Assembly: GCF_007018905.1 (NCBI RefSeq)
Contig: NZ_CP041402.1
Span: forward strand, 3,646,001 to 3,710,000
DNA from: Tardiphaga sp. vice304
GTDB lineage: Bacteria > Pseudomonadota > Alphaproteobacteria > Rhizobiales > Xanthobacteraceae
Direction: 5' to 3'
DNA: 64,000 nucleotides
The notes beneath the pieces are model-generated. The model was not told the origin of the DNA and did no database searches. It saw only the letters and a program-made list of their open reading frames with translations. Positions 1 to 64,000 of the stretch are shown one piece after another. A program made the position numbers and the translations under genes. Each line of letters starts with the position of its first letter. Position 1 is the first letter of the stretch.

Positions 1-618
1 TCGCAGTCGATCGCCTATCGCCCGGCCTGCGACCAGTGCCGCGCCTGCGTCTCGATCCGCGTGATCGCCAATGAATTCCGCCCGTCGCGTAATTTCAAGA
101 AGGTGATGGCGCGCAACAGTGACATCATCGGCGAGCAGCGCAGCGCGGTGCCGACCTCGGAGCAGTATTCCGTGTTCCGCGCCTATCTCGACCAGCGCCA
201 CCGCAATGGCGGCATGGCCGACATGACCGTGCTGGACTACGCGATGATGGTCGAGGACAGCCATGTCGAGACCAGGCTGATCGAATATCGCCGCCGCGGT
301 CCCGACAGCGGCATCACCGGCCGCGGCGGGGATCTGATCGCCGTAGCGCTGACCGACGTGCTGACCGACGGTCTGTCGATGGTGTATTCGTTCTTCGAGC
401 CGGCCGAAGAGAGCCGCTCGCTCGGCACTTTCATGATCCTCGACCACATCGCCCGCGCGCGCCGGCTCGGGCTGCCTTATGTCTATCTGGGCTACTGGAT
501 CGAAGGTTCCAAGAAAATGGACTACAAGGGCCGCTATCTACCGCAGCAGCGGCTGGCGCCCTCCGGCTGGATGCGCGTCGATGCCGGTGGCGAGAGCATC
601 AGCGAGCCGCAAGAGTGA
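1..618 (+). CDS. bpt: Aspartate/glutamate leucyltransferase, C-terminal part (partial)
   Basis: The frame is open from base 1 and runs 205 codons to TGA at 616-618; the N-terminus lies outside the window. The fragment begins with [11 protein letters not shown], the cysteine-rich motif of bacterial arginyl/leucyl-tRNA-protein transferases (Ate/Bpt), and later shows the [18 protein letters not shown] block typical of the C-terminal domain. In this family the enzyme moves Leu from leucyl-tRNA to proteins with N-terminal Asp or Glu, feeding the N-degron pathway in the cytoplasm. A palindromic repeat starts four bases after the stop. Bpt versus Ate is by alphaproteobacterial precedent. Confidence 0.9.
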
Positions 619-621
619 TCC

Positions 622-655
622 GTAGCCCGGATGAAGCGCAGCAAAATCCGGGGGC
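622..655. repeat. Dispersed palindromic repeat, left half
   Basis: The core gtagcccggatg is followed by aaaatccggggg, the two arms of the palindrome seen again at 904-926, 21197-21284 and 36366-36466. Here the arm begins just after the bpt stop. Confidence 0.6.
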
Positions 656-903
656 CAGCGTTTCAGCGGATAGATGACTTACTAAATGATTCCATTATTT
701 CATCACCAGCGAATCTTGGATTCGCTATCGGCCCAGTGGATCGGGACGATATCTACGGCCTCACCTTTGTGCTCCTGTTTGGCTGCTGCCACGGCCAATG
801 CCCTGGTCCTGTGAACCACTGCACTGGGATAACGGTAGTTGTCAGTCCCTTCATCTTTTGCGTGCGGAATTGGCTTGGGCAGTTCTCTCGTTTAATCAGC
901 CGG
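656..903. other. Non-coding insert within a split palindromic repeat
   Basis: These roughly 250 bases separate the left repeat arm (622-655) from the right arm (904-926), which elsewhere in the window lie within 90-100 bases. Composition is less GC-rich than the neighbours. I see no convincing gene, transposon end or RNA in it; open frames here lack any recognisable protein pattern. Confidence 0.4.
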
Positions 904-926
904 CCCCGGATTGTCATCCGGGCTAC
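904..926. repeat. Dispersed palindromic repeat, right half
   Basis: Sequence ccccggattgtcatccgggctac, the reverse arm of the gtagcccggatg repeat family. It lies immediately past the mntH stop codon. Confidence 0.6.
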
Positions 927-2308
927 CCCAACACGAAATCGAACACCAGCTTCAGGTTCAGCGCGATGATGATGGCCGCGGTCAGCGCAGCCAATGCGGT
1001 GACCCAGCGCGGCGCGACGAACGGGCCCATCTTGCTCCGGCTTGCGGTGAACAGGACCAGGGGCACCACGGCGAATGGCAGTTGCAGGCTCAGCACCACC
1101 TGGCTGAGGATCAGCAACTGCCCGGTCGCCTTCTCGCCGTACCAGATCGTCACGCCGACCGCCGGGACGATCGCGATCATCCGCGTGACCATGCGGCGCA
1201 GCCACGGCGCCATGCGGAATTTGATGAATCCCTCCATCACGATCTGACCGGCCAGCGTCGCGGTGATCGTCGAGTTCAATCCGCAGCACAACAGCGCGAT
1301 GCCGAACAGGGTCGGCGCCAGCGTCGAGCCGAGCATCGGCGCCAGAAAGGTGTGGGCCTGTTCGAGCTCGGCGACATCGTGGCGGCCGGCCTTGTGGAAG
1401 GTGGCGGCCGCGAGGATCAGGATCGAGGCATTGATGGTCAGCGCCAGACACAGCGCGATGGTGGAATCCCAGGTCGAAAGCGTGATCGCTTCCTTCTTCT
1501 CCGCGACGCTGTCGCCATAGCCGCGGGTCTGCACGAGCCCGGAATGCAGATAGAGATTATGCGGCATCACCGTCGCGCCGAGAATGCCGAGCGCGAGGAA
1601 CAGCATTTCACGATTGTGCAGAATCTCGGTGGTCGGCGCGAAACCGCGGATCACCTCGCCCCAGTTCGGATCGGCCATCGCGATCTGCACCGCGAAACAC
1701 GCCGCGATCACGCCGAGCAGCGTCACCACGAAGGCCTCGATCCAGCGGAAGCCGAACGCCTGCAGGGCCAGGATCAGGAACACGTCGGCCGCCGTGATGA
1801 CGACGCCGATCTCGAGCGGAATGCCGAACAGCAGATTGAGGCCGATGGCAGTCCCGATCACTTCGGCCAGATCGGTCGCGGTGATGGCGATCTCCGCCGA
1901 GATCCACAGCAACCACGACACCGCGCGCGGAAAGGCGTCGCGGCAGGCCTGCGCGAGGTCGCGCCCGGCGCCGACGCCGAGCCGCGAACACAGCGACTGC
2001 AGCACGATCGCCATCAGATTGGAGAGCAACGCGATGGTCAGAAGCGCGTAGCCGAATTTTGAGCCGCCGGCGAGCGAGGTCGCCCAGTTGCCGGGGTCCA
2101 TATAGCCGACCGCGACCAGATAGCCCGGCCCGAGAAACGCCAGCAGCTTGCGGAAGAACGAGCCGTTCTTGGCGACCTTGACCGAGGCGAACATGCCCAG
2201 CAGCGAGGGATCGCCACGCGCGGTACGCCAGCCGCCGGGCTTACCGACCACCTCGGTGGGCAGCGGATTCGTAGGATCGGCGGGAATGGCGGGGGCTTTG
2301 GCGTCCAT
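923..2308 (-). CDS. mntH: Nramp-family Mn2+/H+ symporter
   Basis: The 461-residue protein is an eleven-helix-type inner-membrane transporter of the Nramp (SLC11) family, importing Mn2+ and possibly other divalent metals with protons. The metal-site motifs are both present: DPGN at residues 71-74 in helix 1 and MPHN at 248-251 in helix 6. The cytosolic N-terminus of about 50 residues is longer than usual. ATG at 2306-2308 starts it. It is divergent from a small gene at 2484, and the region between holds a candidate manganese-responsive operator. In Bradyrhizobium the orthologue is repressed by Fur/Mur with manganese; regulation here is inferred. Confidence 0.93.
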
Positions 2309-2337
2309 CGCAAAAGGATGGCGGAAATTCCGGCTTA

Positions 2338-2359
2338 TTGCAACTCATTTGCAACTGCA
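2338..2359 (-). promoter_or_regulatory. Candidate Mur/Fur-type operator upstream of mntH
   Basis: The plus strand reads ttgcaac twice (2338-2344 and 2349-2355), exactly 11 bases apart, then tgca. On the mntH strand this is gttgcaaatgagttgcaa, resembling the TGCAAAT-type manganese-responsive sequences described for rhizobial Mur. It lies 30 bases upstream of the mntH start. The assignment is by resemblance and position only. Confidence 0.45.
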
Positions 2360-2483
2360 TCTGCGTGACCGACCTTCGGATTTCGATTCGATGCCCGACC
2401 AGATGATCCTGCATCCTGGGCACCTGGCCCTGATCGAGATCAAAAGCTGCTAGAACGCTCACAACAGGAATCGGAGCACCACA

Positions 2484-2696
2484 ATGAGCGGCAAGACCTA
2501 CCGGGCGAAGCGATCGCTGACCATCGATCTGGAATATGACACGGCATTCCCGATCGCCGAGGGCGCGACCTATACCGACGACGGCACCACCATCTTCAAC
2601 GATTACGTCTGTGATGAATTGTTCGAAGCGACCAGCCCCGCCCCCGGCGCGGTCCTGGTCAGCCATCCCGACGCCCGCCGGTCGCGGAAGAACTGA
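2484..2696 (+). CDS. Small protein of unknown function
   Basis: Seventy residues, beginning MSGKTYRAKRSLTIDLEYDT and rich in acidic and Thr residues; no signal peptide, membrane segment or recognised motif. Codon use matches the host. It is divergent from mntH and lies 77 bases before a BrnA-like gene on the same strand, so they may be cotranscribed. It does not look like a BrnT toxin (no BrnT-type core). Function unknown. Confidence 0.6.
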   Translation: MSGKTYRAKRSLTIDLEYDTAFPIAEGATYTDDGTTIFNDYVCDELFEATSPAPGAVLVSHPDARRSRKN

Positions 2697-2773
2697 GAAT
2701 TTCGACGCGAGGTGCAGCGGCAAGGTTCGTCCGATCAGTCTGCGACGCGCACATGCGAAGGAGATGAAGCGCC

Positions 2774-3091
2774 ATGTCAAAGAAACCCAAGTTCGACCCA
2801 GCGATCCATGACGAGAACCCGGACTGGACGGCAGAGGATTTTGCACGGGCGCGGCCGGCATCCGAGTTACCCCCCGAGATTCTGGCACAGTTCAAGAACA
2901 TGGTCGGCCGGCCCCGGATCGAGAACCCCAAGGTGCCGGTCAAGCTGCGGCTCGACGGCGACGTGCTCGAGGCGCTGCGCGCGACGGGTCCGGGATGGCA
3001 AACCCGGATCAACGACATGCTGAAGTCGAAAATCAGCCGCGGCAAGGTGAAGTTCGAGACGCCGGCGCCGCCGAAGAAGAAGCGGGCCTAG
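2774..3091 (+). CDS. BrnA-type antitoxin-like protein (orphan)
   Basis: The 105-residue protein ends with the BrnA signature: GRPRIENPKVPVKLRLDGDV, then LEALRATGPGWQTRINDML. This is the ribbon-helix-helix-like DNA-binding part of the BrnA antitoxin family, which normally neutralises and represses with the RNase toxin BrnT. The ATG is preceded by aaggag at 2758-2763. The tail is basic (PPKKKRA). No BrnT-like gene lies within 500 bases on either side, so it is an orphan antitoxin or a stand-alone regulator. The family call is by motif recognition. Confidence 0.8.
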   Translation: MSKKPKFDPAIHDENPDWTAEDFARARPASELPPEILAQFKNMVGRPRIENPKVPVKLRLDGDVLEALRATGPGWQTRINDMLKSKISRGKVKFETPAPPKKKRA

Positions 3092-3198
3092 CTGGACAAG
3101 CACGATTCTCGATCAAAGGCGATTGCTACCGGTTCGGTAATCGGGTGGCCGCGAGCCTGCCCGGCGCGGCAGGGTGCGAGCAACAGATCGGATCCGCC

Positions 3199-4434
3199 AT
3201 GCCCTTGCCCCCTCGCCTGCCCGCTACCTTCAACCGCCTCGCCTGGTCGAACCTCGCGGCGCAATCGGCCGAGCAACTGGCGCTGGCGGCGGCGCCGATC
3301 GTCGCGGTGCTGCTGCTGGGCACAGGCGAGGGCCAGACCGGCCTGTTACAGACCGCGCTGACGCTGCCCTTCGTGCTGTTCGCGATCCCCGCCGGCCTGC
3401 TTGCCGACCGCATCTCGCGGCGCGTCCTGATGGCGTCGGCAGAGGCGATGCGCGCGGCCTCGCTGCTGACGATCCTGGCGCTGATCTGGTCCGGCCTGCT
3501 GACGCTGCCGTGGCTGGCGCTGCTCGGCTTTGTCGCGGTGTGCGGCACGGTGGTCTACAGCGTCGCCGCGCCCGCGCTGGTGCCGTCGCTGGTCGCATCC
3601 CCGCAACTCGCCGCGGCCAATGCGCGGATCGAACTGGCGCGCACCATCGCCTTTGCCGGCGGACCGGCGCTCGGCGGCGTGCTGGTCGGGCTTGTCGGCG
3701 CTGCACCGGCTTTCGGCGTTGCGGCGGCGCTGTCGATCGCAGCCGTCCTGTTGCTGTCCGGCATCCACGAACCTGCTCGCGCGCGCGTCATACGGCGGCG
3801 ACCGCTGCAGGACATCGCAGAGGGGCTGGCCTTCGTCGCCCGCCATCCCTTGCTGCGGCCGGTGTTCGTCACCCAACTCATCTTCGGTGCCGCCGCCTTC
3901 CTCATCCTGGCGGTGTTCGTGCCCTACGCCGTTCGCCATCTCGGCCTTGGCGCCGTCGGCATCGGCGCCGTGCTTTCGATGTATGGCGGCGGCATGGTGA
4001 TCGGTGCGCTATTGGCCACAAGGGTGATGCGGCGGCTGCCGTTCGGCCTCTGCATCGCGCTCGGGCCGGTCACCGGCCTGGTTGCCTCGCTGGTGATGGC
4101 GCTGACGACATGGATCGCCTCACCGGTGCTGGCCGGGTTGAGCTTCTTTCTGCTCGGCGCCGGTCCGATCCTGTGGGTGATCGCGACGACCACGCTACGG
4201 CAGTCGGTGACGCCGCCCAGCCTGCTCGGCCGCGTCTCCGCCATCAACATTTTAAGCTATGGCGCGCGCCCGATCGGTGCCGGCCTCGCGGCGGTGGTTG
4301 GCGGGTACTACGATGCGGAAGCCTGCCTGTACCTCGCCGTCGCCGGCTTTGCCTGGCAGGCTGTCGTCATCCTGACCTCGCCCGCCGTCGCGCTGGACCG
4401 GCAGCCGGAGATGGTCGGCGAGGCATCGGCCTAA
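3199..4434 (+). CDS. MFS transporter, EntS-like (MFS_3 type)
   Basis: A 411-residue, twelve-helix-type major facilitator. The pattern LLADRISRRVLMASAEAMRA after helix 2 matches the D-R-x-x-R/K-R loop of MFS antiporters, and the overall architecture is that of the enterobactin-exporter-like (MFS_3) branch. The ATG at 3199 starts right at the beginning of the family's homology (RLPATFNRLAWSNL); the longer open frame upstream covers the brnA-like gene in another frame and is not used. Substrate unknown; siderophore or drug efflux is the usual role of relatives. Confidence 0.83.
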   Translation: MPLPPRLPATFNRLAWSNLAAQSAEQLALAAAPIVAVLLLGTGEGQTGLLQTALTLPFVLFAIPAGLLADRISRRVLMASAEAMRAASLLTILALIWSGLLTLPWLALLGFVAVCGTVVYSVAAPALVPSLVASPQLAAANARIELARTIAFAGGPALGGVLVGLVGAAPAFGVAAALSIAAVLLLSGIHEPARARVIRRRPLQDIAEGLAFVARHPLLRPVFVTQLIFGAAAFLILAVFVPYAVRHLGLGAVGIGAVLSMYGGGMVIGALLATRVMRRLPFGLCIALGPVTGLVASLVMALTTWIASPVLAGLSFFLLGAGPILWVIATTTLRQSVTPPSLLGRVSAINILSYGARPIGAGLAAVVGGYYDAEACLYLAVAGFAWQAVVILTSPAVALDRQPEMVGEASA

Positions 4435-4614
4435 CGCGCACGACAGATAGTTCGACTATCACTACCGCACCGCAGCAGATTTGATAGTTCAAGTTCTCCC
4501 GCGTCGAAGCGTCGCAGACAGGCGAACAATCTTGCCAAACCCGGACGCAGGCCTTTGTCTGGCCAGCAAGCAAAAGGCCGGCCAACCAGGATCGGCTTCA
4601 CCGGGGAGGATGAC

Positions 4615-5748
4615 ATGACCAGCAGGGACACGACTTCCACGCGCCGCCGCTTTCTGAAAACCGCCGCAGCCGGCGCCGCCGCGGCCACGATTACCGCGCC
4701 GGCGATTGCCCAGCAGCAGGGCCCGATCAGCATGCGCTGGCAGAGCACCTGGCCCGCCAAGGATATCTTCCACGAATACGCGCAGGACTACGCCAAGAAG
4801 GTCAATGACATGACCGGCGGCGACCTGAAGATCGAGGTGCTGCCGGCCGGCGCCGTGGTGCCGGCGTTCGGCCTGCTCGACGCGGTCTCCAAGGGCACGC
4901 TCGACGGCGGCCACGGCGTGATGGTGTATCACTACGGCAAGCAGACCGCTCTGGCGCTGTGGGGCTCGGGTCCCGCCTATGCGATGGACGCCAACATGCT
5001 GCTGGCCTGGCACAAATATGGTGGCGGCAAGGAGTTGCTGTCGAAGCTCTACGCCTCGATCGGCGCCAACGTCGTGTCCTTCCCCTATGGGCCGATGCCG
5101 ACACAGCCGCTCGGCTGGTTCAAGAAGCCGATCACCAAGGCCGACGACCTCAAGGGCGTCAAATTCCGCACCGTCGGCATTTCGATCGACGTGTTCACCG
5201 GGCTGGGTGCCGCGGTCAACGCTTTGCCCGGCGGCGAGATCGTCTCGGCAATGGACCGAGGCCTGCTCGATGCCGCGGAATTTAACAACGCCTCGTCGGA
5301 CCGCCTGCTCGGATTCGCCGACGTCTCAAAAACCTGCATGCTGCAGAGCTATCACCAGAACGCCGAACAGTTCGAGATCCTGTTCAACAAGACCAAGTAC
5401 GACGCGCTGCCGGAAAAGATGCGGGCGATCATTGCCAGCGCGGCAGATGCCGCCGGCCAGGACATGTCGTGGAAGGCGATCGACCGCTACTCGCAGGACT
5501 ACGCCGACCTGCAGTCCAAGGACAAGGTGAAGTTCTACAAGACGCCGGACTCGGTGCTGCTGAGACAGCTCGAGATCTACGACGAGGTGGTCGCCAAGAA
5601 ATCGGCGGAGAACCCTCTCTTCAAGGAGATCTCGGAATCCCAGCAGGCCTTTGCCAAGCGCACCACGCAATGGGAGCAGGATACGGTGGTAAACCGGCGC
5701 ATGGCCTACAATCATTACTTCGGCGCCAACGCCAAGAAGAAGACCTGA
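4615..5748 (+). CDS. dctP: TRAP transporter periplasmic substrate-binding protein (DctP type)
   Basis: The 377-residue protein starts with a Tat signal peptide: RRRFLK at residues 10-15, an Ala-rich stretch and AIAQ near residue 33. The mature part begins ISMRWQSTWP, typical of the TRAP DctP family that captures carboxylates in the periplasm and hands them to the QM membrane pair. The start at 4615 has ggggagga at 4603-4610. dctQ and dctM follow on the same strand, making a complete operon; the gap to dctQ contains a large stem-loop. The ligand cannot be read from sequence; relatives bind aromatic or keto acids, among others. Confidence 0.9.
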   Translation: MTSRDTTSTRRRFLKTAAAGAAAATITAPAIAQQQGPISMRWQSTWPAKDIFHEYAQDYAKKVNDMTGGDLKIEVLPAGAVVPAFGLLDAVSKGTLDGGHGVMVYHYGKQTALALWGSGPAYAMDANMLLAWHKYGGGKELLSKLYASIGANVVSFPYGPMPTQPLGWFKKPITKADDLKGVKFRTVGISIDVFTGLGAAVNALPGGEIVSAMDRGLLDAAEFNNASSDRLLGFADVSKTCMLQSYHQNAEQFEILFNKTKYDALPEKMRAIIASAADAAGQDMSWKAIDRYSQDYADLQSKDKVKFYKTPDSVLLRQLEIYDEVVAKKSAENPLFKEISESQQAFAKRTTQWEQDTVVNRRMAYNHYFGANAKKKT

Positions 5749-5763
5749 TGCCGGACTGATCGT

Positions 5764-5817
5764 ACAGACGCATCATCCGGGATGGCGCATTCCGGGTGAT
5801 GCTATCGTATTGTCTGT
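5764..5817 (+). promoter_or_regulatory. Stem-loop between dctP and dctQ
   Basis: The arms gcatcatccgg (5770-5780) and ccgggtgatgc (5792-5802) pair with one wobble, and the outer acagac (5764-5769) and gtctgt (5812-5817) extend the stem. A second short hairpin (cccctggagggg) follows near 5840-5852. Such structures after a binding-protein gene often stabilise its message or attenuate read-through into the permease genes; that role is inference. Confidence 0.5.
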
Positions 5818-5891
5818 AAAGTTCGGGCCTTTCTACCCTCCCCTGGAGGGGAAGGGTGAAGAAGCACTGCTCTCGTGAAATGGCCTGCCCC

Positions 5892-6557
5892 ATGAATGCC
5901 CAGCGCCTCCTGCACACGATCGACGGCATCAGCACCTTTGCCGGCAAGGCGGCCGCGTGGCTGATCATGGGGCTGATGACGCTGGTCTGCGTCGAGGTGT
6001 TCAAGCGCTACATCATGAACATGCCGACGGCGTGGATCTTCGACGCCTCGAACATGATGTACGGCTCGCTGTTCATGCTGTGCGGCGCCTATACGCTGGC
6101 GCAGAACGGCCATGTCCGCGGCGATTTCCTGTACAGCTCGATGCGGCCACGCACCCAGGCTGCCCTCGACCTGGTGCTGTACATCGTCTTCTTCCTGCCG
6201 GGCATCGCCGCGCTGGCCTATGCCGGCTGGGACTATGCCGGCGATAGCTGGCGCATCCGCGAACATTCCAACGTCACCGCCGACGGGCCGCCGGTCTATC
6301 ATTTCAAGGCGATGATCCCGCTGGCGGGCGCGCTGCTGCTGCTGCAGGGCGCGGCCGAGATCATGCGCGCGATCATCTGCCTGCGCACCGGCGTGTGGCC
6401 GAGCCGACTGAAGGACGTCTCCGAGATCGACGTCGTCGAGGAGCAGCTCGCCGCCAGCGAGCACGTCGACGAGGAGACCCGCCGCAACGCCATCGCGCAT
6501 GCGCAGGACATCGAGGAAGCCGCCAGGCAGCGCGGCATGGGGGACAGCATCCGATGA
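5892..6557 (+). CDS. dctQ: TRAP transporter small permease subunit (DctQ type)
   Basis: A 221-residue membrane protein with four predicted helices, containing the family-typical ETF-like segment EVFKRYIMNMPTAW and the stretch MMYGSLFMLCGAYTLAQNGHVRGD. DctQ pairs with DctM in the inner membrane. I chose ATG 5892 because MNAQRLLHTIDGISTFAG is where relatives start. A GTG at 5856, preceded by a strong ggagggg, would add 12 residues and is a real alternative. The TGA overlaps the dctM ATG. Confidence 0.87.
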   Translation: MNAQRLLHTIDGISTFAGKAAAWLIMGLMTLVCVEVFKRYIMNMPTAWIFDASNMMYGSLFMLCGAYTLAQNGHVRGDFLYSSMRPRTQAALDLVLYIVFFLPGIAALAYAGWDYAGDSWRIREHSNVTADGPPVYHFKAMIPLAGALLLLQGAAEIMRAIICLRTGVWPSRLKDVSEIDVVEEQLAASEHVDEETRRNAIAHAQDIEEAARQRGMGDSIR

Positions 6558-8428
6558 GCGATCCGGCACTCGGGCTCCTGATGCTCGGCCTCATCGTGGT
6601 AGTGATCATGATGGGCTTTCCCACCGCCTTCACCTTGATGGGGCTGGGGATGTTCTTCGGCTTCTTCGCCTATCACCGGGCCGACCAGCCGTGGGCGGAC
6701 AATCACATTTTCGACCTGATGGTCCAGCGCACCTACGGCGCGATGACCAATGACGTGCTGATCTCGATCCCGTTGTTCGTGCTGATGGGATATGTGATGG
6801 AGAGGGGCGCGCTGGTCGACAAGATGTTCTATTCGATCCAGCTCGCGTTCCGCCGCGTGCCGGGTTCGCTCGCCGTGGCAACGCTGGTGGTCTGCACCTT
6901 CTGGGGCATCGCGTCGGGGCTGGTCGGCGCCGTCGTGGTGCTGATGGGCGTGATTGCATTCAACCCGATGCTGAAGGCGGGCTATGACGTGAAACTCGCG
7001 TCGGGCGTCATCACCGCCGGCGGCACGCTGGGCATTCTGATCCCGCCCTCGGTGATGATCATCGTCTATGCCGCGGTGGCCGGTCAGTCCGTCGTCAAGC
7101 TCTATGCCGCCGCGATGTTTCCCGGCTTCTTTCTGGCCTTCCTTTATCTGGTCTACGTCATCGGCTGGGCGTTGCTGAACCCGAAGATCGCGCCGAAGCT
7201 GCCGGAAAGCGAGACCCGCGTGCCGGTGCGGCCATGGGTGCGCGAGCTGCAGCAAAACTATTCCCTCCGCATGCTGCCGGCGCTGCTCGGCGCGGCCGTG
7301 GCGCCGTCGAAGGCGATGGCGCTGAGCATCGACGGCGCGCGGTTGCGCTATGGCGACCTTCTGAAAAATCTTGGCTTCGCGCTGGTGCCGCTAGTGCTCG
7401 CCGTGGCGACGCTGTGGGCGACGTGGTGGTTTGTCGTGATCCATCAGCAGCCGGACGTGCAGTCCGCGACCGTCATCGAGGCCACCGAGCGGATGCGATC
7501 CCCCGAGGCCCTGCCCTCTTCCGGCGAGCCGGCGGAGGAGAAGCTCGAGGAGCTCGGCGGCGGATCGTCGTCGGACGCGCGCGACAATGCACCGGAAGTG
7601 CTGCAGCAGATGGGCAGCGCCGATCTGCAAAACGAGGCATCGAAGGCGCCGGCCTATGCCGGGCCGCCGCCGCAATTCTACAGCTGGTTCGCCTTCATCG
7701 CCGCGGTCTCCGCGCTGCTGCTGTTCTATTACTACTGGACGATGGGCGCCGAGCAGTTCGAGGTGCTGCGGCTCCTGACCATCTCGGTGATGCCGCTCGG
7801 CATTCTGACGGCCGTGGTGCTGGCCGTGATCCTGCTCGGCATCACCACCGCGACTGAATCCGCCGCGGTTGGTGCGGCCGGCGCATTCCTGCTGGCGTTC
7901 CAGGCGCGTACGCTGGACTGGAAGCGCACCAAGGAGGCCGTGTTCCTCACCGCCAAGACGACCTCGATGGTGTGCTGGCTGTTCGTCGGCTCGGCTTTGT
8001 TCTCGGCGGTGTTCGCCATCCTCGGCGGCCAGGCGCTGCTGGAAGGCTGGGTGCTATCGCTCAACCTGTCGCCGATCCAGTTCATGATCCTGTCGCAGGC
8101 GATCATCTTCGTTCTCGGCTGGCCGCTGGAATGGACCGAGATCATCGTGATCTTCGTCCCGATCTTCCTGCCGATGCTGAAGCATTTCGGCATCGACCCG
8201 ATCCTGTGGGGCGTGCTGGTGTTCGTCAACCTGCAGGCCGCCTTCCTGTCGCCGCCGGTGGCGATGTCGGCCTTCTACCTGAAGGGCGTGGCGCCGCCGC
8301 ATGTCACGCTGAACCAGATCTTCTCCGGCATGATGCCCTATATGCTGATCGTCATCCTCTGCATGGTGCTGATGTATCTGTGGCCCGGCCTGACGCTGTG
8401 GCTGCCGAACTATCTGTACGGCAGTTAG
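6554..8428 (+). CDS. dctM: TRAP transporter large permease subunit (DctM type) with central insertion
   Basis: 624 residues against about 425 for a usual DctM. The N-terminal half shows the DctM core (LMVQRTYGAMTNDVLISIPL, GILIPPSVMIIVYA); the C-terminal half resumes with GITTATESAAVGAAGAFLLA and FLSPPVAMSAFYLKGVAPP. Between them, roughly residues 225-420, is an insertion with two or more extra hydrophobic helices flanking a Ser/Glu/Pro-rich soluble loop. The ATG overlaps the dctQ stop as ATGA, so translation is coupled. It drives Na+- or H+-dependent uptake with DctQ and DctP. The large-insert form is known in other alphaproteobacteria; its purpose is not known to me. Confidence 0.9.
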   Translation: MSDPALGLLMLGLIVVVIMMGFPTAFTLMGLGMFFGFFAYHRADQPWADNHIFDLMVQRTYGAMTNDVLISIPLFVLMGYVMERGALVDKMFYSIQLAFRRVPGSLAVATLVVCTFWGIASGLVGAVVVLMGVIAFNPMLKAGYDVKLASGVITAGGTLGILIPPSVMIIVYAAVAGQSVVKLYAAAMFPGFFLAFLYLVYVIGWALLNPKIAPKLPESETRVPVRPWVRELQQNYSLRMLPALLGAAVAPSKAMALSIDGARLRYGDLLKNLGFALVPLVLAVATLWATWWFVVIHQQPDVQSATVIEATERMRSPEALPSSGEPAEEKLEELGGGSSSDARDNAPEVLQQMGSADLQNEASKAPAYAGPPPQFYSWFAFIAAVSALLLFYYYWTMGAEQFEVLRLLTISVMPLGILTAVVLAVILLGITTATESAAVGAAGAFLLAFQARTLDWKRTKEAVFLTAKTTSMVCWLFVGSALFSAVFAILGGQALLEGWVLSLNLSPIQFMILSQAIIFVLGWPLEWTEIIVIFVPIFLPMLKHFGIDPILWGVLVFVNLQAAFLSPPVAMSAFYLKGVAPPHVTLNQIFSGMMPYMLIVILCMVLMYLWPGLTLWLPNYLYGS

Positions 8429-8573
8429 AGCTTCCACCGAGGCGAGGCGGGGCCGGCTCGCCTCCGTTCGCAGAACCCTGGCAAGCCGCCCATGCGACGA
8501 TGACATCCATCGTCTCATGCGGCGATTCGGATTTGTCGCGTCGCGCAGTCAACGATCCGGTATAGGCTTTGTT

Positions 8574-8593
8574 CGAATATTCTAGAAATATCG
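8574..8593. promoter_or_regulatory. Candidate ArsR operator
   Basis: Near-palindrome cgaatattctagaaatatcg centred on the perfect ttctagaa (8580-8587), in an AT-rich patch 37 bases before the ArsR-family start. Autoregulatory sites of this family are imperfect palindromes in this position. Assignment rests on symmetry and location. Confidence 0.5.
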
Positions 8594-8629
8594 TTTGACG
8601 AACAGACCTGCCGCCGCCAGATTGCGCCG

Positions 8630-8986
8630 ATGAAAGTCGATGATGCCGCCGCGAAACTCGAAGCACTGGGCAACCCGACGCGGCTGCGGATCTATCGCGC
8701 GCTGGTCCGCGCCGGCGCTTCCGGCCTGGCGGTCGGGCGCTTGCAGGACCGGCTGAAAATCGCGCCGTCGACGCTTTCGCATCACATCAAGACGCTGGTG
8801 GTCGCCGGTCTGATCACTCAGGTGCGCGAGTCCACCACGCTGCTGTGCCATGCCAACTATGCCGTCATGAACGGTCTGGTGGATTTTCTGGTCAGCGAAT
8901 GCTGCGCCGATGCGCGCGAATGCGACAGCGGCACGCCAATAAGCGCCAAGCTGCGGATGTCCCTGACCATGAAGCCGCCTCAATGA
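8630..8986 (+). CDS. ArsR-family metal(loid)-responsive repressor
   Basis: The 118-residue protein is a winged-helix regulator: EALGNPTRLRIYRAL at 11-25 and the recognition region KIAPSTLSHHIKTLVVAGLI at 43-62. Cysteines occur at 73, as a vicinal pair at 91-92 (SECC) and at 98, a C-terminal arrangement typical of arsenite- or other thiophilic-metal sensors. The stop overlaps the ATG of the following MFS gene, so the pair forms a self-contained resistance module. Ligand identity is inferred from the cysteine pair, not proven. Confidence 0.87.
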   Translation: MKVDDAAAKLEALGNPTRLRIYRALVRAGASGLAVGRLQDRLKIAPSTLSHHIKTLVVAGLITQVRESTTLLCHANYAVMNGLVDFLVSECCADARECDSGTPISAKLRMSLTMKPPQ

Positions 8987-10179
8987 GCCCGCGCCAGCTT
9001 CCGATCATCCTGGCCCTGGGCACGACCCAGACGCTGGCCTGGGCGTCCAGCTACTATCTCCCCGCCATTCTCGCCGATCCGATCGCGCATGATCTCGGGA
9101 TTTCCAGCAACTGGCTGTTCGCGGCGTTCTCCGCGTCGCTGGTGATCTCGGCCCTGCTCGGCCCGCGCGTCGGCCGGCAGATCGATCTGTTCGGCGGCCG
9201 CCAGGTGCTGTCGGCCTCCAACATCATTCTGGCAGCCGGGCTCGCCGTGCTCGGCCTCGCCGGCTCGATCCCGGTTCTGATCGTGGCGTGGCTGCTGCTC
9301 GGAATCGGCATGGGGCTCGGGCTCTATGACGCCGCCTTCGCGGCGCTGGGGAGAATCTACGGCAACGAGGCGCGGCGCTCGATCACCGGGATCACGCTGC
9401 TGGCAGGCCTCGCCAGCACCGTCGGCTGGCCGTTGACGGCCTGGGGCCTGTCGACGATCGGCTGGCGCGAGACGTGTTTTGCCTGGGCAGCGGCGCATAT
9501 TCTGCTCGGCCTGCCGCTCAACCTGATCTTCCTTCCCGCCATCAAGGGCGCCAAGGCCGCGGCCGTGACCGCGATCAAGCCGCAGGTGCCGATCGACCGC
9601 ACCATGGTGTTGCTGGCCTTTGCCTTTGCCGCGGCATGGACCGTCACCGGCGCGATGGCGGCGCATCTGCCGCGCATCATGGAGGCCGCCGGCGCCACGC
9701 CGCTGCAGGCGATCAGCGCCGGCATGCTGATCGGGCCCGCGCAGGTGATCGCGCGGATCTTCGAGGCCGGTTTTCTCAGCCGCTATCATCCGCTGCTCTC
9801 GACGCGGCTGGCGTGCCTGACGCATCCGCTCGGCGTCGGCATCCTGGCGCTGTTCGGCGGCGGCGCGGCCGGCGTGTTCGCGCTGTTTCACGGCGCCGGC
9901 AACGGCGTCCTCACCATCGCGCGCGGCACGCTGCCGCTGGCGATCTTCGGGCCCAGAGATTACGGCTATCGCCTGGGGCTGCTCGGCGCGCCGTCGCGGA
10001 TGGCGCAGGCGGCAGCCCCCTTGGCGTTCGGCCTGTTGATCGACGTGATCGGTAGCCGCGTGCTGATCGTGTCGTCGGCGCTTAGCCTGTCGGCGCTGCT
10101 GGCGCTGCTGCTGCTGCGCGCCGTGCCGCAGCGCATCCCGAACACTGCTTCGGGAATTGCGGAACCAGACGCGCGTTAG
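8983..10179 (+). CDS. MFS transporter, partner of the ArsR regulator
   Basis: 398 residues with about twelve hydrophobic segments, beginning MSPRQLPIILALGTTQTLAW. ATG overlaps the stop of the ArsR-family gene (ATGA). The motif GPRVGRQIDLFGGRQVL near residues 59-75 is the MFS loop 2-3 signature. ArsR-MFS pairs are known among arsenical efflux systems (for example ArsK- or ArsJ-like), so export of an arsenic species or another toxic compound controlled by the upstream repressor is a reasonable inference. Substrate not readable. Confidence 0.85.
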   Translation: MSPRQLPIILALGTTQTLAWASSYYLPAILADPIAHDLGISSNWLFAAFSASLVISALLGPRVGRQIDLFGGRQVLSASNIILAAGLAVLGLAGSIPVLIVAWLLLGIGMGLGLYDAAFAALGRIYGNEARRSITGITLLAGLASTVGWPLTAWGLSTIGWRETCFAWAAAHILLGLPLNLIFLPAIKGAKAAAVTAIKPQVPIDRTMVLLAFAFAAAWTVTGAMAAHLPRIMEAAGATPLQAISAGMLIGPAQVIARIFEAGFLSRYHPLLSTRLACLTHPLGVGILALFGGGAAGVFALFHGAGNGVLTIARGTLPLAIFGPRDYGYRLGLLGAPSRMAQAAAPLAFGLLIDVIGSRVLIVSSALSLSALLALLLLRAVPQRIPNTASGIAEPDAR

Positions 10180-10433
10180 CCTGGCAGATCGCGCTGAGAT
10201 CTGCTTCGAAGCGCTTTATTAGCGGCGATCCCGGGAAGTTGCGCAGGTCGTCGCTGCCGATATGCCATGCCGCCCGGAAATAGTCGTCAACGTCGAATAG
10301 CAGCGCGCTCTCAAGCGACCTGTGCATCAAGCACAACCTGCTGAACCGATGACTTTTGACATTCGCACGGTGACCTGAGCCCCTGAACTTCCGCCAAAAA
10401 TGGGTAGAATCCGTCACCTGAAGGGAGACGGAG

Positions 10434-10697
10434 ATGAAGCAGTCGAGGTTCACGGAAGAGCGGATCATCGCGATCCTGCGGGAGCACGAGGCAGGCTCAA
10501 AGACCGGGGACGTTTGTCGCAAGCACGGGATCAGCAGCGCGACGTTCTACAAATGGAAGGCGAAGTATGGTGGGCTCGATGTGTCGGAGGCCCGCCGCCT
10601 GAAGGTTCTGACCGACGAGAATGCCAAGCTAAAAAAGCTGCTGGCCGAAGCGATGCTCGACAACGCCATGTTGAAGGATCTCAATTCAAAAAAATGA
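10434..10697 (+). CDS. IS3-family transposase OrfA
   Basis: The 87-residue protein contains an N-terminal helix-turn-helix (TEERIIAILREHEAGSKTGD, then HGISSATFYKWKAKYGG) and a leucine-zipper-like C-terminus (LTDENAKLKKLLAEAMLD). It binds the IS ends. It terminates at tga directly after an A7 run (10688-10694), where a -1 slip would fuse it to OrfB. Confidence 0.93.
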   Translation: MKQSRFTEERIIAILREHEAGSKTGDVCRKHGISSATFYKWKAKYGGLDVSEARRLKVLTDENAKLKKLLAEAMLDNAMLKDLNSKK

Positions 10698-11629
10698 TGA
10701 CGCCCGTCGCGAAGCGACAAGCTGTGGCTCACCTTTGTTCAAGTTTTGAGGTCAGCCAGCGGCGGGCGTGTGCGGTCATCGGAGCGGATCGAACCTCGGT
10801 ACGCTATCGCAGCGTGCGGCCCGACGATGTTGTCATTCGCGCGAGGTTGCGCGAACTGGCCAATATCAGACGGCGGTTTGGCTACCGTCGCCTGCTCCTA
10901 CTGTTGCGCATCGATGGCGTTTCGATCAATCACAAGAAGCTGCGGCGTCTGTACGCCGAGGAGCGGCTTCAGGTTCGACGGCGTGGTGGTCGCAAGAAAG
11001 CGCTGGGAACAAGGGCTCCGATGACGTTGCCCCAAGGTCCCAACCATCGCTGGTCGCTCGACTTTGTCAGCGACACGCTGACCGACAGCCGGCGCTTCCG
11101 CATGCTGGCCGTGGTGGACGACTTCACCCGCGAGTGCATCGCATTGGTTGCCGATACGTCGCTCTCGGGCACAAGGGTCGGCCGAGAGCTCGATGCGGTG
11201 ATCGCCCGGCGTGGTCCCCCGCTAACGATCGTCAGCGATAACGGTACCGAATTTACCAGCATGGCCATCTTGCGATGGTCACAGCAGACCAGGATCGAAT
11301 GGCACTACATCGCACCAGGCAAGCCGCAGCAGAACGCATTCGTAGAAAGCTTCAATGGGCGCCTGCGCGACGAACTCCTGAACGAGACGTTGTTCTCGTC
11401 CCTCAACCATGCCCGCGAAGTCCTTGCTGAATGGCAGGACGACTACAACACCGTCCGCCCTCACAGCGCGATCGGCAATCTTCCACCGGCTACCTATGCC
11501 AAGCTCCACGCGTCCGACATGCAACGGGACGGACCGCATGAGCTGATTTGGGGCTCCGCGCCCCGTCCCGTTGCATCACCGAGCCACACAGGCTCAAATG
11601 ATCAAAGGATTCTTCCCATCGCTGGATGA
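10694..11629 (+). CDS. IS3-family transposase OrfB (DDE integrase)
   Basis: The frame enters from the A-run shared with orfA; internal starts at 10694 (atgatg) would permit separate synthesis. DDE residues are seen in WSLDFVSD, SDNGTEF and NAFVESFNGRLRDE, in the family order and spacing, followed by YNTVRPHSAIGNLPP. The reading frame continues to 11629, slightly inside the right inverted repeat. It catalyses copy-out transposition of the element as the OrfAB fusion. Confidence 0.93.
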   Translation: MMTPVAKRQAVAHLCSSFEVSQRRACAVIGADRTSVRYRSVRPDDVVIRARLRELANIRRRFGYRRLLLLLRIDGVSINHKKLRRLYAEERLQVRRRGGRKKALGTRAPMTLPQGPNHRWSLDFVSDTLTDSRRFRMLAVVDDFTRECIALVADTSLSGTRVGRELDAVIARRGPPLTIVSDNGTEFTSMAILRWSQQTRIEWHYIAPGKPQQNAFVESFNGRLRDELLNETLFSSLNHAREVLAEWQDDYNTVRPHSAIGNLPPATYAKLHASDMQRDGPHELIWGSAPRPVASPSHTGSNDQRILPIAG

Positions 11630-11679
11630 AGCTTGGGGCTCAGGTCAACGGCTACGCAGCGACAGGATGATGCGCTATC

Positions 11680-13011
11680 ATGACTGTCATCATCCAAGAA
11701 GGAAAACACGTGTTATCTCTCGAACTCGGGATCATCACGGTCCTGATCGTCATCAACGGCCTGCTCGCGATGTCCGAGCTGGCGATCGTATCGGCCCGTC
11801 CGGCGCGCCTCGCCGCTCTCGTGGAGAAAGGCGTCAGGGGCTCCCGCCGCGCTCTGGCGCTGGCGTCCGATCCCGGAAAATTCCTTTCCACCGTTCAGAT
11901 AGGCATCACGCTGATCGGCGTGCTGTCCGGCGCGATCTCGGGCGCGACGCTGGGCCAGCGGCTCACCGAGTTCCTGCTCGGCGTCGGCGTCTCCAAGGGC
12001 CTCGCCGATACGCTGGGCGTCGGCATCGTCGTCAGCCTGATCACCTATGCGTCGCTGATCATCGGCGAGCTGGTTCCCAAGCAGATCGCGCTGCGCGATC
12101 CCGAGGCGGTCGCCGTGCGCGTCGCTCCGGCGATGGTGCTGCTGGCGAAGATCTCGCTGCCGCTCGTATGGCTGCTGGATCGTTCCGGCAAGGCATTGCT
12201 GTGGCTGCTCGGCCAGCGCGGCGACGCGGAGGAAAAGATCAGCGAAGACGAAATCCGCTCGCTGGTCACCGAAGCCGAAACGGCGGGTGTGCTGGAACCC
12301 GGCGAGAAGGAAATGATCGCCGGCGTGATGCGGCTCGGCGACCTGCCGGTCGGCGCGGTGATGACGCCGCGCCATGAAGTGGCGATGATCGACCTGGCCG
12401 ACGAGATCGCCGACATTTTCGCGCAGCTGCGCGACAGCAGCCATTCGCGCTTTGCGGTGTTCGACGGCAATCGTGATTCCGCGGTGGGCATCATCCAGGC
12501 CAAGGACCTGCTCGATGTGTATCTGTCCGGCCAGACGCCGGACCTGCGCGCGCTGGTGCGCGAGGCGCCGGTGATCCCGGACTCGGTGGATGCCCGCGAC
12601 GTCGTCGCCATCCTCAGGGACTCGCCGGTACATATGGGCCTCGTGCACGACGAATACGGCGTGTTCCAGGGCGTCGTGACCTCGGCCGATATTCTGGAGT
12701 CGATCGTCGGCTCGTTCCATACCGAGGACGGACCGGCCGAAGCGCCGTACCATCAGCGGGAAGATGGCAGCTATCTGATATCAGGCTGGATGCCGGCGGT
12801 GGACTTTGCCGAGCTGCTCCACATCGAGCTGCCGCTGCAACAGCGACCGTACCAGACCTTCGCGGGGTTCCTGCTGCAGGAATTCGGCAAGATTCCCGAC
12901 GAGGGCGATCACGTCGTGGCGCACGGGTGGCGCTTCGAAGTGATGGACCTCGACGGCCGCCGCATCGACAAGGTGCTGGCGAGCCAGGTGGAAGAAGTTG
13001 CGCTGGGGTAG
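11680..13011 (+). CDS. TlyC/CorC-like membrane protein (CNNM-CBS-CorC domains)
   Basis: 443 residues. An N-terminal DUF21/CNNM domain with three to four helices begins LELGIITVLIVINGLLAMSE; a CBS pair follows (AVMTPRHEVAMIDLADEIAD and DVVAILRDSPVHMGLVHDEY); the C-terminal CorC_HlyC domain is about residues 355-443. The family is linked to Mg/Co efflux and haemolysin-like annotations. ATG 11680 is used; GTG at 11710 with aagaagga is an alternative. The 3' 249 bases are repeated at 20937-21185, so the C-terminal domain may be a transferred allele. The IS element 33 bases upstream likely alters transcription. Confidence 0.9.
   Translation: MTVIIQEGKHVLSLELGIITVLIVINGLLAMSELAIVSARPARLAALVEKGVRGSRRALALASDPGKFLSTVQIGITLIGVLSGAISGATLGQRLTEFLLGVGVSKGLADTLGVGIVVSLITYASLIIGELVPKQIALRDPEAVAVRVAPAMVLLAKISLPLVWLLDRSGKALLWLLGQRGDAEEKISEDEIRSLVTEAETAGVLEPGEKEMIAGVMRLGDLPVGAVMTPRHEVAMIDLADEIADIFAQLRDSSHSRFAVFDGNRDSAVGIIQAKDLLDVYLSGQTPDLRALVREAPVIPDSVDARDVVAILRDSPVHMGLVHDEYGVFQGVVTSADILESIVGSFHTEDGPAEAPYHQREDGSYLISGWMPAVDFAELLHIELPLQQRPYQTFAGFLLQEFGKIPDEGDHVVAHGWRFEVMDLDGRRIDKVLASQVEEVALG
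12763..13011 (+). repeat. Direct repeat, left copy (3' end of TlyC/CorC-like gene)
   Basis: This stretch matches 20937-21185 with a constant offset of 8174 and about 14 mismatches by my reading (about 94% identity). Homology stops at the stop codon on one side and around codon 362 on the other. The two copies bracket the accessory island. Confidence 0.85.
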
Positions 13012-13050
13012 TTGCATCGCTCACTATATCGACTCCGAATGCACCGCCAC

Positions 13051-13475
13051 TCAAATTGCGCCTTTCGAACTTAGACGTGGAAAGCGATCCATATTCCAAA
13101 GGCTTGCTATCAGTCCTCGCTCATCAGGACTTATAATCTGCGTTCGTGTTAGATCCTCCAAATCGTCCACCCGTTTCAGAATTTCGCGCCTAGCTTCCAG
13201 AGTAAAAGGGCCAAGACCCTCATTTCCGCTTCTTCGCTTCTCCCACCTCTTAGAGGGATTATTTCGAAATTCTGATAGCCAGTCGCGAAAGTTCAGGAAG
13301 GGCAGCAGTTCAAGATGCCCCGCTCTGATCAACTCTTTAGCCGATTTATCCTTTCTCACTACAGTGCAAGTCCAGCAACCGAACCGACCGGATGAACATG
13401 GGGGAGCTTGAGGCGATTTAATGATTGGGCACTCGCCAGAAGCGCCTCGATATAGAGTTTCGAGCGTCGACGGAT
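13051..13475 (-). pseudogene. dndC-like gene, 3' fragment
   Basis: Minus-strand segment encoding the C-terminal 140 residues: DPSTLETLYRGASGECP, then GRFGCWTCTVVRKDKSAKEL and FLNFRDWLSEFRN. These cysteine motifs are those of DndC, the PAPS-reductase-like, [4Fe-4S] protein of DNA phosphorothioation. Stop is at 13051-13053, 40 bases from the convergent TlyC/CorC-like stop. It is cut from the rest of the gene by the IS at 13480-14747; joining at the CTAG duplication restores the frame. Confidence 0.85.
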
Positions 13476-13479
13476 CTAG

Positions 13480-14747
13480 CAGTTTGCTGAAAAATCCCTC
13501 GCGGCGGCGTTCATTTCCTGATTCAATTTGGTCGAGAATCGGTGGAGGTCGGCATGCGCGGGACATTCGAGGATCAAGGCGGGCTGTTTTCATATATCTC
13601 GCCGGATGCGCGGGTGCCCCAGAACCATCCGCTGAGGAAAGTCCGGGCGCTAGTCCGTGATGTGCTGGGCGAGATGAGCCGCAGCTTTTCCAGCCTCTAT
13701 GCGAAGGAAGGTCGTCCGTCGATCCCGCCTGAGCAATTGCTCAGCGCGCTGCTGCTGCAGGTGTTCTATGGCATCCGCTCGGAACGCCAGCTGATGGAGC
13801 AACTGGACTACAATCTATTGTATCGCTGGTTCGTGGGGCTGTCGCCGGACGACCGGGTCTGGAACCCGACCACCTTCACGAAGAACCGCGAGCGACTGCA
13901 GAACGGCGACGTGTTCACGAAGTTCATGACCAGGCTTCTGAACCTCGCCGAGGTCAAGGCGCTGTTGTCGGACGAGCATTTCTCGGTGGACGGCACGCTG
14001 ATCGAAGCCTGGGCTTCCCACAAGAGCTTCCGCCCCAAGGACGGCAGTGACGGCGACGACGGCACCAACTTCCATGGCCAGACCCGCAAAAACGACACCC
14101 ATGCCTCCACCAGCGATCCCGACAGCCGGCTCTACCGCAAGGCCACCGGCCGCGAGGCCAGGCTCTGCTACATGGGCCATGCCACCATGGAGAACCGCAA
14201 TGGTCTGGCGGTCGCCGGGATGGTGACGCATGCCAGCGGCACCGCCGAGCGTCGCGCCGCGGAGAAGATGCTCAAGGCCAAGGCCAAACAGGCCGGCCGG
14301 CGCATCACCGCCGGCGCGGACAAGGCCTATGACACCGCCGATCATGTCGCCAATCTGCGCGCCATCGAGGTGACGCCGCATGTGACGCAGAACAATACAA
14401 TCGGCAAGACCGGCCGCAGCCGTCGCAGCGCGATCGACGAGCGAACCACCCGCCACGAGGGCTATGGTATGTCGCAGACACGGCGCGCGATGATCGAATG
14501 CATCTTCGGATGGGGCAAGCAACACGGCACGATGCGCAAGACCAAACATCGCGGCATCGGCGCTGTCGCCGCCGACTTCATGCTCAACCTAATCGCCTAC
14601 AACCTGATCCGCATTCCAAAACTGCTCGCCGCATAGCTTCCACGCCGTCCAGGCGACGACGCGCGACGCCCGATCAGCTAACTACACCACCATCGCGCCT
14701 GTCCGCTGGAAAGAAAATAGTCGGATTTTGGGTTTTTCAGCGGACTG
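13480..14747 (+). mobile_element. IS5-family element inserted in the dndC-like gene
   Basis: Imperfect terminal repeats cagtttgctgaaaaat (13480-13495) and, as complement, cagtccgctgaaaaac (14732-14747). The 4-base ctag occurs at 13476-13479 and 14748-14751, a typical target duplication. Length is 1268 bases, with a single transposase gene. Confidence 0.92.
13554..14636 (+). CDS. IS5-family transposase
   Basis: Around 360 residues starting MRGTFEDQGGLFSYISPDAR. The DDE signature is visible as FSVDGTLIEAW, GADKAYDTADH and RRAMIECIFGWGK, followed by NLIAYNLIRIPKLLA. A start four codons upstream (GTG 13542) is possible. The protein is full length with no frameshift, so the insertion looks recent. 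It faces opposite to the dndC-like gene it interrupts. Confidence 0.92.
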   Translation: MRGTFEDQGGLFSYISPDARVPQNHPLRKVRALVRDVLGEMSRSFSSLYAKEGRPSIPPEQLLSALLLQVFYGIRSERQLMEQLDYNLLYRWFVGLSPDDRVWNPTTFTKNRERLQNGDVFTKFMTRLLNLAEVKALLSDEHFSVDGTLIEAWASHKSFRPKDGSDGDDGTNFHGQTRKNDTHASTSDPDSRLYRKATGREARLCYMGHATMENRNGLAVAGMVTHASGTAERRAAEKMLKAKAKQAGRRITAGADKAYDTADHVANLRAIEVTPHVTQNNTIGKTGRSRRSAIDERTTRHEGYGMSQTRRAMIECIFGWGKQHGTMRKTKHRGIGAVAADFMLNLIAYNLIRIPKLLAA

Positions 14748-14751
14748 CTAG

Positions 14752-15162
14752 TGATGTCGGCGTCGAAAGACCGAAGATGGCATCCCAGACCTCGGACACA
14801 TTCAGTTCGACAATCGGAAGGAAGAGGTCATAATCCCCCTTACCCTCACGTTGCTTTTGCCAATACAGATTGGCGCTTTTAGCTAGGGAGCGATCCCTTT
14901 GCTGACTCTCGGCAGCGCGTAGGCCGAGTATAACAACTGTATTTGCGGGATCATGGCGCGCAATAAAAGCAGAAACAGGCTTTATTCTCAGACCCGTTGT
15001 GCACCATCGAAAATTATTCGTCGGAGGCGGATAACCCCTGCCAATTATTTTCACAAAGAATCTATCGTGTAGTGGGGACTTAAGTACATGCGTTTTAAAA
15101 CTTGCGGATAATCCACCCAATTCTTGATTTAATTTACCAAAAAGGCCGCGAACGTATGCGTC
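14752..15162 (-). pseudogene. dndC-like gene, middle fragment
   Basis: Minus-strand frame encoding DAYVRGLFGKLNQELGGL, then FFVKIIGRGYPPP, NNFRWCTTGLRIKPV and VVILGLRAAESQQRDRSL. The RWCT and GLRAAES-R motifs are those of PAPS-reductase/DndC proteins. Flanked by IS elements on both sides (TAA duplication at 15163-15165, CTAG duplication at 14748-14751). The DNA is clearly AT-richer than the surrounding chromosome, consistent with foreign origin. Confidence 0.85.
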
Positions 15163-15165
15163 TAA

Positions 15166-16100
15166 GAGGCTGACTGAAAAAGAAGCTGAGTGATTTCAGC
15201 CAGTTGTGATTCCTTCGGATTTGCGAAGATTCGAGGGAGAGCACGATGGTCTGGACTGAAATCACCCGCCGACACTATAGGCGGGCGAGCTTGCGATATG
15301 AAAGCGATACGACGGATGCCGAGTGGTTTGTGATGGAGCCGCTTCTGCCGCCTGCTTCGGCGCTCGGTCGCCCGCGTGCGACAGATATGCGAACGGTGAT
15401 GGATGCGATCCTGTATATTGCGTCGACCGGCTGCCAATGGCGGCAGTTGCCCAAGGATTTCCCGCCCTACTCGACGGTGCAGGGCTATTTCTACGCGTGG
15501 TCGCGCGGCGGACTGTTTGCGTCGCTGAACTACACGCTCGTGATGGCCTCGCGCGAGGCGGCTGGCCGAGAGGCGAGCCCAACGGCCGGAGTGATTGACA
15601 GCCAGTCGGTGAAAACCACGGAAAGCGGCGGCCCCCGGGGCTATGATGCAGGTAAGAAAATCAAGGGCCGCAAGCGCCACATCGTCACCGACACGCAAGG
15701 AAACTTGGTCGGGCTGGTCGTGCACGAAGCCAGCATTCAGGACCGTGATGGTGCCCCGTGCGTTCTTGCTTCGATACGTTATCGCTATCCGTGGCTGCGC
15801 CATATTTTTGCCGATGGTGGCTATGCCGGAGATAAGCTGCGTCAAGCTTTGAAGCGCATCGGCAATTGGACGATAGAAATCATAAAACGATCCGACAGGG
15901 AGCAGGGCTTCGAAATCCTACCGCGCCGATGGGTCGTCGAACGAACGTTCGGATGGCTCGGTCGCTGCCGCAGATTGGCAAAGGACTTCGAGACCACAAT
16001 CGCCAGCGCCGTTGCCTGGGCGTTCGTCGCTCACATTCGCGTCCTTATAAGACGGCTTGCAAAAGCCTGAAATCAAACGAATTCATTATGAGTCAGACTC
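15166..16100 (+). mobile_element. Second IS5-family element inserted in the dndC-like gene
   Basis: Ends gaggctgact (15166-15175) and complement gagtctgact (16091-16100) form short inverted repeats, with taa duplicated at 15163-15165 and 16101-16103. The 935-base length, the TNA-type duplication and the transposase type fit the IS1031/IS427-like part of the IS5 family. It is different from the IS at 13480. Confidence 0.9.
15246..16070 (+). CDS. IS5-family transposase (IS1031/IS427-like)
   Basis: 274 residues in a single frame. Recognisable blocks: TDAEWFVMEPLLPPA near the N-terminus, GCQWRQLPKDFPPYSTVQGY, catalytic AGVIDSQSVKTTE, the KGRKRHIVTDTQG strand, FADGGYAGDK, and RWVVERTFGWLGRCRRLAKD with the final Glu. 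All three acidic residues are intact, so the element could still move. Confidence 0.92.
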   Translation: MVWTEITRRHYRRASLRYESDTTDAEWFVMEPLLPPASALGRPRATDMRTVMDAILYIASTGCQWRQLPKDFPPYSTVQGYFYAWSRGGLFASLNYTLVMASREAAGREASPTAGVIDSQSVKTTESGGPRGYDAGKKIKGRKRHIVTDTQGNLVGLVVHEASIQDRDGAPCVLASIRYRYPWLRHIFADGGYAGDKLRQALKRIGNWTIEIIKRSDREQGFEILPRRWVVERTFGWLGRCRRLAKDFETTIASAVAWAFVAHIRVLIRRLAKA

Positions 16101-16316
16101 TAAGATCGGATTCTCAACTCCAGTATCACAGTATATTACTGTTACGCTAGCCAAGGAAATGCGAGCTTTTTTATAAGCAGCCAAAAATATCTTTAGAGCA
16201 GCAGATGAATCCTTTCCACCTGAGAACGCTAGTATCCAATTAGCTGTCGCACGCTGGCGTATTGCTTCAACCGTGCTATCGATCGCTTTCAACACCGGAT
16301 CATTGGTCAAGAGCAT
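16101..16316 (-). pseudogene. dndC-like gene, 5' fragment
   Basis: Minus-strand start MLLTNDPVLKAIDSTVEA; then WILAFSGGKDSSAALKIF, the PP-loop SGGKDSS that binds ATP in PAPS reductases and DndC, and VTVIYCDTGVENPIL. After the insertion the frame stops within the IS end. With both IS elements and one copy of each target duplication removed, the three pieces total 1056 bases, exactly 352 codons including the stop. Canonical DndC proteins are longer, so this is a short relative. Loss of function is inferred from the interruption. Confidence 0.85.
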
Positions 16317-16818
16317 TGAGTCTTTTTTCTACACTGGTCCTGTATTTCAACCCAATTATCTCAAGCTGCTCTATTGCAATTTCCACTTGCCTTTTAGTAC
16401 AGACGATCGAACCGAATATAGAAACCGCAACAATAATCAAGAAAATCATAGCTGCAGGAAACGCCTCCTCCAACCCTATAAAGTAAAATGCCAACGCCAC
16501 GAGAAAGAAAATCAACGCTATAACCGTCGAGTCCGCACAAGAGGACCAGACAGCACCGTTAGCGTAGGCGAGACTTCTTTTCTGCTTCAAGCTTTCATCT
16601 TGGTCGATAAGGGTGAAAAATAACGACCTTAAATTCTTCCAAGTATAACGCTCGGGTTGGTCGGGATAACCGCTGATTGACACCAGCCCTTGTCTAATAC
16701 TTTCACTAATTTTCTTATGATGCGTTGCGTTTGCCCAACGCCGGAACGGAGTTATATAATCAAGTGCTCCTGGCACAATTATTGAGGGCAGAAATTCAGC
16801 CTTGCTAAAGTCTGGCAA
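16300..16818 (-). CDS. Two-helix membrane protein of unknown family, upstream of dndC-like gene
   Basis: 172 residues if the TTG at 16816-16818 starts it; no ATG with a good ribosome site is seen upstream, and a stop lies about 20 codons further up, so the N-terminus is uncertain. Hydrophobic segments at about 97-114 and 119-139 form a hairpin, followed by a charged, coiled-coil-like tail (QVEIAIEQLEIIGLKYRTSV). It ends 17 bases inside the dndC-like start, implying cotranscription and a shared function. I do not recognise the family. GC is low compared with the host. Confidence 0.6.
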   Translation of the reverse strand: MPDFSKAEFLPSIIVPGALDYITPFRRWANATHHKKISESIRQGLVSISGYPDQPERYTWKNLRSLFFTLIDQDESLKQKRSLAYANGAVWSSCADSTVIALIFFLVALAFYFIGLEEAFPAAMIFLIIVAVSIFGSIVCTKRQVEIAIEQLEIIGLKYRTSVEKRLNALDQ

Positions 16819-16938
16819 TGTGGTGGTCCACCACCCTGTGACCCCCCCCCAATAGCTTAGCGTAAATCAAAATGATGGCTGCCGTGAAGTGCTCCCCAAA
16901 ACTAGGCCAGCCGGAGCTGGAATTTTCCGGGGTTAGGC

Positions 16939-17170
16939 TCATGCCGGCGGGGGCGCCGATGAGCCATTCAACAGCGATATCGGCGCCTTGTTACCGATCG
17001 CGCTATGTGGCCGGACTTCGTTGTAGTCTCTACGCCAATCCTCCATTTTCTGCCGTGCGTCGTCAAGGCTCAGTAACCAGTGCGTGTTCAGGCATTCGCT
17101 TCTGAACTTGCCGTTGAAGGATTCGATGAAGCTGTTGTCCGTCGGCTTGCCTGGCCGCGAGAAGTCCAGC
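16939..17170 (-). pseudogene. IS3-family OrfB, 3' fragment
   Basis: Minus-strand frame LDFSRPGKPTDNSFIESFNG, with the third catalytic Glu in FIESFNG, then DWRRDYNEVRPHSAIGNKAP; stop at 16939-16941. It continues the OrfB frame of 19814-20421 once the IS21-family element and one tccagc duplication are removed. Confidence 0.85.
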
Positions 17171-17309
17171 TGTAGCGCGTCAATCTGGATGGGAAGCGCG
17201 ACAATCAGGATGGCAATTTAGCGGTCGCGGCGTGGGGATGATTGTCGCGGCCTGACGATAACGCAAGTGATAATTGCGTGTCGTGGAGTTGATTGTCGTG
17301 GAGCGACAA

Positions 17310-19768
<2,459 letters not shown>

Positions 19769-19813
19769 TCATCCTGATTGTCGCGGGATTCTCATCCTGA
19801 TTGTCGCGCTACA

Positions 19814-20421
19814 TCCAGCACGACGCCCTTCTGATAAGCCCAGATATCGAGATCGCGAGAGATGAACTCTGATCCCTGGTCGACACGGATGGTTTTCGGA
19901 TAGCCAACGGTCTTGCAGATGCGCTCTAGGGTGACCACGACATCCTCGCCACGATAACTGAAACGCGGATCGACGGCTGGCGAGAAGCGGCTAAAGGTAT
20001 CGACGATCGTCAGCACGCGGATCTTGCGGCCCGTGGCGAGCTGGTCGTGCACGAAGTCCATTGCCCAGGTCTCGTTGACCTGGACAGCATCTGTTCGATC
20101 CTCACGCAGCTTGGCCTTCACGCGACGCTTCGGCGTTTTGTTGCGCAATTGCAGGCTCAACTCCCTATAAAGACGGTAGACACGCTTGACGTTGACGTCC
20201 CAGCCCTCACGCAGCAGTAGGACATGGACCCGGCGATAGCCGTATCTCACCCGCGTCTCGCAGATCTCCCTGATCCGGTGTTTGAGAGCGGCCTGGTCGC
20301 CACGCTTCGACTTGTAGCCGTAAAGTGCGCGATCGATCCGGAGCGTCGAACAGGCCCGCCTGATCGAGACCTTCCAGTCGCCGCACACCCTGTCGACAAG
20401 CTCGCGCTTGCGGTCAGGCCT
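19814..20421 (-). pseudogene. IS3-family OrfB, 5' fragment
   Basis: Minus-strand frame KKTLRPDRKRELVDRVCGDW, with catalytic Asp residues in TWAMDFVHDQL and TIRVDQGSEFISRD; it is broken after AYQKGVVLD by the IS21-family element. Entry is by a -1 slip on the A-run at the end of orfA. The catalytic Glu is on the left fragment (16939-17170). Confidence 0.87.
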
Positions 20422-20687
20422 CAGAGTTTTTTTGAGAGCACATCCTGCAGCATGGCCTTGTCCAGCGACAGGTCAGCTACGATCCGCTTCAGCTTGCCAT
20501 TCTCTTCCTCCAGCTGACGCAAGCGCTTCATCTCCGAGGGCATCAGGCCTGCATACTTCTTCCGCCAGTTGTAAAAAGTAGCCTCGCTGATCCCGGCCTT
20601 GCGGCAGACCTCCGCGACTGCCGAGCCATCTTCCGCCTGCTTCAAAACGAATACGATCTGCGCTTCTGAAAACTTCGATGCCTTCAT
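20421..20687 (-). CDS. IS3-family transposase OrfA
   Basis: 88 residues, starting MKASKFSEAQIVFVLKQAED, with HTH (KAGISEATFYNWRKKYAGL) and a coiled tail (LRQLEEENGKLKRIVADL) ending KAMLQDVLSKKL. It is intact, but its OrfB partner is interrupted, so the element cannot produce OrfAB. An upstream gaggag lies 5-10 bases before ATG. Confidence 0.92.
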   Translation of the reverse strand: MKASKFSEAQIVFVLKQAEDGSAVAEVCRKAGISEATFYNWRKKYAGLMPSEMKRLRQLEEENGKLKRIVADLSLDKAMLQDVLSKKL

Positions 20688-20763
20688 GGAACTCTCCTCG
20701 TCCCCGTCAGGGGATCATAAATGGAAAATTCCAGGTCAAACTGGCCTAATTTGGTGGGGGCAC

Positions 20764-20936
20764 GTCAGACGGCACCAAGAAGCGAGCGAACTTTAGAAAT
20801 GCAAGTGTCATACGTTTTCCTGCTACTGAATTGTATTCGGCACCTCGTAGCGAACATTTTTTACATTGCAATTATAACGATAGCTACACCCATTCGTTAG
20901 GTAGTCTTGCCAGACGGGTCCTTTTTCCTGCACGAC
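20764..20936. other. Right-end remnant of the accessory island
   Basis: About 170 AT-rich bases between the IS3-family end and the second copy of the TlyC/CorC 3' end. No gene is visible. Composition resembles the dndC-like region rather than the host chromosome, so it is probably what remains of the island's right end. Confidence 0.5.
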
Positions 20937-21185
20937 GACGGAAGCTACCTGATCGCGGGCTGGATGCCGGCGGTGGACTTTGCCGAGCTGCTGCACATCG
21001 AGCTGCCGCTGCAACAGCGACCGTACCAGACCTTCGCGGGATTCCTGCTGCAGGAGTTCGGCAAGATCGCCGACGAGGGCGATCACGTCGTGGCGCACGG
21101 TTGGCGCTTCGAAGTGATGGACCTCGACGGCCGCCGCATCGACAAGGTGCTGGCGAGCCAGGCGGAAGAAGTCGCGCTGGGGTAG
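20937..21185 (+). pseudogene. Second copy of the 3' end of the TlyC/CorC-like gene
   Basis: Encodes DGSYLIAGWMPAVDFAELLH to the C-terminal EEVALG and a stop, colinear with residues 362-443 of the full-length protein. Mostly silent or conservative differences (about 14 of 249 bases). It is without promoter or N-terminus. Immediately downstream is a host-type palindromic repeat and parC, so this copy is likely the original chromosomal 3' end displaced by the island. Confidence 0.85.
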
Positions 21186-21196
21186 CGCTGAAGTCC

Positions 21197-21284
21197 GTAG
21201 CCCGGATGGAACGAAGCGCAATCCGGGAAGACCGTCCATATTGAATCGCCGGCCCCTGATTTCGCTTCGCTCCATCCGGGCTAC
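21197..21284. repeat. Dispersed palindromic repeat (gtagcccggatg family)
   Basis: Begins gtagcccggatggaacgaag and ends ctccatccgggctac; the arms pair over about 15 bases. It lies between the duplicated TlyC/CorC fragment and the 3' end of parC and could fold as a transcript end for both. Confidence 0.7.
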
Positions 21285-21292
21285 CTTGCGCC

Positions 21293-23557
21293 CTACTCCA
21301 TCCCGCGGCCGAACTTGTTCGACTTCGGGAAGCCCTTCGGCGGCAGCCGGCCGGCGTCGGCGCGGTTGCCGCGCCATTCGGCCAGTTCCTTCATGGTCGC
21401 CGAAAACTCGCGGCCGGCGCCGTCGCGCCAGAACAGGCCGGCCTTAGCGGTGAAGGTGGCGACGCCGGAGAGCCCGCCATCCTTGTACTTCTGCAGCCGC
21501 ACGCCGCGGCCGCGGCTCATCTCCGGCACGTCGGCCAGCGGGAAGATCAGCATCTTGCGGTTCTCGCCGATCACCGCAACACTGTCGTTGCCTTCCTCGA
21601 CCACGGTCAGCGCCTTGGCTTCGTTCGGCATGTCGACATTGAGGACCTGCTTGCCCTTGCGGGTGTTGCCGACGCAATCATCCTCATTGACCATGAAGCC
21701 CTGTCCGTCGTGGCTGGCGATCAGGAACTTGCGGCCGCCCTTGTGGACGAACAGCGACACGATGGCGGCGTCGCCTTCCATGTCGATGAACATGCGGATC
21801 GGCTCGCCATGGCCGCGGCCGCCGGGCAGCTTCGACACGTCGAGCGCATAGAAGCGGCCGTTGGTCGCGAGCAGCATCAGCTTCGAGGTGGTCTCGGCGA
21901 AGAATGCCTTGTCGAGCCTGTCGTCGGTCTTGAAGACGAGACCCGATGTATCGGCGACATGGCCCTTCAGCGTGCGCACCCAGCCCTTGTCGGAGATCAC
22001 CACCGTGACCGGCTCGCGCTCGACGAGCGACTCTTCCAATGCAGCGAGATCGTGCTCCGGCGCATCCGCGAACATCGTGCGGCGCTTGCCGAGCGGCGTC
22101 TTCGGCCCGAACATATCGCGGACTTTTCGCACCTGCTCGGCGACCTTGCCCCACTGCTCGGTCTCGGACTTCAGGATCGCGTTGATGCCGCGCAACTCGT
22201 CGCGCAGCTTCTTGTCTTCGGTGCGGATCTCGAATTCTTCCAGCTTGCGCAGGCTGCGCAGCCGCATGTTGAGGATTGCCTCGGCCTGCACGTCCGAAAG
22301 CGTGAAGGTCTTCATCAGCACCGGCTTCGGCTCATCCTCAGAGCGGATGATCTTGATCACCTTGTCGATGTTCAAGTACGCAATCAGATAGCCGCCGAGC
22401 ACTTCGAGACGATGCTCGATCTGGCCCTTGCGATAATTGGAGCGGCGCAGCAAGACGTCGCGCAGATGGTCGAGCCATTCGCGCAGGCATTCGGCGAGGC
22501 CGAGCACCTTCGGAATCTTTCCCTTGACCAGCACGTTGAGGTTCAGCGGGATCTTGCTCTCGAGTTCGGTCAGCCGGAACAGCGATTCCATCACCAGTTC
22601 GGGATCGACCGTCTTCGATTTCGGCTCAATGACGATGCGCACGTCTTCGGCGGATTCGTCGCGGATGTCGCCGAGCAGCGGCAGCTTCTTGTCGTTGAGC
22701 AGTTCGGCGATCTTCTCGATCAGCCGCGACTTCTGCACCAGCCACGGGATCTGCGTGACGACCACGGTCCACATGCCGCGGGCGCCCTCCTCCTTCTCCC
22801 ATTTGGCGCGGGTGCGGAACGAGCCGCGCCCGGTCATGTAGGCCTCGGCGATGCTTTCCTTGCTGTCGACGATGATGCCGCCGGTCGGGAAATCCGGGCC
22901 CTTGACCCAGCGCAGCAGCGCCTTCGACTTGGCGTCCGGCTTCTCGATCAGGTGCAAGGCGGCGTCGCACAGTTCGGCGACATTGTGCGGCGGGATCGAG
23001 GTCGCCATGCCGACGGCGATGCCCTGCGCGCCGTTGGCCAGCAGGTTCGGAAAACCGCCGGGGAGCACCGAGGGCTCCTTGGTCTGGCCGTCGTAATTCG
23101 GCTTCAGCTCGACGGCGTCTTCGTCGATGCCCTCCAGCAGCAGCCGCGCGACGTCGGTCATGCGGGCTTCGGTGTAGCGGTAGGCGGCAGCGCTATCGCC
23201 GTCGATATTGCCGAAGTTGCCCTGGCCGTCGACCAGCGGGTAGCGCGAGGAGAAGTCCTGCGCCAGGCGCACCAGCGCGTCATAGATCGACTGGTCGCCG
23301 TGCGGATGGAACGAGCCCATCACGTCGCCGACGATTTTTGCGGATTTCTTGAACGGCGTGCCGGGGTCGAGCCGTAAGAGCCGCATGCCATACAGGATGC
23401 GGCGGTGCACCGGCTTCAGCCCGTCGCGGGCGTCCGGCAGCGCGCGATGCATGATGGTCGATAGCGCATAAGCGAGATAGCGCTCCTCGAGCGCGTCACG
23501 CAGCTGCACTTCGTGGATCTCAGCCGGCTCTTGCGGCGGAATCAGTCTTTTTCCCAT
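21293..23557 (-). CDS. parC: DNA topoisomerase IV subunit A
   Basis: 754 residues. The N-terminus [20 protein letters not shown] is the type II topoisomerase breakage-reunion domain; the catalytic Tyr is Y128 in AAYRYTEAR. The C-terminal part has degenerate beta-propeller blades (for example [16 protein letters not shown]). With ParE it decatenates daughter chromosomes. ParC rather than GyrA is supported by the length, by [20 protein letters not shown] at the N-terminus, and by the lack of a clear GyrA-box. ParE is not in the window. Confidence 0.92.
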
Positions 23558-23716
23558 GCGCAGGGGTTAGCCGCAGAATGCGAATCGGGCAAGAAATGAA
23601 TCTCAGTAAAGCACTTGCAAATCTTACCTAATAAAGTATATTTAAAGTTGTAGTTGGGATGGTCTGCATACGCAGACCGACGGGACGTACTGTCCTGCCC
23701 GGCCGCCTTTTTTGTC

Positions 23717-24496
23717 ATGCATCTGCTGTATCTCGACGATTCAGGCTCCGTCACCAACGCATCTGACCGGCACATTGTGTTGGCCGGACTTTCGGTGTTC
23801 GAGCGCCAACCGCACTGGTTTGCCGGCAAGATGGACGATATCGCCAAACAATTTTGGCCGGACAATGCAGAAAATCTCGAATTTCGCGGCTCAGATATTC
23901 TGAGCGGCAAAAAGCACTGGCGGGGCATCAGCAAAGCAGATCGCTTCAAGGCCTATCAGGAAGCCCTCGGCGTTCTGCGGGTGTCGAACCACGTAACCAT
24001 CTTTGGCGCAGCGATTCACAAAGCCGCATTGTCGCCCAATGATCCTATGGAATACGCCTTCGAGCAGCTCTGCAATCGCTTCGATCGCTTTCTCGGCAGA
24101 CTGCACAAAGCGGGTGATACACAGCGCGGATTGATCATTTTGGACAAGTCGTCCTACGAAACATCCCTCCAAGGGCTTGCCTTGAATTTTCGTAAGTCGG
24201 GGCATCGGTGGGGACAGATTTACAATCTGGCCGACGTCCCGATGTTCGTGGATTCCATAGCCACAAGGCTGATCCAGTTTGCAGACCTTATTGCGCATGC
24301 GATCCGTCGCTATTTCGAAAAAGAGGATGCCTCACTTTTCGATATCATTGCACCGAAGTTCGATACGGTCGGCGGCGTCCATACACGGACTTGTTTATTT
24401 CGCACCGCTAGATGTCAAATGCAGCTGCCCCTCCTGCAAGCAACGCCGAACGTACTGACGTGGTTGCCCAGCCCATTAACCAGACGCAGAGTCTAG
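23717..24496 (+). CDS. DUF3800 domain protein
   Basis: 259 residues from ATG 23717 ([11 protein letters not shown]); a longer open frame from 23654 lacks homology. DUF3800 marks are present: LDDSGS at 6-11, LDKS near 142-145 and QFADLIAHA near 187-195, a pattern suggesting an RNase H-like fold with acidic active residues. Biochemical role is unknown; members are frequent in accessory and defence-rich regions. It is divergent from parC, overlaps the recO 3' end by 21 bases on the opposite strand and lacks a clear ribosome site. Upstream DNA is AT-rich, suggesting acquisition. Confidence 0.8.
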
Positions 24497-25234
24497 CCGC
24501 TGCAGGTGCTTCGCCACCGCATGGATGAAACCGTCCCGCGCATCCGAATGGCCCTGCCCGCGCGGTTCCAGCACGTTTCTCATTAGGAACCGGCCGGTGA
24601 GGTCGAAGCCGTCCTGCAGGTCCTGGTCGGACCAGCTGTTTCGACCGCCCTCGCCGCTCTCGCGCAAGAACGGCGGCAGCCGCATCAGGCGGTCGCGCCA
24701 GGGCTCACCTGCCGTGCGTGACACCGCACCGCCGGACTTCGGCGAGACGTAGATAAGGTCGGTGGTGACGCCGGTGGCGGCGCAGTTTTCCAGATCGAGG
24801 CCGAAGCCGAGTTCGGCCAGCATTGCCAGTTCGAAACGCACCACATGGATCGCCGCCTCGCTGACATCGTCAAAGTCGTTGAGGATGCGTTCCAGCATCT
24901 CGTAGATGTCCTCATGCGGGTCGCGCTCCGGCAGCAGCCGGGCCAGCGAGGCCAGATGGGTGACGCCATAGACCGCGTGGCCGGAGCCGAGCACCGTCGC
25001 GGCCCGCATCTTGGTCGCTTCCATCAAATAGTAGCCGAGCTGCTCGTCGATCCGCGCCCGCCAGGTCGCTCGCACCGAGTTGCCGGGCTGCAGCATCGGC
25101 CGCATCTTTGACCCCGCGCCGCCGCGCACCATGCCGAGATGGCGGCCGTGGTCGCGGGTCAACAGCTCGACAATGGCCGAGGCCTCGCCATGCTTACGCA
25201 CCCCCAGCACGATGCCTTCGTCGGTCCATTCCAT
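24476..25234 (-). CDS. recO: DNA repair protein RecO
   Basis: 252 residues beginning [20 protein letters not shown], the N-terminal OB-fold of RecO, with the typical [15 protein letters not shown] and [22 protein letters not shown] blocks. RecO loads RecA with RecR onto SSB-coated DNA in RecF-pathway repair. The cysteine in ENCAATG lacks the full zinc-binding set of some homologues. The next minus-strand gene is a small membrane protein more than 2 kb away, so it is probably transcribed alone. In relatives recO normally follows era. Confidence 0.92.
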
Positions 25235-25321
25235 GGCGATGTTTTACCACAAGCGGTTGCCAGCGCGGAGGAACGTTTGTGATGCAGCGCGGTTGAAAAA
25301 TGGCTTAGATGCGTCGTCCAA

Positions 25322-27286
25322 TTGCGGACACAGGAACCTCCCTTGGTAGATATTGCTCCGATCCGCCTCCCCAAACCGCCGGGGACGGCGCTCATCAACA
25401 TGGCGATGGCGGCCCTGATCGTGACCGGCCTGTATTTCGGCCGCGAGATCCTGGTGCCGGTGGCACTGGCCGTGCTGTTCAGCTTCGTGCTGGCGCCGTT
25501 CGTGATCCGGCTGCAGGCGTGGCGGGTGCCGCGCACGATGTCGGTGCTGGTCGCGGTGTTTATCGGCTTCTCGATCGTATTCAGCCTCGGCGGGCTGATG
25601 GTCTCGCAGGCCAACCGGCTGGCCGAAGAGCTGCCCGGATACCAGCAGACCCTGCGCGAAAAAATCCACGGCCTGCGCGGCTTCGCCACCGGCGGCTCCG
25701 GCACGCTGGAGCGCGCCTCGAAAGTGCTGCGCGAACTCGACAGCGAATTGCAGAACCCCAACGCCGGCCGTGCGGCGCTCGACGGCTTGCGCCGGCAGCC
25801 GGTCGACAAACCCATGTTGGTTGAAATCCGCCAGCCCGATCCCGGCACGCTGTCAACGCTGGTGGCGATCATCCAGCCCTTGATCCAGCCGCTCACCACG
25901 ACCGGGATCGTCGTCATCTTCGTGATCTTCATCCTGCTGCAGCGTCAGGATCTGCGAAACCGCTTCATCCGCCTTGCCGGCTCGCACGACATGCAGCGCA
26001 CAACGGCCGCGCTCGACGACGCCGGCGAACGACTGAGCAAGCTGTTTCTCAACCAGATGATCGTCAATGCCGCCTTCGGACTGCTGGTGGGGATCGGGCT
26101 GCAGGTCATCGGCGTACCTTCCGCCCCGCTATGGGGGCTGGTCGCGACCATCCTTCGTTTCGTGCCCTATGTAGGCTCGCCGATCTCGGCGGTGTTTCCG
26201 TTGATCCTGGCCGCCGCGGTCGGATCCGGCTGGGGCATGCTAATGGCGACCGCCGCTCTGTTCGCGACGCTGCAACTGATCGCCGGGCAGATCGTCGAGC
26301 CGCTGGTCTATGGCCGCAGCTCCGGCCTGTCGCCGGTCGCCATCGTGCTGTCGGCGTCGTTCTGGACCTGGCTGTGGGGACCGATCGGGCTGGTGCTGGC
26401 GACGCCGCTGACGATCTGCCTGGTGGTGGTCGGCAAACATGTCGACCGGCTGCAATTTTTCGACGTGCTGCTCGGCAACCAGCCGGCGCTGACGCCGCCG
26501 CAACTCGTCTATCAGCGGATGCTCGCCGGCGATCCCGTCGAGGCGTCGCAGCAGGCGCAGACCTATCTGCAAGGTGCGTCGCTCGCGGACTATCACGACA
26601 CCATTCTGCTACCGGGCCTGCGTCTGGCCGAAGCGGACATGGGCCTTGGCCGACTGCCCGCGGACCGCATCGATCGCATCCTCGACACCGTCAGCGAGGT
26701 CGTCGAGGACCTCGACAGCCATGAGGACATCGTCGTCGAGGACAAACCCGCCACGGTCGACCATCGCTCGGATCTGGCGCGGCTCGATGCCGTGGTGGCG
26801 GCGGATGAGCCCGACCACCTGCCAGCCGCGTGGGAGGCGCCGGAAGCCGTGATGTGCCTGCCCGGTGCCGGAAAGCTCGACGAGGCCGCCTCGCTGGTCC
26901 TGGCGCAACTCTTGAAGAAACGCGGCATCGGCGCCGCCGCCGAGCAGGCCGATGCGCTGTCGATCGCGCGGTTCTTCTCGCTGGACCTGTCGAAAGCGCA
27001 GGCGCTGTGCATCTGCTACGTCGGCAAGCCATCGGACGCTATGATCCAGTATGCCGTGCGGCGGCTGGCCAAGAAGAGTAAAAACGCGCGGATCCTCGTC
27101 GCCACGCTCGGCAGCGGGCGCGTCGCGATGTCGGCGCCGATGCCCAACATCACGCTGTCCGCCGGCAATTTCTCCGATGTGGTGGACGATATAAGCGACG
27201 TGGCGATGGGGCGAGCGCCCTCTTCGAATCTCACCGCGCTGGCGGCAGGCGTCGATGCCGCGCTGAACCGGGCGGGGAAAGTTTAA
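25322..27286 (+). CDS. AI-2E/PerM-family transporter with long C-terminal extension
   Basis: 654 residues; starts are weak (TTG 25322 or TTG 25343, the latter with aggaa upstream). The first 365 residues form an eight-helix-type AI-2E exporter domain (GREILVPVALAVLFSFVLAP, GRSSGLSPVAIVLSASFWTW). The following 290 residues are soluble and acidic, including EDLDSHEDIVVED, and end with a Rossmann-like segment (ILVATLGSGRVAM). Some rhizobial members share this tail, whose function I do not know. The family exports AI-2, ions or other solutes; substrate unknown. Confidence 0.85.
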   Translation: MRTQEPPLVDIAPIRLPKPPGTALINMAMAALIVTGLYFGREILVPVALAVLFSFVLAPFVIRLQAWRVPRTMSVLVAVFIGFSIVFSLGGLMVSQANRLAEELPGYQQTLREKIHGLRGFATGGSGTLERASKVLRELDSELQNPNAGRAALDGLRRQPVDKPMLVEIRQPDPGTLSTLVAIIQPLIQPLTTTGIVVIFVIFILLQRQDLRNRFIRLAGSHDMQRTTAALDDAGERLSKLFLNQMIVNAAFGLLVGIGLQVIGVPSAPLWGLVATILRFVPYVGSPISAVFPLILAAAVGSGWGMLMATAALFATLQLIAGQIVEPLVYGRSSGLSPVAIVLSASFWTWLWGPIGLVLATPLTICLVVVGKHVDRLQFFDVLLGNQPALTPPQLVYQRMLAGDPVEASQQAQTYLQGASLADYHDTILLPGLRLAEADMGLGRLPADRIDRILDTVSEVVEDLDSHEDIVVEDKPATVDHRSDLARLDAVVAADEPDHLPAAWEAPEAVMCLPGAGKLDEAASLVLAQLLKKRGIGAAAEQADALSIARFFSLDLSKAQALCICYVGKPSDAMIQYAVRRLAKKSKNARILVATLGSGRVAMSAPMPNITLSAGNFSDVVDDISDVAMGRAPSSNLTALAAGVDAALNRAGKV

Positions 27287-27372
27287 CTGTGCGCAGGGTG
27301 GGCAAAGCGAAGCGTGCCCACCATGGCGGTTGCGGTGGGCACCGCGCAAGGAGCGCCTCTGCCCATCCTACG
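27287..27372. repeat. Intergenic repeat (gggtgggcaaagcgaagcg type)
   Basis: Contains cagggtgggcaaagcgaagc, tgcccaccatggcggttgcg and the complement-like gcccatcctacgg, forming nested hairpins of a type common between rhizobial genes. It lies between convergent genes and could end both transcripts. Confidence 0.6.
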
Positions 27373-27374
27373 GC

Positions 27375-27794
27375 TCACGCGTTGAACCAGTCTTTCGCGT
27401 CGCCGGTGAAAGCGTAGTACAGCCCTGCCCCGGTCAGCGCGGAGGAGATGATTTCGATGAAGCTGTCGAACTGCAGGCCGTAGACGCTCAGGATCTGCGA
27501 CAGCGAAAGCAAAGAGAACACCAGCGACGCCGTCAGCAGCCAGCGCGGCCAGCTCTTGCGGCCACGCGAGGCAAGATGCACCAGAAACACGAACAAAAGC
27601 AGTATCGAGGCGGCGACGATGTTCGCGGCCATGATAGTGCTCTCGCTGATCCCGTCGGTGGTGCTGCGGTCCTGAAACGCGATCGATAGCGCATCCAGCG
27701 TCAGCGATGCGCAGAGCAGAACCTCGAAATAGAAGACATTCTTCGGCAGGTCCTTCGACGAATGGATCGGGCCGTGTTTGCTGGTCATCGCCAT
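27375..27794 (-). CDS. Small integral membrane protein of unknown function
   Basis: 139 residues with four hydrophobic segments: around 24-42 (VLLCASLTLDALSI), 55-75 (MAANIVAASILLLFVFLV), 85-105 and 110-130. N-terminus MAMTSKHGPIHSSKD is cytosolic-like. Eleven bases separate its start from the era stop, so it probably ends the rsh-era operon. No family recognised. Confidence 0.7.
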   Translation of the reverse strand: MAMTSKHGPIHSSKDLPKNVFYFEVLLCASLTLDALSIAFQDRSTTDGISESTIMAANIVAASILLLFVFLVHLASRGRKSWPRWLLTASLVFSLLSLSQILSVYGLQFDSFIEIISSALTGAGLYYAFTGDAKDWFNA

Positions 27795-27805
27795 CAGGTC
27801 GACTG

Positions 27806-28756
27806 CTATTCTTTCGGAAATTCGAGGCCCATTTCGCGGTAGCGGTTGGGGTCATCGCCCCAGTTCTCGCGCACCTTGACGAACAGGAACAGGTGCACCG
27901 GCACGCCGGCGATCTCGGCGATCTCCTTGCGCGAATCCGCGCCGATCGACTTGATGGTCGCGCCGTTCTTGCCGAGCATGATCTTGCGCTGGCTTTCGCG
28001 CTCGACGAAGATCGTCTGCTCGATGCGGATCGACTTGTCCTTGCGCTCGGTCCAGCTATCGGTCTCGACCGTCGACTGGTACGGCAGTTCCTGATGCAGC
28101 TGGCGGAAGATCTTTTCGCGGGTGATTTCGGCCGCGAGATGCCGCATCGGTGCGTCCGACATCTGGTCTTCGGGATAATGATACGGGCCTTCCGGCACGT
28201 CCTTCGCCAGCCGCTTGCGCAGATCGTCGACGCCGTCGCCGGTCATCGCCGAGATCATGAAGGTCTCGACGAACTTCATCCGCTCGTTGGCAGCCTGCGC
28301 CAGCTTCAGGAGCTTCTCCTTGGAGACGATGTCGACCTTGTTGATGACCAGGAATTTCGGGTGGTTGACGCTCTCCAGCTTGGTGAAGATCGCATCGGCC
28401 TCCTCATCGATTCCCTCGCGGGCGTCGAGCAGGATGCACACGAGGTCCGCATCATGCGCGCCGCTCCAGGCGGTCTTGACCATCGCGCGGTCGAGCCGGC
28501 GCTTGGGCAGGAAGATGCCGGGGGTATCGACCAGAATGATCTGGGCGTGGTCCTCGATCACGATGCCGCGGATCAGCGCGCGCGTGGTCTGCACCTTGCG
28601 CGACACGATGGTGACCTTGGAGCCGACCAGCGCATTGACCAAAGTGGACTTGCCGACATTGGGCGCGCCGATCAAAGCCACGAAGCCGCAGCGGGTATCC
28701 GCCGGCATCGCATCCGGCGCGTCATGAATCTCTTCGTCGTGTTCGGCTTCGTTCAC
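27806..28756 (-). CDS. era: GTPase Era
   Basis: About 316 residues. G1 is GAPNVGKST, G3 is VDTPGIF, G4 is NKVD, and the C-terminal KH-type domain shows GKNGATIKSIGADSRKEIAE. Era binds 16S rRNA for small-subunit maturation. GTG at 28754-28756 is taken as the start, four bases past the rnc stop; ATG at 28706-28708 is an alternative nearer to conserved sequence. It follows rnc directly, the usual arrangement for rRNA maturation genes. Confidence 0.93.
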   Translation of the reverse strand: MNEAEHDEEIHDAPDAMPADTRCGFVALIGAPNVGKSTLVNALVGSKVTIVSRKVQTTRALIRGIVIEDHAQIILVDTPGIFLPKRRLDRAMVKTAWSGAHDADLVCILLDAREGIDEEADAIFTKLESVNHPKFLVINKVDIVSKEKLLKLAQAANERMKFVETFMISAMTGDGVDDLRKRLAKDVPEGPYHYPEDQMSDAPMRHLAAEITREKIFRQLHQELPYQSTVETDSWTERKDKSIRIEQTIFVERESQRKIMLGKNGATIKSIGADSRKEIAEIAGVPVHLFLFVKVRENWGDDPNRYREMGLEFPKE

Positions 28757-28760
28757 AGCA

Positions 28761-29582
28761 TCATCCTTCGTTGCCGCCACTGCTGACGCCTTCGCGCGCG
28801 ACCATCGCCTGGGCTGCGGCCTTCTCGGCGGCGCGCTTGCTGCCGCCCTCGCCTTCGGCCGGGGCGAGACCCTGGACATCCACCGCGACCTTGAAATGCG
28901 GATCGTGGTGCGGGCCGGAACGTTCGACCTCGCGATACACCGGCGTCGGCAGGCCGCGGCCCTGCGCCCATTCCTGCAACACGGTCTTGGCGTCGCGCAA
29001 CGGCCTGACCGGCTTGCGCATCCGCTCGACCCAGTTGCGCTGGACGAATTCTTCCGCGGCGGGATAGCCGCCATCGAGGAAGATCGCGCCGATCACCGCT
29101 TCGCAGATGTCGCCGAGCACGGATTTGCGTAAGCGAGCGCCGGCGCCGACGCCGACCGAGCCGAGCTTGATGCCCTCGAGCAGGCCCAGCGAGCGCGCCA
29201 CATCGGCGCAGGTTTCCTTGCGCACGAGGTCGGCCAGGCGCTTGGAGAGTTCGCCTTCGTCGCCGCCCGGAAAGGCACGGTACAGCATGTCGGATACCAC
29301 GAGGCCGAGCACGTGGTCGCCGAGAAATTCGAGCCGCTGGTAGCTGTCGCCGCGGTTGCGCGCAGACTTCAGTGCCGAGACGTGCGTGAACGCGGTGGCG
29401 ATCAGGGCTGGGTCCTTGAAGACGTAGCCGATCCGGGTCTCGATCTCGGCCGCCGCCGCCTTGAGCGCGGCGCTCTTGCGCTTCTTCCGGACCGCGGCGG
29501 ATTCCGGCGCGGCCGCGGCAGGCGGGTTCACTTCGTCGGCGCGCGGCGCGGTCTCGGTGGGGATGTTGCTATCTTCCTTCAT
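28761..29582 (-). CDS. rnc: Ribonuclease III
   Basis: 273 residues. The RNase III signature RLEFLGDHVLGLVVSDMLYR is near residue 83, with the second catalytic Asp/Glu in GDICEAVIGAIFLDGGY, and a C-terminal dsRNA-binding domain (KTVLQEWAQGRGLPTPVYRE). A 35-residue Ala/Pro-rich N-terminal extension precedes the catalytic domain. It processes rRNA and structured transcripts. ATG overlaps the lepB stop (29579-29582). Confidence 0.95.
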   Translation of the reverse strand: MKEDSNIPTETAPRADEVNPPAAAAPESAAVRKKRKSAALKAAAAEIETRIGYVFKDPALIATAFTHVSALKSARNRGDSYQRLEFLGDHVLGLVVSDMLYRAFPGGDEGELSKRLADLVRKETCADVARSLGLLEGIKLGSVGVGAGARLRKSVLGDICEAVIGAIFLDGGYPAAEEFVQRNWVERMRKPVRPLRDAKTVLQEWAQGRGLPTPVYREVERSGPHHDPHFKVAVDVQGLAPAEGEGGSKRAAEKAAAQAMVAREGVSSGGNEG

Positions 29583-30337
29583 CGCACGATGGAGAAGATG
29601 CGGCTCCAGCGCACGGCCGTCGGCCAGCGCCAGATCTGCCAGGCCTGTTCGCCCTCGGCGATCGAGAAGAAGATCATCTGGGCGCGGCCGACGATGTTCT
29701 CGAACGGCACGTAACCCACCGCGGATAGCACGCGGCTGTCGGTCGAATTGTCGCGGTTGTCGCCCATCATGAAGAAGTTGCCGGGCGGCACGGTGTAGAT
29801 GTTGGTGTTGTCGTAGAAACCGTTATCGACGCAATCCAAGGACTCATAGGTCACGCCGTTCGGCAGCGTTTCCTTCCAGCGCTTGACGCGCGCGGTGGCG
29901 TCCGAGCCGCATGGATCCTCGCCGACGAAGTCGGTCAGCCGCTCGCGCTGCACCGGCTTCTCGTTGATGTAGAGCAGCCCCTCTTTCATCTGGATGCGGT
30001 CGCCGGGCAGCCCGATCACGCGCTTGATGTAGTCGGTGCTGTCGTCCTTCGGCAGCCGGAACACGACGACGTCGCCGCGCGCGGGCTCGGAGCCGAAAAT
30101 CCGCCCGGAGAAGATCGGCGGCGACAGCGGGATCGAATAATGGCTGTAGCCGTAGGAATATTTCGAGACGAACAGGTAATCACCGACCAGCAGGGTGGCC
30201 TTCATCGAGCCGGACGGGATGTTGAACGGCTGGAACAGGACGGTCCGGATCACCAGCGCAATCAACAGCGCGTTGATCACGACTCGGATGGTCTCGCCGA
30301 TACCGCCTTCGGTCTTGGTTCCGGATGTCACGCTCAT
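29579..30337 (-). CDS. lepB: Signal peptidase I
   Basis: About 252 residues with one N-terminal helix (VINALLIALVIRTVLFQPF). Catalytic Ser is in NIPSGSMKATLLVGDYLFV, the general-base Lys in DYIKRVIGLPGDRI, and box E is GDNRDNSTDSR. It removes signal peptides of secreted proteins at the outer face of the inner membrane. ATG 30337 is used; a start 17 codons upstream is possible. It sits in the acpS-lepB-rnc-era operon. Confidence 0.94.
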   Translation of the reverse strand: MSVTSGTKTEGGIGETIRVVINALLIALVIRTVLFQPFNIPSGSMKATLLVGDYLFVSKYSYGYSHYSIPLSPPIFSGRIFGSEPARGDVVVFRLPKDDSTDYIKRVIGLPGDRIQMKEGLLYINEKPVQRERLTDFVGEDPCGSDATARVKRWKETLPNGVTYESLDCVDNGFYDNTNIYTVPPGNFFMMGDNRDNSTDSRVLSAVGYVPFENIVGRAQMIFFSIAEGEQAWQIWRWPTAVRWSRIFSIVR

Positions 30338-30605
30338 GGCTTTCCCGATTCCCGTCGCGATCGCCGCGCCGCTGGTGGATTGTCTCACGCGAAAATGGCG
30401 ACGCGATGAGAAAAGGCTCTGATTCTGATGTTTAGAGCGAATTGCGGCGCAAACCCAGAGGGTCCAGGCGCATTCGACCCGGCTGAAGACGGATGCCGGC
30501 TTTTAGCGGGTTGTCGGCGAGGCCGCAATCGCGACAAAGCTGGCCCCGGCCCCATAAAATCGGCTAATTAACTGAAAAATATGCAATAATCGATTTATTG
30601 GAAGC

Positions 30606-31025
30606 TTAGCCCTCGGCTGTCCGCTCCCCCGAAATGATGACGAACGCCTGCGCCAGCGGCCAGTCGTCGGTAATGGTGAGGTCGATCCGCGCTTCGAACC
30701 CCGCCGGGGTCATGGCCTGAAGCCGGGCCAGCGCGCCGCCGGTCAGCCGCATCGTCGGCCGGCCCCCCGGCAGATTGACCACGCCCATGTCGCGCCACCA
30801 GACCCCCTGCCGGATGCCGGTGCCGAGCGCCTTGGAACAGGCCTCCTTGGCGGCAAAGCGCTTGGCATAGGTGGCCATCAGCATCTTCTCATTGCCCGCC
30901 CGGCGCTGCGCACGGGCGCGCTCGGCCTCGGTAAAGACCCGCTCCAGAAAGCGCTCGCCGTGCCGCTCGATCACCTTGGCGACCCGCGTGATGTCGATCA
31001 GGTCGTTGCCAATGCCGAGGATCAT
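30606..31025 (-). CDS. acpS: Holo-[acyl-carrier-protein] synthase
   Basis: 139 residues, [20 protein letters not shown], with the Mg-binding GNDL-D and the [16 protein letters not shown] motif of AcpS phosphopantetheinyl transferases. It converts apo-ACP to holo-ACP with coenzyme A. ATG overlaps the pdxJ stop as ATGA at 31022-31025. About 270 bases separate its stop from lepB, and I see nothing recognisable in that gap. Confidence 0.94.
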
Positions 31026-31780
31026 GCCCCGGCCCCCCGCCCCCGCGCCATCGCCGCCCGCATCAGGCGGACGGTTTCGGCCAGCCCGACGAACAGCGCC
31101 TCCCCCATCATGAAGTAGCCAATGTTCAGCTCGCGGATCTGCGGCAACGCGGCGATGGTTTCGGCGGTGGCGTAGTCCAGCCCGTGGCCGGCATGGATTT
31201 CGAGCCCGGCCGCCTCCGCCAGTTCGACGCCGACGACGATGCGCTGCCACTCGCTGGCGGCTTTCGCCGCGTTGCCATCCTCGATGGCGTCGCACCAGGC
31301 GCCGGTGTGCAGTTCGATCACCGGCGCGCGGAGCCTGGCGGCCATCTCGATCTGGCCGGGATCGGCGGCGATGAACAGCGAAACGCGAATGCCGGCGTCG
31401 TTGAAGCGGGCGATCGATGGTGCCAGCGACTCGCGCTGGCCGACGACGTCGAGCCCGCCTTCGGTGGTCAGTTCCTCGCGCCGTTCCGGCACCAGGCAGA
31501 CCGCATGCGGCTTGGTCGCCAGCGCAATCCGCACCATGTCCGGCGTCGCCGCCATCTCGAAATTCAGCGGCTTGGAGATTTCGGCCTTCAGCCTGACCAT
31601 ATCCGCGTCGCGGATGTGGCGGCGGTCCTCGCGCAAATGCGCGGTGATGCCGTCGGCGCCGGCCGCGATGGCGGCCAGCGCCGCCCGCACCGGATCGGGC
31701 CGCGTGCCGCCCCGCGCATTACGCAGCGTGGCGACGTGATCGATGTTGACGCCGAGGCGCAGCGGCGAGGTCTTGGTCAT
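31022..31780 (-). CDS. pdxJ: Pyridoxine 5'-phosphate synthase
   Basis: 252 residues starting [20 protein letters not shown], the PdxJ signature, with [16 protein letters not shown] and ELHTGAW motifs of the TIM-barrel active site. It condenses 1-deoxyxylulose 5-phosphate with aminoacetone phosphate in vitamin B6 synthesis. It is coupled to acpS by a 4-base overlap, a conserved pair in proteobacteria. Confidence 0.95.
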
Positions 31781-31810
31781 GACGGCAATCCGGGAGGCTG
31801 GAAGAAGACG

Positions 31811-34162
31811 CTAGGCGTTGACGCGCTCGACCTTGGCGACGACGGCCTTGGCGCGCAACTGGTTGATGATAGCGCTCAGATGCTTGAGGTCATAGACCTC
31901 GATATCGATGTTCTGCTCCGTGAAATCCGGGGAGCGGCGGTACATGCTGATATTGTCGATATTGCCGTCATGGTCGGCGATCACCTGGGCGATCTGCGCA
32001 AGGCTGCCGGGCTCGTTGACGTTTTGCACGAACAACCGCGCCGGAAAACGCTGCGGCGAGGTCTCATCGACGTCCCAGCGCGCATCGACCCAGCGCTCCG
32101 GCTCCTCCTCGAAATCCTTCAGCGCCGGCGACTGGATCGGATAGATGGTGATGCCCTCGCCCGGCGTGACAATGCCGACGATGCGGTCGCCCGGCACGGC
32201 GCCGCCATTCGGCGCAAACTTCACCGGCAGGTCGTGATTGAGACCGCCAACGGAAATGATCGAGGTGACCCGGCCCGCGCCGTCCGGCGTCTTGACCCGG
32301 TCCGCGGTGGCCTTGCGGTTGGTGGCGGCGAAGCGGCCGATCCGCTCTTCCTTGTAGTCGGGATACATCGCACGGGCGACGTCCGCGGCGCGCAGCTCGC
32401 CGCGGCCGACCGAGGCCATCACATCGTCGATCGAAGTCCGCGCCAGCCGCGGCAGCGCGCCCTTCAACTGGTCGTCGGCATATTCCATCTTGGCGCGGGC
32501 AAACAATCGCTCGACGATTCGGCGACCGAGCCCGGCATATTGGTCGCGCACCGCGGTGCGGGTAGCGCGGCGGATCGCGGCGCGGGCCTTGCCGGTGACG
32601 GCGAGCGATTCCCAGGCCGACGGCGGCGCCTGCTGCGCGGCAGAGGTCAACACCTCGACCTCGTCGCCGTTCTGCAATTCCGACGACAGGGGCGCGAACT
32701 TGCCGTTGATCTTGCAGCCGACCGCGCTGTTGCCGACGTCGGTATGCACGGCATAGGCGAAGTCGACGACATTGGCGTTGCGCGGCAGCGCGATCAGCTT
32801 GCCCTTCGGGGTGAAGCAGAACACCTGGTCGTGAAACAGTTCGAGCTTGGTGTGCTCCAGAAATTCCTCGGGATTGGAGCTTTCGGAGAGGATGCCGATG
32901 GTGTGGCGCAACCAGGAGAAGGCGTTGGACTCGCGCTTCAACATTTCGGTCGGCGAGCCGATGCCGTCCTTGTAGAACGCATGCGCGGCGATGCCGTATT
33001 CGGCGATCGCGTTCATGTCCTCGTCGCGAAACTGCAGCTCGACACGCTGGTTGCCGGGTCCGATGACGGTGGTGTGCAACGAGCGGTAGTCGTTCTGCTT
33101 CGGTGTCGAGATGTAGTCCTTGAAGCGGCCGGGCACGACGGGCCAGGTGGTGTGCACCACGCCGAGCGCGCGGTAACAGGCCTCGGTGTCCTTCACCACC
33201 ACGCGGAAGCCGAAGATGTCGGACAATTGCTCGAAGCCGACCGACTTGCGCTCCATCTTGGTCCAGATCGAAAATGGCCGTTTGCGCCGGCCCGACACCC
33301 GCGCAGGGATGCCGCGCTTCTCCAGATTGGTGGAAAGCTGGGCCTCGATCATGCCGATCAAATTGCGGTTGCGCTCGGCCAATGCATCCAGCCGCGCCGT
33401 CACCACCGCATAGGCCTCGGGATCGAGTACCTTGAACGACAGCTCCTCGAGTTCCTCGCGCATTTCCTGCATGCCCATGCGACCGGCCAGCGGCGCATAG
33501 ATGTCGAGCGTTTCCTCGGCGATGCGGCGGCGCGAGGCCGGTGGCATGAACTCCATCGTCCGCATGTTGTGCAGACGGTCGGCAAGCTTGATCAGCAGCA
33601 CGCGGACGTCGTCGGCGATCGCCAGCAGCAGCTTGCGCAGGTTTTCGGCCTGCTTGGCCTCGCGCGATACCAGTTCGAGCCGCTTCAGCTTGGTCAGGCC
33701 CTCGACCAGCGCGCCGATCTCGGCGCCGAACAACCGGTCTATCTCGGCGCGGGTCGCCTCGGTGTCCTCGATGGTGTCGTGCAGCAGCGCCGCCACGATG
33801 GTGGCGTCGTCGAGCTTGAGGTCGGTGAGGATCGCCGCCACTTCGAGCGGATGGGTGAAATAAGGGTCGCCCGACGCCCGCGTCTGCTCGCCATGGGCGA
33901 CCATGGCGTAGACATAGGCACGGTTGAGCATGTCCTCGTCGGTATTCGGGTTGTACGAGCGGACCCGTTCGACCAGATCGTATTGCCGCATCATGCGGGC
34001 CCGCGAGGCGCGCGGCACTTTGGCGGGGGTCACGGGCGTGGCAGCGGTCCCAGGCGCCACAGTCACTTCGGCAGCGGCCGGGGTGGCAGGCGTCAACGAC
34101 GTCGCGGCTGCGATGCTGTCGCTCGCCGCTTCCATCTGCCGCGAATTACGGCGCGTCGCCAT
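31811..34162 (-). CDS. rsh: Bifunctional (p)ppGpp synthetase/hydrolase (Rsh)
   Basis: 783 residues. Order: Ala/Thr/Pro-rich N-terminal 50 residues; HD hydrolase (HGEQTRASGDPYFTHPLEVA, LLHDTIEDTEAT near 127); synthetase (RRKRPFSIWTKMERKSVGFE, IFGFRVVV, DYISTPKQNDYRSLHTTV); TGS (VFCFTPKGKLIALP); and ACT at the end. Both active sites look intact, so it should make and degrade the stringent alarmone. ATG 34162 is preferred to the in-frame TTG before it. It lies downstream of rpoZ, separated by a strong hairpin, the order seen in many alphaproteobacteria. Confidence 0.95.
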   Translation of the reverse strand: MATRRNSRQMEAASDSIAAATSLTPATPAAAEVTVAPGTAATPVTPAKVPRASRARMMRQYDLVERVRSYNPNTDEDMLNRAYVYAMVAHGEQTRASGDPYFTHPLEVAAILTDLKLDDATIVAALLHDTIEDTEATRAEIDRLFGAEIGALVEGLTKLKRLELVSREAKQAENLRKLLLAIADDVRVLLIKLADRLHNMRTMEFMPPASRRRIAEETLDIYAPLAGRMGMQEMREELEELSFKVLDPEAYAVVTARLDALAERNRNLIGMIEAQLSTNLEKRGIPARVSGRRKRPFSIWTKMERKSVGFEQLSDIFGFRVVVKDTEACYRALGVVHTTWPVVPGRFKDYISTPKQNDYRSLHTTVIGPGNQRVELQFRDEDMNAIAEYGIAAHAFYKDGIGSPTEMLKRESNAFSWLRHTIGILSESSNPEEFLEHTKLELFHDQVFCFTPKGKLIALPRNANVVDFAYAVHTDVGNSAVGCKINGKFAPLSSELQNGDEVEVLTSAAQQAPPSAWESLAVTGKARAAIRRATRTAVRDQYAGLGRRIVERLFARAKMEYADDQLKGALPRLARTSIDDVMASVGRGELRAADVARAMYPDYKEERIGRFAATNRKATADRVKTPDGAGRVTSIISVGGLNHDLPVKFAPNGGAVPGDRIVGIVTPGEGITIYPIQSPALKDFEEEPERWVDARWDVDETSPQRFPARLFVQNVNEPGSLAQIAQVIADHDGNIDNISMYRRSPDFTEQNIDIEVYDLKHLSAIINQLRAKAVVAKVERVNA

Positions 34163-34241
34163 CAATCCCTCATTTCATCGCCCATGCTGGAGCGAAATCA
34201 TTATGAGTCCCGAGTTTGCCCTGAAAGTGTCCGCAAAAGCA

Positions 34242-34267
34242 AAGGCCCGGACGATCGTCCGGGCCTT
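34242..34267 (-). terminator. Perfect hairpin between rpoZ and rsh
   Basis: The 26 bases from aaggcccggacg to cgtccgggcctt are a perfect palindrome with a 12-13 base stem. On the minus strand it is followed by tttgctttt. It lies 52 bases after the rpoZ stop and should terminate or attenuate rpoZ transcription before rsh. Confidence 0.75.
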
Positions 34268-34318
34268 GTCGAAAATTTGATGTTCGCGAGGGTTGGCGAA
34301 CGATGCAGATACCGTCGC

Positions 34319-34711
34319 TTATTCGTCTTCCTCGGGCTGCTGTTCCGGCGGGGCCAGGCCTTCGAGACCCTTGAGCAGTTCTTCTTCGGTCATGCGCTCG
34401 ACAGCGACTTCGGTGTCGTCGGCATCGACGCTGGCACCGGCGGAGCCGATCAGCGGGATCGTGTCGGGCTCGGGCTCATCGACTTCGACGAACTTCTGCA
34501 GCGAATGCACCAGTTCCTCGCGGAGATCTTCCGGCGATATCGTCGAATCGGCGATCTCGCGCAGCGACACCACGGGGTTCTTGTCGTTGTCGCGATCAAT
34601 CGTCAGTTGTGAACCCGACGAGATCATGCGGGCCCGGTGGGCCGCCAGCAGAACCAGGTCGAACCTGTTGTCGACTTTATCGATGCAATCTTCGACGGTG
34701 ACGCGCGCCAT
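34319..34711 (-). CDS. rpoZ: RNA polymerase omega subunit
   Basis: 130 residues, [20 protein letters not shown], the omega signature, then [20 protein letters not shown]. The C-terminal 50 residues are acidic ([17 protein letters not shown]), as in alphaproteobacteria. Omega helps assemble RNA polymerase and contributes a ppGpp-binding site, which fits its position ahead of rsh. The upstream region carries a possible promoter (34763-34789). Confidence 0.95.
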
Positions 34712-34762
34712 TAAATGTCGCTCCGCTGTTAAAGGGGCCAGAAATGATGATTATCCGGGTTA

Positions 34763-34789
34763 GGTATAGGGGCTTTGCAGATTTCGCAA
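34763..34789 (-). promoter_or_regulatory. Candidate promoter of rpoZ
   Basis: On the minus strand ttgcga (34784-34789) and tatacc (34763-34768) are separated by 15 bases, or 16 if cttgcg is taken; position is about 50 bases before the rpoZ ATG. Spacing is short, so this is only a candidate. Confidence 0.3.
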
Positions 34790-34800
34790 GAACCAATTTG

Positions 34801-34816
34801 GTGATTGGCCAATCAC
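34801..34816. promoter_or_regulatory. Perfect 16-base palindrome between rpoZ and the NYN gene
   Basis: gtgattggccaatcac reads the same on both strands. It lies directly upstream of the candidate rpoZ promoter and in the 360-base region shared with the divergent gene at 35073. Symmetry and position suggest a dimeric regulator's operator; the regulator is unknown. The rest of this intergenic region shows nothing else convincing. Confidence 0.45.
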
Positions 34817-35072
34817 TTACCATCTGATACCTCATCATGATACCCCGCAGGGGGCCGCGAGGTACTGAATTCCGCCCCTGCAAAACCAGGCCAGCGACCA
34901 CCAAAAGGGCTTTATTGCATAGTCATAAGGGCGACGATGGCCCCGTTCTCACCCTTTTGTGCGACGGTTGGACCAAACGGATCGCCGCACGTGGGCGGTT
35001 CTATTGTAAACGCACGACGAAATTGTTGCCGTGCCAAGAACGTTAGCAACAACAAACCACGTGAGAAACTTG

Positions 35073-35696
35073 ATGTCCCCCTCATCTGACAAGATCGCGC
35101 TCTTTATTGACGGCGCCAACCTTTATGCCACGGCGAAAACACTTGGTTTCGACATCGACTACAAGCGCCTGCTCAAGGAATTTCAGAGTCGCGGCAAGCT
35201 GGTCCGGGCATTTTATTACACCGCGATCATCGAGGATCAGGAATATTCCTCGATCCGGCCGTTGATCGACTGGCTCGACTACAACGGCTACACGGTGGTC
35301 ACCAAGGCGACCAAGGAATTCATCGACGCCTCGGGCCGCCGCAAGGTCAAGGGGAACATGGACATCGAACTCGCGGTCAACGCGATGGAACTGGCCGAGC
35401 ATGTCGATCAGATCGTTCTGTTTTCCGGCGACGGCGACTTCCGCTCGCTGGTGGAGGCCGTGCAGCGCCGCGGCGTCCGCGTCACCGTGGTCTCGACCAT
35501 CTCCAGCCAGCCGCCGATGATCGCTGACGAACTGCGCCGCCAGGCCGACGTGTTCACCGACTTGATGGAACTGCAGTCCAAGCTTGGCCGCGATCCGGCG
35601 GAACGCCCGGCGCCGCGCCACCAGACCCCGCAATTCCTGCAGCGCACGGCCGCCACCACCGCGCCGTCTGCCGCCGACGACGAATTCGAAGACTGA
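35073..35696 (+). CDS. NYN-domain (LabA/DUF88-type) protein
   Basis: 207 residues from ATG 35073. The NYN (PIN-like) fold is shown by IALFIDGANLYATAKTLGFD at 7-26, the central KGNMDIELAVNAMELAE, and IVLFSGDGDFRSLVEAVQRR with the catalytic-type DGDF. Members are Mg-dependent nucleases or RNA-binding proteins. The C-terminal 40 residues are Pro/Ala-rich and disordered-looking. It is divergent from rpoZ and four bases upstream of a family-5 uracil-DNA glycosylase, so the two are probably cotranscribed. Confidence 0.88.
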   Translation: MSPSSDKIALFIDGANLYATAKTLGFDIDYKRLLKEFQSRGKLVRAFYYTAIIEDQEYSSIRPLIDWLDYNGYTVVTKATKEFIDASGRRKVKGNMDIELAVNAMELAEHVDQIVLFSGDGDFRSLVEAVQRRGVRVTVVSTISSQPPMIADELRRQADVFTDLMELQSKLGRDPAERPAPRHQTPQFLQRTAATTAPSAADDEFED

Positions 35697-35700
35697 TCCC

Positions 35701-36369
35701 ATGCCGGCGACGACGCTTGGCGCTGTCGCCGGCATTCCCACCGATCCCGACCGCGACTGCCCGCTCTGCCCGCGGCTGGTAGACTATCGCCACGCGGTCC
35801 GGGCCCGCGATCCGCAAGGGTGGAATTCGCCGGTGCCGTCGTTCGGCCGGTCCGACGCCGCGCTGCTGATCGTCGGCCTGGCGCCCGGCGTCAACGGCGC
35901 CAACCGCACCGGACGGCCGTTCACCGGCGACTACGCCGGCGAGTTGCTCTACGCGACGCTGATCGAGTTCGGCTTTGCCACCGGCCAGTTCCTGGCGCGG
36001 CCCGATGACAGCCTGACCTTGCAGGACTGTCGCATCACCAATGCGGTGCGCTGCGTGCCGCCGCAGAACAAGCCCCTGCCCGTCGAGATCACCACCTGCC
36101 GGCCGTTCCTCATCGCCACGATGGAGACGATGCCGCGGCTGCGCGCCATCGTGCTGCTCGGCCGCGTCGCCCACGACACGATGCTGAAGACGCTCGGCAT
36201 CCGCGCGGTGCTGGCGCCGTTCGCCCATGGCGCGGTGCACGACGCCGGCCGATTCAAGCTGTACGATAGCTATCACTGCTCGCGCTACAACACGAATACG
36301 CGGGTGCTGACGCCGGAGATGTTCCGCAGCGTGTTCGCAAGGGTGAAGGCGGATCTGGCAGAGGAGTAG
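35701..36369 (+). CDS. Uracil-DNA glycosylase, family 5 (UDGb type)
   Basis: 222 residues. Cys20 and Cys23 (CPLC), with Cys in NAVRCVPPQNKP and a further one, fit the [4Fe-4S] cluster of families 4 and 5. The active-site loop GLAPGVNGANRTGRPFTGDY and the late motif SYHCSRYNTNTR point to family 5, which removes uracil and other deaminated bases. ATG 35701 follows the NYN stop by four bases. It is followed by a palindromic repeat. Confidence 0.9.
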   Translation: MPATTLGAVAGIPTDPDRDCPLCPRLVDYRHAVRARDPQGWNSPVPSFGRSDAALLIVGLAPGVNGANRTGRPFTGDYAGELLYATLIEFGFATGQFLARPDDSLTLQDCRITNAVRCVPPQNKPLPVEITTCRPFLIATMETMPRLRAIVLLGRVAHDTMLKTLGIRAVLAPFAHGAVHDAGRFKLYDSYHCSRYNTNTRVLTPEMFRSVFARVKADLAEE

Positions 36370-36466
36370 CCCGGATGATGTCGGCACGCCGCAACGCCGC
36401 GCGACGACGCAATCCGGGGAAAGCGGTCGTTTGGAGCGGCCGGCCCCGGATTGTCATCCGGGCAAC
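36366..36466. repeat. Dispersed palindromic repeat (gtagcccggatg family)
   Basis: Begins gtagcccggatgatgtcggc inside the UDG stop and ends ccccggattgtcatccgggc. Internal arms are ccggg/cccgg with about 60 bases between. It separates the UDG gene from the convergent peroxiredoxin gene. Confidence 0.7.
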
Positions 36467-36474
36467 GAAGTGAG

Positions 36475-37062
36475 CTAGACCGGATTGGCCTTCAACCATT
36501 CCAGCACGTCGCCGGCGTTCCGGTCTGGCGGAAACACCGGGTAAAACAATTGGGTGATTTTCGCATCGTCGATCACCAGCGCCATGCGCTTGATCAAGGT
36601 CAGTTCGGCCACTTCCATCACCGGCAGACGCAACGCCTCGGCCAATTCGAGCGCCTCGTCCGACAGCACCGGAAACGGCAGATGCAGGCGCGACGCCATT
36701 TCGGTCTGGTAGGCGTTGCTCTGCGTCGAGAGGCCGAACACCTGCTTCGCGCCGGCGGCCTTCAACTCGGCGAACAGGTCGCGGAAGGCGCAGGTCTGCG
36801 GCGTGCAGCCGCGCGCGCCCGGGATCATGTCCCAATCATCGACCAGCGAGATCTTGCCGGGCTCGCCGGTGCGCGGATAGGCGAACACGACCGTGCGGCC
36901 CCGGAGTTCGGACAGCACCACGGCGGTGTCGTTGGTCGCGCGCAGGCTGATCGGGGGAACGGTCATGCCCACGAGATGCGCCGCGGCGCCGTCATCCTGC
37001 GGCGCCGGGATCTGGCTCCAGTCGACTTCGAGAAGATTGGTCTGCTTCGTCACCATGCTCAC
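36475..37062 (-). CDS. Peroxiredoxin, BCP/PrxQ-like
   Basis: 195 residues with the BCP pair in [11 protein letters not shown], peroxidatic and resolving cysteines five apart. Between [12 protein letters not shown] and GCTPQTC there is an insertion of about 18 residues, where classic BCP reads directly PGCT. A 25-residue N-terminal extension is present. It reduces hydroperoxides with thioredoxin-type partners. The ATG overlaps the smpB stop, so they form one unit. Position of the insertion suggests a subfamily; activity unproven. Confidence 0.85.
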
Positions 37063-37532
37063 CCCCGCGACCGCATCAAGCGTCCCTTTTCGCGGCCCCA
37101 GTCGCGATCCTTCTCGCTGGCCCGCTTGTCATGCAACTGCTTGCCCTTGGCGAGCGCCAGTTGCAGCTTCACCCGGCCACGCTCATTGAAGTACATTTTC
37201 AGCGGCACCAGCGTCATACCCTGGCGCTCGACCGCGCCCATCAGCTTGTTGATCTGCTTGCGGTGCAGCAGCAGCCGGCGTGGCCGTTTCGGCTCATGGT
37301 TGAAGCGGTTGGCCTGCAGATATTCCGGGATGTTGCAGTTAATCAGCCATATCTCGCCGTCCTTGGGGTCGGCGTAGGACTCCGCGATCGTCGACTTGCC
37401 GTTACGGATCGACTTCACCTCGGTGCCGGTCAGCGCAATGCCGACCTCGAGCGTGTCCTCGATGGCGTAGTTGAACCGCGCCTTGCGGTTTTCCGCGATC
37501 ACCTTGATCGGGGGGTCTTTCTTCTCGGCCAT
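37059..37532 (-). CDS. smpB: SsrA-binding protein SmpB
   Basis: 157 residues from ATG 37532; a GTG at 37538 adds two. Signature blocks: [40 protein letters not shown] and the basic tail [19 protein letters not shown]. It carries tmRNA to stalled ribosomes. The tmRNA gene itself was not found in this window. Confidence 0.95.
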
Positions 37533-37595
37533 CGTCACTCGCTCTGGGCGTTATCTCGAAAACATAAGGTCGATAACGCGCGCTTCAAGCAGCCG

Positions 37596-38012
37596 TCAGG
37601 CCTTCTTGAGCAGGTCGCGGATCTCGGTCAGCAGCTCTTCTTCACGGGTCGGCTTGGCAGGCTCCGCGGGCTTGGCCGCGTCATTGCGCTTCACCTTGTT
37701 CATGAAGCGGATCACCATGAACAGCACGAAGGCAATGATGATGAAGTTGATGGTCAAAGTGAGGAAGTTGCCCCAGGCCAGCACGGCGCCCTGCTTCTTG
37801 GCGTCGACGAGATTGGTCGCCGTCACGGCTTTCGACAGGCCGGTGAAGTAATTCGAGAAGTCGAGGCCGCCGGTGATGGAACCGACGATCGGCATGATGA
37901 TATCGCCGACCATCGAGGTCACGATGGCGCCGAACGCCGCACCGATGATCACGCCGACAGCGAGATCGACCACGTTGCCCTTCATCGCGAATTCACGAAA
38001 TTCCTTCAGCAC
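37596..38012 (-). CDS. mscL: Large-conductance mechanosensitive channel
   Basis: 138 residues from GTG 38012 ([20 protein letters not shown]), with gagagg eight bases before it; a TTG two codons earlier is weaker. Two helices: [20 protein letters not shown] and [18 protein letters not shown]. It opens under membrane tension to release solutes on hypo-osmotic shock. The C-terminus [14 protein letters not shown] is the usual bundle. Confidence 0.95.
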
Positions 38013-38028
38013 TTGCAATTCCTCTCTT

Positions 38029-38056
38029 CAATATGGTCAGGTCAATATGGTCAGGG
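38029..38056. repeat. Tandem 14-base repeat upstream of mscL
   Basis: tcaatatggtcagg occurs twice head to tail (about 38028-38041 and 38042-38055), just ahead of the mscL ribosome site. It may change spacing of the promoter or leader; no known element. Confidence 0.6.
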
Positions 38057-38083
38057 TCGCAATCACGGCCAAACGCCGTGACC

Positions 38084-38974
38084 TCAGTTCAACAGCCCGG
38101 CGTGCACCATGGCGTCGCGGATCACCGCGCCGGTCGGCTCCGTGACCTTCATCAGCGGCAGACGCACTTCTTCATGGACGCGGCCGAGCAGCTTCAGGCC
38201 ATGCTTGGCGCCGGCCAGACCCGGCTCCATGAAGATCGCGTCATGCAGCGGCACCAGCCGATCCTGGATCTTGAGGGCTGCGGCATAATCCCCCTTCAGC
38301 ACTGCCGCCATCAGCTCGGCGCAGGGCTTCGGCGCGACATTGGCGACGACCGAAATGCAGCCATGGCCGCCGGCGGCCATATAGGCCAGCGCGGTCATGT
38401 CCTCGCCGGACAACTGGATGAAGTCCGGCCCCATCGCGTGGCGCTGCTGCGAGACGCGGGCCAGATTGGCGGTGGCATCCTTGACGCCCGTGATGTTCTT
38501 CAACTCGTACAGCCGGCTCATGGTGGCGACCGACATATCGACGACCGAGCGCGGCGGGATGTTGTAGATCAGGATCGGAATGCCGATCGCGTCGTTCACC
38601 GCCTTGAAGTGCTGGTACATGCCTTCCTGGGTCGGCTTGTTGTAATATGGCGTGACCACCAGCACGGCGTCGGCGCCGGCCTTCTCGGCATGTTTGGCCA
38701 GTTCGACAGCCTCGCGGGTGGAATTCGAGCCGGCGCCGGCGATCACCGGAACGCGGCCGCGCGCCTCGTCGATGCACCATTCGACGACCTGCATGTGTTC
38801 CTTATGGCTCAGCGTCGGGCTCTCGCCGGTGGTGCCGACGGGGACCAGGCCGTTGGTGCCCTCGTCGATCTGCCAGGACACCAGCGCGCGGAACGCGGCC
38901 TCGTCCAGCGCGCCATCTTTGAACGGCGTGACCAAGGCAGTGTAGGACCCCCGAAAATCTGTCTTGGCTGCCAT
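38084..38974 (-). CDS. dapA: 4-hydroxy-tetrahydrodipicolinate synthase
   Basis: 296 residues. Schiff-base Lys165 is in [10 protein letters not shown], Tyr137 in [10 protein letters not shown], and the Thr pair in [14 protein letters not shown]. It condenses pyruvate with aspartate semialdehyde in lysine and diaminopimelate synthesis. It is adjacent to mscL and smpB downstream on the same strand and divergent from the lytic transglycosylase gene. Confidence 0.94.
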
Positions 38975-39210
38975 GTCATTCTCCGAACGCGCTGCGGCCT
39001 GCGCCGTCTGCTGAACCCTTGATCGAACAGCAACTTCTAACGGGTCTGCGAGGCAGACGAAAGACCGCCCGCGGGCGTTTCAGCCGCGATTTTGCCGCTG
39101 TGATCGGGCAGACAGGCCGAAGCAGGCAAATCTTGACGGTTTGTCCATAAATTCAATCAAATACAGCGGTGGTGATCGGCAACTGCCGTGATTCGCCACG
39201 AGGGAATGCC

Positions 39211-41421
39211 GTGAAGCGACTGGCCCCCACCACCACCCGATGGAAGGCGCTCGGCGCCACCCTGATGCTGGGCGCGAGCGTTGCGGCGCTGACGGTCGAG
39301 GCTGCATCGGGCGTGCCGCTGCCGAAACCGCGGCCGATCTCGCGCAATGTGGTTCCGGCGACCACCGCCGCCATCCCCTCCTCCACGCCGGCAAAGCCGG
39401 TCGCCGCCGATCAGGCCAGCCGTGCCCCCGCGATCCAGCCCGCGACGCGCCAGCATGCCGCATTGCCGGCGCCGACGAAGCGCGCGATTGCGCCCGCTGC
39501 GATGGCCGCGACGTCGTCCACGCCCCAGGCCGACGCCGAAGCGGTCGAGAACGTCATCGAGCTGATCCGCAACCGCAAGCCGGTCGATGCCTCGCAGGTG
39601 GCGCAGGGCATCGGCGATCCCGTCGCGCGAAAACTCGCCGAGTGGCTGATCCTGCGCAGCGACAACAACGGTGCCTCGGTAGAGCGCTACCGTGCCTTCC
39701 TGGCCGCCAATCCGAGCTGGCCGTCGCAGACCTTCCTGCGCCGCCGCGCCGAGGCAGCCCTGTGGGACGATCGCCGCAACGACGACGCCGTGCTGGCCTA
39801 TTTCCAGGACGAGAAACCGCTGTCGGCCAAAGGCAAGTTCTCGCTGGCGCGGGCCATGATCGCGCGCGGCGACCGCGCGCAGGCCGAGCGTCTGGTGCGC
39901 GACGCCTGGCGCAATGATTCGATTTCCGGCGACACCGAAGCGATGGTGCTCGATCTGTTCGGGGCCCTGCTGTCGGGCGGCGACCACAAGGCACGGATGG
40001 ATATGCTGCTCTATGGCAGCGACACCGATGCCGCCTTGCGCGCCGCGCAGCGGCTCGGCGGCGGCCAGATGGCGCTTGCGCGCGCGCGGATCGCGATCAC
40101 CAAGAAGCAGCCGAACGCCAAGGCCCTGCTCGCGGCGGTGCCCGGCGACTTGCACAGCGATCCCGGCTACATATTCGCCAAAATCCAGCAGCTACGCCGC
40201 GACGAGAATTTTGGCGAGGCGGCGCGTCTGATGATCGCGGCGCCGCGAGATCCGGCGCGACTGCACAATCTCGACGAATGGTGGATCGAGCGCCGGCTGC
40301 TGGCGCGAAAAATGCTCGATGTCGGCGAGCACCGCTCGGCCTATATCATCGCCCGCGACGCCGCCCTGCCCGCCCGCGACATCTACAAGACCGAACAGGA
40401 ATTCACCGCCGGCTGGATCGCGTTGCGTTTCCTGAAAGATCCCGCGACGGCCGCGCAGCATTTCGCGCGCATCGGGGTCGGCTCCGTCAACCCGACCGCG
40501 CTGGCGCGCGCCGGCTACTGGCAGGGCCGCGCCGCCGAAGCGATGGGCCGCAGCGCCGAGGCGCGACAGGCTTACGCATCGGCCGCCGAGCAATCGACCA
40601 GCTATTACGGCCAGCTCGCCCGCGCCAAGCTGGGCCTGCCGCAGCTCGAGATCAACGGCGCGCCGGGCGCGCGCGGCCGCGGCGTCGAGCGGCTCGAAAT
40701 CGTCCGCGCGGTGGCCCTGCTCTATGCGCTGGACGAGCGCGAGATCGCGATTCCGATCTTCGGCGACATGGGCGAGAACGGCGATCCCGATGCGCTGGTG
40801 GGCTTGGGCGAAATTGCCTCGCGCAATTCCGACGCCCGCGGCATGCTACTGCTCGGCAAGGCGGCGCTGAACCGCGGCCTGCCGTTCGATTTCTACGCCT
40901 ATCCGATGACCGGCATCCCGCCGTTCAAGCCAATCGGCCCGGAGGTCGAACGCGCGGTGGTGTATTCGATCGCGCGGCAGGAAAGCGCGTTCAATCCCGC
41001 GGTGGTATCGCCCGCAAATGCCTACGGGCTGATGCAGGTGACGCCGGGGGCGGCGCAATACGTCACCAAGCGGCACGGCGGGACCTACGACCTCAACCGG
41101 CTGAAGACCGACTCGGTCTACAACGCGACGCTCGGCGCCGCGGAGCTCGGCGGCCTGCTCGAGGACTATCGCGGCTCCTACATCATGACGTTTGCCGGCT
41201 ACAATGCAGGCCGCGGCAGCGTGCGCAAATGGGTCGAGCGCTACGGCGACCCGCGCGATCCCAAGGTCGATGCGGTCGACTGGGTCGAATCGATCCCGTT
41301 CTCCGAGACCCGCAACTACGTGCAGCGGATCATGGAGAACCTGCAGGTCTACCGCGCCCGCTTCGGCGGCGGCTCGAAGCTGCAGATCGAAGCCGACCTG
41401 CAGCGCGGCAGCACCGAATAG
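39211..41421 (+). CDS. Soluble lytic murein transglycosylase
   Basis: 736 residues from GTG 39211, which has gaggg seven bases before it; a signal-peptide-like N-terminus follows (LGATLMLGASVAALTVEAAS). The middle is an alpha-superhelical, TPR-like region. The C-terminal SLT domain has catalytic Glu in IARQESAFNPAVVSPANAYG, then LMQVTPGAAQ and FAGYNAGRGSVRKWVERYGD. It cleaves peptidoglycan to 1,6-anhydromuropeptides in the periplasm. Transcription ends at the hairpin at 41506. Confidence 0.92.
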   Translation: MKRLAPTTTRWKALGATLMLGASVAALTVEAASGVPLPKPRPISRNVVPATTAAIPSSTPAKPVAADQASRAPAIQPATRQHAALPAPTKRAIAPAAMAATSSTPQADAEAVENVIELIRNRKPVDASQVAQGIGDPVARKLAEWLILRSDNNGASVERYRAFLAANPSWPSQTFLRRRAEAALWDDRRNDDAVLAYFQDEKPLSAKGKFSLARAMIARGDRAQAERLVRDAWRNDSISGDTEAMVLDLFGALLSGGDHKARMDMLLYGSDTDAALRAAQRLGGGQMALARARIAITKKQPNAKALLAAVPGDLHSDPGYIFAKIQQLRRDENFGEAARLMIAAPRDPARLHNLDEWWIERRLLARKMLDVGEHRSAYIIARDAALPARDIYKTEQEFTAGWIALRFLKDPATAAQHFARIGVGSVNPTALARAGYWQGRAAEAMGRSAEARQAYASAAEQSTSYYGQLARAKLGLPQLEINGAPGARGRGVERLEIVRAVALLYALDEREIAIPIFGDMGENGDPDALVGLGEIASRNSDARGMLLLGKAALNRGLPFDFYAYPMTGIPPFKPIGPEVERAVVYSIARQESAFNPAVVSPANAYGLMQVTPGAAQYVTKRHGGTYDLNRLKTDSVYNATLGAAELGGLLEDYRGSYIMTFAGYNAGRGSVRKWVERYGDPRDPKVDAVDWVESIPFSETRNYVQRIMENLQVYRARFGGGSKLQIEADLQRGSTE

Positions 41422-41505
41422 CTCTCATGATCGATCCGCCGCCCATCATTCCGGTGGCGGATTACGGCTGCGCCTAATCCGCCCCACTCCTCATCTCCAC
41501 AAGCA

Positions 41506-41537
41506 AAAACCCCCGGCAGTTTCCTGCCGGGGGTTTT
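41506..41537. terminator. Bidirectional terminator between slt-type gene and porin
   Basis: aaaacccccggcag and ctgccgggggtttt form a 14-base perfect stem with a tttc loop and A/T runs on both sides, usable by both converging genes. Confidence 0.9.
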
Positions 41538-41570
41538 CGTATCCAACTCAACCGTCGTTAGACGATCAGA

Positions 41571-43031
41571 TTAGAAGGAGCGGAGGGCCTGAACCGAGCC
41601 AACCAGGGTGCCCTGGCTGCCGAGAACCACAGGGTTCGTGCGGTTGGTGAAGCCGGTCGGGGTAATGGTGCCCGACAGACCGGTATCCATCCAGGCGTAC
41701 TGGACTTCAGCCGAGAACGTCAGGTTCTTGACGGGGGTCCAGGAGGTGCGCGAACCAACCTGATAGATCGAGAAGTTTGCATCGCCGGTGATGCCACCAG
41801 CGAAGGTCGCATTGTAACGCTGCAGCAGGATGGCGTTACCCGTAGAGGTGTTCTCGTGGCGGGCGTAAACGCCGTACAGCGAGGTGCGCCATGCCGGGTT
41901 CCAGTAGTGCTCGAAGAAGATACGAGCGCCGAAGTCTGTCGACAGCTGCAGGTCGGCGGCGGGGACAGCGCCACCCGGGCTGGCGAACACGGCATCCATG
42001 TACTGGCCGAAGGCCGCACCGTTGCCGTTGAAGATGCCGTAGCCGGTGCCGCTGGTGTTGGACGTACCACCGAACACATAACGGCTTGCACCGTTCGCGT
42101 AGGTGACGTCAACCTTGATGCTGTCGCCAACGCCGGTCGGCAGGTTCTTGATCTCGATACCGGCGATCAGAGCGTAGCCGAACTTGTCATCGGGATGACC
42201 GGTGTTCTCGCCGGTCGCGGTACCAGCAAGGCCGTTATAGGAAGCCGAAACCTGGTGCACGGCGCCAGCGAAGTGCAGCGAACCCCAGGCCTGGTCGAGA
42301 CGCAAATTGCCGACGAAGTCGGGAATCTGCTGGCCGGCGTTGGAGTTGGCGTAGGCGGTGATGCCGGGGACGCCGATCGCGTCGTTGCCGTCATAGATGC
42401 CGGCGACGCGGTAGGGACGCGGGGTTTCAGCCGAGATCGTGGCCGAGAAGCCGTTGCCGAACGAAGCGGTGTAGGCGAGCTGCGGGATACCGGTCGTGGT
42501 GTCCGAACCACCGGTGACGCCCGACGACTGCGTCGGGCGCGAGAGAACCCACTGGGTCTCGAACTGCGACACGGCCTTACCGATGGTGAAACCGGCGAAC
42601 TGGATGAAGGCGAAGTCGACTTCGTTGTTGCCGCCGGCGATGCCGTCGGAAGCATCCGACCACTGGAACTGGGTGTTCACGAAGGTGCGGACGACGCCGT
42701 ATTCGGTCGCGGTGCGGGTGTCCATGTTCAGGTTGGCGCGCGCGCGGCCCTGGAAGTAGTCCTTGTTACGCAGGTTGGTGAGACCAGCGCCCTGGAAAAA
42801 CGGAACCGCGTAGGTGCCCGACGAGTTGAAGCTGGTATCGATGCGGATGAAGCCGCCGATCTTCAAGCAGGTGTCCGTGCCGGGGATGTAGTAGAAGCCT
42901 GCGCCATAGAGCGAGCAGACCTTGACGTATTCAACTGCCTTGACCTTCACGGGAAGATCGGCGGCCTGAGCGCCGCCCATTGCGAGCAAGCTCGCAGCCG
43001 AGCCCAAAATCAGGGCTTTAATCGTCTTCAT
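41571..43031 (-). CDS. Outer-membrane porin (alphaproteobacterial porin family)
   Basis: 486 residues. ATG 43031 follows ggaggtttac; signal peptide MKTIKALILGSAASLLAMGG ends AQAA. The mature N-terminus KVCSLYGAGFYYIPGTDTCL with two cysteines followed by KIGGFIRID is characteristic of Bradyrhizobium/Rhodopseudomonas porins; alternating beta strands continue to a C-terminal Phe (QALRSF). It forms a general diffusion channel. A 570-base region upstream up to the tRNA contains no gene; a long leader is possible. Confidence 0.92.
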   Translation of the reverse strand: MKTIKALILGSAASLLAMGGAQAADLPVKVKAVEYVKVCSLYGAGFYYIPGTDTCLKIGGFIRIDTSFNSSGTYAVPFFQGAGLTNLRNKDYFQGRARANLNMDTRTATEYGVVRTFVNTQFQWSDASDGIAGGNNEVDFAFIQFAGFTIGKAVSQFETQWVLSRPTQSSGVTGGSDTTTGIPQLAYTASFGNGFSATISAETPRPYRVAGIYDGNDAIGVPGITAYANSNAGQQIPDFVGNLRLDQAWGSLHFAGAVHQVSASYNGLAGTATGENTGHPDDKFGYALIAGIEIKNLPTGVGDSIKVDVTYANGASRYVFGGTSNTSGTGYGIFNGNGAAFGQYMDAVFASPGGAVPAADLQLSTDFGARIFFEHYWNPAWRTSLYGVYARHENTSTGNAILLQRYNATFAGGITGDANFSIYQVGSRTSWTPVKNLTFSAEVQYAWMDTGLSGTITPTGFTNRTNPVVLGSQGTLVGSVQALRSF

Positions 43032-43043
43032 GTAAACCTCCAA

Positions 43044-43617
43044 GTTGCTTGAGGGAAGGTTCCGCCACCGGGTGTTTCACCCTGAAGACTAGCCCCTTTG
43101 TCCCTGACAACCCGCAAGGCGCTTCAAGCCTCTGAACATGCCCGCCGCTCGGCGAACCCAACTCAGAACGAACCGCCCTTACGGGACGACCTCGGGATGC
43201 CCCCCTACGTCGCACCGTGAACATCTCCTAACTGCCCCCGCTTCGCAACGACAGACTGCCGCAATGCGGCCGGGTTTCGGCCGTTTGCTTGGCGGTGTTG
43301 CTCAAATCACACTAAGCAGTGATCGGGCCACGCCCATAAGCCGTTGTTTATGCGCTGGTATTTAAATGTTCCGTGAGCCCGCGGCGGACAGCCCGCCATG
43401 CGTGCAATTGCGAGAAGCACCCGCCCTTCAAATAAGGCGACTATTTCCACGGTGATGGCGAGCGATTCGCGGCGGATTCCGCAGGTGGCCCGGTTGCACA
43501 GGACGGGGGTGAGCCGCGGCGGCTAAGCGCGCGATTGCCGGATATCACCGACAGAATGTCGACAGTTGCGAACTGGCGCTTGCGGCGCGCTCTCGCGTCG
43601 GGCATATCGAGCGGGTT
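43044..43617. other. Long intergenic region upstream of porin
   Basis: No gene is visible here. It must contain the porin promoter and leader; an AT-rich patch near 43345-43370 (tgtttatgcgctggtattta) could hold it, but no convincing -35/-10 pair was found. The tRNA-Ser starts at 43618 on the other strand. Confidence 0.4.
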
Positions 43618-43709
43618 GGAGCTGTGGCCGAGTGGCTGAAGGCACCGCTTTGCTAAAGCGGCATACCTTTTACCGGGTATCGAGGGTTCGAATCCCTCCG
43701 GCTCCGCCA
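43618..43709 (+). tRNA. tRNA-Ser, anticodon GCT
   Basis: Acceptor ggagctg pairs with cggctcc; the anticodon loop cttt-gct-aaag has anticodon GCT; the long variable arm (gcatacctttta...gggtatc) is that of class II tRNA; the T arm is gagggttcgaatccctc; the discriminator is followed by encoded CCA. Reads Ser codons AGC/AGU. Confidence 0.97.
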
Positions 43710-43891
43710 CACTTTCTGTGCAACATTCGCAATACTGCTCGGCGCTCAATCCCGTTGAAGGCCGCCGGCTGGTTTTTGTCGAAGGCATGATGCCGCGCGA
43801 CCGGCGCAAAGCCGGCTTCGGGAACCAAGCAGGCGCGCACCGGGTTAGTCATATGTCGCAAGGTTGCGGCAGTGCACCGACGGAGCGCCCC

Positions 43892-44155
43892 ATGCAGATG
43901 CATCCCTCGCACGTCCGAACGATAGGCTGGCTCGCCCTTGTCGCCGCGTTGATAGCCGTGCCCGCTTCCGCCGAAAGCGTTTACGCCGAAAAGCGTCGGC
44001 TCTGCACCGGTGATGCATTCCGGCTGTGCAGCTCTGAAATTCCGAATGTCGAACTGGTGACGGCCTGCATGTGCAGGCAGAGAGACAGCCTGAGCGACGG
44101 ATGCAAGTCGGTGTTCGACAAGGACGACGTGTCGTCGGTCACGCCGTCCAAGTAA
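43892..44155 (+). CDS. Small secreted cysteine-containing protein
   Basis: 87 residues. Signal peptide MQMHPSHVRTIGWLALVAAL to VPASA, then a short mature part with five cysteines (RRLCTGDAFRLCSSEIPNV, ACMCRQRDSLSDGC). A second ATG two codons on is possible. It resembles small exported cysteine-rich proteins of bradyrhizobia, function unknown. It stands alone, 180 bases after the tRNA, convergent with the Sel1-like gene, five bases apart. Confidence 0.7.
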   Translation: MQMHPSHVRTIGWLALVAALIAVPASAESVYAEKRRLCTGDAFRLCSSEIPNVELVTACMCRQRDSLSDGCKSVFDKDDVSSVTPSK

Positions 44156-44160
44156 CCAGA

Positions 44161-44430
44161 TCAGTTATTGCCGGCCATCCAGGCGCGTGCATCGCGCTGC
44201 GCCGTTGCGATCTCAACGTCGGACATCGTCAAAGCGACTTCCCGGCGCATCTCGATGGCATCCGCGCGGCCCTTGAGGGCGGCGAGGTTGAACCATTTGT
44301 GCGCCGCGATCAGATCGACGAAGCCGGAACGTCCGCTGGCCCAGTAAAGCCCGCGCTCGAACAGCACGTCCTGAATGGCTGAGGTTTCGACCGGCGTGGC
44401 GGCAGCGAAATCGATCTGGCCCTGAAACAT
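44161..44430 (-). CDS. Small Sel1-like repeat protein
   Basis: 89 residues from ATG 44430 (MFQGQIDFAAATPVETSAIQ). The core FVDLIAAHKWFNLAALKGRADA matches a single Sel1-like alpha-helical repeat (AHKWFNLAA-G). No signal peptide. Sel1 repeats serve in protein-protein contacts; its partner is unknown. Longer open sequence upstream lacks homology. Confidence 0.75.
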   Translation of the reverse strand: MFQGQIDFAAATPVETSAIQDVLFERGLYWASGRSGFVDLIAAHKWFNLAALKGRADAIEMRREVALTMSDVEIATAQRDARAWMAGNN

Positions 44431-45147
44431 CGTTCTTCCTTGTTTCTTGCTCTTGCCGCCCTGATCCGAGCGCGGCCCCTGTCCGTTTTTCGACGCAATC
44501 CCAACCGCCGTTTGCCGGCTTGTTGAGACCACTATGACCCGGAAAATTTGAAGAGCAGTTTAAGCATCGCGATGAACGAAAGCTGAAGGCGGTCGCGGGC
44601 GCGACGGCGTCATCGCCGGGAAAGCCTGTAAAACCAGGGCTTTCGGACGATGCTGCGGATTCGGTTCACCTTGCTGCTTGGCGATGCCGTAACCATCGAT
44701 CCAGGGAGACGCTGGACGTGCCTACACGGCTGGCGAATTGATGTCGGGGGAAGTATCGCCGGACAAGGACCCGTGCAGCACTGGCCATATCATTCGGGGA
44801 TAGCGGGGCGCGGCGGGAAATTCAGACAGGCCGGGGGATCAACCGCGCCGGCGGAAAGACGAGGGCGTCGGCAACACGTCAGGATCAGGCCTCATGGGAC
44901 GATCGCCGATGAAACCGCGGACCAAGGGTCCACACCGAACAGAACACCAATACGAATACTGCGTTCTTGCGGGACCGATCGGGAAGGCACGCCCTGCCCT
45001 GAAGTACGGTCCAGCCGTTGACCTGATGTCTCGCCGACACCCTCCTTCGTCAACTGGCCTGCACTTCGTAATCCGCTTCGAGAAGCAGACTTCAACGAGG
45101 CCGGTGTGACGTCGCCGGCAGCGCCGGCAGTCTTTGGGAAGCAGAAG
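44431..45147. other. Intergenic region without recognisable gene
   Basis: About 700 bases. Open frames on both strands (for example 44650-45021) lack ribosome sites and familiar protein patterns. No repeat or RNA was recognised. Confidence 0.4.
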
Positions 45148-45249
45148 TTACTTCTTCTTCGCGACCTTCTTGGTCTTCTTCGCGGTCTTCTTCACGGCGG
45201 GCTTCGTCGCCTTCTTCACTGCCTTCTTCGCCTTAGCTTTCTTGGCCAT
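45148..45249 (-). CDS. 33-residue Lys/Ala-rich protein (histone H1-like tail)
   Basis: MAKKAKAKKAVKKATKPAVK followed by more KKTKK repeats, more than half lysine; ATG 45249 has ggagac five bases upstream. Such short basic, H1-like proteins are found in many alphaproteobacteria and are presumed to bind nucleic acid. Nothing else can be said from sequence. The DNA beyond it up to gatB (45250-45800) is AT-rich and apparently non-coding. Confidence 0.65.
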   Translation of the reverse strand: MAKKAKAKKAVKKATKPAVKKTAKKTKKVAKKK

Positions 45250-45769
45250 GATCGTCTCCGACTGGTGTGAGATGACTTGATCGCTGCGTGCATCCGGGAA
45301 TCGAAATGCACTACATTCCGAATACACCAACAAATTCAAAAAAACAGCGTCCCGCTTAAGGAAGTGTTGATGACGCAAAGTCGCAGAAGCCCCACGCGCT
45401 CAGTCATAACTCGCATTATCGCGCTTTCGCGATCGCCGGAAACACCCGAAAACCCGACGTCGGCGTTTGTCAAGATTGCAGGAAATGACTGTGCCACACA
45501 GATATTTTTAATTCTTGATATCAGAAAACTATACAAACGACTGTCGATCGCGAGTCTCTCCATGTCGAAGCCGACACACGTTGCGGACTCTGAGTCGCGA
45601 TTTTTGGCAACGAATTAATTTTCGAGAAAATCGCGTTAGCCCCTTAACGCATCCCGACACAACCGCACTTTTTCCCGAATCGCCGAGGGCTGATTCGGCA
45701 GGTACTGCCGGATTGATGGTGGTAATCGGCCGCGCCGTCGTTACGACGGCGCACGGCGCAAAACGCAAA

Positions 45770-45799
45770 ACGACGCCGCGCACATGGCGCCGGCGTCGT
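45770..45799 (-). terminator. Terminator downstream of gatB
   Basis: On the minus strand acgacgccg and cggcgtcgt form a nine-base stem followed by tttgcgttttg. A second perfect hairpin (gcgccgtcg tta cgacggcgc, 45732-45752) lies beyond it. Confidence 0.55.
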
Positions 45800-45812
45800 C
45801 GTTGCGGCCGGT

Positions 45813-47297
45813 CTAGATGCCGAGCTTGGACTTCAGGAGGTCGTTGACCGCCTGCGGATTGGCCTTCCCGCCGGAAGACTTCATCACCTGCCCGACGAAC
45901 CAGCCCATCAGGGCCGGCTTGGCCTGGGCCTGCGCCACCTTGTCCGGATTGGCGGCCATGATCTCGTCGACGACCTTCTCGATCGCCCCCATGTCGGTGA
46001 CCTGCTTCATGCCACGCGCCTCGACCAGCGCGCGCGGGTCGCCGCCTTCCGTCCAGACGATCTCGAACAGGTCCTTGGCGATCTTGCCGGAGATCACTCC
46101 CTGGCCGATCAGATCGACGATCGCGGCGATCTGGTTCGCCTTCACGGGCGACGACGCGATGTCCTGGCCTTCCTTGTTGAGACGGCCGAACAGTTCGTTG
46201 ATCACCCAGTTGGCCGCGAGCTTGCCGTCGCGGGCCTTGTCACCGAGGCCACCCAGCACCGCTTCGAAGAAGTCGGCGCTCTCGCGCTCCGATACCAGCA
46301 CCGCCGCGTCGTAGGGCGACAGGCCGAACGCGGAGATGAAGCGCGCCTTCTTCTCGTCCGGCAATTCCGGCAGATCGGCCTTCAAGGCCGCGACATAGTC
46401 CTCGCTGAACTCCAGCGGCAGCAAATCGGGATCCGGGAAATAGCGGTAGTCGTGTGCCTCTTCCTTGGAGCGCATCGAGCGGGTCTCGCCCTTGTTGGGG
46501 TCGTAGAGCCGCGTCTCCTGGTCGATCGTGCCGTCATCTTCCAGCACGCCGATCTGGCGCCGTGCCTCGACGTCGACGGCCTGGCCGATGAAGCGGATCG
46601 AATTGACGTTTTTGATCTCGCAGCGGGTGCCGTATGCGGCGCCCGGCTTGCGGACGGAAACGTTGACGTCGGCGCGCAGGCTGCCCTTCTCCATGTCGCC
46701 ATCGCAGGTGCCGAGATAGCGTAGGATGGTGCGCAGCTTGGCCACATAGGCCTGGGCCTGCTCGGCCGAGCGCATGTCGGGCTTGGATACGATCTCCATC
46801 AAGGCCACGCCGGAGCGGTTGAGGTCGACATAGGTCATCGTCGGGCTCTGATCGTGCAGCAGCTTGCCGGCGTCCTGCTCCAGATGCAGCCGCTCGATGC
46901 CCACCGTGATGCTGTCGCCATCGGCCAATTCGACCACGACCTCGCCCTCGCCGACGATCGGCGATTTGTACTGGCTGATCTGGTAGCCCTGCGGCAGGTC
47001 GGGATAGAAGTAATTCTTGCGGTCAAAGGTCGAGCGCCGGTTGATCTGCGCCTTCAGCCCGAGCCCGGTGCGCACCGCCTGTGCCACGCAGGCCTCGTTG
47101 ATGACCGGCAGCATGCCCGGCATCGCCGCATCGACCAGCGAGACATGACTGTTCGGCGCGCCGCCGAATTCGGTGGAGGCCCCGGAGAACAGCTTGGCGT
47201 TGGAAGTGACCTGGGCGTGGACTTCCAGCCCGATCACGATTTCCCAGTCGCCGGTGGCGCCCTTGATGAGTTTCGACGGTTTGACAGGTGCGTTCAT
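45813..47297 (-). CDS. gatB: Aspartyl/glutamyl-tRNA amidotransferase subunit B
   Basis: 494 residues, [20 protein letters not shown], then [20 protein letters not shown], the GatB kinase-like cradle, and the C-terminal YqeY-like tail ([14 protein letters not shown]). With GatA and GatC it converts Glu-tRNA-Gln (and Asp-tRNA-Asn) to the amidated forms. gatC and gatA are 3-5 kb away on the same strand, separated by a kinase and a lipoprotein gene. Confidence 0.95.
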
Positions 47298-47357
47298 GAG
47301 CGCGCTTTTACTCCGGCAGCAGTTCCGGGAAAACCCCCTGCGGCATTATACTTGGCC

Positions 47358-48746
47358 TCACAGCCCGCGGGCGAACGCCTGGAAGATCGGGCTGATGCGC
47401 AGCGTCTCGCGGCCGGCGGCGATGACGTCGTCGACCTGCTGCGGCGGCAACTGGAAGCGGGTCGGCACCGCTTCGAGGGCGGCGGCGCGCGTGGTGTCGA
47501 GCTGGTCGAAGCCGAGGCGACCGATGAAGAAGTTGAGGTCCTTGCAATTCCAGCCGGGCCTTGCCCCCAGCCGCGCTCGCTCCGCGCCGGACAGGCCGCA
47601 GCGCCATTTGATCATCGCCGCCTGCCAGTCCTTCATGGTGCGGTCGAACGCCGAATAGCTGGCGCCGACGCTGGCATCCATCGTGGTGTCCACCGCGGCC
47701 TTCAGCATGTCGACGCCGGTCGGGCCCTCCACGGTGTTGACCCAGTTGCCGGAAATACCGGCCTTGGCGTCGATCACCAGGAACATGGCGCGGCGCACCT
47801 TGACCGCCTGCGCGGCGGTCAGCGGCGCATAGGGATTGTCGGAGGATTCCCGGATGATGGTGAAGCCGGAGATGCCGTAATTGTCGACCAGCCCGCCGTC
47901 CATCAGCTTGATGTAGGGCACCGCCCCGTCACGGTAGCGCAACACGGCCTTGGCATAGGAGGACAGCATCGGCGACGAGTTGCGGTTGGCTGCGGCCTTC
48001 TCGATCCACGGCGGCAGCGGGTCGGCGCAGGTGCCGGGGAAGGCTTTCACCACCGCCGGCGCAAAGGCGATCGGCACGGCGGCAGAAGCCGCGACCGCGC
48101 TCGACAGCGGATACTTGGTGAGATCGCTGCAAATCGAGGAGAACGCCGTGGTGTCGAACACGAACGGCACGTGGTTGTAGATGTCGGAAGCGTTGATCCA
48201 CACCCGCGGCGAGCCGGCGCTGCGGAATTCACCGAAGGTCGCGTTCTTGAACAGATGGGCGTCGAGCCATTTAGTGAACGCCTTGGAGTCGTTGATGCCA
48301 CCGCCGAAGGCGCGGCCGATGGTGTCGAGCGACAGTTCGGTCTGCAGGCCCTCTTCCGCATTCTGCAGCAGGAATTTTTCGCGGAAATCGGCCAGCGCGT
48401 CGCGCTTCTTCAGGCCGAAATAGGCGGCGGTCACCGAACCGCCGGAGACGCCGGAAACGAAATCGATGCGGTCGAGCATCTTGTCCGATGCGCGCGGCAT
48501 CGGCGTGCTCTCCATCTCCTGCAACACGCCGAACGAAAACGCCGCCGCGCGGGTACCGCCGCCGGAGAACGCCAGACCGATCAGCAGGTCGTCCGCAGCT
48601 GCGGCGTCCTCGACCGTCGGTCTTATGTTCTCCGCGACGCCCTCGACGCCGAGCGGCACGTTGATCGGAATGTTGTGCACCGAAGCACAGCCGAGCAGCA
48701 AAGCGGCGGTCGCAACGACGACCCCGAGAGACCCCAACCTGCTCAT
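47358..48746 (-). CDS. Patatin-like phospholipase lipoprotein
   Basis: 462 residues from ATG 48746. Lipobox LLLGC with Cys20. Patatin motifs: oxyanion hole SGGGTRA at 61-67, nucleophile Ser101 in GVSGGS, and the catalytic Asp in LMDGGLVDNYG. A lipid acyl hydrolase tethered to the membrane is expected. It lies between the kinase and gatB on the same strand. A TTG one codon upstream is possible. Substrate unknown. Confidence 0.9.
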   Translation of the reverse strand: MSRLGSLGVVVATAALLLGCASVHNIPINVPLGVEGVAENIRPTVEDAAAADDLLIGLAFSGGGTRAAAFSFGVLQEMESTPMPRASDKMLDRIDFVSGVSGGSVTAAYFGLKKRDALADFREKFLLQNAEEGLQTELSLDTIGRAFGGGINDSKAFTKWLDAHLFKNATFGEFRSAGSPRVWINASDIYNHVPFVFDTTAFSSICSDLTKYPLSSAVAASAAVPIAFAPAVVKAFPGTCADPLPPWIEKAAANRNSSPMLSSYAKAVLRYRDGAVPYIKLMDGGLVDNYGISGFTIIRESSDNPYAPLTAAQAVKVRRAMFLVIDAKAGISGNWVNTVEGPTGVDMLKAAVDTTMDASVGASYSAFDRTMKDWQAAMIKWRCGLSGAERARLGARPGWNCKDLNFFIGRLGFDQLDTTRAAALEAVPTRFQLPPQQVDDVIAAGRETLRISPIFQAFARGL

Positions 48747-48939
48747 CAATTTTTCGCTCTCGCGCCTTCAGCCGACAATGTCCGCAGACTAACCGGATCG
48801 GCCAGGCCAGCGACGCCCGGACGTTCGGAAAGCTCTCAACAGATCTCAGGGAAAACAATTGCCATTTGATGCAAATGGCGTGGAAACCGCATATGCGTCC
48901 GGATCATGGTTATTGGAAGGCTAACGCACCTGATCACGA

Positions 48940-50037
48940 TTAGTTCGGCTGCGTGCCCGGCGCGGCATCGAATACCAGCGTGAACCAGGTGCCTTGCCCG
49001 CGCATGCTCGCGACGTTGAACTTCACGTTCGGCGCATTTTCTTTCAGCGTCTGCAGGATCAGCGCGCCGAGCTTGCGCGGCGACGGCCATTCCTGGTCCT
49101 CGCCGAGACCGACGCCGTCATCCGACACCACGACGGTGACGTGACCGCCCTCGAGCTTGCAGATCAGTTTGATCTGCCCGCCGGCGCGGCCGACGAATGC
49201 ATATTTCAGGGCGTTGGTCAGCATCTCGTTGACCAGGAGACCGGCGGGCATGGCGATGTTGATCGACATCGGACAAAAGCCGACCTGCAGGTCGATCTCG
49301 ATCCCCTCAGGCGCATTGGCCGCCATCACTGCGCGCGCGACGTCGGCAAGGTACTGGCCGAGATCGATATCCGCAGTGGCGTCTTCAGCCGACAGCGCCC
49401 GGTACAGCACGGTCAGCGCGTCGATCCGGCTGGCGAGCCGCGCCAGCGCCACCGCCTCACCCTCCGCCGCCGAGCGCGCCTCGAGGCGCACCAGCGCGGT
49501 AATCAGTTGCAGATTGTTCTTCACGCGGTGCTGCAACTCGCGCATCAGCATGTCGCGGTCGCGGATCTGGTTCTCGAACTGCTCGATCTGCGCACGCTCG
49601 CGACCGCCGACATCGACCAGAGCGGCAATGCGGAAGTTTTCCACGCCGTTCTCGCTCTCGATCACCGAGGCATAGGCCTGCACGATGACCAGGCGATCCA
49701 CCGGCCCGGACGGCCGGAACACGCCGATAAAATCCTCGCCGTCGCGGATCGCCTCGCCGAGCGTCTTGGTCGAATCGTCTTCGTTCACGAAACCATCGAG
49801 ACAGGTCCAGCCCTGGCCCTCGACATCGCCAGCCATCATCGACATCTGGAGTTCGAACGCCTTGTTGGCATAGACAATGTGCTGCTGATTGCCGGCCCCG
49901 CGGGAAATCGCGATCGCCACCGGCACATGGTCAAGCAGATGCTTGTAGCGATCGCTCTCGATCGCCAGCGCAATCTTTGACGACCCCAGAATCTGATCGA
50001 CCTGCTGGGAGGACGGCTGTCCGTCGTCGGCGCTCAT
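48940..50037 (-). CDS. Sensor histidine kinase (PAS, HisKA_2/HWE-type)
   Basis: 365 residues. A PAS domain (HIVYANKAFELQMSM near 53-67, GQGWTCLDGF) is followed by the phosphoacceptor box RELQHRVKNNLQLITALVRL with His170, then an ATP-binding domain (MLTNALKYAF, SDDGVGLGE). No membrane segment, so it is cytosolic. HisKA_2/HWE kinases often serve the general stress response or light sensing. No response regulator is adjacent. It lies 80 bases downstream of gatA. Confidence 0.9.
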   Translation of the reverse strand: MSADDGQPSSQQVDQILGSSKIALAIESDRYKHLLDHVPVAIAISRGAGNQQHIVYANKAFELQMSMMAGDVEGQGWTCLDGFVNEDDSTKTLGEAIRDGEDFIGVFRPSGPVDRLVIVQAYASVIESENGVENFRIAALVDVGGRERAQIEQFENQIRDRDMLMRELQHRVKNNLQLITALVRLEARSAAEGEAVALARLASRIDALTVLYRALSAEDATADIDLGQYLADVARAVMAANAPEGIEIDLQVGFCPMSINIAMPAGLLVNEMLTNALKYAFVGRAGGQIKLICKLEGGHVTVVVSDDGVGLGEDQEWPSPRKLGALILQTLKENAPNVKFNVASMRGQGTWFTLVFDAAPGTQPN

Positions 50038-50119
50038 ACGATGTCCACTCTCATGGATAACCCATGACCAAACGCCGATCGAAACGCAATGTCAAAGCAG
50101 CAACACTTGGTCCGAACCT

Positions 50120-51595
50120 TCACCACCATTTCGGCGGCGTGAAGCGACCGGCGGCCTGCTCGATGGTTTCGCCGAGCGAGAACAGCGTCTCTTCGTCGAA
50201 CGGCCGGCCGATCAGTTGCAGCCCTAGCGGCAGACCCTGCGCGTCGCGACCGGCGGGAACCGCGATGCCGGGCAGCCCGGCCATGTTCACCGTCACCGTG
50301 AAAATGTCGTTGAGATACATTTCGATCGGATCGGCGCCGCCCTTCTCGCCGATCCCGAACGCCGCGGACGGCGTCGCCGGAGTCAGGATCGCGTGAATAC
50401 CTGACGCGAAGCACTCTTCGAAATCCTTCTTGATCAGCGTGCGGACCTTTTGCGCGCGCAGATAATAGGCGTCGTAATAGCCGGCCGAGAGAACATAGGT
50501 GCCGATCATGATGCGGCGGCGGACTTCGGCGCCAAAGCCTTCGGCGCGGGTATTTTCATACATGTCGCCGAGCGTGCGGCCGGGCACCCGCAGGCCATAG
50601 CGAACGCCGTCATAGCGCGCCAGGTTCGACGAGGCCTCGGCGGGCGCCACGATGTAATAGGCCGGCAGCGCGTATTTGGTGTGCGGCAGCGACACATCGA
50701 CCAGTTCCGCACCGGCAGCCTTGAGCTGCGCGGCGCCATCCTTCCAGAGCTTCTCGATTTCCGCCGGCATCCCGTCGAGCCGGTACTCGCGGGGGATCCC
50801 GATCTTCATGCCCTTAACCGAGCGGCCGACCGCAGCTTCATAATCCGGCACCGCGCGATCCACCGAGGTGGAATCCTTGGGATCGTGGCCGGCCATCGAG
50901 CGCAGCAGGATCGCGGCGTCGCGCACCGTGCGCGTGATCGGCCCGGCCTGATCGAGCGACGACGCAAATGCCACGACGCCCCAGCGCGAGCAACGGCCAT
51001 AGGTCGGCTTGATCCCCACCGTGCCGGTGAAGGCCGCAGGCTGACGGATCGAGCCGCCAGTGTCGGTCGCGGTCGCGCCAAGGCACAGGCCGGCCGCCAC
51101 GGCGGAGGCCGAACCGCCCGACGAGCCGCCGGGAACCAGTTGGACGTCGGAGCCTTCGCGGCGCCACGGATTGACCACCGGGCCGAAGGCCGAGGTCTCG
51201 TTGGCCGAGCCCATCGCGAACTCGTCATTGTTGAGCTTGCCGAGCATCACCGCGCCGTCGCGCCAGAGCTGCGAGGTGACGGTGGATTCATAGGGCGGAA
51301 TGAAATTGCCGAGGATTTTCGAACACGCGGTGGTGCGGACATCCTTGGTCGCAAACAGGTCCTTGATGCCCAGCGGAATGCCGGCCAGCGGCCCCGCCTC
51401 GCCCTTGGCGATGCTGGCGTCGGCCGCCGCGGCCATCGCGCGGGCATGCACCGGCGTCTCCAGCACATAGGCGTTCAGCACGCGCGCGTTCTCGACCGCC
51501 ACGATATGCGCGTCGGTCAGCTCAATCGACGTGAAGGATTTTTTCGCGAGGCCGTCACGGGCCTCCGCGAGCGTCAGCGACGTAAGATTAGTCAT
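50120..51595 (-). CDS. gatA: Glutamyl-tRNA(Gln) amidotransferase subunit A
   Basis: 491 residues of the amidase-signature family. Lys in [15 protein letters not shown] and the Ser pair in [16 protein letters not shown] and [12 protein letters not shown] form the Ser-Ser-Lys triad that releases ammonia from Gln. It works with GatB and GatC. The ATG abuts the stop of the 72-residue gene upstream (51596), implying coupling. Confidence 0.96.
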
Positions 51596-51814
51596 CTATT
51601 TATTGACCGGGCTGCAGAAGAACGGAGAGAGCGTCTTGTCGTTTTCCGGCGCGTCGCGGCGGAGTTTTTCGTTCGCCTTGTCGGCGGCCTCGAGCTGGTC
51701 GAGCACGGCGTCCATCGCCTGGTCGACATCGACAATCTTGCCCTGCTTCTCGAGGGCATCGAGATAGTCCATGTAGAGCTGGTAGGACTTTTCATCGTCG
51801 CAAAGCATGCACAT
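51596..51814 (-). CDS. 72-residue CxxC protein between gatC and gatA
   Basis: MCMLCDDEKSYQLYMDYLDA, helical, acidic, with an N-terminal CxxC (C2, C5) and another Cys near the end. Its stop directly precedes the gatA ATG and its start is 16 bases after gatC. Position inside the gat operon suggests co-expression with the amidotransferase. No known family. Confidence 0.75.
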   Translation of the reverse strand: MCMLCDDEKSYQLYMDYLDALEKQGKIVDVDQAMDAVLDQLEAADKANEKLRRDAPENDKTLSPFFCSPVNK

Positions 51815-51829
51815 GCGATGGTCCCGCTG

Positions 51830-52117
51830 TTATTCGACGACTTTGGGGACGAGGAAGAAATGGTCCTGCTCGTCCGGCGCGTTCGCCGTCACCTTGTCGA
51901 CGATCTCGCCGTCATTGACCACGTCCAGGCGCTTCTTCATCTCCATCGGCATCACCGATGTCATCGGCTCGACGCCGTCGACATTCACTTCCTGCAGCTG
52001 CTCGACGAAGGCCAGCATGGCGTTGAGCTCGCCCTGCAGATGGGGAACCTCGGCGTCAGTGACCGCGATCCGCGCAAGCTGCGCGATACGGCGAACGGTG
52101 GCGGCATCGACGGACAT
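51830..52117 (-). CDS. gatC: Glutamyl-tRNA(Gln) amidotransferase subunit C
   Basis: 95 residues, [40 protein letters not shown], then [15 protein letters not shown] tail; the linker subunit of GatCAB. It is the first gene of gatC-CxxC-gatA. The nitronate monooxygenase gene ends 74 bases upstream on the same strand. Confidence 0.94.
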
Positions 52118-52190
52118 ATGGGGAGCCTCGGGCGGATTTCAGCCCGCCGTATAGCAGACGGAGGTTTCGCGCCGCAACCGCGGGCGCGGA

Positions 52191-53279
52191 TCAGCCGGCG
52201 AGCTGCTCCATCCGCGCCAGCGCCGAGGCCGCCAGCGCCCGGGTCAGTTCGGCTGCGGGCCATTCGGTACCCATGTGCACCGCCTGCCCGGCCCACAGAT
52301 TGGTGAAATCGGTGCGGCCCAGCTTCTCGGCGGCGGTTTTCAGCGGCCCCAGCGCCACCGCGGCGTGCGGAAACGCCGGCGCGTCCGGCGAGATCGGCCC
52401 GACCTCGCGCATCACCCGGTTGATGACGCCGCGCGCCGGCCGCCCGGTCATGACGTTGGTAATCACGGTGCCGTCATCGGCCGATTCGGCCAGCGCCGCA
52501 CGGGCCGGTCCGCTGACCTTGGACTCCGGCGTGCGCAAAAAAGCGGTGCCAAGCTGCACGCCGGCGGCGCCCAGCGCGAACGCCGCCGCGATGCCGCGGC
52601 CGTCGGCGATCCCGCCGGCGGCGATCACGGGCACCTTCACTGCGTCCACCACCTGCGGCAGCAGCGCGAAGAGGCCGGGCTGCGTGGTGATGTCCTGCGT
52701 CAGGAACATGCCGCGATGGCCGCCCGCTTCCGCTCCCTGCGCGATGATGACGTCCGCGCCGTTCTGCTCGAGCCAGACGGCCTCGCGCACGATGGTCGCC
52801 GACGACATCACAAGACAGCCCGCCGCCTTGACGCGCGCGAGCAAGGCCGGCGCCGGCAGGCCGAAATGGAAGCTGACCACTTCGGGCCTCAGCTCCTCGA
52901 CGAGCGCGCACATCTCCTCGCCGAACGGCGCGCGGTTGGCGACGTTGCTCGGCGCATCCTGCGGCAGGCCGAGTTCGCTGAAGTAGGCCGACAGCCGCTG
53001 CCGCCAGCCGGCTTCGCGGGCAGCGTCTGGCTCGACGCCGGTGTGGCAGAAGAAGTTCATGTTGAGCGGTGCCGACACGCGCTGCCGGATGATGCCGATT
53101 TGCTCGCGGGCCTTTTCGACCGAAACGGCCGCACAAGGCAGCGACCCCAACCCGCCGCCCTCAGCCACCGCGATCACCATGTCGGTATCGACCGGGCCGA
53201 TCATCGGCGCCTGCACGATGGGAAACTCGATCTTCAACAGCTCGATCAACCTGCGGTTCGGCCACATAGGTGCGCTCAT
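52191..53279 (-). CDS. Nitronate monooxygenase-like flavoprotein
   Basis: 362 residues, TIM-barrel FMN enzyme. IEFPIVQAPMIGPVDTDMVI at the start, AQGAEAGGHRGMF (the His-containing active loop), and VIAAGGIADGRGIAAAFALG plus GVQLGTAFLRTPES as FMN-phosphate site. It oxidises nitronates such as propionate-3-nitronate. It precedes the gat genes but is likely independent. Confidence 0.9.
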   Translation of the reverse strand: MSAPMWPNRRLIELLKIEFPIVQAPMIGPVDTDMVIAVAEGGGLGSLPCAAVSVEKAREQIGIIRQRVSAPLNMNFFCHTGVEPDAAREAGWRQRLSAYFSELGLPQDAPSNVANRAPFGEEMCALVEELRPEVVSFHFGLPAPALLARVKAAGCLVMSSATIVREAVWLEQNGADVIIAQGAEAGGHRGMFLTQDITTQPGLFALLPQVVDAVKVPVIAAGGIADGRGIAAAFALGAAGVQLGTAFLRTPESKVSGPARAALAESADDGTVITNVMTGRPARGVINRVMREVGPISPDAPAFPHAAVALGPLKTAAEKLGRTDFTNLWAGQAVHMGTEWPAAELTRALAASALARMEQLAG

Positions 53280-53352
53280 TCAATGATGTCGGGGATCGGC
53301 GCGGGCATCATTGCCCGGCCGGTTGCTGCGTACCACAATCGCAAGAGCCGGG

Positions 53353-53580
53353 CTATGCGATTTGCCGTGGCCTGATCAGCAGCCATTTGCGCAGCGCAAC
53401 GCCGGCCCAGATCGCTTCCACCAGCCCGAACGGCCAGGCGCCCTGCAAAAATCCATACAGCGAGCCGAGGCCGCACGCTCCGGCAAAGGCCAGCACGTAC
53501 CACGGGCTGCGCGCCTCCAGCGCGTAGCAGACCAGCATGGCCGTGACGGCAAACAATCCGAATAGCGTCAGGGCGTCCAT
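53353..53580 (-). CDS. Small membrane protein of unknown function
   Basis: 75 residues, MDALTLFGLFAVTAMLVCYA, with two or three hydrophobic segments (YVLAFAGACGLGSLYGFLQG, VEAIWAGVALRKWLL). Basic C-terminus. It is divergent from ruvX, 43 bases apart. Conserved in look with a bradyrhizobial small-membrane type, but function is unknown. Confidence 0.75.
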   Translation of the reverse strand: MDALTLFGLFAVTAMLVCYALEARSPWYVLAFAGACGLGSLYGFLQGAWPFGLVEAIWAGVALRKWLLIRPRQIA

Positions 53581-53623
53581 GCCGGGATTTTCCTTTTTGC
53601 GCGGCCGCATGCTATGCGGGCGC

Positions 53624-54115
53624 ATGCCTGCACTCATCCTACCATTGATCGACGCCGCCGCGCACTTGCCGGCGCGCGGGGCGCTGATCGGCCTAGATCT
53701 CGGCACCAAGACCATCGGCGTCGCGGTGTCGGACCCCGACCGCCGGCTGGCCACCGGCGTCGAGACCGTCGAGCGCAAGGCGTTCACGGCCGACGCAGCC
53801 CGGCTGGTCAAGCTTGCCGATGAGCGCAATATCGCGGGCTTCGTGCTCGGCCTGCCGATCAACATGGACGGCTCGGAAGGTCCGCGCGCGCAATCGACCC
53901 GCGCCTTCGCGCGCAATTTTTCGAGACTGACCGAGCTGCCGATCGCCTTCTGGGACGAGCGGCTGTCAACCTCGGCGGTGGAGCGCGAGTTGATCGCCAA
54001 CGACGTCAGCCGCGCCAAGCGCGCCAAGGTTATCGACGAGCACGCCGCAATCTTCATCCTGCAGGGCGCGCTGGATCGTCTCGCTACGCTGGCGCGCTCG
54101 CCGGACATTCGCTGA
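53624..54115 (+). CDS. ruvX: Holliday junction resolvase-like protein RuvX/YqgF
   Basis: 163 residues from ATG 53624. RNase H-like fold with LIGLDLGTKTIGVAVSDPDR at 21-40, GFVLGLPINMDGSEGPRAQS, and WDERLSTSAVERELI. YqgF proteins process the 16S rRNA 5' end and are assigned as resolvases. It lies between a divergent membrane gene and a repeat. Confidence 0.92.
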   Translation: MPALILPLIDAAAHLPARGALIGLDLGTKTIGVAVSDPDRRLATGVETVERKAFTADAARLVKLADERNIAGFVLGLPINMDGSEGPRAQSTRAFARNFSRLTELPIAFWDERLSTSAVERELIANDVSRAKRAKVIDEHAAIFILQGALDRLATLARSPDIR

Positions 54116-54130
54116 GCCACACCGGCCCCT

Positions 54131-54231
54131 CCCCGTCATTGCGAGGAGCGAAGCGACGCGGCAATCCAGAAAACCGCACGCGCCGAACGAACCGGATTGC
54201 TTCGTCGCAAGGGGTCCTCGCAATGACGGGG
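54131..54231. repeat. Dispersed repeat (cattgcgaggagcgaagcgac type)
   Basis: ccccgtcattgcgaggagcg at one end and the complement cctcgcaatgacgggg at the other form long arms; the interior carries a second match, ggcaatcc/ggattgc. It is unrelated to the gtagcccggatg type. It may fold at the ends of ruvX and the converging CPBP gene. Confidence 0.75.
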
Positions 54232-54253
54232 ATGGGAAGGTGGTCCCCTCATC

Positions 54254-55027
54254 TCACGAATACGTCGCGATCCACAACGTCTGCACCGTCGCCGCAAGAT
54301 TATTCAGGCCGTGCACGAAAACCGTCAGCCACGTCGAGTTGTAGCGATAGCGCAGCCTGCCGAGCCACAGGCCGATGGTGAAAATTTCGCAGAAGAAGAA
54401 CCAGTCGTACTGCAGGTGCATCGCGGTCCACACCAGCGACGACAGCGCGATGGCGCCCCACGGCCGCAAGAACGATTCCGACCAGCCGCGATAGAGAAAA
54501 CCGCGGACGAAGAACTCTTCCGTCATCGGCGCGGCCACGCAGAAGGCGAGCACCAGGAGCCACAGCGCGCCATCGGCGCGGGCCGATTTCAGCACGTCCA
54601 TCATGAAGCCCGGCGAGGAATCGCGGCCCATTGCGCGCGAGATCAGCTCCCACAATCCGACCAGCAGGATCAGGCCGAGCGCGCCGACAGCAAAATTCTT
54701 CCACGAGGTGCCATCAAGCGCGAGATAGGCCGCGAACCGCATCCGCGCCAGCCGTGTCGCCAGCCACAGCGCGGCGCATACCGCCGGCAGTCCCATGATC
54801 ACCGAAAGCGCGATCGCCGTGCCGCTCGACAGCGTGCGCGTCAGCAGCGTGAGGTCGAACGGCGCGTCCTTCATCAGGACGAGATACAGCACCACCGTGA
54901 CCTGGCCGAGAAACAGCGCGGCGAAAGCAAACAGGCCCCACAGGCTGGTGCCCCAGAACTTCCAGATCCGCGGCGGCTTCGACAGGTCGGGTGGCGCAAG
55001 CTCCGCCGGAATATCCTGCGAACTCAT
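54254..55027 (-). CDS. CPBP-family intramembrane glutamic protease
   Basis: 257 residues with about eight hydrophobic segments. Motif 1 is MTEEFFVRGF (the EE-R pair), motif 2 WTAMHLQYDWFFF with His, and motif 3 FVHGLNNLAA. CPBP (Abi/Rce1-like) enzymes cleave within membranes. ATG overlaps the stop of the AidB-like gene (55024-55027), so it is cotranscribed with it. Confidence 0.88.
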   Translation of the reverse strand: MSSQDIPAELAPPDLSKPPRIWKFWGTSLWGLFAFAALFLGQVTVVLYLVLMKDAPFDLTLLTRTLSSGTAIALSVIMGLPAVCAALWLATRLARMRFAAYLALDGTSWKNFAVGALGLILLVGLWELISRAMGRDSSPGFMMDVLKSARADGALWLLVLAFCVAAPMTEEFFVRGFLYRGWSESFLRPWGAIALSSLVWTAMHLQYDWFFFCEIFTIGLWLGRLRYRYNSTWLTVFVHGLNNLAATVQTLWIATYS

Positions 55028-56664
55028 TGCGGCAAAGCGCGGTCGAGCAACGTCCGGCTCTGCGCCTCGGAGAGCTCGGCGGTGCCAAGCATCGCGTGGC
55101 GCGAACCGCCGAGCCGGGTCTTCGCGAACAATTCGGCATGGGTGGGATTGACGATGTTCAGCGCCGCCGCGGCGGCGAGCACCGCCAGTGTTTCCACCGC
55201 CTGCCGCGCCACGCGCTCGCTGTCCGGCCGCAGCAGGCAGCCGATCACGAACGCCGCGGATTCTCCGGCGCCCGGCATGCCCCGCGTCTCGTCGACCAGT
55301 TCCTGCAGCACGGCGGTGGCCGCCTCGCCGTCATGCGACAGCGCGCGCAGCACGTCGAGGCACATCACATTGCCGGAGCCCTCCCAGATCGCGTTGACCG
55401 GAGCTTCCCGATAGTGTCGTGCCAGAATGCCTTCCTCGACATAGCCGTTGCCGCCCATGCACTCCATCGCTTCATAGAGGAAGCCCGGTGCGCTCTTGCA
55501 GACCCAGTATTTGATCGCCGGCGTCATCAGCCGCATGTACGCCGCTTCCGCTGGAAGTTCGGGCGCGAGGTCGAAAGAGCGGCACAACCGCATCACCAGA
55601 GCGGTCGAGGCCTCGACCTGCAGCGCCATGTCGGCGAGTACGCTCTGCATCAGCGGCTGGTCGGCCAGATGCTTCTGAAACACGCTGCGGTGACGCGCAT
55701 GATGCAGCGCATGCACCAGGCCGGAGCGCATCAGCCCGGCGGAGGCGACCGCGCAATCCTGCCGTGTCAGCTGCACCATCTGGATGATGGTGCGGATGCC
55801 CCGGCCCTCGTCGCCGACGCGGAGCGCATAGGCGTCGTTGAACTCGACTTCGGAGGACGCATTGGAGCGATTGCCGAGCTTGTCCTTCAGCCGCTGGAAC
55901 TGCAGCGCGTTGACCGAGCCATCCGGCCGGAAGCGCGGCATGAAGAAGCACGACAGCCCCTCCTCGGCCTGCGCCAGCACCAGGAAGGCGTCGCACATCG
56001 GCGCCGACATGAACCATTTGTGGCCGCGGATCAGATAGGCGTCGCCGTCGCGCGTGGCGGATGTGATGTTGCTGCGGACGTCGGTACCGCCCTGCTTCTC
56101 CGTCATGCCCATGCCGAGCGTCATGCCGGTCTTGCCCGACCACGGCGCAAACGACGGATCGTAGCTGCGGCTGGAGAGCACCGGCATCACCTGCGCCAGC
56201 AGGTCGGGCTGCGACGCCAGTGCCGCGACGGACGCGCGCGTCATGGTCAGCGGGCAGAGATGCCCGGTCTCGACTTGCGCAGCCATGAACAATTTGGCTG
56301 CTCGCGACACTTCCGAGGCCTTGCCGGCGGGCGCGCCCGTCTTTCCCCAGGTCGAGTTGTGCAGCCCGGCCGCGACCGAGTGCGCCATCAGCTCGTGATA
56401 GGCCGGATGAAACTCGACCTCGTCGCGGCGGTTGCCGCGGGCATCATGGGTATTCAGCTTCGGCGTGTTTTCGTTGGCCAGCCGGGCGGTTTCCGCCATC
56501 GCGGCAGAGCCGAACAACTGGCCGAAGTTCGAATGATCGACATAGGCCGACGACGCCTCGTTGAAGGCCACCGCCTCGACCAGCGGCCGGTCGGAGGCGA
56601 ACAGATCGACATCCTCATAGGGCGGCGACTGGTTCAGCGTCTCAGGGGTGGTGGCGTGGTTCAT
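55024..56664 (-). CDS. AidB-like acyl-CoA dehydrogenase
   Basis: 546 residues, larger than ordinary acyl-CoA dehydrogenases and matching the AidB type with NQSPPYEDVDLFASDRPLVE at the N-terminus. Flavin site KTGMTLGMGMTEKQGGTDVR; late motif YEAMECMGGNGYVEEGILAR and APVNAIWEGSGNVMCLDVLR. AidB is linked to protection of DNA from alkylation in other bacteria. It is divergent from pyrB. Whether it has true acyl-CoA dehydrogenase activity is unclear. Confidence 0.9.
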   Translation of the reverse strand: MNHATTPETLNQSPPYEDVDLFASDRPLVEAVAFNEASSAYVDHSNFGQLFGSAAMAETARLANENTPKLNTHDARGNRRDEVEFHPAYHELMAHSVAAGLHNSTWGKTGAPAGKASEVSRAAKLFMAAQVETGHLCPLTMTRASVAALASQPDLLAQVMPVLSSRSYDPSFAPWSGKTGMTLGMGMTEKQGGTDVRSNITSATRDGDAYLIRGHKWFMSAPMCDAFLVLAQAEEGLSCFFMPRFRPDGSVNALQFQRLKDKLGNRSNASSEVEFNDAYALRVGDEGRGIRTIIQMVQLTRQDCAVASAGLMRSGLVHALHHARHRSVFQKHLADQPLMQSVLADMALQVEASTALVMRLCRSFDLAPELPAEAAYMRLMTPAIKYWVCKSAPGFLYEAMECMGGNGYVEEGILARHYREAPVNAIWEGSGNVMCLDVLRALSHDGEAATAVLQELVDETRGMPGAGESAAFVIGCLLRPDSERVARQAVETLAVLAAAAALNIVNPTHAELFAKTRLGGSRHAMLGTAELSEAQSRTLLDRALPQ

Positions 56665-56828
56665 GAAACATTCCCGGCTGCAGCGATATGCTCGCTTTTA
56701 CGCAAGATTCGCCACGAATTCACGCGATCATCCGAAGCGTCAGGACCGCTGACAGACCGGGGGATAATTCGGAACCGGCCGTTTGGCGCTTGCCCCGGTT
56801 TTGGACTCTGCCTATAGCTTTCGTTTTA

Positions 56829-57782
56829 ATGACCCTTGCACCGAAATCCAGTTTCGTCCTCGCTCACCGGCATTTGCTGGGCATCGAGGGCCTTTCCGCC
56901 GCGGACATCACCGGCCTCCTCGATCTGTCCGAGGAATATGTCGAGCTGAACCGCCAGGTCGACAAGAAGCGCACCTCGTTGCGCGGTCGAACCCAGGTCA
57001 ATCTGTTCTTCGAGAATTCGACCCGCACGCAGTCGTCGTTCGAGCTGGCCGGCAAGCGGCTCGGCGCCGACGTCATGAACATGTCGGTGTCATCGTCCTC
57101 CATCAAGAAGGGCGAGACGCTGATCGACACCGCGATGACGCTGAACGCCATGCATCCCGACATCCTGGTGATGCGCCACCACGCCTCCGGCGCGGTCGAA
57201 CTGCTGGCGCGCAAGGTCGATGGCTCCGTCATCAATGCCGGCGACGGCGCGCATGAGCATCCGACCCAGGCGCTGCTGGACGGGCTGACAATCCGCCGCA
57301 ACAAGGGCCGCATCGAGGGCTTGATCGTCGCGATCTGCGGCGACGTGCTGCATTCGCGCGTCGCCCGCTCCGACATCCTGCTGCTGAACCGGATGGGTGC
57401 CCGCGTCCGCGTGGTGGCGCCCTCTACGTTGCTGCCGCCGGGCATCGAGCGCATGGGCGTCGAGGTGTTTCGCGACATGCGCGAAGGGCTGGAAGGCGCC
57501 GACATCGTGATGATGCTGCGGCTGCAGCGCGAGCGCATGAACGGTTCGTTCGTGCCCTCCACCGCCGAGTACTTCCAGTATTACGGCCTCGACCAGAAGA
57601 AGCTGGCCTATGCCAAGCCGGATGCGCTGGTGATGCATCCCGGCCCGATGAACCGCGGCGTCGAGATCGACTCCATCGTCGCCGACGGCGCGCAGTCGCT
57701 GATCCGCGAGCAGGTCGAGATGGGCGTCGCCGTCCGCATGGCCGTGCTTGAAGCGCTCGCGCGCAACCTCCCGAATGCGTGA
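56829..57782 (+). CDS. pyrB: Aspartate carbamoyltransferase catalytic subunit
   Basis: 317 residues from ATG 56829. The carbamoyl-phosphate loop is [20 protein letters not shown], the aspartate site LQRERM, and HPTQALLDG and [11 protein letters not shown] are present. It makes carbamoyl-aspartate for pyrimidines. The stop overlaps the downstream start (57775-57782). No PyrI is nearby. The neighbour is a non-catalytic dihydroorotase-like protein that in other bacteria is needed to assemble PyrB. Confidence 0.96.
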
Positions 57783-59088
57783 CATCATGCTGACCGACCG
57801 CCGCCCTATCCTGCTCGCCAATGCCCGCCTGATCGATCCGTCGCGCAAGATGGACGGTATCGGCGACGTGCTGATCGCCGATGGCGTGATCCGCGATGCC
57901 CGCCGCGGCATCGGCGCAGCCGGCGTGCCGGAGGGCACCGACATCGTCAATTGTGCCGGCATGATCGTGGCGCCCGGCCTGGTCGACATGCGCGCCTTCG
58001 TCGGCGAGCCCGGCGCCAGCCACCGCGAGACCTTCGCCTCCGCCAGCCGCGCCGCCGCCGCCGGCGGCATCACCACCATCATCTGTCAGCCCGATACCTC
58101 GCCGGTGATCGATAATTCCGCGACGGTCGACTTCGTGCTGCGCCGCGCCCGCGACACCGCGATCGTCAACATCCATCCGATGGCCGCGCTGACCAAGGGC
58201 ATGGCCGGAAAAGAAATGACCGAGATCGGCCTGTTGAAGGCCGCCGGCGCCGTCGCCTTCACCGATGGCGACAAGAGCATCACCAATGCGCAGCTGATGC
58301 GCCGCGCACTCACTTACGCGCGCGACTTCGATGCGCTGATCGTGCATCACACCGAGGATCCCGATCTGGTCGGCGAAGGCGTGATGAACGAGGGTGAGCG
58401 TGCCTCGCGGCTCGGCCTGATCGGCATTCCCAACGCGGCCGAAGCGATGATGCTGGAGAGGGACATGCGGCTGGTCGCGCTGACCGGTGGCCGCTATCAT
58501 GCGGCGTCCCTCACCTGCATCGAATCCATCGAGGTGCTGCAGCGCGCCCGCGACGCTGGCCTGCGCGTCAGCGCCTCGGCCTCGATCAACCATCTCACGC
58601 TGAACGAGATCGATATCGGGCCGTATCGCTCCTACCTCAAACTGTCGCCGCCCCTGCGCACCGAGGACGACCGCCAGGCGCTGGTCGCCGCGGTCGCCTC
58701 CGGCCTGATCGACGTCATCATGTCCGACCACAATCCGCAGGACGTCGAGACCAAGCGGCTGCCGTTCGCCGAAGCAGCCCCCGGCGCGATCGGACTCGAG
58801 ACCATGCTGTCGGCCGGGCTGCGGCTGATCCACAGCGGCGAACTGGATTTCACCACGCTGATCCGGGCGATGTCGACGCGGCCGGCCGAACTGCTCGGAC
58901 TGCCCGGCGGCACGCTGCGCCCCGGCGCCGTTGCCGACGTCATTGTGATTGACGCCGACGTGCCGTGGGTGCTGGATCCCGCCGACCTGAAGTCGCACAG
59001 CAAGAACACGCCGTTCGACGAGGCCCGCTTTACCGGTCGCGTCGCGCGTACGATTGTCGGCGGACGCACGGTGTATGAACATGTGTAG
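57775..59088 (+). CDS. pyrC': Dihydroorotase-like protein lacking the metal-binding HxH (PyrC')
   Basis: 437 residues, [23 protein letters not shown] 57787 is an alternative. The amidohydrolase fold is clear ([25 protein letters not shown]), but the N-terminal metal ligands are missing: [13 protein letters not shown] replaces the usual VDMHVHLREPG. Lys in [11 protein letters not shown] remains. This matches non-catalytic PyrC'/PyrX partners of PyrB known from Pseudomonas. A catalytic PyrC would be elsewhere. It overlaps pyrB by eight bases. Confidence 0.85.
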
Positions 59089-59094
59089 GTCGCA

Positions 59095-59685
59095 ATGATT
59101 GTCGTTTATGTTTTTGCCGCAGCGCTTGGCTATTTCCTCGGCTCGATCCCGTTCGGGCTCGTGCTGACCAAGCTTGCCGGCACGCAGGACATCCGCACCA
59201 TCGGCTCCGGCAATATCGGCGCCACCAATGTGCTGCGCACCGGCCGCAAGGGGCTGGCCGCGGCGACGCTGCTGCTCGATGCATTGAAGGGCACCGTAGC
59301 GGTGATCATCGCCGGCAATGTCGGCGGCCCGGACGCGGCGATGGTCGCCGGGCTGTTCGCGTTCCTCGGCCACCTCTTCCCGGTCTGGCTCGGCTTCAAG
59401 GGCGGCAAGGGCGTGGCGGTCTATATCGGCATCATGCTCGGCCTGTTCTGGCCGGCCGCGCTGATCTTCTGCATGGCGTGGCTCGCCTCCGCCTTCGCCT
59501 CGCGCTACTCGTCCTTCGCGGCCCTCACCGCCAGCGTCATCACGCCGATCTTCCTGTGGTGGGCCAAGGCACCTCAACTCGCCGTGCTGACGACGATTTT
59601 GACCGCCCTGCTCTGGTTCATGCACCGCGAAAACATCAAGCGGCTGCAGGCCGGCACCGAAGGCAAGATCGGCGCGAAGACCTAG
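59095..59685 (+). CDS. plsY: Acyl-phosphate:glycerol-3-phosphate acyltransferase
   Basis: 196 residues with five hydrophobic helices. Motifs [28 protein letters not shown] and [17 protein letters not shown] are the three PlsY signatures. It makes lysophosphatidic acid for phospholipids. Starts six bases after the PyrC' stop, so probably in the same operon. Confidence 0.95.
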
Positions 59686-59795
59686 CCGCGCGACCGCACC
59701 AGGCGAAGCCGCTTGACCATCGTCGACCCCGCTCCCACCTTGAATCAACAAGCGCCGAGGCACGATCGCGCATGTCGCGCGGTGGAGATTGCAGT

Positions 59796-60431
59796 ATGTG
59801 GCAGGCCTTCAGCTATTACGCGACCTTGGCGATCGAGTCCGCGCTCGGCGTGTTCGGCATCCGGCTGTACGAGGAGCCGCGCTTTGAGGTGATCGAGCGG
59901 ATCGGCGACCGCGTCGAAATCCGCAGCTACGGTCCGCGCCTGACGGCGCAAGCGGTGGTCGCCAGGCCCGGCAATGCCGGGCGCAGCGAAGCGTTTCAAT
60001 TGTTGTTCAACTATATTGCCGGTGCAAACGCAGGCGCCGGCGGAGCGGCAGACCGGATTGCCATGACCACGCCGGTCGACGTGCGGCCCAGCCGACTTGC
60101 CATGACGACGCCGGTACAGGCCGCGGAAACCAGTGGCGCCGTGCAGATGCAGTTCTTTCTTCCGGCGATCTACACGCTGCAGACCGCGCCGGCGCCGGCC
60201 GATCAGCGGGTACAGATCATAACCGTGCCGGCCGAAACCATCGCCGCCTTGCGGTTCTCCGGCTCGGGCCGCGATTTCGCCGAGCGGCAGGCGGAGTTGC
60301 TTGAGCTCCTGAAAACCTCGCAATGGCGGCCCGTCGGGGACACCTATGCGCTGAACTACGACGCGCCGTTCACACTCCCCTTCCTGCGTCGCAACGAAGC
60401 CGCCGTGGCGGTCCGCAAGCCTGGTCCGTAA
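59796..60431 (+). CDS. SOUL-family haem-binding-like protein
   Basis: 211 residues from ATG 59796, which has ggag eight bases upstream; an earlier ATG is possible. SOUL core: YEEPRFEVIERIGDRVEIRS near 26-45, AMTTPVDVRPSRLAMTTPVQ (two MTTP motifs), FLPAIYTLQTAPAPADQRV. The N-terminus is hydrophobic, so it may be exported or membrane-attached. Members bind haem or related tetrapyrroles; evidence for a given ligand is lacking. Confidence 0.85.
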   Translation: MWQAFSYYATLAIESALGVFGIRLYEEPRFEVIERIGDRVEIRSYGPRLTAQAVVARPGNAGRSEAFQLLFNYIAGANAGAGGAADRIAMTTPVDVRPSRLAMTTPVQAAETSGAVQMQFFLPAIYTLQTAPAPADQRVQIITVPAETIAALRFSGSGRDFAERQAELLELLKTSQWRPVGDTYALNYDAPFTLPFLRRNEAAVAVRKPGP

Positions 60432-60506
60432 TTCTACGCCGAGCCTGTCACAAACTCTTTGCAATGCCGATCTTGGCAGCTCGCGGAGCTGTTCCTATGA
60501 TCGGTC

Positions 60507-61079
60507 ATGGCCAAATTTTTTCCGACTCTCGAACCGCATCACCATCGCTTCATTGCGGCCCAACACATGTTCTTCACCGCGTCGGCGGCGCCGACCGGAC
60601 ATGTCAACATGTCGCCTCGCAGCACCGACATGTTCCGGGTTCTGGGCGACAATGCCGCGATGTATCTCGACCGCAGCGGCAGCGGCAACGAAACCGCCGC
60701 CCATCTACGGATCAGCGACCGCCTGACGATCATGTTCTGCGCCGTCGCCGGCCCGCCGCTGATCATGCGGCTGTTTGGCAAGGGGCGCGTCATTCACCGC
60801 GACAGCGATGAATTCGGCAGCCTTTTGCAGGAACAGTTCAAGGGTGATGTGCCGCTTGGTGCCCGCCAGATGGTCCGCCTCGATTTCGATCTGGTGCAGA
60901 CCTCCTGCGGCTACGGCGTGCCGCTGTTCGAATACCAGGAGGAACGCACCCAGATGGATGCCTGGGCCAGGGCCAAGGGCGTCGACGGGATCGAAGCCTA
61001 TTGGCGGGAGAAGAACCAGGTCAGTCTCGACGGTTTTCCGACCGGACTTTTCGAGACGACTTCGGCCGGCGAGCCGTAA
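60507..61079 (+). CDS. Pyridoxamine 5'-phosphate oxidase-like flavoprotein
   Basis: 190 residues of split-barrel type: FIAAQHMFFTASAAPTGHVN, then MSPRSTD, the FMN-binding part of the PNPOx-like family. The late part LDFDLVQTSCGYGVPLFEYQ recurs in relatives. Function not assigned; likely flavin-dependent or F420-type reductase. It follows the SOUL gene by 75 bases. Confidence 0.83.
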   Translation: MAKFFPTLEPHHHRFIAAQHMFFTASAAPTGHVNMSPRSTDMFRVLGDNAAMYLDRSGSGNETAAHLRISDRLTIMFCAVAGPPLIMRLFGKGRVIHRDSDEFGSLLQEQFKGDVPLGARQMVRLDFDLVQTSCGYGVPLFEYQEERTQMDAWARAKGVDGIEAYWREKNQVSLDGFPTGLFETTSAGEP

Positions 61080-61177
61080 AGAAGCCTGCCGTCGAAGCCG
61101 TGAAACCCCTCGCCATGGCGAGCCGAAATGGTTGCGCGCACTTTTAAGTTGCGCGATGCTGTCCCGCAGGGGGCCGC

Positions 61178-62296
61178 GTGGACAACAACCAACCCACCAC
61201 CATTCATCTCTCCGACGCCCAGCGGATCGACTGGTTGCGGTTGATCCGCAGTGACAATGTCGGGCCGCGCACCTTCCGGTCGCTGGTCAATCATTTCGGC
61301 AGCGCGCGTGCGGCGCTTGAGCGTCTGCCCGATCTGGCACGGCGCGGCGGTGCCGCCCGGCCCGGCCGGATTTTTGGCGAGGACGATGCCAAGCGAGAGC
61401 TGGCCGCTTCGCGAAAATTCGGCGTTTCGCTGTTGGCGCCCGGCGAGGCCGGCTATCCGCCGCGGTTGGCCGGGATAGACGACGCGCCGCCGTTACTCGG
61501 CGTGCGCGGTCGCCTTGAAGCCGCGATGCGGCCGATGATCGCCATCGTCGGCTCGCGCAACGCCTCCGGCGCCGGGCTGAAATTCGCCGAAAGGCTCGCG
61601 CATGATCTCGGCGACGCCGGCTTCGTCATTGCCTCCGGCCTCGCCCGCGGCATCGACCAGGCGGCGCACCGCGCCAGCCTCCGCTCCGGCACGCTGGCGG
61701 TGCTGGCCGGCGGCCACGACAGGATCTATCCGCCGGAGCACGAGGACCTGCTCTATGCGCTGCTCGAAAAGGGCGGCGCGATCTCGGAAATGCCGATGGG
61801 CCATGTGCCGCGGGCGCGGGATTTTCCGCGCCGCAACCGGCTAATCTCCGGGGTCTCGCTCGGCGTCGTGGTGATCGAGGCGGCGCACCGGTCGGGATCG
61901 CTGATCACCGCCCGGATCGCTGCCGAACAGGGTCGCGAGGTGTTCGCCGTGCCGGGCTCGCCGCTCGACCCGCGCGCCGCCGGCACCAATGACCTGATCA
62001 AGCAGGGCGCCGCCCTGGTCACCGAGGCCGCGGATGTCATCAACGCGGTCACACCGATCATGGATCGCCCGGTCGAACTGCCCGGCCGCGAGCCGGAAGA
62101 GATCGCGTCGTTCGACGAGCCCGACCATAGCGACCGCGCGCGGATCGTCGCCCTGCTCGGCCCAAGCCCGGTCGGCATCGACGACCTGATCCGGCTCAGC
62201 AGCGCCTCGCCCGCGATCGTGCGGACCGTGCTGCTGGAGCTTGAACTGGCCGGCAGGCTGGAGCGCCACGGCGGCGGGCTGGTGTCGATGATCTGA
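61178..62296 (+). CDS. dprA: DNA processing protein DprA
   Basis: 372 residues from GTG 61178. An N-terminal SAM-like region ([20 protein letters not shown]) precedes the Rossmann core: [75 protein letters not shown]. The C-terminal winged helix ([20 protein letters not shown]) is present. DprA loads RecA on incoming single strands in transformation. topA follows. Confidence 0.95.
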
Positions 62297-62302
62297 ACCT
62301 CG

Positions 62303-62509
62303 CTACCCTTTGAAGCGATCCCGCGCGACCTCGTCGGCTTCCATCACCGCCATGTCGAGCAGATAGCCGAGCATGTCGTGGCCGTGTCGCCGCGCCATCT
62401 GCGACAGATCCACGATGGTACTCTTTATATAGAGCGCTGCCTCCTCCGGGCCACCGTCCCCGGACGGCCCGCGGCGGTGCGAAGCATCGTTTCCGGATGG
62501 TGACGGCAT
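62303..62509 (-). CDS. Small conserved-looking helical protein
   Basis: 68 residues; polar Gly/Pro-rich start, then ALYIKSTIVDLSQMARRHGH and DMLGYLLDMAVMEADEVARD, likely two helices. It converges with dprA, stops six bases from it. Similar short proteins are found in bradyrhizobia, but function is unknown. Confidence 0.65.
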   Translation of the reverse strand: MPSPSGNDASHRRGPSGDGGPEEAALYIKSTIVDLSQMARRHGHDMLGYLLDMAVMEADEVARDRFKG

Positions 62510-62747
62510 TGCATGTCCTTCCCGAGCGGTCGCGAACGGCCGATGAAAAGCCTAATCCAACTCCTGTCGAAAATGCAACCATTGGATGCATATAACAACT
62601 TTTGAGATAGGTTCGGTTGCATTGCTGCGCCCGAGTTCCAACACAAAATTTGACACAGACCCCCTTCACACCCATGTTCGCCGCGAAACGGCCGCCGCGA
62701 CTCTCGCGATCCCGGCCCGTCTTTCTCCCTTAAGCTATTGGAATGAC

Positions 62748-64000
62748 ATGAATATCGTCATTGTCGAGTCGCCCTCCAAAGCCAAGACGATCAACAAGTA
62801 TCTCGGGCCTGACTACGAGGTGCTGGCGTCGTTCGGCCATGTGCGCGACCTTCCTGCCAAGAACGGATCGGTCGATCCGGATGCCAATTTCCAGATGATC
62901 TGGGAGGTCGATCCCAAGGCTGCCGGCCGCCTTAATGACATCGCCAAGGCGCTCAAGGGCGCCGACAAACTGATCCTCGCGACCGACCCGGACCGCGAAG
63001 GCGAGGCAATCTCCTGGCACGTGCTCGAAGTGCTGAAAGAGAAGCGTGCGATCAAGGACCACAAGATCGAGCGCGTCGTGTTCAACGCCATCACCAAGCA
63101 GGCGGTGACGGAAGCGATGAAGAACCCGCGCCAGATCGATGGCGCGCTGGTCGACGCCTACATGGCGCGCCGCGCGCTGGACTATCTGGTCGGCTTCACG
63201 CTGTCTCCGGTGCTGTGGCGGAAACTGCCCGGCGCACGCTCCGCCGGCCGCGTGCAGTCGGTCGCGCTGCGGCTGGTATGCGACCGCGAACTCGAAATCG
63301 AAAAGTTCGTGCCCCGCGAATACTGGTCGCTGGTCACCACGCTGGCGACGCCGCGCGGCGAGAGCTTTGAAGCGCGCCTGATCGGCGCCGACGGCAAGAA
63401 GATCCAGCGGCTCGACATCGGCACCGGCGAGGAAGCCGAGGATTTCCGCAAGGCGATCGACGCCGCCAAATTCGAAGTGACCACCGTCGAAGCCAAGCCC
63501 GCACGCCGCAATCCGCAGGCGCCGTTCACGACCTCGACGCTGCAGCAGGAAGCCAGCCGCAAGCTCGGCTTCGCGCCGGCGCACACCATGCGGATCGCGC
63601 AGCGGCTCTATGAAGGCATCGACATCGGCGGCGAGACCACCGGTCTCATCACCTATATGCGAACCGACGGCGTGCAGATCGACGGCTCGGCGATCATCCA
63701 GGCCCGCGAAGTGATCGGCGAAGACTACGGTAAGAAATACGTTCCCGACGTCGCGCGGCAATACTCGACCAAGGCCAAGAACGCCCAGGAGGCGCATGAA
63801 GCGATCCGCCCGACAGATCTGTCGCGCCGCCCCGCCTCGTTGCGCGGCCGTCTCGATAACGACCAGTCGCGGCTCTATGAGCTGATCTGGGTCCGCACCA
63901 TCGCCAGCCAGATGGAATCCGCCGAGATGGAGCGCACCACGGTGGACATCTCCGCCAAGGCCGGCGCCCGCGTGCTGGAATTGCGCGCCACCGGCCAGGT
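62748..64000 (+). CDS. topA: DNA topoisomerase I, N-terminal part (partial)
   Basis: 418 codons are present and open through the window edge. TOPRIM IVESPSKAKTINKYLG at 4-19, TDPDREGEAISWHVLE, and catalytic Tyr in GLITYMRTDGVQID. It relaxes negative supercoils. ATG 62748 follows a 238-base spacer with no recognised element. It follows dprA on the same strand, a conserved order. Confidence 0.95.
   Translation, partial: MNIVIVESPSKAKTINKYLGPDYEVLASFGHVRDLPAKNGSVDPDANFQMIWEVDPKAAGRLNDIAKALKGADKLILATDPDREGEAISWHVLEVLKEKRAIKDHKIERVVFNAITKQAVTEAMKNPRQIDGALVDAYMARRALDYLVGFTLSPVLWRKLPGARSAGRVQSVALRLVCDRELEIEKFVPREYWSLVTTLATPRGESFEARLIGADGKKIQRLDIGTGEEAEDFRKAIDAAKFEVTTVEAKPARRNPQAPFTTSTLQQEASRKLGFAPAHTMRIAQRLYEGIDIGGETTGLITYMRTDGVQIDGSAIIQAREVIGEDYGKKYVPDVARQYSTKAKNAQEAHEAIRPTDLSRRPASLRGRLDNDQSRLYELIWVRTIASQMESAEMERTTVDISAKAGARVLELRATGQ

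Follow-up and report, generated by a model that had tools for sequence, protein, structure and literature searches.

On the minus strand of a 64,000-nucleotide stretch of the Tardiphaga sp. vice304 genome (hereafter the window), three separated coding pieces resemble parts of a DndC-type sulfurtransferase. We asked whether these pieces are the remains of one gene, what kind of enzyme that gene encoded, and whether the enzyme worked with a partner.

A DndC-like gene split by two IS elements

As listed in Table 1, each piece carries one of the motifs (SGGKDSS, RWCT, and GCWTC) reported for the locus in the initial annotation. Removal of both IS elements, with one copy each of TAA and CTAG kept, joined the pieces in frame as 72 + 137 + 143 codons, the 352 codons including the stop that had been predicted. 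With the DndC profile TIGR03183, the three pieces gave matches in order (E = 7e-7, 2e-24, and 3e-19, respectively). The protein P0005 (294 residues), encoded on a different contig of 5,678,525 bases that probably belongs to another vice strain, is contiguous and identical to the read-through at both junctions, which shows that empty sites exist and that neither insertion is present in P0005. Given the ordered profile matches and this identity across the junctions, the pieces are not chance resemblances; they are one DndC-like gene split by two IS elements. Close relatives had been proposed as a source of an intact copy, and P0005 is uncut at both window sites, but after NPSK it runs into SLTHNEFV and a stop, the translated outer end of the window's IS5-type element. 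The P0005 gene was thus interrupted by an element of this type as well, at a different position.

Both elements encode DDE transposases as judged by Pfam, and their ends are inverted repeats (GAGGCTGACT / GAGTCTGACT; CAGTTTGCTGAAAAA / CAGTCCGCTGAAAAA). Elsewhere in the genome, the end of the IS5-type element is matched 25 times, at 98 to 100% in 23 cases and at 85 to 86% in two. The names IS5/IS427, IS1182, and IS3 are our own presumptive assignments, made from transposase families and target repeats and not from an IS database.

Table 1. Features of the disrupted module and its borders (window positions)
Feature	Position	Strand	Details
corC 3′ end, left copy of 252-bp direct repeat	12760..13011	+	
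DndC-like gene, C-terminal piece	13051..13479	-	142 codons + stop; GRFGCWTC; Cys226, 237, 244, 247
IS1182-type element	13480..14747	+	transposase 13542-14636; CTAG repeats at 13476-13479 and 14748-14751
DndC-like gene, middle piece	14752..15162	-	137 codons; RWCT (RWCTTGLR), Cys126
IS5-type element	15166..16100	+	transposase 15246-16070; TAA repeats at 15163-15165 and 16101-16103
DndC-like gene, N-terminal piece	16101..16316	-	72 codons; PP-loop SGGKDSS, YCDTGVE
Partner membrane-protein gene, remainder	16300..16892	-	overlaps DndC-like start; 16818-16300 in frame
IS3-type element inside partner gene	16893..20763	-	orfA 20421-20687, part of orfB 19792-20388; ends approximate
IS21-type pair nested in IS3-type element	17310..19750	-	18116-19750 transposase with rve domain; 17310-18119 IstB-like ATPase
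Partner membrane-protein gene, start	20770..20811	-	MTLAFLKFARFLVP; resembles N-termini of family members in two alignments
corC 3′ end, second copy (94%)	20934..21185	+	right border of inserted segment

The pieces adjoin a broken membrane-protein gene. This partner, its breaks, the nested IS21-type pair, and the duplication of the corC tail had all been overlooked in the initial annotation. The frame of the partner gene is broken at a run of nine C (plus strand, 16842-16850). The gene is 98% identical to P0124, a protein of Tardiphaga sp. vice154, in which the frame is open at the nine-C site and the same IS3-end residues as in the window (TPENSSSGWPSFGEHF, twice) precede the membrane part. 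The IS3 insertion therefore probably predates the split from vice154, and the nine-C break is either newer or a homopolymer sequencing error. As described in PMC7701988, four Tardiphaga strains from a Greenland glacier (vice154, 278, 304, and 352) are >99.8% identical at the nucleotide level, and most of their differences are insertions and deletions. Around the IS21-type pair, at 19765-19808 and 17195-17334, a 21-base word (ATTCTCATCCTGATTGTCGCG) recurs, also in near-inverse form; these copies are possibly the multiple terminal repeats of the pair.

These data show the remains of a two-gene operon encoding a four-helix membrane protein of ∼210 residues and then a short DndC-like ATP-pyrophosphatase with YCDTGVE. 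The earlier view that the gene was intact until two recent insertions holds in that both are absent from P0005, but the damage goes beyond them, to three IS insertions, one of which itself carries an IS, and one frame break across the operon. The window's copy of the module should no longer be functional, and a search of the host genome, which is one contig of 5.79 Mb, found no second copy. The repeated breakage fits a benefit that was lost, or a cost incurred once one partner was gone; alternatively, the low-GC segment may simply be a magnet for these IS elements in a GC-rich genome.

We further examined the borders of the segment. The second corC copy lies 107 bases from the 3′ end of a gyrA/parC-type gene (21293-23557). 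corC was present in 16 of 17 other genomes of the genus, and no match to the module pieces was found at the 11 corC loci read in these genomes. At four of the 11 (L161, L163, L169, and L170), no more than ∼200 bases separate corC from the 3′ end of the gyrA/parC-type gene after it, and in L161 the distance is 107 bases, exactly as after the window's second copy. That gene lies ∼600 bases from corC in L171, and no match to it was found within the 1.5-kb flank at six of the loci. The simplest reading is that the segment inserted at the corC 3′ end and duplicated the tail. Repeats also flank the pair elsewhere: in Ruegeria lacuscaerulensis (L032, 8781-11457), perfect 51-bp repeats enclose it in the manner of a small integrated cassette, with the left repeat overlapping the 3′ end of a tRNA-Arg gene and a further copy 2.6 kb downstream, and in L022 it sits between 43-bp repeats (95%). 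Just upstream of corC, the window holds a transposase with an rve integrase core (10400-11629), which we take to be of IS3 type, so that elements of this sort stand on both sides of corC plus the module. Farther along, two tRNA-Ser genes (anticodon GCT; 43618-43709 and 47402-47491, the first alone reaching the Rfam tRNA cut-off) share a strand and are separated by 3.7 kb that include a GC dip at 44 to 46 kb; this stretch is possibly a second island.

Distribution and genomic context of the pair

To define the short DndC beyond the window, 84,980 species genomes were scanned with the peptide patterns [VLI]IYCDTGV or FFV[RK][ILV][IV]GRG; presence of the membrane gene was not a selection criterion. 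The scan returned 37 loci spanning Pseudomonadota, Bacteroidota, Thermodesulfobacteriota, Acidobacteriota, and one Planctomycetota bin. The membrane gene was adjacent at 36 of them: immediately upstream in 33, with an overlap or gap of -112 to +4 nt, downstream in L046, and beside broken (L048) or end-cut (L050) genes. At L047, a run of N beside the gene left the partner not judgeable. L046 (9809-11648, from an Acidobacteriota bin) shows the sole reversed order among the 36, with the enzyme first and the membrane protein second. L050 lies at the end of a contig, and its membrane protein starts much like those of L030 and L032, so that the Planctomycetota label may reflect misbinning. L047, L048, and L050 were excluded from residue and tree counts, and L046 also from GC and repeat counts.

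A profile of the membrane protein gave no match at 17 canonical or other DndC-like loci (1,017 ORFs) or at 89 further DndC-like or PAPS-reductase-like loci (7,707 ORFs), the latter comprising 80 viral loci, many distant (down to E 2e-7) and hence a loose control, and nine loci with 1.5-kb flanks. In a search of 5.8 billion proteins, 5,917 of the 8,000 candidates scored were relatives of the enzyme at E up to 1e-10; the 120 matches listed were mostly ∼350 residues long, and eight of 14 membrane-protein matches lay on a contig of the same size as a listed DndC match. The module is rare, with one marginal match in 384 other genomes of the class, and its distribution is patchy.

The short DndC is also set apart from the Dnd machinery. 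Among the 29 host genomes tested, which cover 29 of the 37 loci, two have a DndD above the curated cut-off and 27 do not, and none over the cut-off was found in the window's own host genome; weak sub-cut-off matches also arise in nine of 14 control genomes. The module thus occurs mostly in genomes without DndD and is independent of DndD in most hosts tested. We read the pair as a horizontally moved two-gene module that is independent of Dnd and stands alone in many bacteria.

At all 33 loci compared, the GC content of the module was lower than that of its flanks. No obvious fixed third gene appeared among the listed neighbors, and many loci had ordinary, changing ones. PADLOC families numbered 71 for 133 near ORFs and 9 for 107 distant ORFs (E 1e-20), with ORFs taken from a simple longest-ORF picker and counts made by family, not per ORF; this control is crude, as at least 14 type I methylase models, with two members each, are among the 25 of the 71 near families shown. 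The neighbors included type I methylases, a ThsB-like TIR protein, mads_2 proteins, ThiF/JAB proteins, and ResIII helicases, and the nearby ORFs gave one match to DndA (a cysteine desulfurase model) and one to SspA, perhaps in the same ORF. Proteins with a ThiF domain lie close upstream of the module at L023 (7343-8764, also with a JAB domain) and L016 (7978-9324).

Features of the enzyme and of the membrane protein

The reference for our alignment of the enzyme was a Salmonella DndC, with its five cysteines numbered as in E. coli B7A DndC; the role and numbering of these residues are taken from PMC12193691. The PP-loop and cysteines 146, 262, 273, 280, and 283 were conserved in every one of the 36 aligned rows (those of 34 loci, the window, and P0005). 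An extra cysteine, Cys63 in YCDTGVE, was found in all 36 rows versus none of 16 others, one of which is gapped there. This residue was in part selected by the scan pattern, but it was still present in the 13 of 34 loci that matched the second pattern only. Among the 120 listed proteins, Cys63 was found in 116 of the 117 that were motif matched, the exception having matched another stretch; a cysteine before DT also occurs at four viral loci.

Four intact members scored 217 to 284 bits, below the NCBI DndC equivalog cut-off of 290.4; the window's own pieces were scored one by one. A quick tree of 52 rows placed 14 other DndCs behind one strongly supported branch (99) and two phage proteins apart, with the TM-paired rows forming one side of a weakly supported branch (29). 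The predicted structure of the enzyme (P0009; mean pLDDT 75.1, with the Cys loop at 221 to 251 under 50) resembles APS reductase and other PP-loop enzymes. The annotation's expectation that this is not an ordinary assimilatory PAPS/APS reductase was supported, as DndC-type profiles matched far better than CysH. The suggestion that the protein belongs to a short, little-studied branch was likewise supported, but shortness alone is not diagnostic, because DndCs of 355 to 379 residues occur beside DndD or AAA-ATPase/DndE genes (L051, L052, and L060). In the predicted E. coli complex, as described in PMC12193691, the DndC C-terminal region binds DndD; this region is missing in the short clade, and also in these three DndCs.

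For the membrane protein, an AlphaFold model of the L015 member was all-helical (mean pLDDT 90.8). Hydropathy peaks near residues 10 to 29, 40 to 60, 130 to 155, and 160 to 185 suggest that many members have four membrane helices, the second and third being ∼70 residues apart; several members have one to three peaks only. The most conserved motif, FYxxIDNDxSLKxKS...NGxxWTSxAD, lies in the stretch between helices 2 and 3 and the start of the third helix. As to SLATT or another named TM effector, Pfam and PADLOC gave scattered weak single-member matches, and PHROGs and NCBIfam gave none for the intact members searched; the PDB gave no clear fold, and named relatives are mostly "hypothetical protein".

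Proposed function and comparison with known systems

The module is rare, patchy, and low in GC, has no fixed third gene, and lies where PADLOC families are denser, and these properties favor a defense reading. We consider the chances evenly balanced that in intact hosts the pair is a defense module of the following kind. A phage or plasmid would be sensed; the soluble enzyme, with ATP at the PP-loop and an Fe-S/cysteine site, would adenylate or thiolate a nucleotide or nucleic-acid target; and the membrane protein, as effector or membrane anchor, would stop growth. More tentatively, the YCDTGVE-type DndC and its four-helix partner may constitute a previously undescribed immune system of two genes. 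It would act independently of DndD, DndE, and any nuclease, with a phosphorothioation-type enzyme recruited as the sensor or signal maker of a membrane effector, and would move as a tiny cassette into gene ends.

The annotation had proposed DNA modification or defense, and it is the modification half that the missing DndD and the constant membrane partner weaken. A minimal phosphorothioation or other DNA-modifying enzyme, in which the short DndC would act with host IscS and unlinked factors while the membrane protein anchors or regulates it, would agree with the retention of all DndC catalytic residues, with DndC being the closest profile, with the equally short DndCs beside DndD-type genes, and with the nearby DndA and SspA matches, but it is unlikely given the hosts without DndD over the cut-off and the sub-cut-off scores of all four intact members tested.

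The fixed order of two overlapping genes, together with the erosion by several IS elements here and the separate break in the P0005 copy, could instead point to a toxin-antitoxin-like or addiction pair, with a toxic membrane protein restrained by the enzyme. This we regard as improbable: it would be unusual for an antitoxin to be a catalytically complete Fe-S ATP-pyrophosphatase, any toxicity of the membrane protein is putative, a low-GC segment offers IS elements more TA-rich targets, and gene order is reversed in L046. PP-loop relatives, which include APS reductase, FAD synthase, TtuA, and GMP synthetase, would suit a metabolic pair acting in sulfur, cofactor, or tRNA thiolation with no defense role (for example, membrane sensing coupled to a thiolating enzyme), but the rarity, patchiness, low GC content, and changing neighbors of the module make this a poor candidate as well.

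Whichever function applies, this is a DndC branch set apart from the Dnd machinery and tied to a constant membrane partner in several phyla. It forms a small, testable module with a membrane half that is nameless in PADLOC 2023, Pfam, NCBIfam, and PHROGs and with a clade-specific cysteine to mutate, and the window offers an example of such a module decaying through IS activity.

Compared with known systems, the phage-borne PAPS-reductase-like proteins phrog_12882 and phrog_424 share the PP-loop domain, but the best viral identity was 36%, and no membrane-partner match was found at the 80 viral loci kept. SspD and BrxP, the PAPS-reductase-like proteins of Ssp and BREX, also share this domain and gave weak matches to single pieces, but their scores were far below those of DndC; of their partners, one SspA match was found in the 25 of 71 near families shown. 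CysH, the APS/PAPS reductase, shares the fold, and the best PDB match of the enzyme model was 2goy (E 3.6e-7, TMt 0.63). The Pfam PAPS_reduct match was, however, weak and confined to piece 1, APS reductase is without two of the DndC cysteines according to PMC12193691, and the short clade, at 351 residues and with a membrane partner, is clearly closer to DndC in sequence. DndC of the DndABCDE phosphorothioation system shares the PP-loop SGGKDS and the five cysteines and gave the best profile matches to the short clade. Most of the Dnd DndCs compared carry ∼80 to 130 C-terminal residues that the short clade is without, and they have an SDTLVE-type motif where the short clade, below the DndC cut-off and mostly in tested hosts where no DndD exceeds its cut-off (27 of 29), has YCDTGVE and an adjoining membrane partner.
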